From Candidatus Binataceae bacterium (GTDB taxonomy: Bacteria; Desulfobacterota; Binatia; Binatales; Binataceae), in the NCBI GenBank assembly GCA_036495685.1, contig DASXMJ010000056.1, forward strand, positions 1-44,802: a stretch of 44,802 bases of DNA. Reading direction: 5' to 3'. The first letter of the stretch is position 1. Each line of letters starts with the position of its first letter. Shown here piece by piece: positions 1 through 44,802 of this stretch. Below the pieces are notes generated by a model. That model searched no databases. It saw nothing but the letters and a program-made list of their open reading frames with translations, and was not told where the DNA came from. Position numbers and translations under genes: made by a program.

Positions 1-16
1 TGGGAGGGGTATATTC

Positions 17-346
17 ATGCACAAACTTGCGATCGCCACGGCTTCGGTAATGCTTGGGGTAGCATTGTCGTTTTCGAGCGTGGTTCCTGCGGTATATGCC
101 GCATCACAGGTTGATTGTGATGCGGTCATGCAGGCACTCGGTCAGGGCAAATCGATGAGAGATGTCGCTTCCGATATGAAAACCTCAGTCGGCAGGGTGA
201 GGGGCTGCAAAAAGCGCGCGGCCCGCGCGGCCAAGGCTGAGACGAAAACATCCCCAGGGAACGTAGAGAGAATGAACAGATCTTCGGCGGCGCGCGCCGC
301 CGGGTCCTCTCCGGCGGCCTCCCCTGAGGCATCTCCGGCCCCCTAG
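17..346 (+). CDS. Small exported protein, unknown function
   Basis: A 109-residue protein that I do not recognise. It has a clear Sec signal peptide: basic start, hydrophobic core to about residue 27, and a likely cut after Ala28 (VYA/AS). The mature part opens with a short helical segment (residues 33-68) holding one cysteine at each end (Cys34, Cys64), which could form a disulfide. A basic, alanine-rich stretch follows, then a Pro/Ala/Ser-rich tail. A strong ribosome binding site (GGGAGGGG at 2-9) lies 7 bases before the ATG. The gene ends 14 bases before a perfect GC-rich hairpin. The helical part faintly resembles a helix-turn-helix, but a secreted DNA binder is unlikely and I do not propose it. 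Confidence 0.7.
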   Translation: MHKLAIATASVMLGVALSFSSVVPAVYAASQVDCDAVMQALGQGKSMRDVASDMKTSVGRVRGCKKRAARAAKAETKTSPGNVERMNRSSAARAAGSSPAASPEASPAP

Positions 347-360
347 TAAGCCTGGTCATT

Positions 361-391
361 GCGCACGCCGCGCCGCTGGCGCGGCGTGCGC
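361..391 (+). terminator. Perfect 14-bp GC hairpin after the first gene
   Basis: Bases 361-374 are the exact reverse complement of 378-391, leaving a 3-base loop (GCT). The hairpin starts 14 bases after the stop of the small exported protein and is followed by a weakly pyrimidine-rich stretch (CTTCATTCTC). The stem is very stable but the U tract is poor. It may act as a terminator or an mRNA 3' stabiliser. Confidence 0.5.
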
Positions 392-435
392 TTCATTCTC
401 AGTGCCCGACCGAGCGCCGCGCCCGGGATCCCCCG

Positions 436-732
436 ATGGCCAAATGTGAACTATGCGAGTTGCGTGAGTACACGCAGCGTTATGCTCAATTCGTCAACCC
501 TTTCAAATTCGCGATTCTCGACTGCGACTCGTGCGACACCCCGATGGTGGTGCTGGGAGATCATCGTCCCAATGCGACTGACCAAGAACGAGCGTTAATG
601 ATCGAAGCACTATCGGTAATCGCGCGCGCTAAATACGGCGAAGACAAATTCGTGATCGACGGAGTCATGCGCCAGATTCCGGATCACTGCCATATTCATG
701 CCCGCCCGATCGTACGTTGGGGGCAGAGCTAA
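436..732 (+). CDS. Short HIT-like (histidine triad) protein with two CxxC pairs
   Basis: A 98-residue soluble protein. The C-terminal stretch DHCHIHARP (residues 83-91) fits the H-x-H-x-H-x-x signature of histidine triad nucleotide-binding enzymes, with His84, His86 and His88. Upstream, FAILDC and PMVVLGDHR (residues 25-44) resemble the usual HIT core in which a strand ends at a basic His-Arg pair. Two CxxC pairs (Cys4/Cys7 and Cys30/Cys33) could bind one zinc, as in many HIT proteins that begin with a cysteine pair. The protein is shorter than typical HIT domains (110-140 residues), so the fold call is inference. HIT enzymes hydrolyse nucleoside phosphoramidates or dinucleotides. No good ribosome binding site is visible before the ATG. 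Confidence 0.55.
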   Translation: MAKCELCELREYTQRYAQFVNPFKFAILDCDSCDTPMVVLGDHRPNATDQERALMIEALSVIARAKYGEDKFVIDGVMRQIPDHCHIHARPIVRWGQS

Positions 733-860
733 AACTCACAGTTCCGAGCACCGTTTTCTAATCGTGCCTTGCTGGGCTCGGTTTCGGCTGCCCTATGCCA
801 AAACCCGTCTTGAGGAGCCTCCTATCGTCCGTTTGGTAAGTGGCGCGCCATATGGTATAT

Positions 861-897
861 GCGGCGCCGGTACGTAGCGCCGCTGGGGACGCGGCGC
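861..897 (+). promoter_or_regulatory. Mutually exclusive hairpins upstream of cold shock gene
   Basis: Three 7-base blocks alternate here: GCGGCGC at 861-867, its complement GCGCCGC at 877-883, and GCGGCGC again at 891-897. The middle block can pair with either outer block but not both, so the RNA could switch between two stems. The block lies 60 bases before the cold shock start codon. Leaders of cspA-type genes are known to act as temperature-dependent RNA switches, which makes this plausible here. The transcription start is not known; if it lies after about 867 the first stem is not transcribed. Confidence 0.35.
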
Positions 898-957
898 TTC
901 CTTCCGGTAATGGGCGGGGCCCTATTCCCGGCGGGTTTGTCAGGAGGTACGGGGGAC

Positions 958-1158
958 ATGGCTAACGGTACGGTTAAGTGGTTTAGCCCGAAAAAGGGCT
1001 ACGGCTTCATCACGATGGAGGATGGGCAAGAAGTTTTCGTCCATTACAGCGCCATCGATGGCAACGGCTTCCGCTCCCTCGAACAGGGTGAGAAAGTCCA
1101 GTTCGAAGTCGCGCAAGGACCCAAGGGGCTGCAGGCCTCAGCTGTGAGTCGCGCCTAG
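958..1158 (+). CDS. Cold shock protein, CspA family
   Basis: A 66-residue single cold shock domain that binds single-stranded RNA or DNA and melts RNA structure. It opens with NGTVKWF and carries both nucleic-acid-binding motifs: RNP1 as KGYGFI (residues 13-18) and RNP2 as VFVHYS (26-31). The start ATG is fixed by an excellent ribosome binding site (AGGAGG at 942-947). An open frame runs upstream to 859, but the extension has no family similarity and I reject it. The 225-base gap before the gene suits the long 5' leader usual for this family. A second, divergent cold shock gene lies at 20463-20666. Confidence 0.95.
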
Positions 1159-1535
1159 CGCGCCTCAGACTGCCACACAAAGGGGGTCTCCTGAACCGGT
1201 CTTCGCTCCGGTGACGCGGAAGATTGCGCCCAGCAGTTGGCGTCGACGAAATCATTTGCGACCGTCATGGTGGAAAGCCCTCCGGTCTCGCATTCCGAAG
1301 CCGCCCGCGGTCGCCATCGTTGCTGGTCAGCGGGTGAGACTCCGGCGCATTACCCGCCAACCCAGACAAAAATCGTTCAGCGCCCAGCGCGAATCATCCC
1401 CGTGAGCGACTGGTCCTGGACGAGGATGGAAGAACAAGAGTTGAGGTGGACTGGTGTTCGCGTTTGACATACCTCGCGGGGACGCTATTCCATGTCGTTT
1501 GAGCGGACGATCTCCGAGAGAAGGGACGCGCAAAT
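1159..1535. other. Intergenic region, 377 bases
   Basis: No supportable gene lies here. The short open frames have no family-like features. The end nearest the oxidoreductase holds a sigma-70-like promoter (listed separately). A weak 5-bp inverted repeat (ACCGG/CCGGT, about 1195-1212) lies after the cold shock gene but has no U tract. Confidence 0.5.
1464..1491 (+). promoter_or_regulatory. Likely sigma-70 promoter for the luciferase-like oxidoreductase
   Basis: A consensus -35 hexamer TTGACA (1464-1469) is followed after 16 bases by TATTCC (1486-1491), a partial -10. It sits about 45 bases before the ATG at 1536. This would give a short leader containing the GAGAAGGGA ribosome binding site. 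Confidence 0.45.
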
Positions 1536-2495
1536 ATGAGCGAAGCGTTGCCACTGGCAAAGCGAATCAGATTTGGGGTGATGGCAGCTGCGCCGGATCG
1601 CGAGCACGCCAAAAGTGCGGTGGATGCGATCGCTGCATGGGGCTACGAAGTAATCTGGACGGGAGACCACGTCGCGTTTACCGGGCCCATAAGCGATCCG
1701 CTGCTGCAACTCACCTACATGGCTGCCCTCCGACCCGAACTTACCTACGGAACCAGCATCTACCTGCTGCCGCTACGTCATCCGACCCCGGTCGCCAAGA
1801 TGGTAGCAACGCTGGATCGCCTGATGGGCGCGGGGCAGTTTATTTTTGGAATCGGCGTGGGCGGGGAATTTCCACCCGAGTTCGAAGCCTGCGGAGTGCC
1901 CGTGAAACAGCGCGGCGGGCGGGCGACCGAGGCGATCCAGGTCATCAGGCGACTGTGGTCCGAGCCCACGGTGGAGCATCACGGGCGTTACTTCAGTTTC
2001 GGCCCAATAAAAATGGAACCCAAGCCGGCGACTCCCGGCGGACCGCCGATCTGGATCGGGGGGCGTGCGGAGGCGGCGCTCAAGCGCGCGGCTCATCACG
2101 GCGACGGATGGATGCCGTACGTGCTGACGCCCAAGCGAATCGCAGATGGGCTCGAGTTCATCGCGCGCGAGGCCACCAAGGCGGGGCGCAAAATCGAGAG
2201 CTTTGGAACCTCGTTCCACGCGTTCGTCACGCTCGGCAAATCCTACGAGACGGCCCTCGAGGTTGCCGGGGAACAGTTAAGCAAACGCTACGCGATGGAT
2301 TTTCGCGAACCCGCCAGACGGTACAGCGTGCTCGGTACTCCGGCGGACGCGGCCGAAAAGATCGCAGAATTGATCGGGGCGGGCGTCCGTGACATCGGCG
2401 TTGATGCGATCTGTCATCCGCGCGATCGGGACGCGCAGCTCGAGCAATTCGCCAAGGAAGTGATCCCGCTGGTGCGGACGCAGGGGAGCTTCTAG
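1536..2495 (+). CDS. LLM class flavin/F420-dependent oxidoreductase
   Basis: A 319-residue protein of the luciferase-like monooxygenase superfamily, a TIM-barrel fold that uses FMN or coenzyme F420. Family features are the early strand IRFGVM, the segment WTGDHV (around residues 41-46), the GIGVGGEFPPEFEACG segment (about 106-121) that marks the F420-type branch, and the substrate-side motif PPIWIGGRAEAALKRAA (around 169-185). Length matches the family. The substrate cannot be told from sequence; relatives include alkane/alkanesulfonate-type monooxygenases and F420-dependent dehydrogenases. It is a single gene with its own promoter, and its neighbour on the other strand starts a convergent operon end. 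Cytoplasmic; no signal peptide. Confidence 0.85.
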   Translation: MSEALPLAKRIRFGVMAAAPDREHAKSAVDAIAAWGYEVIWTGDHVAFTGPISDPLLQLTYMAALRPELTYGTSIYLLPLRHPTPVAKMVATLDRLMGAGQFIFGIGVGGEFPPEFEACGVPVKQRGGRATEAIQVIRRLWSEPTVEHHGRYFSFGPIKMEPKPATPGGPPIWIGGRAEAALKRAAHHGDGWMPYVLTPKRIADGLEFIAREATKAGRKIESFGTSFHAFVTLGKSYETALEVAGEQLSKRYAMDFREPARRYSVLGTPADAAEKIAELIGAGVRDIGVDAICHPRDRDAQLEQFAKEVIPLVRTQGSF

Positions 2496-2530
2496 GCTGT
2501 CCTTCCTCCCGACCGGAAGGCGCGTTCTGT

Positions 2531-4468
2531 TCAACCGCGTTGTTCGGTCCGACCCAACAAAGCTGCGATGGCGGTGGTCAACTCGCTCGCATCGATCGGC
2601 TTCGCCATATGCATCTGGTACCCCGCCAGTAGCGCGCGGCGGCGATCTTCGGGACGGGCCAGAGCAGTTAGTGCGATCGCGGGCAACGCTTGGTAGCTGT
2701 AGCCGCGCGCGCGCACTTCACGAATCAACGCGTAGCCGTCCAGCTCTGGCATTCCGATATCACTGACCAGCACCTGCGGGGTACTCCGTTCGAACTGCGC
2801 CAGCGCCGATTTGACATTGAAGGCGGTCTTCACTATCGCACCGGTTTCCTCCAGGATGCGCGACAGCACAGCGCAAGTGTCAGTGTCATCGTCAACGACC
2901 AGGACGCGAACCCCTTCCAGACGTGCAAACTCGGGCGCCCTTGGCGACTCCGCGTTGAGAGGATCGCGAAAGGTTGCGGCTACCGGTAGTGTCACAGTGA
3001 ATTTCGCGCCCTGCCCTATGCCCGCGCTCGACGCACTCACGGTTCCGCCGTGCATCTCCACCAGGTGTTTGACGATGGCAAGTCCGAGTCCCAGCCCGCC
3101 GTGACCGTGGTTGCTCTTGGTGTCACCTTGACGGAAGCGATCGAACAGGTATGGGAGCAACTCGGGCCTGATTCCCTGACCATTGTCGGCGACGTTGATC
3201 TCGACGTGAGATTCCACGCGTTCGAGTCTGAGGTCGATATTTCCCCCGCTAGGCGTGAACTTGATCGCGTTGTTCACCAGGTTCCAGACCACTTGCTGGA
3301 GCCGTCCCGCATCGCCGGAGATCAGGCCGGCATTGACGTCGAACCAGCTCTGCAGCTTGAGTTGTTTCGCATCGATGGCGGGTGACAGTCCCTCCAGGGC
3401 GCCCTTCATCATGGCGGCTAGGTCGACCGGTCTGATCTCGAGCCGCAGTTTACCGGAGACGATGGCAGATACATCGAGCAAATCCGAAATTAGCTGCGCC
3501 TGGACTTTGGTATTGCGTTCGATTGCGGACAAGCCGCGCTCGATCTGCACCCGGTCATCAGTGTCGTGCTGCAGCCGTTGGGTCCAAAGCAGGATCGAGT
3601 TCAGCGGGGTGCGCAATTCGTGGGACAGGGTGCTCAGGAATTCATCCTTGAGGTAGTTGGCGCGCTCGGCTTCGGCGCGGGCGCTGCGCTCGCTGGCAAG
3701 CAGGTCATTGCGTTCGCTTTCAAACCGCATGCGGTCGGAGATGTCGGTAATGACGGCCAGCCTGACCCCGCGCAACGAATGCGCCGAAATGTGCCATTCC
3801 AGATGGATCAGCTGGCCGTCGGGCCCTGCCATCGCAAAGGTTCCGCGCCAGGTTCCGGTCTCTTCCAGCGAGCGTTGGATTTCGTGCGAATCGGAGGGCC
3901 CTCCCGGCGGAATGAACGAGAGCAAGGGAAAGCCGATGATCTCCTCGCGCTTACGGCCTAACACCCCGCACATTGCAGGGTTCACCTCCAGGTAGTTCAG
4001 GCGCTCATCGAGCAACACGATCCCGATGAAGGCATTCTCGAAAACGGTCCTGAATTTCGCTTCGCTCTTGTGCATCTCCTCCTCCGCGCGACGCGCGCGG
4101 AGAAATGCCTTGATCGTCGCGATCAACACCGAGGGCTCGATTGGATGCGTGAGGTAACCATCAGCGCCGGAGTCCAGTCCGTGCGCTTTGTCCAAATCGG
4201 TTACGAAGGTGGCCGAGACGTGGATGATCGGTATTCGCGCCGACCGCGGATCCTGCCGCAGGCGGCGGCAGACTTCAAACCCATGGAGGTCGGGCAGGTT
4301 CACATCGAGCAGCATTAAGTCGATATCTTCAAGCGCCAGGTCGAACGCTTCCTCGCCGCTGGTTCCTTCAGCGACGTCAAACCCCGCCGCACGCAGCACC
4401 CGCGAAGTCGAATAAAGGGTGGCGTGGTTGTCGTCCACCACCGCCACGCGTGGGGTTGGATCAGACAT
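2531..4468 (-). CDS. Hybrid histidine kinase, REC-PAS-HisKA-HATPase-REC
   Basis: A 645-residue soluble hybrid kinase, the last gene of the stressosome operon. Order of domains: receiver 1 (residues 7-125, acidic pair Asp12/13, phospho-acceptor Asp55), PAS (about 133-245), dimerisation/phospho-acceptor domain with His283 in SHELRTP, ATPase with N-box Asn400 and the DNGQGI and GLGLGL boxes (428-463), and receiver 2 (519-640, Asp570, Lys623). There are no membrane segments, so the signal must come from a partner or the cytoplasm. Receiver 1 has THP where most receivers have a KP with the conserved lysine (here His108), a variant that may slow or change switching. It overlaps the preceding kinase gene by 8 bases, implying coupled translation. 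No separate output regulator is in the window. Confidence 0.92.
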   Translation of the reverse strand: MSDPTPRVAVVDDNHATLYSTSRVLRAAGFDVAEGTSGEEAFDLALEDIDLMLLDVNLPDLHGFEVCRRLRQDPRSARIPIIHVSATFVTDLDKAHGLDSGADGYLTHPIEPSVLIATIKAFLRARRAEEEMHKSEAKFRTVFENAFIGIVLLDERLNYLEVNPAMCGVLGRKREEIIGFPLLSFIPPGGPSDSHEIQRSLEETGTWRGTFAMAGPDGQLIHLEWHISAHSLRGVRLAVITDISDRMRFESERNDLLASERSARAEAERANYLKDEFLSTLSHELRTPLNSILLWTQRLQHDTDDRVQIERGLSAIERNTKVQAQLISDLLDVSAIVSGKLRLEIRPVDLAAMMKGALEGLSPAIDAKQLKLQSWFDVNAGLISGDAGRLQQVVWNLVNNAIKFTPSGGNIDLRLERVESHVEINVADNGQGIRPELLPYLFDRFRQGDTKSNHGHGGLGLGLAIVKHLVEMHGGTVSASSAGIGQGAKFTVTLPVAATFRDPLNAESPRAPEFARLEGVRVLVVDDDTDTCAVLSRILEETGAIVKTAFNVKSALAQFERSTPQVLVSDIGMPELDGYALIREVRARGYSYQALPAIALTALARPEDRRRALLAGYQMHMAKPIDASELTTAIAALLGRTEQRG

Positions 4469-5408
4469 CTTTGACCCTCGCCCCCCTCGCAGTTTCGCTT
4501 ACCGTTTGCGAAGAATCGCCTGAAGTAAATTGAATCGGAAGGGTGACGTAAAAAATCGACCCCTGGCCGAGTTCGCTTTCGACCCCTACACTCCCACCGA
4601 GGAGTTCCGCCAGCCGTTTGCTGAGCGCCAAACCGAGGCCTACGCCCTGCACGCGACGCTGGATTCGGGAATCGACCTGTACGAAATCGCGAAACAATGC
4701 GCCCAGATGCTCTCGCGCAATGCCGATGCCGGTATCCGCGACCGCGAATTTCACCCAGCCTGGAGCGTGGCTCTCCGCTGATACTCGCACCTCACCCCGG
4801 CGGGTGAACTTAAGCGCGTTGGAAATGAAGTTGCGCAGAATTTGCCCGATTTTTTTGTCATCCGAGAAGGCTCGCGGGAGACCAACCGGCTCCTCGAACA
4901 CCAGCCCGACCTGAGGATTGTTGAGCATCGGCTTGAACATTCCGCGAAGCGCGGCGAACAGGTCGACCAGCTCAAACCATGCCGGCGAAATCGAAATCCG
5001 CCCTGCCTCGATCTTGGCTAGGTCGAGCAAATCGTTCACCATCTCGCTCAGTTCCTGGGCGGAACTTTGGATGAAACCGATCTGTTTCTCCTGCTCGGGG
5101 GTCAGCGGTCCATCGAGCCGATCGAGGAGGATTCGGGTCAAGCTGCGGATCGAGCCAAGCGGAGTACGAAACTCGTGGCTCATATACGATAGGAAGCGGC
5201 TTTTTAAATCCGAGGCTTCCCGCAACTGCTGCGCCTTATCGTCTAGTTCCGCATAGAGCGCGACGACCCCGCTGTTGGTCTCCGCGAGTTCGCGGCTCAG
5301 GGACTCGACTTGCTCAACTCGCTGGGCCAACTCGGCTTTCAACGCATCATGCTCGGCGCGCATGGGCTCGCTCTCTTTTACGCTCAGTTCGTCGTCACAC
5401 ATGTGCAT
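4461..5408 (-). CDS. Soluble sensor histidine kinase with coiled-coil N-terminus
   Basis: About 315 residues, no membrane segment. An N-terminal coiled coil (about residues 15-70) leads straight into the phospho-acceptor domain (SHEFRTP, histidine near residue 78) and an ATPase domain with N-box Asn near 197, DTGIG near 225 and GVGLGL near 255. It lacks any receiver or PAS domain, so its input probably comes through the coiled coil from another protein of the stressosome operon. The frame opens with TTG at 5411, directly before ATG at 5408, with another ATG at 5402; I take 5408. The start overlaps the stop of the upstream phosphatase gene, and its own end overlaps the hybrid kinase. It may pass phosphate to a receiver of the hybrid kinase. 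Confidence 0.9.
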   Translation of the reverse strand: MHMCDDELSVKESEPMRAEHDALKAELAQRVEQVESLSRELAETNSGVVALYAELDDKAQQLREASDLKSRFLSYMSHEFRTPLGSIRSLTRILLDRLDGPLTPEQEKQIGFIQSSAQELSEMVNDLLDLAKIEAGRISISPAWFELVDLFAALRGMFKPMLNNPQVGLVFEEPVGLPRAFSDDKKIGQILRNFISNALKFTRRGEVRVSAESHAPGWVKFAVADTGIGIAREHLGALFRDFVQVDSRIQRRVQGVGLGLALSKRLAELLGGSVGVESELGQGSIFYVTLPIQFTSGDSSQTVSETARGARVKDV

Positions 5409-6423
5409 CAAACAGGCTCGCGGTCAGGCGTCCCGCCAGGACGGTTGCATCGTCACGGGTGCGCTTCGCGTCGCGGTACACTATGCCGGCGATGACCGCG
5501 ACATCGGTCCGCGCCAGTCCCGGATAGTTCCCAAGGTTCCAACGTTCGTTCAAGCCGTCCGAATGCATCACCAGGAGATCACCCTCCTGCCATCGGTAGT
5601 CAAATTGTTGCACCTTGCGCAGACCCGCGCCCACAATTCCGCCATGTGAAACCAGCGACTGCTGCCGGTTCGCGGCGAGATTTACGATCCGCGCCGCAAT
5701 GTTGCCCACTCCTGCGTAATGAAGCTCTCGCGCGCCAAGATCAATCTCCGCAATCGCCAGCGCCGCGCCCCGCGTCGAGCGCATTGCCGCATCTGCCGCC
5801 GCTAGATAGTCGGCAGGGGTCGGAAACCAGTGTTCGCTGAAAACCTCTAAAGCTTGCCCGGCGGCAGCCGCCGCGAGCGGACCGTGCCCCAGTCCATCGA
5901 CGACAATTGCGGCGAGTTTGTTGCCCACCTGGCGCAAGCTCCACGCATCTCCGCACTCGGTCTCGCCCGGTGCCGGAACGCTGATCGCAGAAAATTCACA
6001 GGGACCCGGGTGAGGTCCGCCGCCCCGAACGCGCGACATTACCACGCTTCCCGCGGGCTGCCTTGAGTTGATATCGAAGTCGGTGGACAGACGGCGTACT
6101 GCGCCCAGTCCACATCCCCGCGTCCCGCCCCGCGAGTAGCCGTCCGCAAGGCAGACGCTCACATCGTCGATTCCCGGGCCTCGATCGAGAGCGATTATCT
6201 CAAGACCCGGTGCGGTTTCGTCCGGAAGCAAGCGCAACACAATTTCGCCACCCTGGGCATGCGCGAGCAGATTGGTCGCAAGTTCGGTGACGATCAGCGG
6301 GACCTTGCCCAATTCGGCTGGCGGGAGCTTTGCGCGCTCGGCCATTTGCGTGGAAATGCGCCGCGCTTCACCGACCGAGCTACGGTCATGAATCTCGATA
6401 GATCGATGCTGATGAACCGCCAT
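5395..6423 (-). CDS. RsbT-like ATPase fused to SpoIIE/RsbX-type phosphatase
   Basis: About 342 residues in two domains. The N-terminal part (10-133) is a GHKL anti-sigma-type serine kinase domain with N-box (ELATN, Asn near 51), DRGPGI near 80 and GCGLGA near 104. The C-terminal part (about 145-340) is a PP2C-type phosphatase of the SpoIIE/RsbX group with metal-site aspartates in CGDAW, VVDGLGHG, HSDGLNE and RDDATV. In known stressosomes RsbX removes phosphate from RsbR and RsbS to reset the complex; that is the likely role here. The extra RsbT-like domain makes the protein a possible kinase/phosphatase for the same serine or threonine sites. The start is ATG 6423 just after a TTG, 7 bases from the end of rsbT. 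Confidence 0.88.
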   Translation of the reverse strand: MAVHQHRSIEIHDRSSVGEARRISTQMAERAKLPPAELGKVPLIVTELATNLLAHAQGGEIVLRLLPDETAPGLEIIALDRGPGIDDVSVCLADGYSRGGTRGCGLGAVRRLSTDFDINSRQPAGSVVMSRVRGGGPHPGPCEFSAISVPAPGETECGDAWSLRQVGNKLAAIVVDGLGHGPLAAAAAGQALEVFSEHWFPTPADYLAAADAAMRSTRGAALAIAEIDLGARELHYAGVGNIAARIVNLAANRQQSLVSHGGIVGAGLRKVQQFDYRWQEGDLLVMHSDGLNERWNLGNYPGLARTDVAVIAGIVYRDAKRTRDDATVLAGRLTASLFDAHV

Positions 6424-6430
6424 CAATGGA

Positions 6431-6835
6431 TCATTTCCATCGGGTTATAATCACTGTAGTCCCAACCCCCGGTTTGGAGACCAGTTCGAATTCATTGACC
6501 AGTCGTTTCGCGCCCGGCAAGCCCAAACCCAGTCCGCTGCCGGTCGTCCAACCATCCTTCATGGCGAGCTTGGTATCTTCGATTCCGGGACCGCTGTCGT
6601 TAAAGGTGAGCCGCAAGCCCTGACGTCCGTTTTCGGCCACCGTTTCCCACACCATGGTTCCTCCGCCGCCATGGACGAGAGCATTGCGGGCCAACTCGCT
6701 CGCCGCCGTCACCAGCTTGGTCTGATCGACGATGGTGAAGCCTAGTCCGCGAGCGGCGGAGCGGATCGCCTGCCGCGCGAGGACGACATCTTGCTCACGG
6801 ACCAGCGGCAATGCTTCACTTTTTGACGGGACCAT
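6431..6835 (-). CDS. rsbT: RsbT, stressosome serine/threonine kinase
   Basis: A 134-residue GHKL-type ATPase of the anti-sigma serine kinase family. N-box is SELARNALVHGGG (Asn51), ATP-lid motifs are DSGPGI (80-85) and GSGLGLGL (99-106). In the known pathway RsbT is held by the RsbR-RsbS complex, phosphorylates both on stress, and is then released to switch on a partner. In Bacillus the partner is RsbU; no RsbU is present here, so the released kinase must act on something else, perhaps the histidine kinases encoded downstream. The ATG lies inside the end of rsbS (20-base overlap), a sign of tight coupling. Confidence 0.92.
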   Translation of the reverse strand: MVPSKSEALPLVREQDVVLARQAIRSAARGLGFTIVDQTKLVTAASELARNALVHGGGGTMVWETVAENGRQGLRLTFNDSGPGIEDTKLAMKDGWTTGSGLGLGLPGAKRLVNEFELVSKPGVGTTVIITRWK

Positions 6836-7196
6836 TTCTGGAATCCTGTGACGCGTTTAGCATCGCCATTCCGCGCTCCACGTCGAGCGCGGTCATCACA
6901 CCCTGGAGCGTGAGTCCCAGCTCGACCAGAGTTATCGCGACCGCGGGTTGCATTCCGACCACCACGGTACCGGCGTCGAGAATCCGTGACATTGCGGAGA
7001 TATTGCTGATCGTCCTGCCTATGAAAGAGTCCACGATCTCGAGCGCTGATATATCGATCAGCACACCGTGCGCGTGGGTTTTCTCGATCATCCCGGTCAG
7101 GTCTTCCTGAAGCTGAATCGCGACTCGATCGTCCATCTCCACCTGAATGGTAACCAGCAGAAACGGACCCATACGAATAATTGGAATTCTTTCCAT
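6816..7196 (-). CDS. rsbS: RsbS, stressosome scaffold STAS protein
   Basis: A 126-residue single STAS domain. The segment IDISALEIVDSFIGRTI holds Ser57, which fits the serine of Bacillus RsbS phosphorylated by RsbT. The rest (TVVVGMQPAVAITLVELGL) is typical of the RsbS/RsbR STAS core. RsbS forms the pseudo-icosahedral stressosome with RsbR and traps RsbT. The gene starts 9 bases after rsbR and overlaps rsbT by 20 bases. The C-terminal tail (residues 113-126) is short and polar. Confident identification from motif, length and order of neighbours. Confidence 0.93.
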   Translation of the reverse strand: MERIPIIRMGPFLLVTIQVEMDDRVAIQLQEDLTGMIEKTHAHGVLIDISALEIVDSFIGRTISNISAMSRILDAGTVVVGMQPAVAITLVELGLTLQGVMTALDVERGMAMLNASQDSRNGPVKK

Positions 7197-7205
7197 GCTT
7201 GGCCA

Positions 7206-8060
7206 TCAATGCTGGGTGTTAACGATCGACAGTCCGGATAGTTTGAGGGCGAGCCCGAGCGCATCTGCCAGCGTCGCCTTGGTAGTCACTCCCTGCAGGT
7301 CGATGCCTAGATGAACGATGGTCTGCGCAATTTGCGGTCGAATTCCGCTGATGATGCAATCCGCACCCATCATCCGAATGGCGGTTACGGTCTTGAGCAG
7401 ATGTTGGGCAGTCTGGGTATCTACCGTGGGCACTCCGGTGATGTCGATGATCGCGGTGCCCGAACCGGTCTCGACGATTCGCTGGAGCAGCGTTTCCATG
7501 ACTACCTGCGTGCGCGCGCTGTCCAGCGTGCCGATGATGGGGAGCGCGAGAATTCCTTCCCACAACTTGACCACCGGCGTCGACAGTTCAAGCATTTCCT
7601 GCTGTTGGCGCCCAATAACCTCTTCGCGCGCTTTCTGGAAGGTCTTGACCGTGTGCATTCCGAGCTTGTCGATCAGCTCGGTCGTGCTCCACACTTCGTC
7701 GGCCAGCAGCTGCGCGTCTTTGCCGAGTTCTTTGCGCAGGCGCTCGAAGAGTGGTTTCTTTAAAGAAAAGATAAAGGTGGCCGTCTGGTCCGACGTAAAT
7801 CCCTGCATTGCTCGCGAGCGAGAGACATCCTTCAAAAATTCCAGGATTGGCACCCAAGCCTTGCTTTCAATGCTCTCAATGCCGTCGGCCGAAGCCGCCT
7901 GCAGGAGGCCAAGAAACTCACGCGTCTGGGTTGACAACTCCGACTCGCTGATTCGGAGGTCGCCGTTGAGCCTCTTTGTCAAATCCTTCATCCACTCAGC
8001 CTGAAGGTCTACGGTGTATTTCTTGATAATTGCCGGCGCTTTAGATTTTGCGATTGCCAT
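7206..8060 (-). CDS. rsbR: RsbR-type stressosome sensor, N-terminal RsbRD-like domain plus STAS
   Basis: A 284-residue cytoplasmic protein and first gene of the operon. The N-terminal half (about 10-155) is all-helical and resembles the RsbRD-type sensory domain, not the haem-free globin of classical RsbRA. A linker (155-165) leads to a STAS domain (165-278) that includes IIDITGVPTVDTQTAQHLL. Thr215 in VDT lines up with the RsbT target threonine (T205 in Bacillus RsbR), and the Thr178 region with the second site. An excellent ribosome binding site (GGAGGAGG, 8 bases before the ATG) supports the start. Only one RsbR paralogue is present in the window; many genomes hold several with other sensors. 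Confidence 0.9.
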   Translation of the reverse strand: MAIAKSKAPAIIKKYTVDLQAEWMKDLTKRLNGDLRISESELSTQTREFLGLLQAASADGIESIESKAWVPILEFLKDVSRSRAMQGFTSDQTATFIFSLKKPLFERLRKELGKDAQLLADEVWSTTELIDKLGMHTVKTFQKAREEVIGRQQQEMLELSTPVVKLWEGILALPIIGTLDSARTQVVMETLLQRIVETGSGTAIIDITGVPTVDTQTAQHLLKTVTAIRMMGADCIISGIRPQIAQTIVHLGIDLQGVTTKATLADALGLALKLSGLSIVNTQH

Positions 8061-8500
8061 GATGACTCCTCCTCCGGGTTAGCACCGGCGACCAGGAACA
8101 AACTCAAACGCTGGTTAATTGCGGAAACTCAAGGCCGGGCCGCGGCCTAGCAGCTAGTTGGCACTAACCCGAAGACCACGGGCATGCAGCGGAGCAAGAG
8201 GTCGTCGCGCAGCCACTTGTTTTATTTTGCTGTGCCATCCCTCTCAGCCAGTTCGCCATTTACCAAGCGTGCTCCTCTTCGTTTTCTCCTTATCTCCGCT
8301 CGACGAGAAACCGCGTCCTCAGATCCGCACGACTGCTTGGGTGCAAACGCATCGTAACCCGGTTAGGCAGAGTTTTTCCATTAAAACTTACCGTCTGACG
8401 GGTACGGTGAAGTGCGGCGGCGGTCGTGCTAGGTTCTTGGGCCGTGGCAGTCGACCGGCGATGACGGGGGCGCCCGGTCCGATTCCCAGTAGCGGCGAAA
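8061..8500. other. Divergent intergenic region between stressosome operon and pcnB-like gene
   Basis: This 440-base gap should hold promoters for both directions. I see the strong rsbR ribosome binding site at its left end. An imperfect inverted repeat (ACTTACCGT at 8386-8394 against ACGGTGAAGT at 8404-8413) lies near the right end and could be an operator or a leader hairpin. No protein with family-like features is encoded; the frames across it look random. No convincing -35/-10 pair was found by eye. Confidence 0.45.
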
Positions 8501-9814
8501 TTGGAACCACGCATAATCGAACGCGCTGACCATCCGATCTCGCGCCGCGACATCGATCCCAACGTACTGAGTGTCCTTTATCGCCTGATCAACGCGGGAC
8601 ACCTCGCTTACCTCGTGGGCGGCGGGGTACGCGACCTGATGCTGGGGCGCCGGCCCAAAGATTTCGATGTCGGTACCTCGGCCCATCCTCAGCAGGTTCG
8701 CGATCTCTTCCGCAACTCGCGCCTTATCGGCCGGCGGTTTCGCTTGGTCCACGTATTCTTTGGTCCCCACAATGTCGAGGTCGCGACCTTTCGCCGCCGC
8801 AGCGAAGATCTCGGCGGCCCCGACGATCCTTTGATTCGGGTCGACAACACTTTTGGCACACCGCAAGAGGACGCGTTCCGCCGCGACTTTACGGTCAACG
8901 CGCTGTTTTACGACCCTGCGACTTTCCACGTGATCGATTACCCGGGGGGCGTCGACGATCTTGGCGCCAGGTTGATCCGCACGATCGGAGATCCGGAAAC
9001 CCGCATGCGCGAGGACCCGGTCCGCATGCTGCGCGCGGTGAGATTTGCGGCGAAGCTGGAGTTTGCGATAGAACCCGCCACCCGCGCGGCGATTGAACGG
9101 CACCGCCACGACCTGCTGAAAGCGGCGATGCCACGCCTGGTCGAAGAGACCTATCGCACGCTGGGACAGGCCGCGGCGGGGCGCGCGGCCTGTCTGATGG
9201 AAGAGCTGGGACTGCTTGAGCCGCTGCTGCCGTTTCTCTCGCAGCATCTGAAAGCCTCATCCGGCAGCGGCGCGCAACCATTGATGATTTCTCACATGAT
9301 CGCGCTCGGACATCTCATCGATGAGGGATTTGCGGCCGATCATGCCTTCGTGCTGGGAGCCATGTTCTTCGATTTTATGCGCGCGCGTCGATCACGCGCC
9401 GAGAGCAACGAATTCGACCTGCTCACCGAATTGCGCCTGCGCGGGTTTGCCCGGGGCGATACCGAGCGGATGCGGCTGGTCACAGATGCGTTCGAGCATC
9501 TCGCCGCACCCTCGCGACGGGCCCGACGGCTGATGCACCGACCTTACTTTGCTCACGCGCGACTATTCTTCGAAATGGTGGCCCCCAGCTATGGAATCGA
9601 CATCGGGCCGCTGCAGCGATTTCTCAATGACCCCGGGACGTTCTTCGCCGGGAAGCCCAGCGGCGACGACCGCGCCACCTCAGGACATCGGCGGCGCCGA
9701 CGCCGACGGCGTCACCGCCGATCGCGGCACCCGCAGGGCGGGCTCAGCGCTGCGGCTGGCTCCCCAAGCAAGCAGGCTCCGATATCGACTCCAGACGCGC
9801 CTCGCCGCCAGTGA
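8501..9814 (+). CDS. pcnB: Poly(A) polymerase / tRNA nucleotidyltransferase family (PcnB-like)
   Basis: A 437-residue class II nucleotidyltransferase. It opens with PRII-RADHPISRRDI, typical of PcnB. The active-site helix-strand is LVGGGVRDLMLGRRPKDFDV with metal-binding Asp54 and Asp56. RRDFTVNALFYD (about 126-137) and the RNA-binding arm DPVRMLRAVRFAAKLEF (about 168-184) follow. The C-terminal 50 residues are an arginine/histidine-rich basic tail, common in bacterial poly(A) polymerases and likely to bind RNA. PcnB adds 3' poly(A) tails that promote RNA decay; some relatives repair the CCA end of tRNA, and the two cannot be fully separated by eye. The only start that fits the family is TTG at 8501; the frame is closed by a stop at 8462. 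Confidence 0.87.
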   Translation: MEPRIIERADHPISRRDIDPNVLSVLYRLINAGHLAYLVGGGVRDLMLGRRPKDFDVGTSAHPQQVRDLFRNSRLIGRRFRLVHVFFGPHNVEVATFRRRSEDLGGPDDPLIRVDNTFGTPQEDAFRRDFTVNALFYDPATFHVIDYPGGVDDLGARLIRTIGDPETRMREDPVRMLRAVRFAAKLEFAIEPATRAAIERHRHDLLKAAMPRLVEETYRTLGQAAAGRAACLMEELGLLEPLLPFLSQHLKASSGSGAQPLMISHMIALGHLIDEGFAADHAFVLGAMFFDFMRARRSRAESNEFDLLTELRLRGFARGDTERMRLVTDAFEHLAAPSRRARRLMHRPYFAHARLFFEMVAPSYGIDIGPLQRFLNDPGTFFAGKPSGDDRATSGHRRRRRRRRHRRSRHPQGGLSAAAGSPSKQAPISTPDAPRRQ

Positions 9815-9922
9815 GTTGCCCGGCGCCTTGTCCGGTGATCAGCGATAGACTAGTTTCTGTTGGGCGATCGGCGCACGGCTCAATGGCGCGTGCCAATTCT
9901 TTCGCGAGCGAGGTCACTAGCC

Positions 9923-10849
9923 TTGGCGGTGGACAGTCTGCGTTCCGAGAAAATCTGGATGGATGGCCAGCTGGTTCCCTATGACCAGGCCAACGTCCAC
10001 GTGCTCACCCATAGCCTCCACTATGGGCTTGCCGTATTCGAGGGGATGCGCTGCTACCAGGACGATGACGGGCGGTCGGCGATTTTTCGCGGGCGCGAAC
10101 ATATCCGGCGCCTGCTTGAATCGGCGCATATCGTGGAGATGCCGGTTCCCTACAGCCAGGAAGAGCTCCTTAAGGCGTGCGCCGACGTGGTGCGCACCAA
10201 CAAGCTGGCGGAATGCTACCTGCGGCCGCTGGTGTTCTACGGCGAAGGGGAGATGGGCCTGGCGGCGCGCGGAAACAAGAGCCGGGTCGCAATCGCAGCC
10301 TGGAAATGGGGCGCATACCTTGGATCGGAAGGCTTGACCAAGGGCGTACGTCTCAAAACCTCCTCCTTCGCCCGCTTTCACCACAACTCCATGATGCCCG
10401 CGGCCAAAGCTTCGGGTCACTACGTCAATTCGATTCTCGCCGGCTACGAGGCGCGCCGCGGCGGGTACGACGAGGCGTTGCTGCTCGATACGGAAGGCTA
10501 TGTCGCCGAAGGCAGCGGCGAGAACGTATTCGTGATTCGCGACGGTATCGTACGCACGCCGCCGCTCTCATCGGTTCTGCCCGGAATCACGCGCGATGCG
10601 GTGATCAGGATTCTGCGCGACGGGGGGATCGAGGTACGTGAGGAGCTGTTCGCACGCGATGCCTTCTACATCGCCGATGAAGCATTCATGACCGGCACCG
10701 CGGCCGAAGTAACGCCCGTGGTCGAACTGGATGACCGTAAGATCGCCTCCGGTACGCCAGGGCCGATCACACGCAAGGTCCAGCAGGTCTTTGAGGGTGC
10801 GCTGCACGGTCGTGAGCCGAAATACCGGGGCTGGCTCTATTACATCTAG
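9923..10849 (+). CDS. ilvE: Branched-chain amino acid aminotransferase
   Basis: A 308-residue fold-type IV PLP aminotransferase that makes leucine, isoleucine and valine from their 2-oxo acids and glutamate. Family marks are IWMDGQLVPYDQANVHVLTHSLHYG at the start, the substrate loop HYG-AVFEG-R-Y, the PLP lysine Lys162 in PAAKASGHYVN, and EGYVAEGSGENVF (191-203) binding the cofactor. The open frame extends to TTG 9860, but the extra 21 residues are not family-like; TTG 9923, with GAGG about 9 bases before it, gives the expected length. It sits alone between the PcnB-like gene and a peroxiredoxin. Confidence 0.9.
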   Translation: MAVDSLRSEKIWMDGQLVPYDQANVHVLTHSLHYGLAVFEGMRCYQDDDGRSAIFRGREHIRRLLESAHIVEMPVPYSQEELLKACADVVRTNKLAECYLRPLVFYGEGEMGLAARGNKSRVAIAAWKWGAYLGSEGLTKGVRLKTSSFARFHHNSMMPAAKASGHYVNSILAGYEARRGGYDEALLLDTEGYVAEGSGENVFVIRDGIVRTPPLSSVLPGITRDAVIRILRDGGIEVREELFARDAFYIADEAFMTGTAAEVTPVVELDDRKIASGTPGPITRKVQQVFEGALHGREPKYRGWLYYI

Positions 10850-10912
10850 ACCGCCTATCGGTTTGGGAACCGTCGGGCGATCTCGCGAATTGAAGAGAGC
10901 GGGGAATCGCCT

Positions 10913-11518
10913 ATGAAGATGATCGTCGCAACCATGGTCGTCATCGCGCTGGCTCTGGTTTTCGTAGCGCTGCGTCCGCGCATGGCGCGAGCCGAGCTGC
11001 TGAAAGAGGGACAGGTCGCGCCGCCCTTTTCGACTCAGATGGTGCAGGGCGACCAGGTAACTCCAATTTCCCTGACCGACCTGCACGGGCGCACGGTCAT
11101 TCTTTACTTCTATCCGAAGGACGATACGCCGGGGTGCACCAAGGAGGCGTGCTCGTTTCGCGACGGGTTTGCGCGCTTTCAAGCCGCGGGCCTGGTGGTG
11201 CTGGGCTGCAGCATCGACTCCAGCCAATCCCACAAGGCATTTATCAAGAAGTACAACATCCCTTTCCCGCTCCTGCTCGATCCCGAAAAAACCATCGCGA
11301 CTGAATATGGAGCCGCAAACGGAATTCCGATTCTTGGACTCGACCGGCGCATCACGTACGTGATCAATCAGGACGGGATTATCGAGAAGGTCTACCCGAA
11401 GGTCGATCCCTCGGTGCACTCGACAGAAATCCTGGCCGACCTGAAGATACCGCAGAATCCGGCTCCGGCACCGGCCGCCGCCGCTCCAGCCGAGGAGCCA
11501 TCAAGCGATCAGAACTAG
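10913..11518 (+). CDS. Exported PrxQ/BCP-type peroxiredoxin
   Basis: A 201-residue thiol peroxidase that reduces hydrogen and organic peroxides. Peroxidatic Cys75 and resolving Cys80 lie in DDTPGCTKEACSFRD, the C-x4-C spacing of the PrxQ (bcp) group. The C-terminal region (FPLLLDPEKTIATEYG, TYVINQDGII) is also typical. Unlike the cytoplasmic enzymes it has an N-terminal hydrophobic segment (residues 4-20) ending in RPRMARAE, so it is either secreted after cleavage near residue 27 or anchored in the inner membrane facing the periplasm. The last 25 residues are Ala/Pro-rich and probably disordered. The electron donor is not encoded nearby. Confidence 0.88.
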   Translation: MKMIVATMVVIALALVFVALRPRMARAELLKEGQVAPPFSTQMVQGDQVTPISLTDLHGRTVILYFYPKDDTPGCTKEACSFRDGFARFQAAGLVVLGCSIDSSQSHKAFIKKYNIPFPLLLDPEKTIATEYGAANGIPILGLDRRITYVINQDGIIEKVYPKVDPSVHSTEILADLKIPQNPAPAPAAAAPAEEPSSDQN

Positions 11519-11601
11519 CCTCCTGCATCGCAACAAGGCGAGGGTAAATCTCGGTTCGACCGCAACAGGAAGGATCGACCCCCCGGCGCGGGTCCGCGCC
11601 A

Positions 11602-12312
11602 CTATTCCGGCTGCTGCGATGTGATCGACGGCGAGTAGCCCAGGCTCGCGGCAAGAAAGACCGCGGCCTCCGCCAGAGATTCGGCAGCATGGGTTTCCTG
11701 CGCCAATTTCGTGAGCGACTCGATATGCCTGGTAACGCTGTCGCCCGGGTCGAACAGCGCGTCGATGATCGGGTTGGGGTCGTAACCTGACTCGGCGAGC
11801 GCTTCGCGGGTCGCGCGGCGCCAGAATTCGCGCGGCTCGATTTTCTCGAAATCGACCAATTCGTTCACGCGATCGCGGAACATCGTGATCAGAGGCCGAT
11901 AGCTATCATTAATCGCCAAATACTCGGGGACGCCCTGGCTTTCTAAGAAGTCCGCCACCTTCCCCCGAACCCCGTAAACCCCGGCCGACTGGGGTGCCGG
12001 ATCGAGTTGTACCAGTCGTTCCACCCTACCCACAGAGTCGCGCTCGATGCCGAGCGGATAGAGCCGGCAGGCAAGCGGGCGTCCTAGATGAACACCGCAT
12101 CTGGTGCCGTGCAACGCAGCGCAAGCGCCGTCTGCATTGAAGCGAAGGATCGACCCGCGCCGGATCGTGAAGCGCCGCACCGCCTCGGCGCCGGGGACTC
12201 CCGCCGCCCGCGCGATCATAAACAGGTCGTATGGCGAAAGCGTAATCACCTTGTCGCGGCAGCATTGTCCGCACGCGTTGCACAGATATGAGAATGGGCT
12301 TTGCCGATTCAT
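11602..12312 (-). CDS. YkgJ-type cysteine cluster protein
   Basis: A protein of about 236 residues in the YkgJ family (zinc or iron-sulfur cluster cysteine proteins, function not settled). The cysteine pattern is clear: CNACGQCC near residues 11-18, then C-AALHGTRCGVHLGRPLACRLYPLG near 65-90. It lacks a signal peptide and has a mainly helical C-terminal half with no recognised domain. The frame runs back to 12378, but ATG 12312 with a GAGG ribosome binding site just upstream puts the cysteine cluster near the N-terminus as in relatives. The upstream 22 codons have no family-like content. The gene stands between a peroxiredoxin (convergent) and an anti-sigma factor gene. Confidence 0.82.
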   Translation of the reverse strand: MNRQSPFSYLCNACGQCCRDKVITLSPYDLFMIARAAGVPGAEAVRRFTIRRGSILRFNADGACAALHGTRCGVHLGRPLACRLYPLGIERDSVGRVERLVQLDPAPQSAGVYGVRGKVADFLESQGVPEYLAINDSYRPLITMFRDRVNELVDFEKIEPREFWRRATREALAESGYDPNPIIDALFDPGDSVTRHIESLTKLAQETHAAESLAEAAVFLAASLGYSPSITSQQPE

Positions 12313-12414
12313 CCAACCCTCGGTTTCACCGACAGGCCCGGGCGCGAGTCGGCCGCGCTGCGCAACTGCCCGGTGCACGGATGGCTGTCGTGCTTGCCGC
12401 AGAATTGCAAAAAG

Positions 12415-13293
12415 TCAGCGGGGCATATCGCCTTTCAAATACATAGTCCCGGTCGGCTTTTCCGTGCCGTTGGCGGGCTCAAGCGTAACCGCGGATGCGA
12501 CGATTTCCTCCCCTTTAGGCGGCATGATCAGAGCGACCCTGGCGACGCCCTCGGCCGGTGCCTCGAACAGCCCTGCACGGATCGGTCCGGCCTCGCGACC
12601 AATCCACCACGCTTCGTAAATTTTGTCGGTCGGGGCGGGTGGGAGGCCGGATACCTGCATAAACGCCGTGTGACTGCTCGGACTAAATGCCACCGTCCCA
12701 CTAGCCTTAGGCGCGGCAGCCAATCCCGCCAGATGGACCACGCGTGCATCGGGCGAAAACGCTGCCAGGGTCAGGTTCGAGGTGAGAGACAGTTGCGTCT
12801 TCAGGTCTGCTATCCGGGCGGACGCGATTTCCAGGCCCCGCTGAAGCTCATCTATCCGTGCCCGCAAGGCAGCTACTTCAAAGCTAGCAGTACCACGCGC
12901 CGACTGAAGTCCGCGGTACAGGCTCAGAACGTTGAAGCCGAGCGCGATCAAAGCGAGCGCCGCAATCGCAATCGCCGCGAACGAGACCATGTGGATTCGG
13001 TCCCGCGGACGCATCGCGCGATCCCGGTCCCGCATACCCGCGCGGCTTCCCGGGGACAAGGTCTGGTCTGCGTCGAGCCTGGCTTCGACCAGCTGCCATA
13101 TACGCTCGTTGCTTGCGCCCTCCCGGTCCGCGGTCAGCGCGAGCGCTCCCAAAGCCTCACGAAACGATGCGAGTTCGCGCTCGCATTCAGGGCAGCCCCC
13201 GGCCAGATGCGTCGTTACGGCACGGTCCTCGTCGGACTCGAGCCGGTCGAGCGCCCTCAGCGGCAGCAGGTCTTTGACCTCTTCGTGATTCAT
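12415..13293 (-). CDS. RskA-like membrane anti-sigma factor
   Basis: A 292-residue single-pass membrane protein. The N-terminal cytoplasmic anti-sigma domain has a zinc-binding HxxxxCxxC variant (His29, Cys34, Cys37). One membrane segment lies at about 103-125, then a short coiled coil (about 135-165), and an outside RskA domain at about 185-290 with FMQVSGLPPAPTDKIYEAWWI and LEPANGTEKPTG. Such proteins hold an ECF sigma factor inactive and release it after cleavage or redox change. It starts 5 bases after its cognate sigma gene, so the pair is one operon. The coiled-coil region between membrane and RskA domain could be a dimer or sensor element. Confidence 0.88.
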   Translation of the reverse strand: MNHEEVKDLLPLRALDRLESDEDRAVTTHLAGGCPECERELASFREALGALALTADREGASNERIWQLVEARLDADQTLSPGSRAGMRDRDRAMRPRDRIHMVSFAAIAIAALALIALGFNVLSLYRGLQSARGTASFEVAALRARIDELQRGLEIASARIADLKTQLSLTSNLTLAAFSPDARVVHLAGLAAAPKASGTVAFSPSSHTAFMQVSGLPPAPTDKIYEAWWIGREAGPIRAGLFEAPAEGVARVALIMPPKGEEIVASAVTLEPANGTEKPTGTMYLKGDMPR

Positions 13294-13298
13294 CTTGG

Positions 13299-13859
13299 CT
13301 AGTCGACTCTACCAGCCAGGTTGTCGCGGAGTTTGATCAACGCCGTGCGCATGCGGGTCTTAACCGTCCCGAGCGGTAGCCCGGTCCGTTCCGCAATTTC
13401 TGCTTGCGACAGATCGGAAAAGTATGCGAGTTCGAGCACCTCACGCTCCCCGTCCTTGAGTTCCGCCAATATCCTGGATACCTGCTGCTTTCGTTCCGCG
13501 CTAAAAATCGCCTGCGACGGATCGTCCTCGTGGCCAATCAGGCCGGGGTCCTCGGCAGACCGCTCCCGCGACTTGCGGGAACGCAGGCGATCGATTGCGC
13601 GACTACGCGCCAGCATCATCAGCCACGCTCCCACCGAGCCGCGACTGCGATCGAATCGCGACGCATCCCGCCAGGCCTGCCACAAGACATCTGCGGCGAC
13701 TTCTTCGGCATCGGCTCGGCTGGCCAGGATTCGTTCTGCGACGACCGCGATCGCATTGCCATAGCGCTGGTTGAAGGCGCGCAGAGCTTCCTGCCTACCG
13801 GAAGCCATCGCAGCCACCAACTCCAGGTCGGTCATGCGACTTGCAGTGCCCTCGACCAC
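13299..13859 (-). CDS. ECF RNA polymerase sigma factor (SigK-like group)
   Basis: About 186 residues, with only the two domains of ECF sigma factors. Region 2 covers about residues 28-95 (NAIAVVAERILASRADAEEVAADVLWQAW and WLMMLARSRAIDRLRSRK). Region 4 covers about 128-180 (LAELKDGEREVLELAYFSDLSQAEIAERTGLPLGTVKTRM). The partner RskA-like anti-sigma factor follows after 5 bases. The frame opens at GTG 13859 with a G-rich stretch just upstream; an inner ATG at 13835 is the other possible start. I found no convincing autoregulatory promoter by eye. The target regulon is unknown; the nearby exported peroxiredoxin might be a member, but this is speculation. Confidence 0.88.
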   Translation of the reverse strand: MVEGTASRMTDLELVAAMASGRQEALRAFNQRYGNAIAVVAERILASRADAEEVAADVLWQAWRDASRFDRSRGSVGAWLMMLARSRAIDRLRSRKSRERSAEDPGLIGHEDDPSQAIFSAERKQQVSRILAELKDGEREVLELAYFSDLSQAEIAERTGLPLGTVKTRMRTALIKLRDNLAGRVD

Positions 13860-14087
13860 GACCCCCCCGCGTTATATACGCCCGCACGGTGGCGGCGGAT
13901 TGAAAATTTTACCCCCGGCGCGAGGGCTGCTTGCCCGGCTCAGCGGAAGCACTAGGGAATAAAACCGCATTTCATTGTCGCGGCGCAGACTCGCCAGCCG
14001 CCGCCCTTCCTAGGAGTCTTGGTGACAAGAGATTCCTCGTCTCCGGCCCACAATCAAACGCGCGTCTGAAACGTCTGATCTCCCCCC

Positions 14088-15305
14088 TCAGCCGAACACT
14101 CCCGCCGCGACCAGCGCGGTAATCCGTTCTTCGCCATAGCCCAGGATCTTCTCGAGTACATGCGGATTGTGCTCTCCGAGCGAAGGCCCCGCAGCCTGCA
14201 CACGGGCCGGGGTACGCGAGAGATGCGCGCGCGGTCCTTCGACGATCGTCTTGCCAAGCGTCGAGTGATTTACTTCGACGAAATGCGCGCTGTGGGCCAT
14301 CTGCGGATCGCGCGCAGCCTGCGCGCTGTTCTGCACCTGGTGTGCTGGTACGCCACGCGACTGGAGATGCGCCTCTGCCGCTCCGGCACCCATCCCGATC
14401 GTCCAGGTTGATATTGCAGCGTCTATTTCGGCAGCGTTGTCGCGCCGTCCCTTGGCGGTGGCCAGACGCGGATCGCTCGCCAGGTCTCGGCGGTTTATCA
14501 CCGAACACAGTCCTCGCCATTGGGCGTCGGTTTCGCACACGATCGCGATCCAGCGATCTTCGCCCGCCGCCGGATATACCCCGTGTGGTGCGTACTCGCG
14601 ATCCGAGTTACCCACCCGGCCCTGGATGCGTCCGTTCGCCGTGTAATCGAGAATCGCCGGGGCAAGGAAATGCAGCGAGGCCTCCGCCTGCGACTGGTCG
14701 ATGTATTGACCCTGTCCGGTGCGCCGATGGTGATCGAGTGCGGCCAGAATCGCCATCGCGGTGAAACGTGGTGATACATAATCCGTATACGCGCCGAATG
14801 GACCGGCCGGCGGCCGATCGGGCCATCCGGTGAGGTTGTGAAATCCGGATATCGCGGCGGCCATGTTACCGAAACCCGCGATTCGCGAAAGCGGCCCGCT
14901 CTGGCCCATCAGGCAGGTACTCAGCATGATGATGTCGGGCTTGAGCTTGCGCAGCGATTCGTAGTCAAAGCCCCACGCACGCATCGCCTTGGGCGAAAAC
15001 GACTCGGTCACCACCTGCGCCCATTGCAAAAGATCGTGCACCACTTCGCCTGAGCGCGGGTTCCCCAGATCGAGCGAGATACCGAACTTGCCGGCGTTGC
15101 AGTTGTTAAACAACCCTGACGAGTCCGGGCCCGCGGTGTTGTTGTGAAACGGTTGCAGCGTGCGCGCCGTATCCACCCGGGTGGGAGACTCGATCCTGAT
15201 AACCGTCGCGCCGTAGTCCGCGAGGATGCGCGTCGACGCCGGACCCGCCATCACCCACATGAAGTCGAGGATTCGCACGTCGGCCAGAGGGAGTGTTTCA
15301 GCCAT
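14088..15305 (-). CDS. Type III (CaiB/BaiF) CoA-transferase, second of a pair
   Basis: A 405-residue formyl-CoA-transferase-family enzyme that moves CoA between carboxylic acids. Family marks are LADVRILDFMWVMAGP near the start, ADYGATVIRIE (29-39), and FGAYTDYVSPRFTA, whose Asp175 fits the catalytic aspartate that carries the acyl-anhydride. GVYPAAGEDRWIAI (about 245) and the C-terminal GEHNPHVL block also fit. The ATG at 15305 shares one base with the stop of the upstream CoA-transferase (TGATG), giving tight coupling. The open frame extends 21 codons further up inside that gene, but these are Arg-rich and not family-like. Two such genes side by side often make a heteromeric enzyme. Substrate unknown. 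Confidence 0.88.
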   Translation of the reverse strand: MAETLPLADVRILDFMWVMAGPASTRILADYGATVIRIESPTRVDTARTLQPFHNNTAGPDSSGLFNNCNAGKFGISLDLGNPRSGEVVHDLLQWAQVVTESFSPKAMRAWGFDYESLRKLKPDIIMLSTCLMGQSGPLSRIAGFGNMAAAISGFHNLTGWPDRPPAGPFGAYTDYVSPRFTAMAILAALDHHRRTGQGQYIDQSQAEASLHFLAPAILDYTANGRIQGRVGNSDREYAPHGVYPAAGEDRWIAIVCETDAQWRGLCSVINRRDLASDPRLATAKGRRDNAAEIDAAISTWTIGMGAGAAEAHLQSRGVPAHQVQNSAQAARDPQMAHSAHFVEVNHSTLGKTIVEGPRAHLSRTPARVQAAGPSLGEHNPHVLEKILGYGEERITALVAAGVFG

Positions 15306-16552
15306 CACACGATTCCTTTTTCGACGAGAGCGACGAACTCGGCGGCACTGAGCCCCAGTTCGCCGCAATAGACTTCGCGATTGTGCTCACCGACGGTCGG
15401 CGGCCGATGACGATACGCGATCGGCGTAGCGCTGAATTTTGCGAACGGCCCAGGGTACAGGATCCTGCGACCCAGCTCCGGATGCTCGATCGACTGCCAG
15501 TACGCGCGCGACTCAAGCTGCGGGCTTTTCACAACTTCTTCAATCGTCGTGATCGGCGTCATCAAGAACCCGCGTTCCAGCGCGAATTGCAATAACTCGG
15601 CCTTGGTGTGGCTGCGCGTGAAGCTTCTGACGATTTCGACGACACGCTCGAATTCGCTTATCGGTTCCGCGCCGCTGGCGAGCTGATCGCCCAGCGCGAT
15701 CCAGTCTTTGTCGCGGGTCGCTTGGTCGCAAAACCCGCGCTCGCAGAGGTAGTGCATCAGCTTTCGACTGAAGACTCCCAGCGCGTTTCCGAACAGAAAA
15801 GTTAGCGCGATGTATCCGTCCTTCGCCGGCCACACCAGCGGAATGTCCAGCTCGCCAATTTTGACTCCGCCGGACATCCGCCGAATCTCGACCGATCCGA
15901 GCGGCGCCGCCAGCACCCACGACTGGGTCGCCATGGCTACCGATTTCTGAGCTGCCACGTCAACCCGCTGTCCGCGGCCCGAGCGCACCGACTCGTGATG
16001 GGCAGCCAGCGCACCGACCGCCGCATCGGCGCTCGCATGTAGATATGCCTGCGGCACGCTCAGGCGCACCGGTGGCCGGTCATCGTCGCCGGTGAGCATC
16101 AGCGGTCCGCCCGCCGCCATGATTATCAAGTCGGCGTCGGCATAGCTGGCCTTGGGGCCCTCCTGACCGAACGCGCTAATCGAAACGTAGACCAGAGCGG
16201 GATTGAGGGCGGCCAGGTCGTCGTACCCAAGCCCGCGCGCTGCCATGTCGCCGGGATTGAACGATTCGATGAGAAAATCCGCGCCACTCGCCATCCGCCT
16301 GAACAGCGCGCGGCCCTCGGGGCGATCGATGTCGAGCGTAACGCTGCGTTTGTTGCGGTTGTATGCCCACCAGTAAAGCGATCGATCGGGATGAGACTCG
16401 TCGTCGAGGAAGGGACCGAGCCGGCGCGCCGGTGCTCCACCGGGCGGCTCGATCTTGATCACGTCGGCGCCCAGATCGCCGAGGACTTGTCCACACAGAA
16501 GCCCGCGCTCGGTGGTCAGATCAAGAACGCGATACGGTGAAAGCATGTGCAT
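15305..16552 (-). CDS. Type III (CaiB/BaiF) CoA-transferase, first of a pair
   Basis: A 415-residue member of the same family. It has LSPYRVLDLTTERGLLCGQVLGDLGADVIKIEPPGG at the N-terminus, the typical NRNKRSVTLDIDRPEGR block (69-85), and VYVSISAFGQEGP (about 121-133). Around the catalytic position it reads PQAYLHASADAAVGAL, with Asp at about 177 in the expected place. The C-terminal PTVGEHNREVY is typical. The first codons hold two ATGs (residues 1 and 3), both possible starts. It shares only modest similarity with its downstream partner, so it does not look like a recent duplication. Role probably in activating or recycling a carboxylic acid as CoA ester; substrate unknown. Confidence 0.87.
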   Translation of the reverse strand: MHMLSPYRVLDLTTERGLLCGQVLGDLGADVIKIEPPGGAPARRLGPFLDDESHPDRSLYWWAYNRNKRSVTLDIDRPEGRALFRRMASGADFLIESFNPGDMAARGLGYDDLAALNPALVYVSISAFGQEGPKASYADADLIIMAAGGPLMLTGDDDRPPVRLSVPQAYLHASADAAVGALAAHHESVRSGRGQRVDVAAQKSVAMATQSWVLAAPLGSVEIRRMSGGVKIGELDIPLVWPAKDGYIALTFLFGNALGVFSRKLMHYLCERGFCDQATRDKDWIALGDQLASGAEPISEFERVVEIVRSFTRSHTKAELLQFALERGFLMTPITTIEEVVKSPQLESRAYWQSIEHPELGRRILYPGPFAKFSATPIAYRHRPPTVGEHNREVYCGELGLSAAEFVALVEKGIV

Positions 16553-16719
16553 CGTCAGCCAACCCGCTCCACCCTTACCACCACCGAAGGGCAGGCGGTC
16601 AAGCGCATCTCGCGACTCTCCTTATCGAAGAGCGCCGATCCTGGCGCCCGGGGGTTTTAAAGCGGCCCCCAGCGCACGCGGGAAAGAAACTGAGCAATGT
16701 CGGGACGCGATCGCTGCCG

Positions 16720-17442
16720 CTAGTGGCGAGGCTCGACCTCAGGAGGATGCGAGGTCTGGCACCCTATCCAGATCTCCCCGCCCTCGAAATATTCTTTTTT
16801 CCAAATCGGAACGGTTTCTTTCAGGCGATCGATCGCGAAGCGGCATGCCTCAAACGCCGCTCCTCGATGCGCCGCCGAAACTGCGATCGCGACCGAGGTC
16901 TCGCCGATTTCCACCGCCCCGATCCGGTGGGTGATCGCGATGCGCACGATGGGCCAGCGTTGCCCAGCTTCGCGCGCCAGCTTGCGCATTTCCGAGAGCG
17001 CCATCGGTTCGTATGCTTCATACTCCAGCCGAGTCACCTTGCGGCCCACGTTGTCGCGGCGCGTGGTTCCGGCGAAGGTCACGATCGCCCCGGCGGCAGG
17101 ATCGCCGACCTCACGCTCCATCGCCGCGACCTCGATGCGATCGCGAACAATCGCGACCGAGCCGACCCATGGCGCCGGATCTTCGTTGGGGGGTGCGCCG
17201 CCACTCACCGGCGGGATAAAGGCGACTTCGTCATCGTTGCGCGGACGATAGTTGCCCTCGACGTATTCCTGATTGACCGCGAACCCGACCGAATCGCGAT
17301 GGCCGGCGAGCGCCGGAAATTCGCCTTTCAGAGCCTTCCAGATTTCCGCGACCGTTATTCCGTCGGGAAATTCGCGCTCTAGTTCCGCGGCGCGCGCACG
17401 TTCGCGCAGGGTGGCAAACAGCTTGAGGTGCAGTCGGTTCAT
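16720..17442 (-). CDS. MoaD-MoaE fusion, molybdopterin synthase (MoaX-type)
   Basis: About 240 residues joining both subunits of molybdopterin synthase, which puts the dithiolene sulfurs on precursor Z (cPMP). Residues 1-82 are the ubiquitin-like MoaD (LHLKLFATLRERA, FAVNQEYV, DDEVAFIPPVSGG). Residues 95-240 are MoaE, with FAGTTRRDNVGRKVTRLEYEAYEPMA, IGAVEIGETSVAIAVSAAHR and the lysine pair in PIWKKEYFEGG. MoaD must end in a free Gly-Gly for activation, yet here Gly81-Gly82 is internal and followed by about 12 linker residues. Mycobacterial MoaX has the same layout and is cut after its Gly-Gly, so cleavage is expected. ATG 17442 overlaps the moaB stop by 4 bases (ATGA); the frame upstream of it lies inside moaB and is rejected. 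Confidence 0.9.
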   Translation of the reverse strand: MNRLHLKLFATLRERARAAELEREFPDGITVAEIWKALKGEFPALAGHRDSVGFAVNQEYVEGNYRPRNDDEVAFIPPVSGGAPPNEDPAPWVGSVAIVRDRIEVAAMEREVGDPAAGAIVTFAGTTRRDNVGRKVTRLEYEAYEPMALSEMRKLAREAGQRWPIVRIAITHRIGAVEIGETSVAIAVSAAHRGAAFEACRFAIDRLKETVPIWKKEYFEGGEIWIGCQTSHPPEVEPRH

Positions 17443-17936
17443 TGGGCAAGCAGGTAGGCGATGTGCCCGATTTGCGGCAGAATCAGCTTCTCCATCGCCA
17501 GCCGGCACGCCTTGGTCGACCCCGGCAGCGCAGCGATAAATCGGCCCTGCCGTACGCCCGCCACCGCCCGGCTGACCATCGCGGCGGCGCCAACCTGTTC
17601 GAACGAGAGCATCCGGAACAGTTCCCCGAAGCCTTCGATTTCCTTGTCCAGGAGCGTGCGAACCACGTCTGCGGTTACGTCGCGCCGGGCGAGTCCGGTC
17701 CCGCCGTTGACCACGATGGCATCCAGCGCCGGCAGATGGGTGATGATCGCGTGCGCGATTTTGGCCGGCGCGTCGGGAACGATCTCGTAATAGGTGACCT
17801 GGTGTCCCGCGCCTTCGAACAGCTCGCGGATCGCCGCGCCGCTTAGGTCGTCATCCGCGGTGCGCGTGTCGCTCGAGGTTACGATGCCGACCTTCAGATG
17901 GGCGCGCACCTGTTCTTTATGTTGCTCGGCGGGCAT
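17439..17936 (-). CDS. moaB: MoaB, molybdenum cofactor biosynthesis protein B
   Basis: A 165-residue MoaB/MogA-type molybdopterin-binding protein. It has LKVGIVTSSDTRTADDDLSG at the start, the loop VVNGGTGLARRDVTADVV (about 76-93) that binds molybdopterin, and ALPGSTKACRLAMEKLILPQIGHI at the end. MogA relatives adenylylate molybdopterin before metal insertion; MoaB is less well settled. It overlaps the MoaD-MoaE fusion by 4 bases and forms a two-gene moco operon. No moaA, moaC or moeA is in the window. It points away from the TVP38 gene, whose likely start is 79 bases away. Confidence 0.92.
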   Translation of the reverse strand: MPAEQHKEQVRAHLKVGIVTSSDTRTADDDLSGAAIRELFEGAGHQVTYYEIVPDAPAKIAHAIITHLPALDAIVVNGGTGLARRDVTADVVRTLLDKEIEGFGELFRMLSFEQVGAAAMVSRAVAGVRQGRFIAALPGSTKACRLAMEKLILPQIGHIAYLLAQ

Positions 17937-18015
17937 GGTTTTTCAGGATTACATCATCCCCGCTTCCATTATAAGCTCCGCCCGCGATGCCGATGCGAGC
18001 GGCCTCCAAGTCTCT

Positions 18016-18702
18016 ATGAAGCGATCGGCAGGACTCAAATATGTGCTGGTGGCCGCGGCCATCGTCGCGCTGCTGCTCGTGGGCCGTCGGCTCGGAGGCG
18101 AGCTGACCTCCGCGCTCAACGCGATTTCCGCGCTCGGTCCTGCGGCGCCGCTGGCTTTCATTGCGATCTACGTCATTGCCTGCGTGCTCTTCATTCCCGG
18201 GTCGATTCTCACCATTGGCGCCGGCGTGATTTTCGGCGTCCTGTGGGGCTCAATCTACGTATCGGTCGCCTCGACCGCGGGAGCCACCGCCGCATTTCTA
18301 GTCGGGCGCTACCTCGCCCGCGAGGCGGTCGCACGCCGCATCGAACGTAACGCGCGCTTCCGCTCCATCGATGATGCGGTGGCCCGCGAAGGATGGAAGA
18401 TGGTGCTCCTCACCCGCCTCTCCCCGGTGTTTCCCTTCAACCTGCTCAACTACGCCTATGGCCTTACCCGCGTCAGGCTCGCCGAGTACGTGGTCGCGTC
18501 ATGGATCGGGATGATGCCGGCGACAGTGATGTTCGTGTACATCGGCGCACTGAGCGGCGACATCGCGCGGGCTGCCGCCGGCACCGGCGGCGCCTCGGCT
18601 AATCTAAGGTGGGCACTCAACGTGATCGGATTTGCAGCGACCGTCGCGATCGCAGTCTATGCAACCAGGATCGGTACGCGCGCACTAAAGGAGCGAACCT
18701 GA
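18016..18702 (+). CDS. TVP38/TMEM64 family membrane protein
   Basis: A 228-residue integral membrane protein of the DedA/VTT superfamily. It has a first membrane helix (8-24), a paired hydrophobic block with VLFIPGSILTIGAGVIFG (about 56-73), the conserved FLVGRYLARE, the re-entrant motif LLTRLSPVFPFNLLNYAYGLT (about 133-153), and a last helix near 202-218. These proteins are thought to move or scramble lipids or small solutes; the role in bacteria is unclear. Codons upstream of ATG 18016 overlap moaB on the other strand and are not family-like. The stop is 2 bases from the GTG of the next gene, a mercuric-reductase-like flavoprotein. In other bacteria the two are often fused, which supports a joint function. 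Confidence 0.86.
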   Translation: MKRSAGLKYVLVAAAIVALLLVGRRLGGELTSALNAISALGPAAPLAFIAIYVIACVLFIPGSILTIGAGVIFGVLWGSIYVSVASTAGATAAFLVGRYLAREAVARRIERNARFRSIDDAVAREGWKMVLLTRLSPVFPFNLLNYAYGLTRVRLAEYVVASWIGMMPATVMFVYIGALSGDIARAAAGTGGASANLRWALNVIGFAATVAIAVYATRIGTRALKERT

Positions 18703-18704
18703 AG

Positions 18705-20225
18705 GTGGCCTCGGATGCGCTCAAGATCGCGCCGCTCGATGTGCACAACCGGGCGCTCTTGGCGAGGGTGCGTCCGCCCGGATGGCGCAATCCGACGGCC
18801 GCGCCTCGCTACAACCTGGTGGTGATTGGCGCAGGCACGGCCGGCCTGGTCTCCGCGGTGGGAGCAGCCGGCCTCGGAGCAAAGGTCGCGATAGTGGAAC
18901 GCGACTTCATGGGCGGAGATTGTCTCAACTTCGGATGTGTACCCTCGAAAGCGCTCATCCGATCGACGCGCGCAGTCGCGGACGCGCGCAGCGCGGGAGT
19001 GCTGGGGGTGGAGGCACCGTCGGCCCGTATCGATTTCGCAGCCGCGATGGAACGGATGCGCCGGATACGCGCGGAGCTGGCATCCAACGATTCGGCGGAG
19101 CGGCTGCGCGATCTGGGCGTGGATGTATTCATCGGCGAAGGACACTTCACCGCGCGCGACAAGGTCGAGGTCGACGGCCAATCCCTGCAGTTTCGGCGCG
19201 CGGTCATCGCAACCGGCGCGCGTGCCGCGATGCTCCCCATTACGGGGCTTAGGGAGGCGAACGGTCTCACTAACGAAACTATTTTTTCGCTGACTGAACT
19301 GCCGCGTCGCCTGGCGATAATCGGTGCGGGGCCGATCGGCTGCGAGCTGGCGCAGGTCATGCGTCGTTTCGGCTCCGAGGTCACGCTCCTCGAAGTCGAG
19401 TCACAAATACTTATCCGCGAAGACCGCGACGCAGCCGAGCGCGTAGAGCGAGCGCTAAGGCGCGACGGCCTCATGATCACAACCGGAGCCAGGATTCTTG
19501 CGGTGGAGAAGCGCGGTGCGGAGAAGGTGCTGCGCGTCGAGGTCGGTGGCGTCGAGCGGGAGATCAGCGTCGATGAAATTCTGTTGGGTGTTGGACGGGC
19601 GCCCAACGTCGATGGATTGGGCCTGGAGGCCGCAGGCGTGAAATATGATCGCAGCGCGGGTATCAAAGTAGATGACTACCTGCGCACCACGAATGCCCGC
19701 ATATATGCTGCCGGCGATTGCGCGTCAGCCCTAAAGTTCACCCACCTTTCCGACGCGCATGCGCGGATCGTGCTGCGCAACGCACTCTTCTTGGGGCGCG
19801 CTCGCGTCAGCGCGCTGACCATTCCCTGGTGCACCTACACCGATCCTGAAATCGCACACGTCGGTCTCTACGAAGCCGAAGCCCTAACGCGCGGCATCAA
19901 GGTCACGACCTACGTGCAGGAAATGGCCGAGGTCGATCGCGCCGTGCTCGACGGCGAAACCGAAGGCTTCCTGAAAGTGCACGTCAAGGAGAAAACCGAT
20001 CAAATCGTTGGTGCGACACTGGTCGCGAAGCACGCCGGCGAGCTGATCTCCGAGTTAACCACGGTGATTGCGGCCGGCGTCGGGTTGGGCAAGCTCGCGG
20101 AAGTTATTCACCCATACCCAACCCAGGCGGAGGTCATCCGCAAGATCGCAAATCAGTACAACCGGACGCGCCTGACCCCGTTCGCGGCAAAAATGTTCCG
20201 CCGCTGGTTTGCCTGGACGCGCTAG
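18705..20225 (+). CDS. Mercuric-reductase-like FAD/NAD pyridine nucleotide-disulfide oxidoreductase
   Basis: About 506 residues, a class I disulfide reductase. FAD site GAGTAG (42-47), redox-active pair in GGDCLNFGCVPSKALI (Cys73/Cys78), NAD(P) site IIGAGPIGCELAQVMRRFG (about 233), second FAD motif IYAAGDCA (about 363), and the dimer-interface active-site HPYPTQAE at the C-terminus. It lacks the N-terminal heavy-metal domain and the C-terminal cysteine pair of true mercuric reductase, so it should not be called MerA. GTG 18705 is preferred because AAAGGAG lies 11 bases upstream; the longer frame runs inside the TVP38 gene. An N-terminal extension of about 33 residues precedes the FAD motif. 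It probably works with the TVP38 protein. Confidence 0.87.
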   Translation: MASDALKIAPLDVHNRALLARVRPPGWRNPTAAPRYNLVVIGAGTAGLVSAVGAAGLGAKVAIVERDFMGGDCLNFGCVPSKALIRSTRAVADARSAGVLGVEAPSARIDFAAAMERMRRIRAELASNDSAERLRDLGVDVFIGEGHFTARDKVEVDGQSLQFRRAVIATGARAAMLPITGLREANGLTNETIFSLTELPRRLAIIGAGPIGCELAQVMRRFGSEVTLLEVESQILIREDRDAAERVERALRRDGLMITTGARILAVEKRGAEKVLRVEVGGVEREISVDEILLGVGRAPNVDGLGLEAAGVKYDRSAGIKVDDYLRTTNARIYAAGDCASALKFTHLSDAHARIVLRNALFLGRARVSALTIPWCTYTDPEIAHVGLYEAEALTRGIKVTTYVQEMAEVDRAVLDGETEGFLKVHVKEKTDQIVGATLVAKHAGELISELTTVIAAGVGLGKLAEVIHPYPTQAEVIRKIANQYNRTRLTPFAAKMFRRWFAWTR

Positions 20226-20462
20226 GGTTTTGGAAATCCCGTTATCTTCGGGCAGGTTAGCAATAAGTGGTCGAACCTGGGCGTGTCGGAACCAGGCGCA
20301 GCACGCGCGGACCGCGGAGTGGTCTCGCGGCACCCATCGCCCGGCGCATTGATTCATGGTGGTCGGTGGACGGCATCGGCATGGTGCACGGCCGGCGACC
20401 TAGAGGAACCCGGGACCTTCGGATGCCCCGAAACTCAGCGGGATCTGGGGACGCTTCCTGGT

Positions 20463-20666
20463 CTAGCGCAATCGCACGTTGAAAGCTTGGCGGCCTTTCT
20501 CTCCCGATCGCACTTCGAACTGGACTTCGTTACCCTCGCGCAGCTCTTCGAAATACATCTTCGGCCCCAGGCGTGAGCGATGAAAAAACACCTCGTCGCC
20601 GCCGTCGTCAGGAATGATGAAGCCGAAACCTTTGTCCTTGACTACTTTCTTGATTGTGCCGAACAC
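20463..20666 (-). CDS. Divergent cold shock domain protein
   Basis: A 67-residue single cold shock domain. It opens FGTIKKVVKDKGFGFIIPDDGG, with RNP1 as KGFGFI (12-17) and RNP2 as VFFHRS (26-31). Unlike CspA-type proteins it lacks the NGTVKWF start (no tryptophan). The start is taken as GTG at 20666, with GGAGG about 10 bases before it; no ATG is in a suitable place. The open frame runs far upstream on this strand, but that part lies antisense to other genes and is noise. Expected role: single-stranded RNA binding. It is transcribed divergently from a small unknown gene. Confidence 0.85.
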   Translation of the reverse strand: MFGTIKKVVKDKGFGFIIPDDGGDEVFFHRSRLGPKMYFEELREGNEVQFEVRSGEKGRQAFNVRLR

Positions 20667-20724
20667 GCAATGAATTCCTCCGCGGCCGATGCTTCGATGC
20701 TTGAGCTTATGCCCTTCGCTTCGT

Positions 20725-20753
20725 ATGTAAAGAGTGTCATACACGCATAACAA
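20725..20753 (-). promoter_or_regulatory. Possible promoter for the divergent cold shock gene
   Basis: On the minus strand TTGTTA (20753-20748) is followed after 17 bases by TTACAT (20730-20725). This would give a leader of about 50 bases before the GTG at 20666. It overlaps the first codons of the long version of the plus-strand small gene, which supports the shorter start of that gene at 20770. Confidence 0.35.
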
Positions 20754-20769
20754 GCAGGATTCCGCGAAG

Positions 20770-21006
20770 ATGCTCAAAGCCGTCACTCTTAAGGAAATCG
20801 AAAAAATCTTCGAAGTTCTCGACGCGCTGGGAATCTCGCGCGAAGCGGTTATCATTCCGCTGCGCCCCGAGCATCCGGGCCGCGTGTCCTTGCTGAAAGA
20901 TGGCAAGCTCGAAATTGTGGTCGAACGCGACGACGATTTCGCCGCATGGGTCAGGTCGCTGGAGAACCGGATTCGCGCGTTGATGGAGTCGCAGCCGGAG
21001 GAGTGA
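20770..21006 (+). CDS. Small conserved-looking protein, unknown function
   Basis: A 78-residue charged, soluble protein that I do not recognise. It looks real: two predicted helices (LKEIEKIFEVLDALGI and AAWVRSLENRIRALME) flank two strands (VSLLKDGKLEIVVERD), with balanced composition and no low-complexity tail. A GTG at 20734 would add 12 residues, but ATG 20770 follows a weak AGGA and clears the divergent promoter, so I prefer it. The last 56 bases overlap, tail to tail, the end of the biotin carboxyl carrier gene on the other strand. No function is inferred. Confidence 0.6.
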   Translation: MLKAVTLKEIEKIFEVLDALGISREAVIIPLRPEHPGRVSLLKDGKLEIVVERDDDFAAWVRSLENRIRALMESQPEE

Positions 21007-21484
21007 GTTCGATTAAGAGTGCGCCGTGATCGACCATCTGCCCCGGCGCCACCAGCACCCGCTTTACGACCGCGTCGCTCTCGGCCGCCAGTGCCGTTTC
21101 CATCTTCATCGCTTCCAACACCACCAGTGTCTGTCCCGCGACTACCGCGTCGCCTTCTCTGACCGGGACGCGCAGCACCTTGCCCGGCATCGGTGCGGTG
21201 ATTTCCGCGGCGGCGAGTCCGCGCGCACGATGACGGCCGCCTTCTTCCGCGCGGACGAAAGAGAACGTGCGCGGTCCGACCGCTACTAAAATAGTGTCCT
21301 TTCGTCTCGCGCTGGCGATACGAAACCGACGGCCGTCGATGGACAGCGTCCCGCCCCCGCTGGCGAGCGCATCGAACTGGGCGGAAACTTCGCGTCCGTC
21401 GATACGCGCGCGAAGGTGGGTGCCCTCCCGCTCGAGTATTTCGACTTCCCGCTCGCCGCGTTCTTCGGCCGCACGCAGCCTCAC
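20951..21484 (-). CDS. Biotin carboxyl carrier protein of an acyl-CoA carboxylase
   Basis: About 177 residues. The C-terminal domain (about 94-162) is a biotinyl domain with the EAMKME motif; Lys127 is the biotin site. The N-terminal part (about 10-85) resembles the small beta-rich linker (BT) domain found between biotin carboxylase and the carrier in propionyl-CoA carboxylase alpha subunits. So the alpha chain is split here in two genes. GTG 21484 gives the classic GTGA overlap with the stop of the biotin carboxylase gene and has GGAG six bases upstream; an ATG at 21523 is the alternative. The carrier shuttles CO2 to a carboxyltransferase, which is not in the window. Confidence 0.85.
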   Translation of the reverse strand: MRLRAAEERGEREVEILEREGTHLRARIDGREVSAQFDALASGGGTLSIDGRRFRIASARRKDTILVAVGPRTFSFVRAEEGGRHRARGLAAAEITAPMPGKVLRVPVREGDAVVAGQTLVVLEAMKMETALAAESDAVVKRVLVAPGQMVDHGALLIELTPPAATPSTRESGSPAT

Positions 21485-22974
21485 TGCCGTCTCCACAGCT
21501 CGAACCCGCCGAGCTCCGCCCACGGCGATCGAGTCGATGCGGTGCGGCCGCCATTTTCTGCGCCGCGCACCGGTGCCTGAGTAGCGAGTGCCGCGGCGAT
21601 CAGCGCGGCATCGCTTTCCGCCTGGTCGTCGAGCGGCGGATCGGAAAAGAGCTCGTCTATAAAGCGAGTCGACAGATCGGCACTTGCGAATCGCTCGCTG
21701 GCCACCGCGTCGCGGAGAAAGCCCGCCGTATTGGTAACACCCAGGATCGCAAACTCATCAAACGCCGCCAGCATTCTACCCCGCGCCTGTTCGCGATCGG
21801 TGCCGGAGCAGATCAGTTTGCCTAGCAGTCCATCGTAAAAGGCACCGATCTCCGCCCCCGCCACCAGATGGGTGTCAAAGCGCACCCCGGGACCTGCGGG
21901 TACCCGGAGATCCACCACGGTCCCAGTCGCGGGCCGGAAACCGTGCCGCGCATCTTCGGCATAAACCCGGCACTCGATGGCACAGCCCTGTGGCGCGCCG
22001 GGAGCTCCGACCTTCTGTCCCATCGCGATTTTGAGCTGCTCCGCGACCAGATCGCAGCCGAAACGGATTTCGGTAATCGGATGTTCGACCTGCAGCCGGG
22101 TGTTCACTTCCAGAAAATAGAACTCCTCGTTATCGACCAGAAACTCCACCGTGCCGGCGTTGACATATTGCGCGGCCCGCGCCAGCCGCAGCGCCGCATC
22201 GATCATGGCGGCCCGCGTGGACTCGGACAGTCCTGGCGCCGGCGATTCCTCGATCACCTTCTGATGACGCCGCTGAATCGAGCATTCGCGCTCACCCAAC
22301 GCGACTACGTTGCCGTGCTCGTCGCCGAGAATCTGCACCTCGATGTGACGCGGGCGCGCCAGGTATCGCTCCAGAAACACCCGTCCGTCGCCGAACGCCG
22401 AGCTGGCTTCGCGCGAGGCAGCCTGTAGCGCCGCGTCGAGGTCTTCCACCGACTCGACCACCCGCATGCCGCGCCCCCCGCCGCCGGCGGCGGCTTTCAC
22501 CAGCAGCGGAAGGCCGGATCGCGCGGCAAAATCGCGTGCGGCGGATGGCTCGATCGCTTCAAGGCCGGGGACGACCGGCACCTTGGCCGCGGCGGCGAGC
22601 TTGCGCGCCGCGATCTTGTCGCCGAGCTGAGCCAGTACCTTCCCGGGTGGCCCGACGAAAATGATTCCGGCCTCTTGGGCGGCCCGCGCGAACTCGGCGC
22701 GCTCGGAGAGAAAACCGTAGCCCGGATGGACCGCGTCCGCGCCAGTATCGCGCGCAGCCTCTATGATCGCGTCGATATTCAGGTAGCTCTCGGCCGCCTC
22801 CGCGGCGCCGATGAGGCGCGCCTCATCGGCCGCAGCCACGTGGGCGCTGCGCGCATCAGCCTCGGAATACACCGCCACGGTGCGAATGCCCATTACCCGC
22901 GCGCTGCGGATGATGCGGATGGCAATTTCTCCGCGATTTGCGACCAGAAGCTTGTGGATTTGCCGTTCAGGCAT
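21481..22974 (-). CDS. Acetyl/propionyl-CoA carboxylase, biotin carboxylase subunit
   Basis: A 497-residue ATP-grasp enzyme that carboxylates biotin using bicarbonate and ATP. It has HKLLVANRGEIAIRIIRSAR at the start, DAVHPGYGFLSE (about 80-91), the glycine-rich ATP loop KAAAGGGGRGM (about 160-170), HIEVQILGDEHGN (about 210-222), ECSIQRRHQKV, and the active-site block FYFLEVNTRLQVEHPITE (about 288-305). The C-terminal 50 residues extend beyond the standard fold. It is followed by the carrier protein with a 4-base overlap. Acyl substrate (acetyl, propionyl, methylcrotonyl or geranyl type) depends on the missing carboxyltransferase. Divergent from maoC. Confidence 0.92.
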   Translation of the reverse strand: MPERQIHKLLVANRGEIAIRIIRSARVMGIRTVAVYSEADARSAHVAAADEARLIGAAEAAESYLNIDAIIEAARDTGADAVHPGYGFLSERAEFARAAQEAGIIFVGPPGKVLAQLGDKIAARKLAAAAKVPVVPGLEAIEPSAARDFAARSGLPLLVKAAAGGGGRGMRVVESVEDLDAALQAASREASSAFGDGRVFLERYLARPRHIEVQILGDEHGNVVALGERECSIQRRHQKVIEESPAPGLSESTRAAMIDAALRLARAAQYVNAGTVEFLVDNEEFYFLEVNTRLQVEHPITEIRFGCDLVAEQLKIAMGQKVGAPGAPQGCAIECRVYAEDARHGFRPATGTVVDLRVPAGPGVRFDTHLVAGAEIGAFYDGLLGKLICSGTDREQARGRMLAAFDEFAILGVTNTAGFLRDAVASERFASADLSTRFIDELFSDPPLDDQAESDAALIAAALATQAPVRGAENGGRTASTRSPWAELGGFELWRRQ

Positions 22975-23134
22975 CGTCTCAAACTAACCTCTGACTGCCG
23001 CGCTGAAAAGCCGTTGATCGTTATCCAGCCGAGGGTCTAGTTCTCTATTGGACCGATCGTGTCTTTCTGACCGGGCCGCTGCCGGCTCGGCGGAAGCGCG
23101 ATCGCTCTAGGCAAACCATTCGGGGGCACAGCAC

Positions 23135-23581
23135 ATGATCCGTTATTTCGAAGATTTCTCGCCCGGCCAGCTGTTCAAACACTGGCCCGGCCGCACCATC
23201 ACCGATTTCGACAACACCTGGTTCACTCTCATGACGATGAACACCAACCCGCTGCACTTCGATGCCGCCTATGCCGCCAAGACCCAGCACGGGCGTTGCC
23301 TGGTCAATGGCCTGCTGGTGCTTGCCACGGTCGTCGGTATGAGCGTCAAGGACGTCAGCGAGAACGCGATCGCCAACCTCGAATATGAGTCCGTGCGCCA
23401 CTCCGCGCCGACCTTCGGCGGCGACACGCTTTATGCCGAAACTATGGTGCTGGAGACCACGCCGTCGAAGAGCAAAGACGATCGCGGCATCATCTATGTT
23501 GAGACGCGGGGGTTCAACCAGGACGGCGACCAGGTGATGATCCTGCGACGGCGAATCCTCCAGCCGCGCCGTCCGGCTTGA
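23135..23581 (+). CDS. MaoC family acyl dehydratase
   Basis: A 148-residue single hot-dog domain. TITDFDNTWFTLMTMNTNPLHFDAAYA holds the hydratase-2 region; His41 and the NP pair match, but the usual catalytic aspartate five residues before the histidine is Asn36. The second half has GLLVLATVVGMSV and FGGDTLYAETMVLETTPSKS, typical for this group. Related proteins hydrate enoyl-CoA or mesaconyl-type CoA esters. The neighbouring acyl-CoA carboxylase fits acyl-CoA metabolism. The stop overlaps a TTG of the next gene; the mannosidase ATG follows 5 bases later. Substrate unknown. Confidence 0.85.
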   Translation: MIRYFEDFSPGQLFKHWPGRTITDFDNTWFTLMTMNTNPLHFDAAYAAKTQHGRCLVNGLLVLATVVGMSVKDVSENAIANLEYESVRHSAPTFGGDTLYAETMVLETTPSKSKDDRGIIYVETRGFNQDGDQVMILRRRILQPRRPA

Positions 23582-23586
23582 ACCAG

Positions 23587-26370
23587 ATGGATCATCTGTA
23601 CTTCGTCGTTCACACTCATTGGGACCGGGAATGGTACCAGCCCTTCCAGCAAATGCGCGCGCGGCTGGTTGCGATGGCGGATCGAATGATTCCGCTGGTG
23701 GAGTCGGGCGAGGTTCCATCTTTCCATTTCGACGGACAGACCATCGTGCTGGACGACTACCTGGAGGTCCGCCCCGAAATGGCGCGGCGTCTCAAAGCCT
23801 TGATTCGCGCCGGTAAAATCCAGATCGGCCCGTGGTACGTGCTCGCGGATAGCTTTCTGGTCAGCGGCGAGTCGTTGATCCGCAATCTCGAAATCGGGCG
23901 GGCGGCGGCGCGCAAGTTCGGGCGCCCGCTGGAGGTGGGCTACCTGCCGGACCAGTTCGGCCACTGCGCACAGCTTCCGCAAATTCTCACTGGGTTTGGC
24001 TTTCGCACCGCCGCGCTGTGGCGCGGGGTCGATGCCTCCATCGCGCGCAACCGCTTTGTCTGGAAAGCGCCGGATGGATCATCGGTGCTCACCGCGTACC
24101 TCCCCTACGGCTATTCAAACGGTGCGAACTTGCCCCTGGAATCGATGGAGAGTTTCCTCGCGCATGCAAGGGTGATCGCGGATCGAGAACGTGGATTCGC
24201 CGTCGACGCGCCCATCCTGGTGATGAACGGTACCGACCATGCTGCGCCCGACGCCCGCTTGATGGCGCGCGTTCGCGAGGCGCGCGAAAGCAGCGCGATG
24301 AGCTTTGAAGTTGGTCCGCTTGAAACGATCGTGGATCGTCTGGCGGGGCTGTCCCTTGAAGGAATCTCAACCCATCGCGGCGAGCTGCGCTCTCCCTATC
24401 GTGCACATCTGCTGCCCGGAGTGACCTCGGCCCGCACTTGGATCAAGCAGCGCGATTTCTACAACTGCTATGTGCTGGAACGGTTGGCGGACCCCTTGGC
24501 CGCGCTCGCGAACGCCCGTGGCGCAGGTGGCGGTCTCGCCGCGTGGCTGGAGATGGCGTGGCGCACCGTGCTGCAGAACCATCCGCACGATTCGATCTGC
24601 GGATGTTCGGTCGACCAGGTGCACGACGACATGCGCTACCGCTTCGACCAGGCCGCGATGCTCGCGGAGAACGTTGTGCGGCGCGCGTCTGCGGCAATTT
24701 TGCCGAACACCGCCAACGGCCGGACCGGGCTGGCTGTCTTCAACCCCTCTTTCTCATCACACGCCCTGGTCACCGGCGAGGTTGAGGTTACCGATCCGAG
24801 CGCGCGCTACGCGGTGGAAGGGCCCTCGGGGCGGATCGCGGTCGCAGTGGACGTCGCTGGTGCCGAGCGATCGTTTGAAGTTGAGATGGCGGCCACGGAC
24901 TTAAAGCCGTTGGTGGCGGCGCTAAGCCACCCAACCATGTTGGGCCGCACGATCAATCGCTACGTCCTGCGCACTGCGGGCGGTCGCGTCGAACTTGATT
25001 TGTGGCTGAGCCGGGCCGCGCTGAGCGAGCTCGACCTCGAAGAATTTCGCGAACGGATTCGAAATGAGGTGTTGGAGGGTGGGAAAATTCTGATTCGCGC
25101 CACCAACGCCCCCCGTTGCACCATTTCGTTTGTGGCAAATGACCTCACGCCAGCCGGGTTTTCGTTTGTTCGCCTGGTCCGTGAAGATTCCGCGCCTGCA
25201 AAACCCGCAGCGGAACCCGATTCGATCGAAAATGAGTTCTTGCGGGTTCGGAGCGGTGGGCGCGGTTTCAAAATCGAGGATCGGCGCACTCACACCGAAT
25301 GCGAACTGTATTTTGAAGACGACGGCGACCGCGGCGACGAATACAACTTCGATCCGGTTGCCGACGCGGCCGCGATCTGTGAGCCAGTCACCCTTACCCT
25401 CCCGCTCATCGACCGGAGCCCGCCCCGACAACGCATGCGCATCAATCTGGAATACCGGATTCCCTGCGCGATTGATGCAAACCGCCACCAGCGCCAGACG
25501 GAAACCGAGCGGTTGCAAATCGAATTGATCGCGACCCTCTATGCGGGGCTCGATCGAATCGATTTCGACGCCCACATCGTGAATCGCGCGCGGGATCATC
25601 GCCTGCGGGTCGCGCTCAAGACTCCCATCATCGCAACCAAAGCGCTGCACGACACGAGCTTTGGCGTGGTGGAGCGCGCACTGGCTTGGTCCGAACCACA
25701 GAAAGGAACCGAAGATATCTGCCCGGCGGGACCGCATCGCACCTGGAGCGCCGTGGAAGGGAACAGCGTTGCTGCGGCGATTCTTTCGCGCGGATTATAT
25801 GAGGTCGAGGCGCGTGCCGAGCGAGAAGGCGCGACCACCCTGCTGCTGACCTTGCTGCGCTGTGTCGGATGGTTGTCGCGATCGGATCTTGCAACCCGCC
25901 GGGGAGGGGCAGGGCCGGAGCTGGAGACGCCGGCCGCACAGGAACTCGGCGCGCATCACTTCGAATTCGCAGTGGCGCTCTACCGCGGCAGCTATCTCCA
26001 CGCCGCCATCGTGCAGCGCGCAGCAGCCTATTCCTATCCGCCGCGCGTCTTTGCGGCGAGTATGCCACCCCGGAATGAATTGAGCCTGGCGCGATGCGAC
26101 AACCCGCGCATCGCGTTCTCGACCGCAAGACTTACCGCTCGCCGCGGTAGGTACCGGGTGCGCACCTACAGCGCGTCGCCGAATCCGGAGCGCGCACAAT
26201 TCGCTTTTGGCGCGGGTGCAAAGGCGCGAATAGTTAATCTTGCGGGACGCAATGTGACTAGAAAGGAAGTGCGAAGAGCGCGCCGCGGCAGTCTTGAGCT
26301 GGAGCTTCGCCCGTTCGAGATCGTGACCTTCGAGGTGACCCGCAGAGGTGAAGTCGCTGAAAAGAAGTGA
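23587..26370 (+). CDS. GH38 alpha-mannosidase
   Basis: A 927-residue glycoside hydrolase of family 38, which removes alpha-linked mannose with a zinc-dependent retaining mechanism. The N-terminal catalytic domain starts with FVVHTHWDREWY (zinc ligands His9-Asp13). The nucleophile is Asp122 in YLPDQFGH. The helical middle domain contains LQNHPHDSICGCSVDQVHDDM (about 329-349) with a further zinc-site histidine, and the C-terminal beta-sandwich spans about 390-920. There is no signal peptide, so it acts in the cytoplasm, as in bacterial mannoglycerate or N-glycan fragment degraders. The frame opens at TTG 23578; ATG 23587 is more likely. No sugar transporter is adjacent, which is unusual. Confidence 0.92.
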   Translation: MDHLYFVVHTHWDREWYQPFQQMRARLVAMADRMIPLVESGEVPSFHFDGQTIVLDDYLEVRPEMARRLKALIRAGKIQIGPWYVLADSFLVSGESLIRNLEIGRAAARKFGRPLEVGYLPDQFGHCAQLPQILTGFGFRTAALWRGVDASIARNRFVWKAPDGSSVLTAYLPYGYSNGANLPLESMESFLAHARVIADRERGFAVDAPILVMNGTDHAAPDARLMARVREARESSAMSFEVGPLETIVDRLAGLSLEGISTHRGELRSPYRAHLLPGVTSARTWIKQRDFYNCYVLERLADPLAALANARGAGGGLAAWLEMAWRTVLQNHPHDSICGCSVDQVHDDMRYRFDQAAMLAENVVRRASAAILPNTANGRTGLAVFNPSFSSHALVTGEVEVTDPSARYAVEGPSGRIAVAVDVAGAERSFEVEMAATDLKPLVAALSHPTMLGRTINRYVLRTAGGRVELDLWLSRAALSELDLEEFRERIRNEVLEGGKILIRATNAPRCTISFVANDLTPAGFSFVRLVREDSAPAKPAAEPDSIENEFLRVRSGGRGFKIEDRRTHTECELYFEDDGDRGDEYNFDPVADAAAICEPVTLTLPLIDRSPPRQRMRINLEYRIPCAIDANRHQRQTETERLQIELIATLYAGLDRIDFDAHIVNRARDHRLRVALKTPIIATKALHDTSFGVVERALAWSEPQKGTEDICPAGPHRTWSAVEGNSVAAAILSRGLYEVEARAEREGATTLLLTLLRCVGWLSRSDLATRRGGAGPELETPAAQELGAHHFEFAVALYRGSYLHAAIVQRAAAYSYPPRVFAASMPPRNELSLARCDNPRIAFSTARLTARRGRYRVRTYSASPNPERAQFAFGAGAKARIVNLAGRNVTRKEVRRARRGSLELELRPFEIVTFEVTRRGEVAEKK

Positions 26371-26467
26371 TGCACCCGAGAACTTGTCCTGCCATGCGCG
26401 ACCAGTGGATGCTGAGCGATTTGCAGGCGCGACTCCGCGCCGCTAGTCTCAGCGAGCTGGGTCCCGG

Positions 26468-27322
26468 TCAGGGACCAACTGATGTCGAACCTTGAGCCTC
26501 GGTCGGGGTCGCAGTCGGGGCATTTACTCGCACAGCCCCCCCGCCGCTCTTACCATCACCGGCGACTATCAGCACCTGCGGGCCCTTGTAATATCGGGCG
26601 ATTGCAACGCCCTCGAGTCCCCATCCGGTTTGCGCATCGAACCACGCATTCAACTTCGGCACCCACGGCCCGATGAACGTATCGAACCAGCCGAAGTGCG
26701 GCTTCACGTCCACCTGCACCGCGTCGGTCGGCGACCAGGGCCATCCGCTAGCTTGCGATGCGACGCTGACGGTCACCGCATAGATCCCCGGCTTGGAAGT
26801 GCAGTTGAAGACATTCGTCGATAAATTCCCCTCGCCGCCGTTCTGAAGGAAGTGCTGAATGGGGATTAGCACGCTGGCGCCTGCCCAGGTGTCGGACGGA
26901 AAGTCGAGAGTCTGCGCCTGCTCGAGACCCGCGCCGGCGTCCGTGCAACTCGCGTACGCGGTGGTTAGGTCGGCGTGCGCGGCACGGGTCACGGTACCCG
27001 CGGCCGAGTAAAAGGTGTGGTCGAATTTTTCCAGCGTCGGCAGCGCGCCGGGTAAGCCGGGTGAGAGCATCTCGGTCTCGATGTCGTATTCGCCGGTGGC
27101 GTAGCGGCTCTCCCCACGCAGCGCTATGGTGTCTTTCTCGCGATCTATCACGTAGTGCCCGTAGCCCAGCACGCTGCGTCCGTCGCGGCTCATGATCGTA
27201 TACGCGATTGAGCCGCCATCGAGCAGGCTGGCAGCGCGCGCCGTGCCGCAAAGTACAAACGCGAGCAGCGCGGCGAGCGTGCTGGTAAATGGGCTACTTC
27301 GCGGACGAACCAGATGCGGCAA
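26468..27322 (-). CDS. Exported protein, unknown function
   Basis: About 284 residues. I do not recognise the family with confidence; the layout (signal peptide, then GGSIAYTIMSRDGRSVLGYGHYVIDREKD, FDHTFYSAAGTVTRAAH and TLDFPSDTWAGASVLIPIQHFL) resembles exported DUF3108-like proteins. The signal peptide core is LAALLAFVLCGTARA, cut likely after ARA. The protein is probably periplasmic and beta-rich, with a Thr/Ser/Ala-rich tail. The frame extends to 27442, overlapping the divergent MFS gene; no good ATG exists, and TTG 27322 is the best guess since it leaves a short basic signal peptide. The C-terminal YYKGPQVLIVAGDGKS fits a beta strand end. Confidence 0.6.
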   Translation of the reverse strand: MPHLVRPRSSPFTSTLAALLAFVLCGTARAASLLDGGSIAYTIMSRDGRSVLGYGHYVIDREKDTIALRGESRYATGEYDIETEMLSPGLPGALPTLEKFDHTFYSAAGTVTRAAHADLTTAYASCTDAGAGLEQAQTLDFPSDTWAGASVLIPIQHFLQNGGEGNLSTNVFNCTSKPGIYAVTVSVASQASGWPWSPTDAVQVDVKPHFGWFDTFIGPWVPKLNAWFDAQTGWGLEGVAIARYYKGPQVLIVAGDGKSGGGAVRVNAPTATPTEAQGSTSVGP

Positions 27323-27414
27323 GGCGGCTATGTTCCGTTCTCCTGCTCCGGGATCGGCTTGCTCTCGCGCAACCGATCTGAAAAGTTTGGGCGCGGTTAC
27401 GGAAAATTTTCCGC

Positions 27415-28728
27415 GTGAACCAGCCCCGACACAACCCCGCACCTGGCCCCGCCGACTACCCGCTGGCCGAGCGCGAACGCAGCTATTTGTGGGTGCTGCT
27501 CGGACTCCTCATGTCTGTGACGGTTTTCGAAGGTTACGACGTCACCATATTCCATCTTTGTACGCCGGACATTGCGCGTACTTTTCATCTGGACGATGCA
27601 GCTGTGGGCCAGATGGCATCGCTCGTCCGCGTCGGTGGAATGGCCGCATTTTTCCTCGTGATGTACTCCGACCGCATCGGGCGCAAGCCCATCGTGTCCG
27701 CCACGGTCCTGTTCTATACCCTCTTCACTCTGTTCACCGCGCTCTCGCAGGGTCTTGGGACTTTCACGCTGTTTCAGAGCTGCGCGCAACTTTTCTTATC
27801 CGCCGAGTTCGGCATCGCGATCATCATGATCAGCGAAGAGTTTCCCGCCGGCTCACGCGGCACCGGCGTAGCGGTGCTGAACGGGGTGGGTCTGCTGGGA
27901 GTGGTCGCGGGGGGTGTGCTCTACGCGTTGGTGGTTGACTCGCGCTGGGGGTGGCGCGGGATGTACTTCATCGGGATCATTCCGCTGCTGTTGGTCGCAT
28001 TCCTGCGGCGCAACCTGCGCGAGACCGCGAGGTTCGAAGCCTTGCAGGAGGAGCGCAAACGTAGCGGCATTGAGAGCACCGGAGTACTTGCGGTGCTGCG
28101 GCACGCGGTCGAGCCCCTGCGGGGTCCCTATCGCGGTCGAATTCTGCTGGTCGCGCTGCTGTGGAACAGCGTTGGCCTGGTCGGTGCGCCCGCGGTCACG
28201 TTCTTCACCCTGTATGCAAAACGCGACCATCATTGGACCTCGGCGCAAATCAGTCAGGCGGTCGTGCTCGCTTATCTGATCGGAACCTTGGGGCATCTGC
28301 TCGCCGGCTGGTCGCTGGATCGGGTTGGCCGCAAGCTGACCACCAGCCTCGCATACCTTGTGGGTGCGGTTTCGATTCTCGCTTTGTTCAAGACTGGGAC
28401 ACACGCGGCGATGCTCACCTCGATGGTGATTACGGTTTTTGCGTTCCAGGGAGCGCGCACCGCCACCGCGACGTACTCTTCGGAATTGTTTCCGACCGAA
28501 ATCCGCGCCACCTCCTACAGCCTCACCGTGCAACTGCTCGGTCAGATTAGCGGCCTGCTCACCCCGGTCACAGTGGGCGCACTGTCGCACCACCTGGGAG
28601 GTCTGGGCAACGCAGTGGCGGTGGTTTCGATTGGCCCGGTGATTGGTGCGGGGTTGGTGTGGCTGTTCGCGCCCGAGACGCGTGGACGCACGCTCGAAGA
28701 ACTTGAGACCAGCGCGGCAGCAGATTAA
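27415..28728 (+). CDS. MFS transporter (sugar/aromatic acid:H+ symporter type)
   Basis: A 437-residue, 12-helix major facilitator. The motif A loops are YSDRIGRKP (between helices 2 and 3) and GWSLDRVGRKL (between 8 and 9). The protein ends with FAPETRGRTLEEL, the signature of the sugar/organic acid transporter branch. GYDVTIF in helix 1 resembles aromatic acid:H+ symporters. Export or uptake substrate cannot be told. The start is GTG 27415; no strong ribosome binding site is visible. It is followed after 6 bases by the CDP-alcohol phosphatidyltransferase gene and is divergent from the exported unknown protein. Confidence 0.87.
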   Translation: MNQPRHNPAPGPADYPLAERERSYLWVLLGLLMSVTVFEGYDVTIFHLCTPDIARTFHLDDAAVGQMASLVRVGGMAAFFLVMYSDRIGRKPIVSATVLFYTLFTLFTALSQGLGTFTLFQSCAQLFLSAEFGIAIIMISEEFPAGSRGTGVAVLNGVGLLGVVAGGVLYALVVDSRWGWRGMYFIGIIPLLLVAFLRRNLRETARFEALQEERKRSGIESTGVLAVLRHAVEPLRGPYRGRILLVALLWNSVGLVGAPAVTFFTLYAKRDHHWTSAQISQAVVLAYLIGTLGHLLAGWSLDRVGRKLTTSLAYLVGAVSILALFKTGTHAAMLTSMVITVFAFQGARTATATYSSELFPTEIRATSYSLTVQLLGQISGLLTPVTVGALSHHLGGLGNAVAVVSIGPVIGAGLVWLFAPETRGRTLEELETSAAAD

Positions 28729-28734
28729 ACGGCG

Positions 28735-29349
28735 ATGCTGGACAAGATCCTGGGTGAAAATCCCGAGGTCCGACGGCTCCAATCCTCGACCGCGCGCTCG
28801 CTCGCTCAGATCGGTATCAGCGCCAACCTCGCGACCATGGCTGCCCTGGCGGCCGGCATCGGCGCGGGCATCGCCTTCGCCGTGAAATCACCAGGGTGGG
28901 GAATCTTGCTACTGGCAGTCAGCGCCGCGCTGGACGCACTTGACGGCACGCTGGCGCGCGAGAGCGGGCAACCGACTCTGCTCGGTGGCGTTGCCGACCT
29001 GGTCGCCGATCGGGTGGTGGAGAGCGTCGTGATCATCGGTATCGCCTGGCCGTACGCCGCTCTCTACCTCCCGGTGCTGATCCTGATCGCAAGCTGGTAC
29101 GTGAACATCACGGTGTTCCTGGCGGTGGGTGCGGCGCTCGAGCGGCGCGGTCCCAAACTCATCGACTACCCTCCGGGAATTCTGGAACGCACCGAAGCAT
29201 TGATATTTTTCGTGATCCTCGGAGCCATCCAATCCGTTCCGTTCCTCCGCCCTGTCGGCCCGATACTCTGCTATGCGATGGCGGCGCTGGAAGTCGCAAC
29301 CGCTGCGCAAAGGTTGCGGTTCGGTTGGCGGATGCTGAAGAATCAGTAG
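28735..29349 (+). CDS. CDP-alcohol phosphatidyltransferase family protein
   Basis: A 204-residue inner-membrane enzyme that transfers a phospholipid head group from CDP-diacylglycerol or a CDP-alcohol. The full family signature DxxDGxxAR(x8)GxxxDxxxD is present: DALDGTLAR at 67-75, then the glycine after eight residues and the two aspartates in GVADLVAD. There are about six membrane helices. Which lipid it makes (phosphatidylglycerol phosphate, phosphatidylinositol phosphate or other) cannot be told; the short length and lack of an N-terminal NQIT-type motif set it apart from PgsA. It lies 6 bases after the MFS gene, so probably one transcript. Confidence 0.87.
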   Translation: MLDKILGENPEVRRLQSSTARSLAQIGISANLATMAALAAGIGAGIAFAVKSPGWGILLLAVSAALDALDGTLARESGQPTLLGGVADLVADRVVESVVIIGIAWPYAALYLPVLILIASWYVNITVFLAVGAALERRGPKLIDYPPGILERTEALIFFVILGAIQSVPFLRPVGPILCYAMAALEVATAAQRLRFGWRMLKNQ

Positions 29350-29434
29350 TCTCATTCCCGTGTGTGCTCGCTGCAACTGCCTGCACGAGCCGCGCCGCTT
29401 CCTGCTCCGGTCCGAAAGGCGTTTCGGAAAAGCG

Positions 29435-30193
29435 CTAGCTTCTCAGAAGAGCGGCTAATCTTTCCATCTCGTCCACGCCCATGTCCGACACGATCCAATA
29501 ATTCATCCCGGCGTGACTAAAATGGTCGAGGTTATAACCGCTACGGGTGAGCAGCGATGGGGCGCGCTCGGAACCATCCGATGGCCAGATGAAAACGTTG
29601 ATGAGGTGTGGTCCATGCTGGTACACGAGCGCCGCCACCGGACGGTCATCCAGGTAGTCGACCCGCCCGCCGACCAGCTTGAAGGTCTTGGCCTGAAAGT
29701 CCGCGACCGGCGGAGAGAAATCGATCTTGCCCTCGAACCATGGCTTCACGGTGTGGCGATCGCTCGATGGGACGTCGGTGAGATGATCGACCTGGGTCGA
29801 GCGCACGTGTGCGGCCACCACCTCTCGTACCAGAAAGTCGCTCTGGTCCACTCGGAACATTCGCGGCATGAGCAGGAGCGCAAGCACCGCCGCGATCGCA
29901 GCGGGAATTGCAATTGCGCTGGAGCGTGGCAACCACCGCCCGGTGCGAGTGACCCGGGCCGCGTCTGCCACGGGCGAACTCCCCAGCGCATTTACAATCC
30001 GGCGCCGCAGTACCTCCGGCGCACGAGCTCGCTCGCTCTCGCCCAGCGCTTTTTTGAGCGCGCGAATCGACTCCACCTCGCTTGTGCAGCGTTCGCATTC
30101 GCTTAAATGCCGGGTGACCTCGCGATCGGTGGCGACGTCGAGCTCGCGATCCACGTGCGCATCGAGCAAGGGGCGTGCCTCTTCGCAAGTCAT
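29435..30193 (-). CDS. Zinc-finger membrane anti-sigma factor
   Basis: A 252-residue protein. The N-terminal anti-sigma domain has EEARPLLDAHVDREL and the zinc motif HLSECERC (His29, Cys33, Cys36). One membrane segment lies at about 91-109, followed by an outside domain (about 115-252). That domain reads FKLVGGRVDYLDDRPVAALVYQ and LDHFSHAGMNYWIVSDMG, seen in a common group of ZAS anti-sigma factors. It binds and silences the ECF sigma factor encoded just upstream, with which it overlaps by 4 bases (ATGA). The outside domain may sense an envelope signal. It is unlike the RskA-type protein at 12415-13293, so the two systems are not duplicates. Confidence 0.87.
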   Translation of the reverse strand: MTCEEARPLLDAHVDRELDVATDREVTRHLSECERCTSEVESIRALKKALGESERARAPEVLRRRIVNALGSSPVADAARVTRTGRWLPRSSAIAIPAAIAAVLALLLMPRMFRVDQSDFLVREVVAAHVRSTQVDHLTDVPSSDRHTVKPWFEGKIDFSPPVADFQAKTFKLVGGRVDYLDDRPVAALVYQHGPHLINVFIWPSDGSERAPSLLTRSGYNLDHFSHAGMNYWIVSDMGVDEMERLAALLRS

Positions 30194-30801
30194 GGCTGCC
30201 CTCCGCCGTAAGACAGCTTGTGCAGCGCCTGTTTGAGGCGACTGCGCGCGCGCGCCAGCCGGGACATGACGGTGCCGATGGGAAGGTCTGCGACTTCGGC
30301 GATTTCCTTGTAGGAGAGCCCTTCCAGATCGCGCAGCACCACGATCTCGCGAAACTCCGTGGGCAACTCTTCCATCGCCGTGCGCAGCGCTCGCGAATCC
30401 GCCCTGCGAATCAGCTCGACATCTACCGGCACCGCCTCATCCGGATGTTGTTCTTCGTCGAAGGGCATTGGCGGATCGGCGCTCCGGTTGCGGCTAAGCC
30501 AGGTGTATGCGGTATTTCGCACGATGGTGAGGAGCCAGGCGCGCGGGTCGCCGCCGCGAAACGTCCCGCAGAAACGCAGCGCGCGCAGATACGCCTCCTG
30601 GACGACGTCCTGAGCGTCGGCTTCGTTTTTCAGCACCCATCGCGCCAGGTTGTACGCAGCATCCAGGTGCGGCAGAAATGTGCGCTGAAAATCGTCGCGA
30701 TTTTCTGGTCCGGTCAAGTGCTTCCCGCGCGCGCCGGCCGTTGCCGTCGAGCCGTTGCCTGCGGGCACCAGCCGCAAGCCTGGCTTGACCATGGTCCTCA
30801 T
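30190..30801 (-). CDS. ECF RNA polymerase sigma factor
   Basis: About 203 residues. Region 2 is FLPHLDAAYNLARWVLKNEADAQDVVQEAYLRALRFCGTF and WLLTIVRNTAYTWLSRNR (about 42-106). Region 4 is MEELPTEFREIVVLRDLEGLSYKEIAEVADLPIGTVMSRLARARSRL (about 142-188). The group resembles ECF15-like or RpoE-like factors paired with ZAS anti-sigma factors. The start is uncertain: the frame opens at TTG 30849, with ATGs at 30801 and 30792; none has a good ribosome binding site. A GGAAT/GTC promoter upstream suggests autoregulation. The anti-sigma gene follows with a 4-base overlap. Confidence 0.87.
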   Translation of the reverse strand: MRTMVKPGLRLVPAGNGSTATAGARGKHLTGPENRDDFQRTFLPHLDAAYNLARWVLKNEADAQDVVQEAYLRALRFCGTFRGGDPRAWLLTIVRNTAYTWLSRNRSADPPMPFDEEQHPDEAVPVDVELIRRADSRALRTAMEELPTEFREIVVLRDLEGLSYKEIAEVADLPIGTVMSRLARARSRLKQALHKLSYGGGQP

Positions 30802-30900
30802 CCGGGAGAGGACTGCCGGCGGCGCGATTTTATTCCCCGCGAGCTGCAAGACTCAATTGCAATAGTCGGTCACTGAACTACGGTCAGCGTACACATAGAT

Positions 30901-30926
30901 GACCCGTGAGTGATGAAAATATTCCC
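30901..30926 (-). promoter_or_regulatory. Possible ECF-type promoter before the second sigma operon
   Basis: On the minus strand GGGAAT (30926-30921) is followed, 17 bases later, by GTC (30903-30901). This matches the GGAAT-N16/17-GTC form of many ECF-dependent promoters. It is 50-100 bases upstream of the candidate starts of the sigma gene, the expected place for autoregulation. Confidence 0.35.
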
Positions 30927-31065
30927 GGCGAATTTCGTGGACCGTTATCCGGCTCGGCAGGGCAGGCGTAGTGGGAGGCAGCGGAGCGAGGGTGAAGACT
31001 CACCAACGAGCGGCCGCGACGGCCGAAACCGAAGATTGTGGTTCGCTCGGGAGCAGGCGAGAAAA

Positions 31066-32175
31066 CTAGGGTTTCGCGGGCTGGAAGAGTTTCATCAGCT
31101 GATCCTGGGTAGCGGGGGCGTGAGCCGCCGTCGCCAGCGTGTCCGCGACGTGGGCCGCGGATTTCATTCCCACCAACGCGACGTTGATTCCCGGCGTCGA
31201 GCGGACAAATTGAATCGATCGCTGAGCATCGGAGCCGAACCCATCAAGCGCTTCGCGCAAAATCGGCGGCAGCCCTTTCGCCAGCCGGCCCTGCAACAAC
31301 GATGCGCTGGCGCAAACTCCGATGCCCATGGCGCTGGCGACCGCCAGCATAGTGGCGCGCTGTTGATTGACCGGTTGATTCGCCAGCGTCACCGCCTCCG
31401 GCATCGCAAGATTGTACGGGAGCTGCAGCGCCCGAAAATGATGGTGCTCGCCGCCGACCTCGCCCGCGACCCGCCACAACTCCTCGAGCGAGAGCCAGGC
31501 GCGCTCGGTCGCGGCCACCCGGTAGCCGTTCCAGGTCGCTGTGCCGTAAACCCCGATTTTGCCATCCGCGACCGCGCGCTCGAGCATTTCGAATGCCGCG
31601 CGGATCCGACTTAAAAATTCCGCACGCGACACCGCGTTGAGCTGCGTCTCGGGATTGTGCAGGTAGTAGATGTCGATGGTTTCCAGCCCCAGGTTCGCGC
31701 GCGACAGCTCGAGCATCGCGCTGAGCCACTTGGGCGTCATGCAATGTGAGCCTTCGACCATGTCGTTGGGTCCCACGATCCCGGTCCGCACGAAGTGTTG
31801 TTCAAACCACGCTCGCGGATTCGGCGGAACTTCGCCATCAAAGGTAATGTAACCGCCCTTGGTTGCGACGATCAGTTCTTCGCGGCGTACTTCGCCGCGG
31901 TTGGTGAGCTCGGCGATCACTTTGCCGATCGTCCGCTCACCGCGCTGAAAACGATAGTTCACCGCGGTATCGATCAGATTTATTCCGCCGCGCACGGCGG
32001 CTGCCGTTGCGACCTCGTACGCGCGATCGGTTTCCTCGTCGGGCTCTCCCAGGTAGGTGCCGATTCCGATCGACGAAACCTCAAAACCGATCATCGGGCG
32101 AAAATTTCCCGGCAACTGGGGAAATCGCGATGCGTATGCGCGGGTGCCTTCTGCCGTAGCTCGGCCTTTCAGCAT
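31066..32175 (-). CDS. Aldo/keto reductase
   Basis: A 369-residue TIM-barrel NAD(P)H oxidoreductase. The catalytic tetrad is visible: Asp69 and Tyr74 in NLIDTAVNYRFQRGE, Lys106 in VATKGGY, and His173 in IYYLHNPE. The C-terminal cofactor region is FVRSTPGINVALVGMKSAAHV. It reduces aldehydes or ketones; the substrate is unknown. The N-terminal 28 residues are longer than in the shortest relatives. A clear GGAGG ribosome binding site lies five bases before the ATG. It is downstream of, and may be co-transcribed with, the VOC and methyltransferase genes (39-base gap). Confidence 0.88.
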   Translation of the reverse strand: MLKGRATAEGTRAYASRFPQLPGNFRPMIGFEVSSIGIGTYLGEPDEETDRAYEVATAAAVRGGINLIDTAVNYRFQRGERTIGKVIAELTNRGEVRREELIVATKGGYITFDGEVPPNPRAWFEQHFVRTGIVGPNDMVEGSHCMTPKWLSAMLELSRANLGLETIDIYYLHNPETQLNAVSRAEFLSRIRAAFEMLERAVADGKIGVYGTATWNGYRVAATERAWLSLEELWRVAGEVGGEHHHFRALQLPYNLAMPEAVTLANQPVNQQRATMLAVASAMGIGVCASASLLQGRLAKGLPPILREALDGFGSDAQRSIQFVRSTPGINVALVGMKSAAHVADTLATAAHAPATQDQLMKLFQPAKP

Positions 32176-32214
32176 GGTTTCCTCCGGGACCGTGAGCGGC
32201 TAACCCGGTCGGGC

Positions 32215-32610
32215 TCAGGACCCGACGCGCAGTGGACTGATGTTGGGTTCGTAGAGAACCTGGATGACATTGCCATCAGGGTCGCGCAGATAGAACGAAA
32301 CCGACCCGTCGCGATGACGTTTCAACGGATGCACGATATCCAGCTGTTCAGTCTGCGCCCAAGACCAGGCCGATTCGAGATCTGCGATCGTCGATGAGAT
32401 GAAACCCAGGTGATCGAGACGCTGCGCCGATGGATCGCCACCATTGCCGCGATGCAGCGCCAAGTTATCGCAGCCCGAACTCAAATAGGCGTTCTCGGGA
32501 TCTGGCTGCCAGACAATCTTCATGCCGAACACCTGCTGGTAAAAAGCGCTGGCGCGCTCGACATCGCTAACCGTCAGCGCCAGATGGCGCATTCCGTTGT
32601 GCCGGATCAC
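32215..32610 (-). CDS. VOC family metalloenzyme (glyoxalase/dioxygenase fold)
   Basis: A 131-residue vicinal-oxygen-chelate domain with two beta-alpha-beta-beta-beta modules. MRHLALTVSDVERASAFYQQVFGMKIV holds the first metal-binding histidine (LAL preceded by His), LDHLGF the second, and SFYLRDPDGNVIQVLYEP the C-terminal glutamate/glutamine region. Activity may be lactoylglutathione-lyase-like, ring-cleaving or thiol-transfer; sequence alone does not decide. GTG 32610 gives a GTGA overlap with the stop of the methyltransferase and has GAGG seven bases upstream, so I prefer it over the longer frame at 32649 and the ATG at 32592. Confidence 0.82.
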   Translation of the reverse strand: MIRHNGMRHLALTVSDVERASAFYQQVFGMKIVWQPDPENAYLSSGCDNLALHRGNGGDPSAQRLDHLGFISSTIADLESAWSWAQTEQLDIVHPLKRHRDGSVSFYLRDPDGNVIQVLYEPNISPLRVGS

Positions 32611-33248
32611 CGCTGACCCTCGCGCTTTCGATACCCGACCACCGCCCAAATCGGATCAGACGGAGGTTCGGTTGGCGCACTCATGTCGACGACTTCCATA
32701 TTCTCAAAGTTGCCTGACTCCTGAAAGTAGCGCGACACCAGCCGCACGCGATCGAACTCGCCGAGCGAGTGCCAAATCGCGACCGCCTTGGTCGGAAACA
32801 TTCGGTTGGAAAACGAAACGATAAATGGCGCGCCGGGCCTGAGTACCTTCGCCACGCCACGGAATATTTCGATAGGGCGCGTCATGTACTGAATGGAGAC
32901 CGTTACCACGGCGCCATCAAATTCGCCCTCGGCGAATGGAAGTACCGGATTTTGATTGAGATTGTGTATGACAATCTCGGTTAGCGCCGAATTGTCCTCC
33001 ATTTCGGGCCGATTCATCCCTAGACCTACCAACCGCCCAAGACGCATCTCTTCCGGCACGTGGGAGCGCCAGCTGCTCATTAGATCGAGAATAGCGCCGC
33101 CCTGTGGCAGAAGCCGTGCAAAGATCTGTCCGACCTTTTTGATTGCACCTTCGTCGATATGTACGACCAGCCGCGGCTGGCTATAGAACAGCTCATCGTC
33201 GGATTCATCGATGCGACGAAAAAATTCTGGGGGGAAAGTTTCAGCCAT
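32607..33248 (-). CDS. Class I SAM-dependent methyltransferase, atypical motif I
   Basis: A 213-residue methyltransferase-fold protein. Instead of the glycine-rich GxGxG loop it has ILDLMSSWRSHVPEE (about 53-67), a variant known in a group of short methyltransferases. GMNRPEMEDN (about 77-86), FDGAVVTVSIQYMTRPIEIF (about 110-129) and VLRPGAPFIVSFSNRMFP (about 134-151) match the remaining motifs. The substrate is unknown. It is followed by the VOC gene with a 4-base overlap and is divergent from the IclR regulator across an AT-rich gap, which suggests IclR control of this operon. Confidence 0.8.
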   Translation of the reverse strand: MAETFPPEFFRRIDESDDELFYSQPRLVVHIDEGAIKKVGQIFARLLPQGGAILDLMSSWRSHVPEEMRLGRLVGLGMNRPEMEDNSALTEIVIHNLNQNPVLPFAEGEFDGAVVTVSIQYMTRPIEIFRGVAKVLRPGAPFIVSFSNRMFPTKAVAIWHSLGEFDRVRLVSRYFQESGNFENMEVVDMSAPTEPPSDPIWAVVGYRKREGQR

Positions 33249-33340
33249 TTAGGGAGTCCTCTGCCTGCCTGAGACTGGAGATAAAAAATCCTTTATTATC
33301 AGTATATTAGGACAATTTTTTGGCGGCTCTCGGCTTCTCG

Positions 33341-33370
33341 TTGACATGATTCGGACACACTGTCTAAATT
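33341..33370 (+). promoter_or_regulatory. Sigma-70 promoter before the IclR regulator
   Basis: TTGACA (33341-33346) and TAAATT (33365-33370) are separated by 18 bases, in a locally AT-rich stretch (33280-33385) that stands out in this GC-rich window. A short dyad, GACA-CAC-TGTC, sits between them (33354-33364) and could be an operator. It serves the IclR gene at 33436 and lies in the divergent region that also feeds the methyltransferase operon. Confidence 0.55.
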
Positions 33371-33435
33371 AAAACACTTTTACAAAGGCGCCTGCTCCGG
33401 CTTGGGTCTTGTCGCCGCCAAGCGTCCGAAACCCG

Positions 33436-34218
33436 ATGGTCCGACGCGACAAAACCAACTACGTCATCCAGTCCGTCGCACACGCACTGGACGTGCTGGA
33501 ACAGTTTTTTGGTGATGTCGACGAACTGGGAGTCACCGAGTTATCCAAGCGTCTCAAGCTGCACAAAAATAACGTCTTTCGCCTCCTGGCGACGCTAGAA
33601 GCCCGCAGTTATATCGAACAAAACAAGGCAACCGAAAACTATCGACTCGGAATCAAATGCCTGCTGCTCGGTCGCCGCTACATCCATCATATGGGACTAG
33701 TGCGCCAAGCTCGTCCCATCCTCTCAGGTCTCGCACGAAAATGCCGCGAAAGCGCATATGTCGCAATCCTGCGCCGTGACGGGGTGGTTCCGCTCGAAGC
33801 GGCCGAACCGGAAGATCGCGCGGTACGAATCATGCCCCCGGTGGGACTGACGCTCCCGCTGCACTGCACGGCGGCTGGCAAAGTCCATCTCGCGTTCGAT
33901 CCCGAAGAGCAGCTGCGCTCCACGCTGCCCGAACATCAGAAGCGTTTCACCGATCGCACGATCGTCGACCGCATCCAACTGGTTGATCAATTGCAAGCGG
34001 TTGCCCGCGACGGCTATGCCGTCGATACCGGAGAATTTGTCGAGGAAGTTAATTCGGTCGCAGTGCCGATTCGTGACTACACGCGCCTGGTAGTTGGATC
34101 GCTCGCCATCGCGGGACCGGCCTACCGCCTGGCGCCTGAGCGCATAAGCACCGAACTCATTCCCGCGCTGCTCGAAGCGGGCGGGGACGTCTCACGCCGC
34201 CTAGGCTTCAACGAGTAA
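33436..34218 (+). CDS. IclR family transcriptional regulator
   Basis: About 260 residues. The N-terminal winged helix-turn-helix (about 8-70) reads YVIQSVAHALDVLEQF, LGVTELSKRLKLHKNNVFRLLATLEARSYI. The C-terminal ligand-binding domain (about 85-255) has LHCTAAGKVHLAF and GYAVDTGEFVEEVNSVAVPIRD, the usual IclR core, then LVVGSLAIAGPAYRL. Such proteins sense aromatic or carboxylic acids and regulate divergent or nearby catabolic genes. Targets may be the divergent methyltransferase-VOC-AKR genes or the downstream etf genes. The frame opens at TTG 33409; ATG 33436 is the better family match. Confidence 0.88.
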   Translation: MVRRDKTNYVIQSVAHALDVLEQFFGDVDELGVTELSKRLKLHKNNVFRLLATLEARSYIEQNKATENYRLGIKCLLLGRRYIHHMGLVRQARPILSGLARKCRESAYVAILRRDGVVPLEAAEPEDRAVRIMPPVGLTLPLHCTAAGKVHLAFDPEEQLRSTLPEHQKRFTDRTIVDRIQLVDQLQAVARDGYAVDTGEFVEEVNSVAVPIRDYTRLVVGSLAIAGPAYRLAPERISTELIPALLEAGGDVSRRLGFNE

Positions 34219-34436
34219 GAAAATCAGAAGTCCGGCAACTTCGTCGATTTCCGCGGCTTGGCAAACCCGCACCCGCTTGACCGCGGAAATCAGCTTAATC
34301 TGCCGCCTTGCGCTCATCCCTAGAAGTTTGACTGAAATAAAGGCCGCTGTTAGTTTCGTTGCGTTTATCGCTCCCCTCCCGAGCATTCTGTGAGATTCTC
34401 ATAGCCGCATGACCGTATGCGTGGAGTAATACTACC

Positions 34437-35183
34437 GTGAAAATCCTCGTCCCCATCAAACGCGTGCCGGATCCGGCAACTACCATCCGCGTGCTGCCCG
34501 ATGGTTCCGGAATCGCAACCGACAACGTCAAATGGGTCATCAACCCCTTCGACGAAATAGCCATCGAAGAAGCGCTCCGAATCAAGGAGAAGCTGTCGGG
34601 CGAGGTGGTGCTCGCTACCGTCGGTCAATCCGCCTGGCAGGAGCAGCTTCGTACCGGGCTTGCGATGGGCGCCGACCGCGCCATTCTGGTCAAACACGAC
34701 GGCGCGCTGGATTCGCTTGCGATAGCGCGAATTCTTGCCAAGGTAATCAGCGACGAAAAGCCGGAGCTGGTGCTGCTCGGCAAGCAGGCGATTGATGACG
34801 ACTCGAACCAGGTCGGCCAGATGCTGGCCGAGAAGCTCGGATGGCCGCAGGCAACCTTCGCCTCCAAGGTCGAGTTCGCCGACCAGAAGGTCACCGTCAC
34901 GCGTGAAGTCGATGGCGGCCTGGAAGCGATCGCGTTCAACCTCCCCGCCGTGATTACTACCGACCTGCGCCTCAACGAACCGCGCTATGCGTCGCTGCCG
35001 GGAATCATGAAGGCGCGCAAAAAAGAACTCAAGGAAGTTCCCGCAGAGAGCCTCGGTGTTGACCTCGCGGCGAAGCTCAAGGTGAAGACCCTGGCGGCGC
35101 CACCAAAGCGGCAGGCCGGAAAGAAAGTGGGCTCGGTGCAGGAATTGGTGCAGGTCCTTCATACCGAGGCCAAGGTGATCTGA
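34437..35183 (+). CDS. etfB: Electron transfer flavoprotein beta subunit
   Basis: A 248-residue FixA/EtfB protein. It has MKILVPIKRVPDP and WVINPFDEIAIEEALRIKEK at the N-terminus, LLGKQAIDDDSNQVGQMLAE (about 112-131) binding AMP, and the C-terminal RYASLPGIMKARKK, the recognition loop region that docks acyl-CoA dehydrogenases. EtfAB carries electrons from acyl-CoA and other dehydrogenases to the quinone pool through ETF:quinone oxidoreductase, not found in this window. The start is GTG with GGAG about 11 bases upstream. The C-terminal part (after about residue 215) is Lys/Ala-rich. etfA follows after 74 bases. Confidence 0.95.
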   Translation: MKILVPIKRVPDPATTIRVLPDGSGIATDNVKWVINPFDEIAIEEALRIKEKLSGEVVLATVGQSAWQEQLRTGLAMGADRAILVKHDGALDSLAIARILAKVISDEKPELVLLGKQAIDDDSNQVGQMLAEKLGWPQATFASKVEFADQKVTVTREVDGGLEAIAFNLPAVITTDLRLNEPRYASLPGIMKARKKELKEVPAESLGVDLAAKLKVKTLAAPPKRQAGKKVGSVQELVQVLHTEAKVI

Positions 35184-35257
35184 AAATCGCGACGAGTTTT
35201 CTAATCGTCCGCACGCGACCCTCGCGCGGCGCGCAGCGGGCAGCGGAGTGAATACCA

Positions 35258-36232
35258 ATGGGTGACGTGCTTATTTTCGCGGAACATCAGGGGAGCCATT
35301 TCCCCAAGACAACTTTGACCGCCGTGCACGCGGGTCTCGAACTGGCGAGGAAGCGCGGCGGACAAGCGATCGCCGTGGTTGCCGGCGACGCGCCGGAAGC
35401 TCTGGCCGCCGAAATCGCCAAGTACGGCGTCGCCAAGGCGATCGCGCTGACCCACGCGAATCTGAAAAACTACCTCGCCGATGCACACGCGGCGGCGCTC
35501 GCCGCTCTGATCAAGCAAACCGGTGCGGAATTCCTGCTCGCAACCGCGACCGCGATGGGCAAAGATCTGCTACCCCGACTCGCGGCGCGTCTCGACGCGC
35601 CCATGGCTTCGGAAATCACCGCGATCAACGACGATGGCACCTATGTGCGCCCGATGTACGCGGGAAACGCGATGGCCACCATCGAGCTCGACGGCCCGGT
35701 TAAAGTCATTACGGTTCGTGGCACAGCCTTCGATGCAGCCAAGCCGGGCTCGAGCCCGGCCCCGGTCGAGAAGGTCGATGCGGAAATCGACGCGGCCGCG
35801 GCCAAGACCCAATTCGTTTCCTTCAATCAGACCAAAAGCGATCGTCCGCAGCTTACCGAAGCTCGCATTGTCGTGTCTGGCGGCCGCGGGCTTAAGTCCG
35901 GCGACAATTTCAAGACCGTACTCGAACCGCTGGTCGATGAGATGGGCGCCGCGATGGGCGCATCGCGCGCCGCCGTGGACGCGGGCTTTGTGCCCAACGA
36001 TCTGCAGGTAGGGCAGACCGGCAAGGTAGTCGCGCCGGAGTTGTATGTCGCGGTCGGAATCTCCGGGGCAATTCAGCATCTGGCCGGGATGAAGGACTCC
36101 AAGATAATCGTTGCCATCAACAAGGACGAAGAAGCCCCCATCTTCAATGTCGCCGACTATGGCCTGGTCGCGGACCTGTTCAAGGCGGTCCCTGAAATGG
36201 CCGAAGAAATGAAAAAACTGAAGCACTCGTAG
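35258..36232 (+). CDS. etfA: Electron transfer flavoprotein alpha subunit
   Basis: A 324-residue EtfA/FixB protein. N-terminal domain I ends near residue 185. The FAD domain reads [15 protein letters not shown] (about 205-219), [46 protein letters not shown] (about 233-278) and [22 protein letters not shown] (about 283-304), the canonical FAD-binding signature. It pairs with EtfB encoded upstream. This looks like an ordinary (non-bifurcating) ETF of respiratory fatty acid or aromatic acid oxidation, fitting the other acyl-CoA genes here. GGAG lies nine bases before the ATG. Confidence 0.95.
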
Positions 36233-36412
36233 GCGTCAGTGCGCGATAATTCCCTTTGACCCTTGCCGGGGTATGGGGAGACAGACGGGTTCCGAAAAAG
36301 GGACGACCCCCTCGGCGGCGAATTTCTCCACTTCGTGCGACCGTGGCTCGATTATCGGCGGCTTGCCACGCTTGGCGCGCGGTAGTAATCCGCAGCTACC
36401 GGGAGGGCTTCC

Positions 36413-37378
36413 ATGACCGACCTGCAACACCACTTCGTCACTACCAACGGCATCAAGCTGCACTACGTTGAGCAGGGCTCGGGTCCGCTCGTCGTGATGT
36501 GCCACGGCTGGCCCGAATCCTGGTACTCGTGGCGCCACCAGATTCCCGCGCTTGCCGCGGCGGGCTTTCGGGCGGTGGCGCCCGATCAGCGTGGTTATGG
36601 ACAAACCGAAGCACCCGAGGCGATCGATTCCTACAACATCCTCAATCTGGTGGGCGACATTGTCGGGCTGGTCAACGGGCTCGGAGAGTCGCGGGCGATC
36701 GTCGTGGGCCACGATTGGGGCGCGCCGGTGGCGTGGTATTCGTCACTACTCCGTCCTGACATCTTTCACGCATGCGCGCTGCTCAGCGTACCGTACGTTC
36801 CGCGAAGTTCGATTCGCCCGAGTATTCAATGGAAGGCGCTCGAAGGAACCGACAAGCATTTTTATCAGAACTATTTCCAGGAGCCGGGACGAGTTGAAAA
36901 GGAACTCGATGCGGACCCGCGCCGCTCAATGGCGATGATGCTGTACGGCGCGTCTGGCGATCCGCCCCCCGAGGAGCGCTGGCAGTTCCTGTTTCCGCGC
37001 AGTAAGAAGTTCATCGAATCTGGAGTCGCGCCGAAGAAGTTGCCGCCGTGGTTAACGGAAGCGGACCTGGAGTTTTTCGCCGGGGAGTTCAAGCGCGCGG
37101 GCTTTCGCGGCGGTATCAACTGGTATCGCAACTTCGATCGCAACTGGGAGCTGACGGGATTTCTCGATGGGGCAAAGCTTCTCCAGCCCTCAGTGTTCGC
37201 GGCCGGCGAGCACGACGTGGTAATCGCGATGATGGGAGGCGACCCGAGTAAAATAATCGCGGCTTCGATGCCCAATTGCCGCAGGCAAGTGATCATTCCC
37301 GGTGCGGGCCACTGGATTCAGCAGGAGCGTCCCCAGCAGATCAACCAGCTGCTGGTGGAATTCGCCAAGGGTCTGTGA
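36413..37378 (+). CDS. Alpha/beta hydrolase, epoxide-hydrolase-like
   Basis: A 321-residue alpha/beta-hydrolase. HGWPESW (31-37) forms the oxyanion motif, GHDWGA holds nucleophile Asp101, and GAGHWIQQERP near the C-terminus supplies the catalytic histidine. The Asp nucleophile, the HGWPES motif and cap-domain tyrosines (YQNYF about 151-155; NWYRNF about 237-242) point to epoxide hydrolase rather than haloalkane dehalogenase. It converts epoxides to diols. GGGAGG at 36401-36406 is a strong ribosome binding site. The next gene starts 15 bases after the stop, so a three-gene run is likely. Confidence 0.88.
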   Translation: MTDLQHHFVTTNGIKLHYVEQGSGPLVVMCHGWPESWYSWRHQIPALAAAGFRAVAPDQRGYGQTEAPEAIDSYNILNLVGDIVGLVNGLGESRAIVVGHDWGAPVAWYSSLLRPDIFHACALLSVPYVPRSSIRPSIQWKALEGTDKHFYQNYFQEPGRVEKELDADPRRSMAMMLYGASGDPPPEERWQFLFPRSKKFIESGVAPKKLPPWLTEADLEFFAGEFKRAGFRGGINWYRNFDRNWELTGFLDGAKLLQPSVFAAGEHDVVIAMMGGDPSKIIAASMPNCRRQVIIPGAGHWIQQERPQQINQLLVEFAKGL

Positions 37379-37393
37379 CGATGGGGGTGCTGG

Positions 37394-37999
37394 TTGCCGC
37401 TTAACAGCCAAATCCTGCTGGTACGCCACGGGCGTCCGAATCTCGCGTGGCCACGCAGATGCCGTCATCGCGAGTTCAAGAGCTGGATGGCCGATTACGA
37501 CGCGGCGGAACTCGACCCCGCCAGTCCTCCTCCGCCAAAGCTGATCGAAATTGCCAGCGGCTCAGCCCTGTTCCTCTCGAGCAATCGGCCGCGCTCCTAT
37601 CAGTCGGCGTTGCGCCTTGCGCGAGGCCATCCGGTGGTGCAGCTCACGGAACTCGACGAGGTCCCGCTTCCTCATCTGCCGATCCCGATGATCGAATTGC
37701 CCACCGAAGTGTGGGTCATGCTGACTCGCATTTCCCACGTCGCCGGTTACGCCGGCAGAGCCGAATCGATTGACGAGGCCCGGGCGCGCTCGCGCCGCGC
37801 CGCCGGGCGTCTGGCCGAGTACGCATCGAGCAATCACAAGGTTGCGGTGGTCGCGCACGGCACGATCAATTGGCTAATCGGTCGCCACCTCAAGCGCCAG
37901 GGATGGCGCGTGCAGCGGCGTGGAGCGACCGGCGGCTATTGGCACTGGCGCCTGTTCGGTCTTGGCAACGGCAACGGAAAACGGCCACAGAGCGGGTGA
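37394..37999 (+). CDS. Histidine phosphatase family protein
   Basis: A 201-residue phosphoglycerate-mutase-like protein. The phosphohistidine motif is ILLVRHGRPN (Arg11-His12), the second arginine is in SSNRPRSYQSALRL (about 61-74), and the second histidine in VAVVAHGTINWLIGRHL (about 149-165). The acceptor glutamate may lie in LTELDEVPLP. Substrate unknown; relatives act on small phosphates, phosphoproteins or phosphohistidine. The start is TTG 37394 with a G-rich stretch upstream; no ATG is in place. Its stop is immediately followed by the ATG of the methyltransferase. Confidence 0.82.
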   Translation: MPLNSQILLVRHGRPNLAWPRRCRHREFKSWMADYDAAELDPASPPPPKLIEIASGSALFLSSNRPRSYQSALRLARGHPVVQLTELDEVPLPHLPIPMIELPTEVWVMLTRISHVAGYAGRAESIDEARARSRRAAGRLAEYASSNHKVAVVAHGTINWLIGRHLKRQGWRVQRRGATGGYWHWRLFGLGNGNGKRPQSG

Positions 38000-38776
38000 A
38001 TGCCAAATCCGGCGCGTCGTTTCTACGACCGACTCGCGCGCGATTACCATCTCATTTATGCGGACTGGAATGCGGCTATCGAATCGCAGTCGCGCGCGAT
38101 CGATCGGATCGTGCGCAGCGAGGTTGCAGCGCCGCCGCTGGCCCTGCTCGATTGCGCGTGCGGAATCGGTACCCAGGCGATCGGTCTTGCCCTCCGCGGG
38201 TACCGGCTTCACGCAACCGACCTGAGCAGACCCGCCCTGCAGCGGGCGCGCCGCGAAGCACGCTCGCGAGGAGCACAACTCACCTTCGCGCAAGCGGACC
38301 TTCGCGACCTCGGCCGCAGCGTCGCTAGCACATTCGACGTCGTGATTTGCTGCGACAACTCGCTCGCACACATGATGACGGCCCGCGATCTGGCTCGCGC
38401 GGCCCGGAGCATCAGGGGGCGGCTCAAACCGAGCGGGCTATTCATCGCATCGATTCGCGACTACGACCGCATCCTGCGAGAGCACCCCACATTCACTCCC
38501 CAAGCGCTCTGCACCGCTACCGGCGACCTGCGCCTGGCATTCCAGCATTAGAATTGGCATGGGGATGGCCGGACCTACGATCAGCATTTGTTCATCGTGC
38601 GCGGGCGCGGCGACCGGTGGACGATTCGCCACTACCAGGGCCTGTCTCATGCACTCCTGCGCAGCGAGCTCAGTGAACATCTTCGCCGGGTTGGCCTGAG
38701 AAAGGTCAAGTGGCTGTTGCCAGCGCAGACTGGTTACTATCAGCCAATCGTTATCGCGCGCACCGTTGCGGGATAG
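38000..38776 (+). pseudogene. Class I SAM methyltransferase interrupted by an in-frame TAG
   Basis: The frame from ATG 38000 encodes a methyltransferase (ARRFYDRLARDYHLIYADW, then motif I LLDCACGIGTQAIGLALRG, VVICCDNSLAHMM, GLFIASIRDYD). It stops at TAG 38549-38551 (183 residues). Exactly the same frame continues without gap to TAG 38774 with NWHGDGRTYDQHLFIVRGRG, HYQGLSHALLRSEL and LLPAQTGYYQPIVIAR, which is the normal C-terminal part of this family. At the stop the text is AFQH-stop-NW; relatives have a W-x-W there, so TGG to TAG is the simplest reading. Restored length is 258 residues, normal for the group. It may be a pseudogene, a sequencing error or a readthrough gene. An alternative TTG at 38588 could start a 62-residue fragment, which is unlikely to work alone. 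Confidence 0.8.
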
Positions 38777-39023
38777 AGTACCGTTCTTCGCGGTCGATCG
38801 TAGAGCCAAGTGAGGCAGGCGAGGCGCGCGCATTCCTCTCTTCCGAGCTAACCTCCTCCTAGATTGACCCTCTGCGCCCCAACGATTACCTTTTGGAATA
38901 TCCATTTCCGAGAGAGGCCACCGGGTGTGCGGAAGTAACTGCTTCTAGTGTCGTTGATTGCGACGTTCGGCGCCCAGCGCCGGCGCGATGGCGCCGCTGT
39001 GCGCCTAATCCTGGAGCAGTTAC

Positions 39024-40529
39024 ATGTTCGTGCATTTGGTCGATCTTTCATTCTCGTACGCCGATTCCGTTCCGATCCTTCGTGACGTAAACATCCAGCT
39101 TGCGCCTGGATGGATTGGCGTCGTCGGCGCCAATGGGGCCGGCAAGACCACGCTGCTGCGTTTGATTACCGGCGAGGTTAGGCCGACAGCCGGCCACGTT
39201 CGTCTCGATCCGCCATCCTCATCGCTCGCGATTTGCGCGCAGACGGTCGAGACGCTTACGCGAGCGATCGAAAAGCTCGCCGCCGCGACCGATCGTGTTT
39301 CGCGCCGCGTCCATGGCGAATTGGCGCTCGATCCGGGCGCCCTTCCACGCTGGCCAACCCTCTCGCCGGGCGAGCGCAAGCGCTGGCAGGTCGGAGCCGC
39401 GCTTGCTGCGCAGCCGTCGATACTGATTCTCGACGAGCCGACCGATCATCTCGACGCCGACGCCCGCGAACTGTTGCTTGCAGCGCTGGTTCGCTTCCGT
39501 GGGATCGGAATAGTCGTCTCGCACGACCGCACCCTGCTGGAACACCTGACGACCTATACGATCAGGGTTCACGGCGGTTCGGCGCACATGGTGCGCGGTC
39601 CTTATGGTGATGCGAAGCGCGCTTGGGAAGCCGACGAGCGCGAACGTCACCATCAGTACGAGCGACTCAAGGAAAAACAAGCGACGCTGAAACGGCGCCT
39701 GGGTGACAAACGGCGATTGGCGATTTCGGCCGAGTCGCAATGGAACGCCGGTGCAGCGCAGCGGATGAAGGGGCCGCGCGATCATGACGCGACCAGCATG
39801 ATGGCACGCGGGAAAGCGGAGATGGCGTCGAGTCGGCTCTCGCGCGATGCCGCCGTCCTGCGCAGGAGCATCGACCGCGTCTCGGCGAATATCGAAGCAT
39901 TCAGGTTTGTGAAGGAGAAAGGGCGCGCGGTATTTGTTGACTACGGGGCCGCCCCGGCCAGCCGCCTCTTCGTTCTCGACACCGCCGCACTCTGCGCCGG
40001 TGAGGAAGCGCTGCTGACCGAAGTTCATCTGGTCGTGAATCGTGACAGTAAGATCCGCGTCGCGGGTATCAACGGCGCGGGCAAGACCACCCTGCTCAAC
40101 GCGTTGGTCGCCGCCTCCCATCTGCCCGCCGATCGCATTCTCCATTTGCCGCAGGAGCTGACCCGTGAGGATGGCATCGCGATTCTGGACTCGATACGCG
40201 TTCTGCCTCCCGCGCCACGCTCGCGAGTGCTTGCCCTCGCCGCCGCTCTGGGCCTGGATCCCGCCCGCGTGCTTGCCTCGCCGTCGCCATCCCCCGGCGA
40301 AGCGCGCAAACTGGCACTGGCCGACGGGCTCGGCCGACAAGTGTGGGCGTGCGTGCTCGATGAACCGACCAACCACCTCGATATGCCGGCCATCGAACGT
40401 CTGGAGGAGGCTCTCGCTGAATATCCCGGGGCTCTGGTGATGGTGACGCACGACGAACCGCTGGCAAGACGCGTCACGCGTGAGGAATGGCGAGTGGACT
40501 CGGGCCAGGTGAGGGTCCGCTCCCACTGA
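39024..40529 (+). CDS. ABC-F family ATPase
   Basis: A 501-residue soluble protein with two ATP-binding cassettes and no membrane domain. Cassette 1: Walker A GANGAGKT (35-42), signature LSPGE (113-117), Walker B ILDEPTDHLD. The linker (about 195-300) is charged, helical and typical of the ribosome-entering arm. Cassette 2: Walker A GINGAGKT (348-355), signature SPSPGE (421-426), Walker B VLDEPTNHLD (444-453). ABC-F proteins act at the ribosomal E site in translation control or antibiotic resistance. Both signatures have SPGE in place of SGGQ. GGAG seven bases before the ATG fixes the start. The 247-base upstream gap holds strong GC dyads and might be a regulatory leader. Confidence 0.87.
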   Translation: MFVHLVDLSFSYADSVPILRDVNIQLAPGWIGVVGANGAGKTTLLRLITGEVRPTAGHVRLDPPSSSLAICAQTVETLTRAIEKLAAATDRVSRRVHGELALDPGALPRWPTLSPGERKRWQVGAALAAQPSILILDEPTDHLDADARELLLAALVRFRGIGIVVSHDRTLLEHLTTYTIRVHGGSAHMVRGPYGDAKRAWEADERERHHQYERLKEKQATLKRRLGDKRRLAISAESQWNAGAAQRMKGPRDHDATSMMARGKAEMASSRLSRDAAVLRRSIDRVSANIEAFRFVKEKGRAVFVDYGAAPASRLFVLDTAALCAGEEALLTEVHLVVNRDSKIRVAGINGAGKTTLLNALVAASHLPADRILHLPQELTREDGIAILDSIRVLPPAPRSRVLALAAALGLDPARVLASPSPSPGEARKLALADGLGRQVWACVLDEPTNHLDMPAIERLEEALAEYPGALVMVTHDEPLARRVTREEWRVDSGQVRVRSH

Positions 40530-40603
40530 CGGCGGCAAAGGGGGGGCTGTGGATTATCCGCACTGCCTATCGGGCGCCGAGGGAGTAAACTCTGCGCTCA
40601 GCA

Positions 40604-41356
40604 ATGGCCGACACCAGTGTTCACCAGCCCGAGGCGACGCCGAAACCCCACTCCAATCGGCTGTGGGAAGCGCTCGGCTTGCGCCGGCGCAATTGGCCCG
40701 GGCGCTATACGGTGCTGCTGTTCATGGTCCTGCTGATGATTGTCGGGGAGCCGATGTTCGCCGGTCACCGGCTCGCACAGGGGATCGCCACCGTGTCGCT
40801 GTCGCTGGTTCTACTGGCCGCTCTGTACACGCTGAATCTGTCGCCAGCCTACTTCACTGTGGGACTACTGGTGATGGTGCCGACGATCGTGACTCGCTGG
40901 GCACTTCATTGGTATCGCACTCCGGAACTCGAGGTCTTCGCCGCTTTGTCAGCCAGCGCATTTATCTTCATCACGGTCGTAGGCCTGGTGCGGGAACTAT
41001 TCAGCGTCAAGCGCGTCACCCTGGACACGATAAGCGCGGCAATCAGCGCTTACTTGCTGATGGGGCTGGCATGGGCCTTCTTGTTCGCGGTTGTGGCGAT
41101 GGAACATCCCGGTTCGTTCAGCCGGGTCTTGCTGGTCCATTCGGAGTCCACGCCGATGTTCATGTCGATGCACAATTTCTTCTACTACAGCTTCGTCTGT
41201 CTTACGACGACCGGCTTCGGCGATATTGCGCCGGCCTCCGACGCCGCGCGGGCCATTTCAATTTTGGAATCGGTGACGGGGCAAATGTACCTGGCCATCC
41301 TGATCGCGCGCCTAGTCTCGCTGCAAGTCGCCCAGTCGATGCTGGGTACTGGCTGA
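40604..41356 (+). CDS. Potassium-channel-like membrane protein
   Basis: A 250-residue integral membrane protein with about six hydrophobic segments (roughly 35-50, 60-78, 82-98, 112-130, 141-165 and 215-240). Between the last two lies a pore loop: MHNFFYYSFVCLTTTGFGDIAP. The selectivity filter is TTGFG (202-206) followed by Asp207, a variant of TVGYG, and ILESVTGQMYLAILIARLVSLQ is the pore-lining helix typical of bacterial Ion_trans_2 channels. It lacks an S4-type row of arginines and any cytoplasmic RCK domain, so it appears ungated by voltage or nucleotides. Likely inner-membrane K+ channel. Confidence 0.85.
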   Translation: MADTSVHQPEATPKPHSNRLWEALGLRRRNWPGRYTVLLFMVLLMIVGEPMFAGHRLAQGIATVSLSLVLLAALYTLNLSPAYFTVGLLVMVPTIVTRWALHWYRTPELEVFAALSASAFIFITVVGLVRELFSVKRVTLDTISAAISAYLLMGLAWAFLFAVVAMEHPGSFSRVLLVHSESTPMFMSMHNFFYYSFVCLTTTGFGDIAPASDAARAISILESVTGQMYLAILIARLVSLQVAQSMLGTG

Positions 41357-41540
41357 CTGCGCGCTCAACCTTTCGCCCGCGCCACAGATTTTCCCGGTGC
41401 AACCGGTCCCACGAGGTCTCCAATTGCGGCCACCGGCTACCCCCACGTCGTCGTTGTAAATCTCGGGCCATTTTACAGCCTTGATTCATTCTAAGGGACG
41501 GAGTTGCTGAGCTGGTCGCGGGGACGCCAGTCGTCCGAAA

Positions 41541-42302
41541 TCACGACCCACGGGCCAAGGGCTTGCGTGCGATGAAGATTGCGTCGTCCATCAGTTCGCA
41601 TGGTTGCGCGCACGCCAATTCAGCCGTCGGTATCGTACGATCTTCCAGTCCCGATGCCCGCAGACGCAGTGTAAAATCGCATCCATACAGCCGCCAATGA
41701 CCCTCTCGCGGGTCCGGTGCGCCGAATTCCCGGGTCCCGGCCGTTCGCCAGTCGGGCCGCGTCGGCACCATCACGACCACCTCCCCGCCCGGCGTCAAGG
41801 TGCGTGCGAACTCAGCGATCACCGCACGATCGTTTTCGATATGTTCCAGCATGTGGCTGGATACGATCATCCGAAAGGAATTCGACTGAAACGGCAGACG
41901 CGTAGCATCCGCGCGCACCATCGCACTTTCCAGCTTCAGATCGCTAGTAACGTATCGAAGGTCATTACGGCGCTTGAATACCGGCATCAGGTTTTGTTCG
42001 GCCGACAGATGGAGGATCGCGCTTCCCGCCTCAAGACGCGCCAATTGGTCGGCCAGATAGGTCCACAGCGCCCGATGGCGCGGATGGCTGCCGCAGCGCG
42101 GGCAAATGATGCCGTTCTGGCGGTGGCCCGCGTAGTCAAGGAAACGCATCCCGCTCCATCCGCAGCACGGGCACTGCCTGCGTGTCGGTCCAACCAGGTT
42201 CGCCACCCGGATAAGATTGTTCTTCTGCAACCGCCAGACGTACCGAAGCGCAGCTCGCCCGCCTTTTTTCCGATAGCGGCGAATGATCCGATGCAATCCC
42301 AT
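41541..42302 (-). CDS. SAM methyltransferase with N-terminal zinc ribbon
   Basis: A 253-residue protein. Residues 1-40 are basic. A four-cysteine zinc ribbon follows (CPCCGW near 44-49 and CPRCGSHPRHR near 68-78). The methyltransferase domain (about 92-245) has ILHLSAEQN as motif I, VTSDLKLESAMVRADATRLPF (about 118-138), FRMIVSSHMLEHIENDRAVIAEFARTLTPGG and RLYGCDFTLRLRASGL at the C-terminus, like glycosyl-linked or cell-surface methyltransferases. The substrate is unknown. A TTGACA promoter may lie about 130 bases upstream. The gene is divergent from the flippase-like gene. Confidence 0.85.
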   Translation of the reverse strand: MGLHRIIRRYRKKGGRAALRYVWRLQKNNLIRVANLVGPTRRQCPCCGWSGMRFLDYAGHRQNGIICPRCGSHPRHRALWTYLADQLARLEAGSAILHLSAEQNLMPVFKRRNDLRYVTSDLKLESAMVRADATRLPFQSNSFRMIVSSHMLEHIENDRAVIAEFARTLTPGGEVVVMVPTRPDWRTAGTREFGAPDPREGHWRLYGCDFTLRLRASGLEDRTIPTAELACAQPCELMDDAIFIARKPLARGS

Positions 42303-42409
42303 CGCGGAGTTCAGCCTGCCCCCGACCCTAAAGTCAGCGATGAACTGCAGCGGAAGGTCTCGAATCGGTCGCCCTCGATCACACGAAGCGTTCTCATAGA
42401 TGGAGCCAA

Positions 42410-42439
42410 ATTGTCGCTTCCTCTAAGAGCGCATGTCAA
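42410..42439 (-). promoter_or_regulatory. Possible promoter for the zinc-ribbon methyltransferase
   Basis: On the minus strand TTGACA (42439-42434) is followed after 18 bases by GACAAT (42415-42410). It would give a leader of about 100 bases before the ATG at 42302. The spacer is one base longer than ideal. Confidence 0.35.
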
Positions 42440-42536
42440 CGCGAGATGGAAGTGCTGGGTTGCGCGTGCGCTCCGACGCTGAAACAATGGCATCGCAGCG
42501 CCGCGGTTTTTCGGGTTTCGGCGCCTTGCTCGCTTG

Positions 42537-43571
42537 ATGCGCCGCGTCGAGACCATCCTTATTGTTCTTTCGCTCGTCTTCTACGCCTGGTTCCTGGCCC
42601 ACTTCGGTCCCGCGCAGATCCTCTCCTATTTGCGGCTGGCGGGATGGGGTGTTGCGCTGACCATTTCGCTCGAGGGGGTGGCGCGCGTCGTGAATACGGT
42701 CGGATGGCGCGTCACGATCTACGACTGTCCGCCTTCGCTGGGAATGGCGCAGCTCTTCTTCGCCCGCATCGCGGGAGAGGCGATTGACTACATCACCCCT
42801 CCGAGCGGTCAATTCGTGATGGCCATGATGGTCCGGCAAAGGCTCCGCATGTCCTTTGGGCTGGCCACCACGGTGGTGGCCGCGCTGGCTGAGGTGATCG
42901 GCCAGATGGGATTCATCACGCTGGCTATCCTGGTCTCCCTGAACATGGTTCCCGCGGGCGCCCGCTTGTTTTGGCCCATTGTGGGAGGCTTTGCGATCGC
43001 GCTTTCTCTGGCGACGGGCTTCTTTTTCGTCCAGCAAAAGCGTCCGTTTTCGCATCTTTGGCGGGCAGCCGCCCGCCTCCATATCGGGGGCGTTCAGAGC
43101 GAGCAAATAGGGGCCGCGGCAGACGAGGCCGACGGCCTCCTGCTGGATTTCTACGCCGAGCATCGTACGCGGTTTTTTGTTGCCACCCTGTGCTATTTGG
43201 TGGCCTGGAGTCTGGGGCCGATTGAAATTTATCTGCTCCTGTATCTGCTTCATCAACCGGACTCGCTGCGCCTCGCGTTGTTGGTGGACGGCATCGGCCT
43301 GCTGCTGGAGCGCGCAACCTTTCTGATTCCCGCCAAGCTCGTCAGCCAGGAAGGTGGCAAGGCTCTGATTCTCGCGATGTTGGGCTATCGTGCCGGAGTC
43401 GGGTTTGCCATCGGGTTTCTGCGGCGCGTGAAAGAGATGGTCTGGGTGCTGCTCGGGCTGCTGACCCTGATGATCCATCGAATCGTGGTGGAAAAAGGGC
43501 AGGACAGCACCGACGCCATCAACATCTTGGCCACAGAGGTACTGAAAATTCGCCAGGCGCAAGGAGAGTAG
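42537..43571 (+). CDS. Flippase-like integral membrane protein (UPF0104/LPG synthase TM family)
   Basis: A 344-residue protein with about eight membrane helices. GWGVALTISLEGVARVVNTVGWRVT (around residues 37-61), AGEAIDYITPPSGQF (about 79-93) and LDFYAEHRTRFFVATLCYLVAWSLGPIEIYLLLYLL (about 203-238) match the lysylphosphatidylglycerol-synthase transmembrane family, whose members move lipids or hopanoids between leaflets (for example HpnL). The frame has TTG at 42534 followed by ATG 42537. The exported protein that follows starts 5 bases after its stop, so both are probably in one operon. The lipid substrate is unknown. Confidence 0.82.
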   Translation: MRRVETILIVLSLVFYAWFLAHFGPAQILSYLRLAGWGVALTISLEGVARVVNTVGWRVTIYDCPPSLGMAQLFFARIAGEAIDYITPPSGQFVMAMMVRQRLRMSFGLATTVVAALAEVIGQMGFITLAILVSLNMVPAGARLFWPIVGGFAIALSLATGFFFVQQKRPFSHLWRAAARLHIGGVQSEQIGAAADEADGLLLDFYAEHRTRFFVATLCYLVAWSLGPIEIYLLLYLLHQPDSLRLALLVDGIGLLLERATFLIPAKLVSQEGGKALILAMLGYRAGVGFAIGFLRRVKEMVWVLLGLLTLMIHRIVVEKGQDSTDAINILATEVLKIRQAQGE

Positions 43572-43576
43572 CAGCC

Positions 43577-44350
43577 ATGAAAACGACCTCATTTGCCGCG
43601 GCCGCGGTGGCCGTCGCGCTATCCACACTCCCTGCCCGGGCCGGGGTGGTGATTACCCAGGAGCAAGTCGCCAACGGGCAGTTTGGCGAGCGCAAGAGTC
43701 AACAGACCATCATGATTCAGGGCAACAAGCAGAAGATGATCACCGGCGAACGCCAGATCATCACCGACCTCGACAACAAAGTCATGTATCTGATCGATCC
43801 CTCGAAGAGCAGCTACTTCCAGCTCCCGTTTCCGCCCACCGGCCCGATGGCGCAGGCGGTCGCGCATGCCGCCGGGGCGATGGACTTCAAGAGGGGCACT
43901 ACCACCCGCAAGGTGCTGGGCTACGCTTGCACCGACTATTCGGGGGCTGGGCAATCGATGAGCGGCGACTACACCGTCATCGAGTGCTTCTCAACCAGCG
44001 CGCCGGGTGCCAAAGAGTTCAACGCGTTCCAAAAGGCGATGGCCGCAAAGCTCAAATCGGTGGTCCCGGAAAGCAATACTCCCGACGGCATCCCGCTCGC
44101 GTCGGACTCGACGGTTAACATGAACACCATGAGACTTCCGAACCTGCCCCCGGACCAGGCGCAGCGGCTTCAGCAGCAGCTGGCGAAGATGAAGCCGGTG
44201 ACGACCAAGACCGAGGTAACCAAGCTCGAAGCCAAGAACCTGCCTGCGGAAACATTCGCGGTGCCAAAGGGCTACACCCAGCGAACCCTGGGAACGCCAC
44301 CCGCGGCTGAGGTTAAAGCCCCAGGACCGGCGCCGTCTCCTGCGAAGTGA
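43577..44350 (+). CDS. Exported DUF4412-like protein
   Basis: A 257-residue protein with a signal peptide (FAAAAVAVALSTLPARA, cut after Ala22). The mature part has IMIQGNKQKMITGERQIITDLDNKVMYLIDPSKSSYFQLPF (about 45-85) and TTTRKVLGYACTDYS (about 108-122), a pattern of DUF4412-like periplasmic proteins that resemble the LolA/LolB lipid-binding fold; this is a family impression only. Two cysteines at about 118 and 137 may pair. The C-terminal 25 residues are Pro/Ala-rich. AAGGAGA nine bases before the ATG is a clear ribosome binding site, and the flippase-like gene ends 5 bases upstream, suggesting a joint envelope-lipid role. Confidence 0.75.
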   Translation: MKTTSFAAAAVAVALSTLPARAGVVITQEQVANGQFGERKSQQTIMIQGNKQKMITGERQIITDLDNKVMYLIDPSKSSYFQLPFPPTGPMAQAVAHAAGAMDFKRGTTTRKVLGYACTDYSGAGQSMSGDYTVIECFSTSAPGAKEFNAFQKAMAAKLKSVVPESNTPDGIPLASDSTVNMNTMRLPNLPPDQAQRLQQQLAKMKPVTTKTEVTKLEAKNLPAETFAVPKGYTQRTLGTPPAAEVKAPGPAPSPAK

Positions 44351-44488
44351 CCCGGGGGCCAACTTCGGCGTGAGGGCGTTGCGGCTTTAGCCGCCCAGCC
44401 TCCGATCTACAAATCATCGAACCGTCGCCGTTCGCGCCGTCAGCAGTTCGAGCGGGTCTGCCCAAACTGTGAGCGCTGTTCGCGCAGG

Positions 44489-44525
44489 CTTATAAAAGCA
44501 AGCGGGACCGTTTCCGGTCCCGCTT
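44489..44525 (-). terminator. Rho-independent terminator of the minus-strand gene at the window end
   Basis: A perfect 11-bp stem (44500-44510 with 44515-44525) closes a four-base loop that reads GAAA on the minus strand, a GNRA tetraloop. It is followed on the minus strand by GCTTTTATAA, a short U tract. It lies 27 bases after the stop at 44553. This is the clearest intrinsic terminator in the window. Confidence 0.85.
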
Positions 44526-44552
44526 GGAAGACTCGATGAGAGGAGAGCCCGC

Positions 44553-44802
44553 CTACATCGAGGCCGAGTCCTCCTTGGACTTGTTCGCCGGAGCGTTCAG
44601 CGCGGCGCACGATTCGTAGATCCATTTCGTCGAGGAGAGTTCATCCTCGGCAAACAGACGCAACGCTTCCTTGGTCCCCAGGTCCTCCTTGATGAGCGCG
44701 GCGAAATCGCAGATCGGTTTGATCGCCTCTTCGGGCTTACCCACGCGCTCGACAAACTTGAGCAGCTTCACGTTGTCCGCGATGTTTGGGTCGCCAAGAT
44801 AG
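44553..44802 (-). CDS. Unknown soluble protein, 5' end beyond the window
   Basis: The C-terminal 82 residues of a protein whose start is outside the window. The frame stays open to the last base (YLGDPNIADNVKLLKFVERVG, then KPEEAIKPICDFAALIKEDLG and ALRLFAEDELSSTKWIYESC). It is helical, charged, with two cysteines (about 21 and 55 residues from the GTG at 44771). I do not recognise the family. An internal GTG at 44771 could start a 72-residue version, but the upstream codons look equally protein-like, so a partial gene is more likely. A strong terminator follows. Confidence 0.7.
   Translation of the reverse strand, partial: YLGDPNIADNVKLLKFVERVGKPEEAIKPICDFAALIKEDLGTKEALRLFAEDELSSTKWIYESCAALNAPANKSKEDSASM

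Follow-up and report, generated by a model that had tools for sequence, protein, structure and literature searches.

An RsbR-S-T-X-type stressosome operon with a likely histidine-kinase output in a Binataceae bacterium

The operon and its products

The window (the whole stretch of DNA that was analysed, 44,802 nucleotides) carries six closely packed open reading frames between positions 2531 and 8060, all on the minus strand, in the order rsbR-rsbS-rsbT-[RsbT-like ATPase + PP2C phosphatase]-histidine kinase-hybrid kinase. A preceding sequence-only reading had described this as an unbroken run, and all six frames are present; Pfam bears out the domains that it assigned to their proteins:

7206..8060, minus strand: rsbR, an RsbRD_N sensor domain and a STAS domain (Pfam), with phosphorylatable Thr178 and Thr215
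6816..7196, minus strand: rsbS, a single STAS domain (Pfam), with phosphorylatable Ser57 (VDSF)
6431..6835, minus strand: rsbT, an HATPase domain (Pfam), switch Ser/Thr kinase, with D94 and the clade-specific Trp63 and Trp96
5395..6426, minus strand: the fusion, an RsbT-like ATPase domain (HATPase_c_2) and a SpoIIE/PP2C phosphatase, predicted to play the part of RsbX
4461..5411, minus strand: the soluble histidine kinase, HisKA and HATPase_c, without sensor or receiver domain
5202..5303, minus strand: signalling helix of that kinase, SLSRELAETNSGVVALYAELDDKAQQLREASDLK, a stressosome-linked linker
2531..4468, minus strand: the hybrid kinase, REC1-PAS-HisKA-HATPase_c-REC2
4079..4441 (limits approximate), minus strand: REC1 of the hybrid, Asp pair, Asp55 and Ser85 kept, the conserved Lys replaced by His108
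2567..2905, minus strand: REC2 of the hybrid, with canonical Asp570, Thr601 and Lys623

Measured from mechanically assigned starts, the joints are +9 nt (rsbR-rsbS), -20 (rsbS-rsbT), +4 (rsbT-fusion), -17 (fusion-kinase) and -8 (kinase-hybrid); overlaps at most joints had been reported, and three of the five do overlap, the two remaining gaps being shorter than 10 nt. Two of the mechanical start codons, those of the fusion and the kinase, are TTG; because each is directly trailed by an ATG, the ATGs at 6423 and 5408 are the likelier starts. A consensus scan of positions 2300-8600, with 1.5 matches expected by chance, found no sigma-70 promoter upstream of rsbR.

The adjacent RsbR, RsbS and RsbT, in that order and with phosphorylatable Thr and Ser, make up a stressosome core. 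RsbS S57 is kept in 100 of 103 aligned rows, RsbR T178 in 95 and T215 in 98 of 100; these sites, placed by alignment with Listeria, we take to be the positions of the known B. subtilis phosphorylation sites. RsbT keeps its catalytic boxes, and its D94 corresponds to D92 in B. subtilis and Listeria numbering. The gene directly after rsbT encodes a SpoIIE domain (Pfam, E 2.9e-15), which makes the set rsbRSTX. The N-terminal half of that protein is RsbT-like, scoring 83.6 bits on the RsbT profile versus 2.5 for Listeria RsbW. D92 persists in 87 of the 93 fusion-ATPase rows, three of which (L050, L147, L067) are mis-sorted kinase N-termini.

In both the soluble and the hybrid kinase the HisKA histidine and the N, G1 and G2 boxes of the HATPase are intact; those of the first kinase, whose phosphorylatable residue is His79 (numbered from the mechanical start at 5411), are invariant across its alignment of relatives. 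REC1 retains the Asp pair, the phospho-Asp and the Thr/Ser and has His in place of Lys, one residue short of the full receiver set. Among the 32 of 46 REC1 rows with a phospho-Asp (window included; the other 14 have a gap there), the Lys position holds Gln in 24, His in 7, Arg in 1 and Lys in none. REC1 is probably the phosphate acceptor of the soluble kinase. The lack of a separate response regulator, noted before, is not so strange, since a receiver stands at the start of the hybrid kinase. A search for a separate acceptor turned up one HPt domain in the genome, within a 1078-residue frame that also carries HisKA.

The absence of the RsbU-RsbV-RsbW-sigma-B output holds: the operon and its flanks contain none of rsbU, rsbV, rsbW or sigB, and hence no sigma-B partner switch, and at E≤0.01 none of the six proteins shows an RsbU_N domain. 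The window does have two sigma genes of the ECF type, at 13.3-13.9 kb and 30.2-30.8 kb, neither of them next to the operon.

A signalling helix that accompanies rsbRST

Directly ahead of its His domain the soluble kinase carries a nearly invariant helix of 34 residues (consensus xLNxELEDTNRGVVALYAELDEK...), the invariant columns of which are partly selected, since the rows were chosen by pattern before aligning. AlphaFold renders the window kinase as one helix over residues 8-96, running into HisKA, with pLDDT ~90 over 21-60. The helix profile is matched by 77 frames (window included) at E<1e-4; an H-box follows in 73, and in 72 of these 73 the Thr-to-His distance is 34 residues.

Across 395 genomes of the same phylum and 72,556 plasmid records, the helix is found only beside rsbRST, apart from one chance match. 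In the window's own genome there is one helix match versus 30 HisKA domains. Six of the 395 genomes have a match: five lie inside rsbRSTX operons (the L155 sequence stopping short of rsbR), and the remaining one comprises 15 residues in a 28-residue frame; RsbT itself is detected at E≤1e-15 in 24 of the genomes, the five included. On plasmids, tblastn with the helix of relative L074 (E≤0.01), a single query too narrow to pick up divergent helices like the Streptomyces ones, matched 23 records, 15 of them copies from Deinococcus radiodurans. All 23 also hold RsbS, which occurs in 98 plasmid records overall; by listed positions the two lie 1.5-2.2 kb apart in 22, and for the 23rd (Nonomuraea) the link was checked on the fetched sequence. 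A literature search found no mention of the helix string.

The helix invites comparison with the linker of RsbU, which, according to PMC12143880, is ordered by RsbT, RsbU R91 meeting D92 of RsbT. The consensus TNRG aligns with RsbU T89-L90-R91-G92, and Arg occupies the R91 position in 69 of the 77 helix frames. The window has Ser there and Listeria RsbU lacks the Gly of the motif, so that the likeness, spotted after the fact, is only partial. The position of RsbU Q94 is hydrophobic in the kinase helix; the Q94L substitution allows RsbU to bypass RsbT, and the helix might therefore be ordered without RsbT.

Fused RsbT-like domains and the short-kinase clade

Of 80 loci, many of them cyanobacterial, fetched as the best of 501 RsbS relatives, 60 extend 5.5 kb or more downstream, and 50 of these 60 show the six-gene order, kinase and hybrid being labelled by best BLAST match to the window genes. 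The order spans many phyla, the kinases travelling with rsbRSTX. The earlier view of the chain as unusual, and with it any rarity of the order, is accordingly abandoned; stressosome genes followed by kinase/receiver proteins are described in PMC9237108.

In 65 of the 77 helix frames an RsbT-like domain (E<1e-4) is fused upstream of the helix (profile-profile E 7e-40); in L075, classed as long for the tree and the RsbT comparison, the kinase frame is split and no such domain appears in this count. Scored against the RsbT profile, the sampled kinase N-termini reach 115 (L052), 90 (L173), 83 (L147), 75 (L174), 70 (L145) and 46 bits (L160), against 13.5 for a W-like protein of the window's own genome and 10-13 for the catalytic ATPase domains of the window's two kinases. 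The fused domain keeps its ATP boxes and has lost D92 (Gly in 58 of 65), so it is no simple copy of the RsbT contact; it may serve instead to anchor kinases on the stressosome, something that the window kinase could not do. In L145, L147, L160, L173 and L174 the effector has an RsbT-like domain and no helix. In Streptomyces (L144, L170, L172) a weak RsbT-like domain (19-21 bits) and the helix precede a SpoIIE-type phosphatase, identified by Pfam for L144 and by record annotation for L170 and L172. (L165-L174 were hand-picked from the plasmid match lists, and near-identical rows are kept in the helix, RsbT-like domain, RsbT, receiver and fusion-ATPase counts.) In a fold search with a long-kinase model, the best 50 of 545 matches were cores of the histidine-kinase type, uninformative on the N-terminal domain. 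The literature searched, in the parts accessible, does not describe an RsbT-like kinase domain; subscription reviews may cover it.

Nine operons, that of the window among them, form a clade (SH-aLRT 97) whose short kinase of ~300 residues lacks the RsbT-like domain; the other eight come from Hydrocarboniphaga, Cupriavidus, Xenophilus, Aquabacterium, Lysobacter, Variovorax, a Planctomycetaceae MAG and genome G018. They share with the window the RsbT tryptophans W61 and W94 (Listeria numbering; Trp63 and Trp96 here), which all 11 short-kinase operons have; W61 is absent from all other rows of the 101-row RsbT alignment, drawn from 97 loci. W94 lies two residues from D92, with which RsbT contacts the RsbU linker (PMC12143880). 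Outside the clade W94 recurs in L171, for which no helix was seen, and in four (L144, L148, L165 and L170, not L172) of the five actinobacterial operons in which the RsbT-like domain of the effector is degenerate or barely recognizable. In the tree the absence of the RsbT-like kinase domain is a single event, so the Trp changes may reflect mere shared ancestry; with all short-kinase operons in one clade, independent coevolution of these tryptophans with loss of the fused domain cannot be claimed. At the R91 position of the helix the four burkholderial mates (L021, L054, L055, L146) have Arg, L017 has Leu, L023 and L068 have Asn and L154 has Ala, whereas the window has Ser; a salt bridge between RsbT D92 and a kinase Arg is thereby weakened as the whole mechanism.

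A stressosome that probably feeds a His-Asp relay

The restriction of the helix to rsbRST operons, together with the fusion of an RsbT-like domain to that same helix, makes a His-Asp relay, in place of a sigma-B switch, the most likely output of the stressosome; this half of the sequence-only reading is supported, the unusual chain is not. The preferred reading, judged from sequence and given a probability of about 0.57, is of an RsbR-S-T-X-type operon with histidine-kinase output, in which free RsbT docks on the kinase helix. RsbR and RsbS are predicted to form the sensing complex that holds RsbT, as is established for the family; upon stress RsbT would phosphorylate both, at sites present here, and leave, again as established for the family. 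Free RsbT would then dock on the long helix ahead of the His domain and order it, switching autophosphorylation on or off much as RsbT acts on the coiled-coil linker of RsbU. Most relatives appear to have this regulatory part built in, as the RsbT-like domain fused upstream of the same helix; because the kinases of the window clade lack it, free RsbT probably substitutes, acting in trans. The phosphatase half of the fusion would reset RsbR and RsbS, its RsbT-like half probably bringing it to the complex. Phosphate from the kinase would most likely pass to REC1 of the hybrid, and from there the signal would run, via the kinase part and REC2 of the hybrid itself, to an acceptor not linked to the operon.

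The most serious competitor, though improbable, is that RsbT or the fusion ATPase acts by Ser/Thr phosphorylation of the kinase or receiver instead of by docking on the helix. The window RsbT retains its catalytic boxes, and PMC9237108 proposes phosphorylation where the downstream kinase of a stressosome has no RsbU_N, as is true of most downstream proteins there, to account for the lack of interaction between Vibrio vulnificus RsbT and its downstream two-component protein, a result that also speaks against docking. Phosphorylation leaves unexplained, however, the conserved helix, its fixed distance to the His and the fused RsbT-like domain, and a title cited in PMC4976288 has RsbT kinase activity unneeded for activating its PP2C target. 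Somewhat less probable still is control of the kinase by the RsbT-like half of the fusion, or its seating on the stressosome, with RsbT serving the RsbR/RsbS cycle only: the RsbT-like score and retained D92 of that half favour this, as does the overlap of fusion and kinase genes, but the fusion occurs in operons both with and without an RsbT-like kinase domain and so does not look like a substitute for it.

That the kinases sense something else and share just a promoter with rsbRSTX is unlikely; the hybrid does have a PAS domain of its own and the binding of RsbT to the kinase is only inferred, but the first kinase has no sensor domain and a helix found only with rsbRST. Least probable is that RsbT addresses another partner switch, the kinases being mere neighbours. 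Contig C214 of the same genome does hold a cluster of a V-type STAS protein, a CHASE2-PP2C phosphatase and an RsbW-like ATPase, but that phosphatase takes its input through CHASE2, and neither RsbU_N (E≤0.01) nor the helix was detected in it; C214 carries none of the genome's 22 Sigma70_r2 matches, and the kinases accompany rsbRSTX across phyla. A sigma-B-type cluster elsewhere, which would have undercut the relay, was not found in the genome assembly.

Among known systems, the type found in Vibrio vulnificus and others (PMC9237108) likewise has RsbR/S/T and a PP2C, with signalling proteins that include HisKA/REC proteins directly after them and no sigma-B cascade; its RsbR is a globin and its RsbX single-domain, whereas the window has an RsbRD_N RsbR and an RsbT-like-PP2C fusion. 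Coupling through RsbU_N or phosphorylation is proposed there, the RsbT-like domain and helix being absent from the section and passages on it. The Bacillus/Listeria rsbRSTUVW-sigB-rsbX operon shares the RsbR/S/T core, the phosphosites and a feedback phosphatase (Listeria locus), but its output is an RsbU_N-PP2C protein and sigma-B; in the window it is histidine kinases, with the phosphatase fused and directly after rsbT. Closer is the operon DR_RS15570-15595 (L142) on plasmid MP1 of D. radiodurans, which has the six-gene order, the helix (TNRGVVALYAEL) and a last gene starting, like the window hybrid, with a receiver. Its first kinase has a fused RsbT-like domain and a C-terminal REC, both lacking in the window kinase, and its last kinase shows no C-terminal REC, in contrast to the hybrid with its REC2. 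The kinases of this operon may be DR_B0028, more abundant after vacuum recovery (PMC6501615), and DR_B0029, more abundant after space exposure (PMC7597052). The portions seen of PMC6848086, PMC2887360, PMC3999984 and PMC8363230 hold nothing bearing on mechanism.

What is new here is the probable way in which the kinase is driven, the gene order itself being common: a helix that accompanies rsbRST, in most cases joined to a copy of RsbT, marks the likely point of contact for signal output without sigma-B. Such a contact would also make the stressosome a general input device for histidine kinases in many phyla. A broader and more tentative proposal, somewhat short of even odds, has RsbT as a detachable subunit of histidine kinases. 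An RsbT-like domain and the helix would form a shared input module, trans-acting in the window clade (the copy lost or never gained), with histidine kinases as outputs in Gram-negatives and Deinococcus and PP2C phosphatases in Streptomyces.

Gene order of the operon and its spread

The six-gene order that the sequence-only reading assigned to 2531-8060 is borne out by the open reading frames and their Pfam domains:

7206-8060, minus strand: rsbR (RsbRD_N and STAS)
6816-7196, minus strand: rsbS (STAS)
6431-6835, minus strand: rsbT (HATPase_c)
5395-6426, minus strand: two-domain fusion protein, an RsbT-like ATPase joined to a phosphatase (HATPase_c_2 and SpoIIE)
4461-5411, minus strand: histidine kinase (HisKA and HATPase_c)
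2531-4468, minus strand: hybrid kinase (two Response_reg, PAS, HisKA and HATPase_c)

The successive joints from rsbR to the hybrid kinase measure +9, -20, +4, -17 and -8 nt. In RsbR and RsbS the phosphorylatable residues fall at their expected positions and are kept across the aligned relatives. Elsewhere on the window's minus strand lie an ECF-type sigma factor (13299-13859) followed by an RskA_C anti-sigma-domain protein (12415-13293), and a second ECF-type sigma factor (30190-30849; Sigma70_r2 and r4).

An RsbS scan of a genome collection with one genome per species (84,980 species) yields 501 relatives. Loci were fetched for the best 80, of which 60 extend at least 5.5 kb downstream; among these 60, the R-S-T-fusion order is present in 57 and the complete order through the hybrid kinase in 50. 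The exceptions start at rsbS (L038, L083), have a split kinase frame (L054, L075), hold one kinase only, labelled hybrid (L050, L067), lack the hybrid (L069, L084), have a second kinase whose best match is the first (L011), or are rearranged (L080). Hosts include Cyanobacteria, alpha-, beta- and gammaproteobacteria, Gemmatimonadota, Acidobacteriota, Planctomycetota, Nitrospirota, Binatota and Rokubacteria. Within the phylum of the window occurrence is patchy: 6 of 198 genomes have the fusion (E<=1e-30) and 24 of 395 have RsbT (E<=1e-15). A Deinococcus radiodurans MP1 plasmid has the six genes in the window's order; its kinases DR_RS15590/15595 may be DR_B0028 and DR_B0029, histidine kinases thought, according to PMC6501615, to be co-regulated with an antisigma-factor regulation operon. 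That the chain is unusual is not supported by this count or by the rsbRSTX modules followed by phosphorelay proteins already in print (PMC9237108): the operon belongs to a kind that is known and widespread.

The helix of the first kinase and the domain fused ahead of it

Just ahead of HisKA, the first kinase and its relatives share a conserved 34-residue helix with the consensus xLNxELEDTNRGVVALYAELDEKAxxLRRAxELK. Its profile matches 77 frames at E<1e-4 in the fetched loci and the window; 73 have an H-box behind the helix, and in 72 of these the Thr of TNxG stands 34 residues ahead of the His. AlphaFold draws a single unbroken helix over residues 8-96 of the window kinase (mean pLDDT 83.1, pTM 0.67), which as modelled would be a signalling helix without a globular sensor domain. 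For L052, a long kinase (one with an RsbT-like domain ahead of the helix), an RsbT-like fold at 1-129 precedes the helix at 158-245 (mean pLDDT 84.4), the pTM of 0.50 leaving the position of the domain relative to the helix unsure. Both are single-chain models, silent on the dimer. The motif occurs twice in tandem, with an 18-residue step, in Embleya (L148, 8411-10654) and Nonomuraea (L165, 6473-8146; profile matches from 159 and 177).

The RsbT-like domain (E<1e-4) precedes the helix in 65 of the 77 frames, the other 12 being nine short kinases, devoid of it, the split frame of L075 and the weakly matching actinobacterial L144 and L148. Compared profile to profile with RsbT, the domain gives E 7e-40, and the kinase N-termini of six operons score 46-115 bits against the RsbT profile; the controls score 2.5 (Listeria RsbW), 13.5 (a W-like protein of the window's genome) and 10-13 bits (catalytic ATPase domains of the window's kinases). 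Judged by sequence, then, the domain is RsbT-like and not just any ATPase. Its ATP boxes are preserved (N-box Glu 65/65, Asn 63/65, G1 Asp 64/65), but RsbT D92 is lost, with Gly in 58/65; D92 is kept in 94 of 101 rows of RsbT itself and in 87 of 93 rows of the phosphatase fusion, three of the 93 being mis-sorted kinase N-termini. Three Streptomyces loci (L144, L170, L172) have a SpoIIE-type phosphatase behind the helix, which is itself preceded by a weak RsbT-like domain (19-21 bits; not detected by Pfam in L144); a gene annotated SigF lies near L170. Here, it seems, the same input module serves a different output. The plasmid-borne rsbRSTX operons of the Roseobacter group (L145, Phaeobacter; L174, Salipiger) end in proteins that have the RsbT-like domain (scoring 70 and 75 bits) without the helix motif and that by eye look like another, HWE/HisKA_2-like type of kinase.

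The helix keeps company with rsbRST. The window's genome has one match to it versus 30 HisKA domains, and the phylum has matches in 6 of 395 genomes, five of them inside rsbRSTX operons (the window, L151, L152, L154 and L155, whose contig ends before rsbR); the sixth (G214) is 15 residues in a 28-aa frame, with the operon genes absent nearby. RsbT without the helix occurs in other genomes of the phylum (e.g. G330, G042, G078, G182). Among 72,556 plasmid records searched by tblastn with a single helix query (L074, E<=0.01), 23 match, all within the 98 that bear RsbS; D. radiodurans copies account for 15, so that independent matches number about nine. Listed positions place helix and RsbS 1.5-2.2 kb apart in 22 of the 23, the distance in the D. 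psychrotolerans plasmid spanning the record start; for the 23rd, from Nonomuraea, the operon is present in the fetched locus. The literature searched, in part as excerpts, yielded no description of the helix as a mark of stressosome-linked effectors.

The short-kinase clade

A quick-search tree of RsbR and RsbS (99 rows) groups the nine short-kinase operons in a single clade (SH-aLRT 97): the window, G018 (a genome of its class), Hydrocarboniphaga, Lysobacter, Cupriavidus, Aquabacterium, Xenophilus, Variovorax and a Planctomycetaceae MAG. With members in Pseudomonadota, Planctomycetota and the phylum of the window, the clade suggests transfer of the whole operon. All nine have RsbT Trp61 and Trp94 (Listeria numbering; 63 and 96 in the window), found respectively in 0 and 2 of 69 long-kinase rows; across all 101 RsbT rows, W61 is confined to the nine and W94 to the nine plus L144 and L148. 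Later-fetched short-kinase operons (Xanthomonas, Variovorax) have both, and among eight other later loci W61 is in none (one gapped) and W94 in three. Since these operons are one clade, the Trp pair can be read as their signature but does not prove coevolution. No description of the clade was found in the literature searched, partly excerpts.

A proposed path from RsbT to the kinases

The sequence-only reading had named an rsbU/rsbV/rsbW/sigB cluster elsewhere in the genome as counter-evidence to a kinase output. None was found, which is not proof of absence because the assembly is incomplete (245 contigs, 96% complete). What the genome does have is a second partner switch on contig C214 (23.4-28.5 kb; L126), comprising a STAS protein, a metallo-beta-lactamase-fold protein (metallo-hydrolase), a CHASE2-PP2C phosphatase and an RsbW-like ATPase; neither RsbU_N (E<=0.01) nor the helix was found in this cluster, and none of the genome's 22 Sigma70_r2 matches lies on the contig.

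In B. subtilis, PMC12143880 reports, RsbU becomes active when RsbT orders the coiled-coil linker of RsbU; linker residue R91 contacts RsbT D92, and suppressors of a binding defect map to T89, G92 and Q94. The helix consensus T-N-R-G-V-V aligns over RsbU T89-L90-R91-G92-x-Q94, the window's RsbT keeps the Asp (as D94), and the invariant Gly would fit a helix that is loose until bound. This likeness is a lead only, because the window's helix has Ser where RsbU R91 and the consensus have Arg, Listeria RsbU lacks the Gly, and a hydrophobic residue 94 frees RsbU from RsbT. The stronger argument, drawn from sequence comparison, is that relatives carry an RsbT-like domain on this same helix; hence the proposal that free RsbT would act in trans on the helix of the window kinase. 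Coupling through Ser/Thr phosphorylation in place of action on the helix, an idea from PMC9237108, is an improbable alternative.

For a kinase driven by RsbT at its helix, the next gene would offer a candidate partner. In REC1, the N-terminal receiver of the hybrid kinase, the acidic pair, the phospho-Asp and the Ser are present and the conserved Lys is missing. Of 46 aligned rows, 32 have the phospho-Asp, and these hold Gln (24), His (7) or Arg (1) at the Lys position; the remaining 14 are gapped at the Asp. REC2, the C-terminal receiver, is canonical. The conserved atypical REC1 would be a natural acceptor for the receiver-less first kinase. The genome's one HPt domain match is in a 1078-aa frame outside the operon. 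The main explanation, to which we give a probability of somewhat under 60%, is a stressosome operon with a histidine-kinase output, in which free RsbT would act on the kinase helix.

Follow-up and report, generated by a model that had tools for sequence, protein, structure and literature searches.

In the window, by which we mean the whole 44,802-nucleotide stretch of Candidatus Binataceae DNA analysed here, the minus-strand gene at positions 5395 to 6423 encodes a 342-residue protein in which a GHKL kinase-fold domain precedes an RsbX-type PP2C phosphatase domain (open reading frame, Pfam and AlphaFold2). Comparison with relatives indicates that, as far as sequence can tell, this fusion is the standard phosphatase of RsbR-RsbS-RsbT (R-S-T) modules whose RsbR is of the RsbRD_N type, in at least eight phyla, and that it is not special to this operon. 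With about even confidence, we read the protein as an enzyme of RsbX type that resets a stressosome complete with RsbR, RsbS and RsbT, and that would also bring a second ATP-using kinase-fold module to bear on the same STAS proteins. Its catalytic activity and substrates, and the direction and trigger of any switch, we infer. The simplest part of the original prediction, that a GHKL domain and a phosphatase share one chain here, is borne out by an open reading frame running from an ATG at 6423 to a TGA ending at 5395, and by Pfam hits over cut-off for both domains.

The fusion gene lies in a compact operon, all on the minus strand, with the order rsbR-rsbS-rsbT-fusion-histidine kinase-hybrid histidine kinase, adjacent genes overlapping or standing about 10 bases apart at most. 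The rsbR gene (7206 to 8060) encodes RsbRD_N and STAS domains (PF14361, E 4e-21; aligned with RsbR 7b0u), rsbS (6816 to 7196) encodes a STAS scaffold protein matching RsbS 6qcm (E 6e-32), and rsbT (6431 to 6835) encodes a stand-alone GHKL switch kinase of 134 residues (PF02518 and PF13581), in a slot between rsbS and the fusion gene that is conserved across the loci of relatives. HK1 (4461 to 5408), which starts inside the 3' end of the fusion gene, encodes a histidine kinase with HisKA and HATPase_c domains by Pfam and an N-terminal coil, ELAETNSGVVALYAELDDKA, the motif of which is common to relatives; the hybrid histidine kinase (2531 to 4468) reads REC-PAS-HisKA-HATPase_c-REC in a domain search. 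Residue S57 of RsbS aligns with S56 of Listeria RsbS, and S181, T215 and T247 of RsbR align with T175, T209 and T241 of Listeria RsbR; all four Listeria residues are known or conserved sites. The phosphorylatable residues by which a stressosome is recognised are kept in both RsbR and RsbS, with RsbT encoded beside them. A separate RsbT upstream of the fusion had been predicted correctly. Two kinase domains serving one STAS scaffold had been predicted as well; the two GHKL domains are there, but the STAS proteins are also two, RsbS and RsbR, rather than a single scaffold protein.

The C-terminal half of the fusion (residues ~140-334; 5422 to 6006, minus strand) is an RsbX-type PP2C (SpoIIE) domain. 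Pfam places SpoIIE (PF07228) at residues 169-330 with E 3e-15, well over the curated cut-off, and the acidic residues of the metal site, D159, D176, D289, D324 and D325, are present in 93 of 93 relatives. Searched against all solved structures, the family profile matched the RsbX proteins of Moorella (3zt9, E 4e-28) and B. subtilis (3w40, E 1e-22), with SpoIIE at ~1e-12, and fold comparison gave Z 28.1 at 1.7 Å for 3zt9 and Z 24.9 at 2.3 Å for 3w40. By profile and predicted fold alike, the PP2C half is far closer to RsbX than to SpoIIE or other PP2C domains. It is encoded together with rsbR, rsbS and rsbT and its metal-binding Asp residues are intact, as in RsbX-type phosphatases, but that type is defined as a single-domain protein and this one has an N-terminal GHKL domain, so we file it as a fused RsbX-like variant and not as a classical RsbX. 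No specific NCBIfam family scored over its cut-off for the fusion protein.

RsbT phosphorylates RsbR and RsbS and leaves, and RsbX resets them (PMC9237108; PMC9237128). In the operon studied here, RsbT would likewise phosphorylate RsbR and RsbS and then depart, and the PP2C half should strip those phosphates from RsbS and RsbR, since their sites align with the known or conserved Listeria sites. The genome holds a single copy of RsbR and only one other SpoIIE domain, in a 715-residue frame on another contig, which leaves the fusion as its only RsbX-like phosphatase found; because of this, together with the RsbX matches and the invariant metal site, we think it very probable that the PP2C half resets the one stressosome found in this genome. 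The 715-residue SpoIIE frame (G000:C214:23453-25630; L138, L140) lies near a stand-alone HATPase_c_2 kinase in a 146-residue frame, and the pair is probably a separate RsbU/RsbW-like partner-switching set.

We considered the possibility that a frame or assembly error had caused two genes to be read as one. The source assembly is a draft of 245 contigs, and in one relative (G017) the frame is broken near residue 80, but the same single open frame recurs in 93 independent loci, finished plasmids and chromosomes included. We give an artefact practically no credence, and the 93 loci rule out a chance fusion in the same way. The broken frame (L005, G017:C168) belongs to a same-family relative and may reflect either a genuine frameshift or faulty assembly. 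The AlphaFold2 model of the full chain, for which the alignment was used without its plasmid-derived rows, is a confident single unit (mean pLDDT 92.7, pTM 0.92), and the gap between the two domain hits is short in relatives, with a median of 14 residues.

The N-terminal half (residues ~6-133; 6025 to 6408, minus strand) is a HATPase_c_2/GHKL domain, detected by Pfam (PF13581) at residues 16-129 with E 5e-13, well over the curated cut-off. Residues 2-135 of the model superpose on SpoIIAB (1l0o) with Z 17.5 over 128 residues at 2.1 Å, indicating a SpoIIAB-like fold. The N-box and ATP-lid motifs had been described as intact, and they are so throughout an alignment of 93 fused domains: E47 and N51 of the N-box (residues 43-59; 6247 to 6297, minus strand), D80-x-G82-x-G84 of the G1 box (6172 to 6186, minus strand) and G103-x-G105 of the ATP lid or G2 region (residues 94-107; 6103 to 6144, minus strand) are all invariant, as is R21, while D94 and G95 of the lid are conserved at 99%. 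A decayed pseudokinase was rejected on the invariance of these active-site residues. The invariant presumed catalytic Glu and Mg-binding Asn favour a fused domain that still uses ATP.

Residue R21 aligns with R20 of SpoIIAB, which touches both the STAS partner and the sigma factor. Arginine is found at this position in 100% of fused domains, 99% of RsbT proteins and 100% of the RsbT-type domains fused to histidine kinases (HK-fused). A further 22 stand-alone kinases of the phylum lack it and have Ser or Ala there, or a gap; the shared arginine favours contact between the fused GHKL domain and a STAS protein. The surroundings of the N-box read TAASELARN in RsbT and mostly IVVTELATN in the fusion, and the lid differs from that of RsbT too, for which reason the substrate of the fused domain may differ from that of RsbT. 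A comparison of key residues with RsbT, SpoIIAB and RsbX had been proposed as a check, and it found the kinase active site and R21 kept and the PP2C metal site RsbX-like.

We lean slightly towards a GHKL half that is catalytically active on a STAS protein. It would then be the second ATP-dependent module of kinase fold to work on these STAS proteins, most likely as a kinase, and the chain could drive scaffold phosphorylation in either direction according to its state. Against a second kinase, RsbT already provides one, so that another is not required, and the RsbX of globin-type modules functions without a GHKL domain (PMC9237108). Conserved ATP-site residues, moreover, are not proof of protein-kinase activity, as a nucleotide-gated docking domain could retain them. 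The main rival to our reading is a role in docking only, with the GHKL half binding the STAS surface in an ATP-dependent manner, competing with RsbT for its site and delivering the phosphatase while phosphorylating nothing. Such a role would agree with an R21 that is invariant whether the domain is fused to the phosphatase, free or fused to a histidine kinase, yet is not so in other kinases, and with the compact two-domain unit predicted by the model and its short interdomain gap. The kinase interface of SpoIIAA is also much larger than its phosphatase interface (PMC11418112), so a kinase-fold anchor would raise affinity. The presumed catalytic E47, however, is kept in 93 of 93 fused domains, a stricter conservation than docking by itself should call for, and single-domain RsbX exists without any anchor; we consider docking alone rather unlikely, and retain the reading in which the GHKL half is an active module on the STAS proteins.

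A scan of species genomes returned fusions at all of the best 80 loci, although these were chosen as full-length matches and the 80 of 80 is thus partly a product of selection; gene order was not selected. The 80 loci come from eight phyla, namely Pseudomonadota, Cyanobacteriota, Acidobacteriota, Planctomycetota, Gemmatimonadota, Myxococcota and Bacteroidota together with one archaeal MAG contig, and plasmid records add fusions from Deinococcus and Streptomyces. Two of the loci are in metagenome bins labelled Methanocalculus, an archaeon (L066), and Klebsiella pneumoniae (L056); their stressosome operons resemble those of environmental bacteria, and the labels are probably binning errors. The R-S-T genes are directly upstream of the fusion in 90 of 90 loci with at least ~1.1 kb of upstream sequence, the remaining five of the 95 loci ending at a sequence edge before the R-S-T region, and a histidine kinase gene follows the fusion in most loci. 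Every one of the 84 RsbR proteins scanned belongs to the RsbRD_N type. The fused RsbX keeps this company in each of the 84 loci (alignment A2), whereas the one globin-type module that was read (L135) has a single-domain RsbX; a rule tying RsbR sensor type to phosphatase type is possible, from a sample that is not unbiased. The original prediction would have lost its point if the fusion proved universal and already characterised. It is universal within the RsbRD_N module type, but we found no experimental characterisation of it. Our literature search likewise found no described RsbT-RsbX fusion, although an earlier mention in the main reviews of R-S-T modules is possible.

Among near relatives the operon is patchily distributed: a match that spans most of the fusion occurs in 3 of 57 genomes, in one of which a frameshift breaks it, and the one same-genus genome gave no match to it. 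In GHKL-domain trees the fused domains cluster together and the RsbT proteins make up a second group, which contains or adjoins the HK-fused domains; branch support is modest, at 58-76. The fused domains fall outside the RsbT group, in which RsbT orthologues would be placed. A topology that unites fused and free domains is compatible with the data (p-AU 0.67), and the fused, free and HK-fused domains may be ordered in more than one way at the deepest branches. The domain had been called RsbT-like, which suits its GHKL fold and active-site residues but applies only loosely to a group that stands apart from RsbT. Recent duplication of the neighbouring rsbT was considered and rejected, as the fused domains cluster across phyla and away from their own RsbT. 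The sequences point to a fusion that is old and is no local copy of the adjacent rsbT. No relatives suggesting a phage origin were found in viral contigs.

The separate grouping of the fused domain would also suit a role on the output side, in which the GHKL half would serve the downstream histidine kinases as a partner-switching module, perhaps by competing with RsbT over the coil of HK1, and would so couple reset to output. The histidine kinase gene that follows the fusion in most operons, with its conserved coil motif, is in keeping with this, and RsbT of B. subtilis switches on its target through the ordering of a linker of this sort (PMC12143880). Some operons with different genes downstream nevertheless keep the fused domain, as in Streptomyces, where a second SpoIIE phosphatase takes that place, and we judge an output-side role quite improbable beside action on the STAS proteins themselves.

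The downstream kinases deserve attention in their own right. In 67 loci (within L025-L104; e.g. L054, L063, L090 and L093), the histidine kinase after the fusion starts with a third RsbT-type GHKL domain, in which the N-box E and N are kept and the 'DG' of the lid is replaced; a conserved coil, ELE[DE]TNRGVVALYAELD, usually separates this domain from HisKA. HK1 of the window has no such N-terminal domain and begins at the coil, a short form that is also found in L003, L020, L046, L057, L069 and L079. The N-terminus of the downstream kinase in Vibrio gave no convincing GHKL domain (best 3 bits). RsbT of B. subtilis activates RsbU through a linker of this kind, and by analogy the HK1 coil could be a target of RsbT. 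It is tempting to speculate that RsbRD_N-type stressosomes are three-kinase machines, in which the free RsbT, the phosphatase-fused domain and the mostly present HK-fused domain, all with an ATP site and the STAS-contact Arg, would compete for one STAS scaffold, with release, reset and output as exclusive states of occupancy, but we think this unlikely. At the level of the whole operon, the HK-fused RsbT-type domain with its conserved coil is a more interesting lead than the fusion itself.

The gene in the window is one more copy of a widespread and conserved design, and mostly ordinary. Stressosome reset and signalling beyond Bacillus and Listeria are largely open questions, however, and most of the modules studied have a single-domain RsbX. 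That in RsbRD_N modules from many phyla the phosphatase is always paired with a kinase-fold domain whose active site is intact raises the question of whether the reset enzyme also writes the mark. Carriers of the fusion include culturable bacteria, among them Deinococcus radiodurans, Paraburkholderia, Phaeobacter and Nostoc.

Several known systems share parts of this arrangement. The RsbX proteins of B. subtilis (3w40) and Moorella thermoacetica (3zt9) resemble it in their PP2C domain, metal-binding Asp pattern, fold and place in the R-S-T module, but are single-domain proteins of ~190-200 residues, while the fusion has a GHKL domain ahead of its PP2C domain. The same domain order, length and neighbours are seen in proteins from the R-S-T operons of Paraburkholderia, Sphingomonas, Alloyangia and Streptomyces, for which NCBI uses the name 'ATP-binding SpoIIE family protein phosphatase', and in proteins that go under other names in Deinococcus, Xanthomonas, Variovorax and Phaeobacter; these are 34-46% identical to the fusion in the window, and we found none among them with an experimentally tested function. 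With RsbT and SpoIIAB the fused domains share the GHKL fold, the E/N/D active site and R21, but they form a tree group of their own. The globin-type RSTX module of Vibrio has the equivalent gene order R-S-T-X-HK, but its RsbR is of the protoglobin type and its RsbX is a single-domain protein of 194 residues (one module, on a Vibrio plasmid), in agreement with the single-domain RsbX described for globin-type modules in a study of Vibrio vulnificus (PMC9237108).

The original prediction had offered a bifunctional switch or a tether for the phosphatase as alternatives; both are compatible with the invariance of E47 and N51 and with R21, but this operon shares the arrangement with many others, and chains joining a kinase to a PP2C phosphatase and acting on STAS proteins have been characterised elsewhere (PMC3610818, PMC6482189). 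SypE of Vibrio fischeri has an N-terminal GHKL serine kinase and a C-terminal PP2C domain in one chain with a STAS target; its kinase domain requires N52, the N-box Asn, and promotes phosphorylation of SypA, and the chain acts as kinase or phosphatase (PMC3610818). SypE differs in its central REC domain, its single STAS partner SypA and the absence of a stressosome. HsbR of P. aeruginosa and CrsR of Shewanella also combine PP2C and GHKL kinase domains in one chain and both phosphorylate and dephosphorylate a STAS protein (PMC6482189), but in these the order is REC-PP2C-kinase, the kinase domain doubles as an anti-sigma factor, and there is no stressosome.
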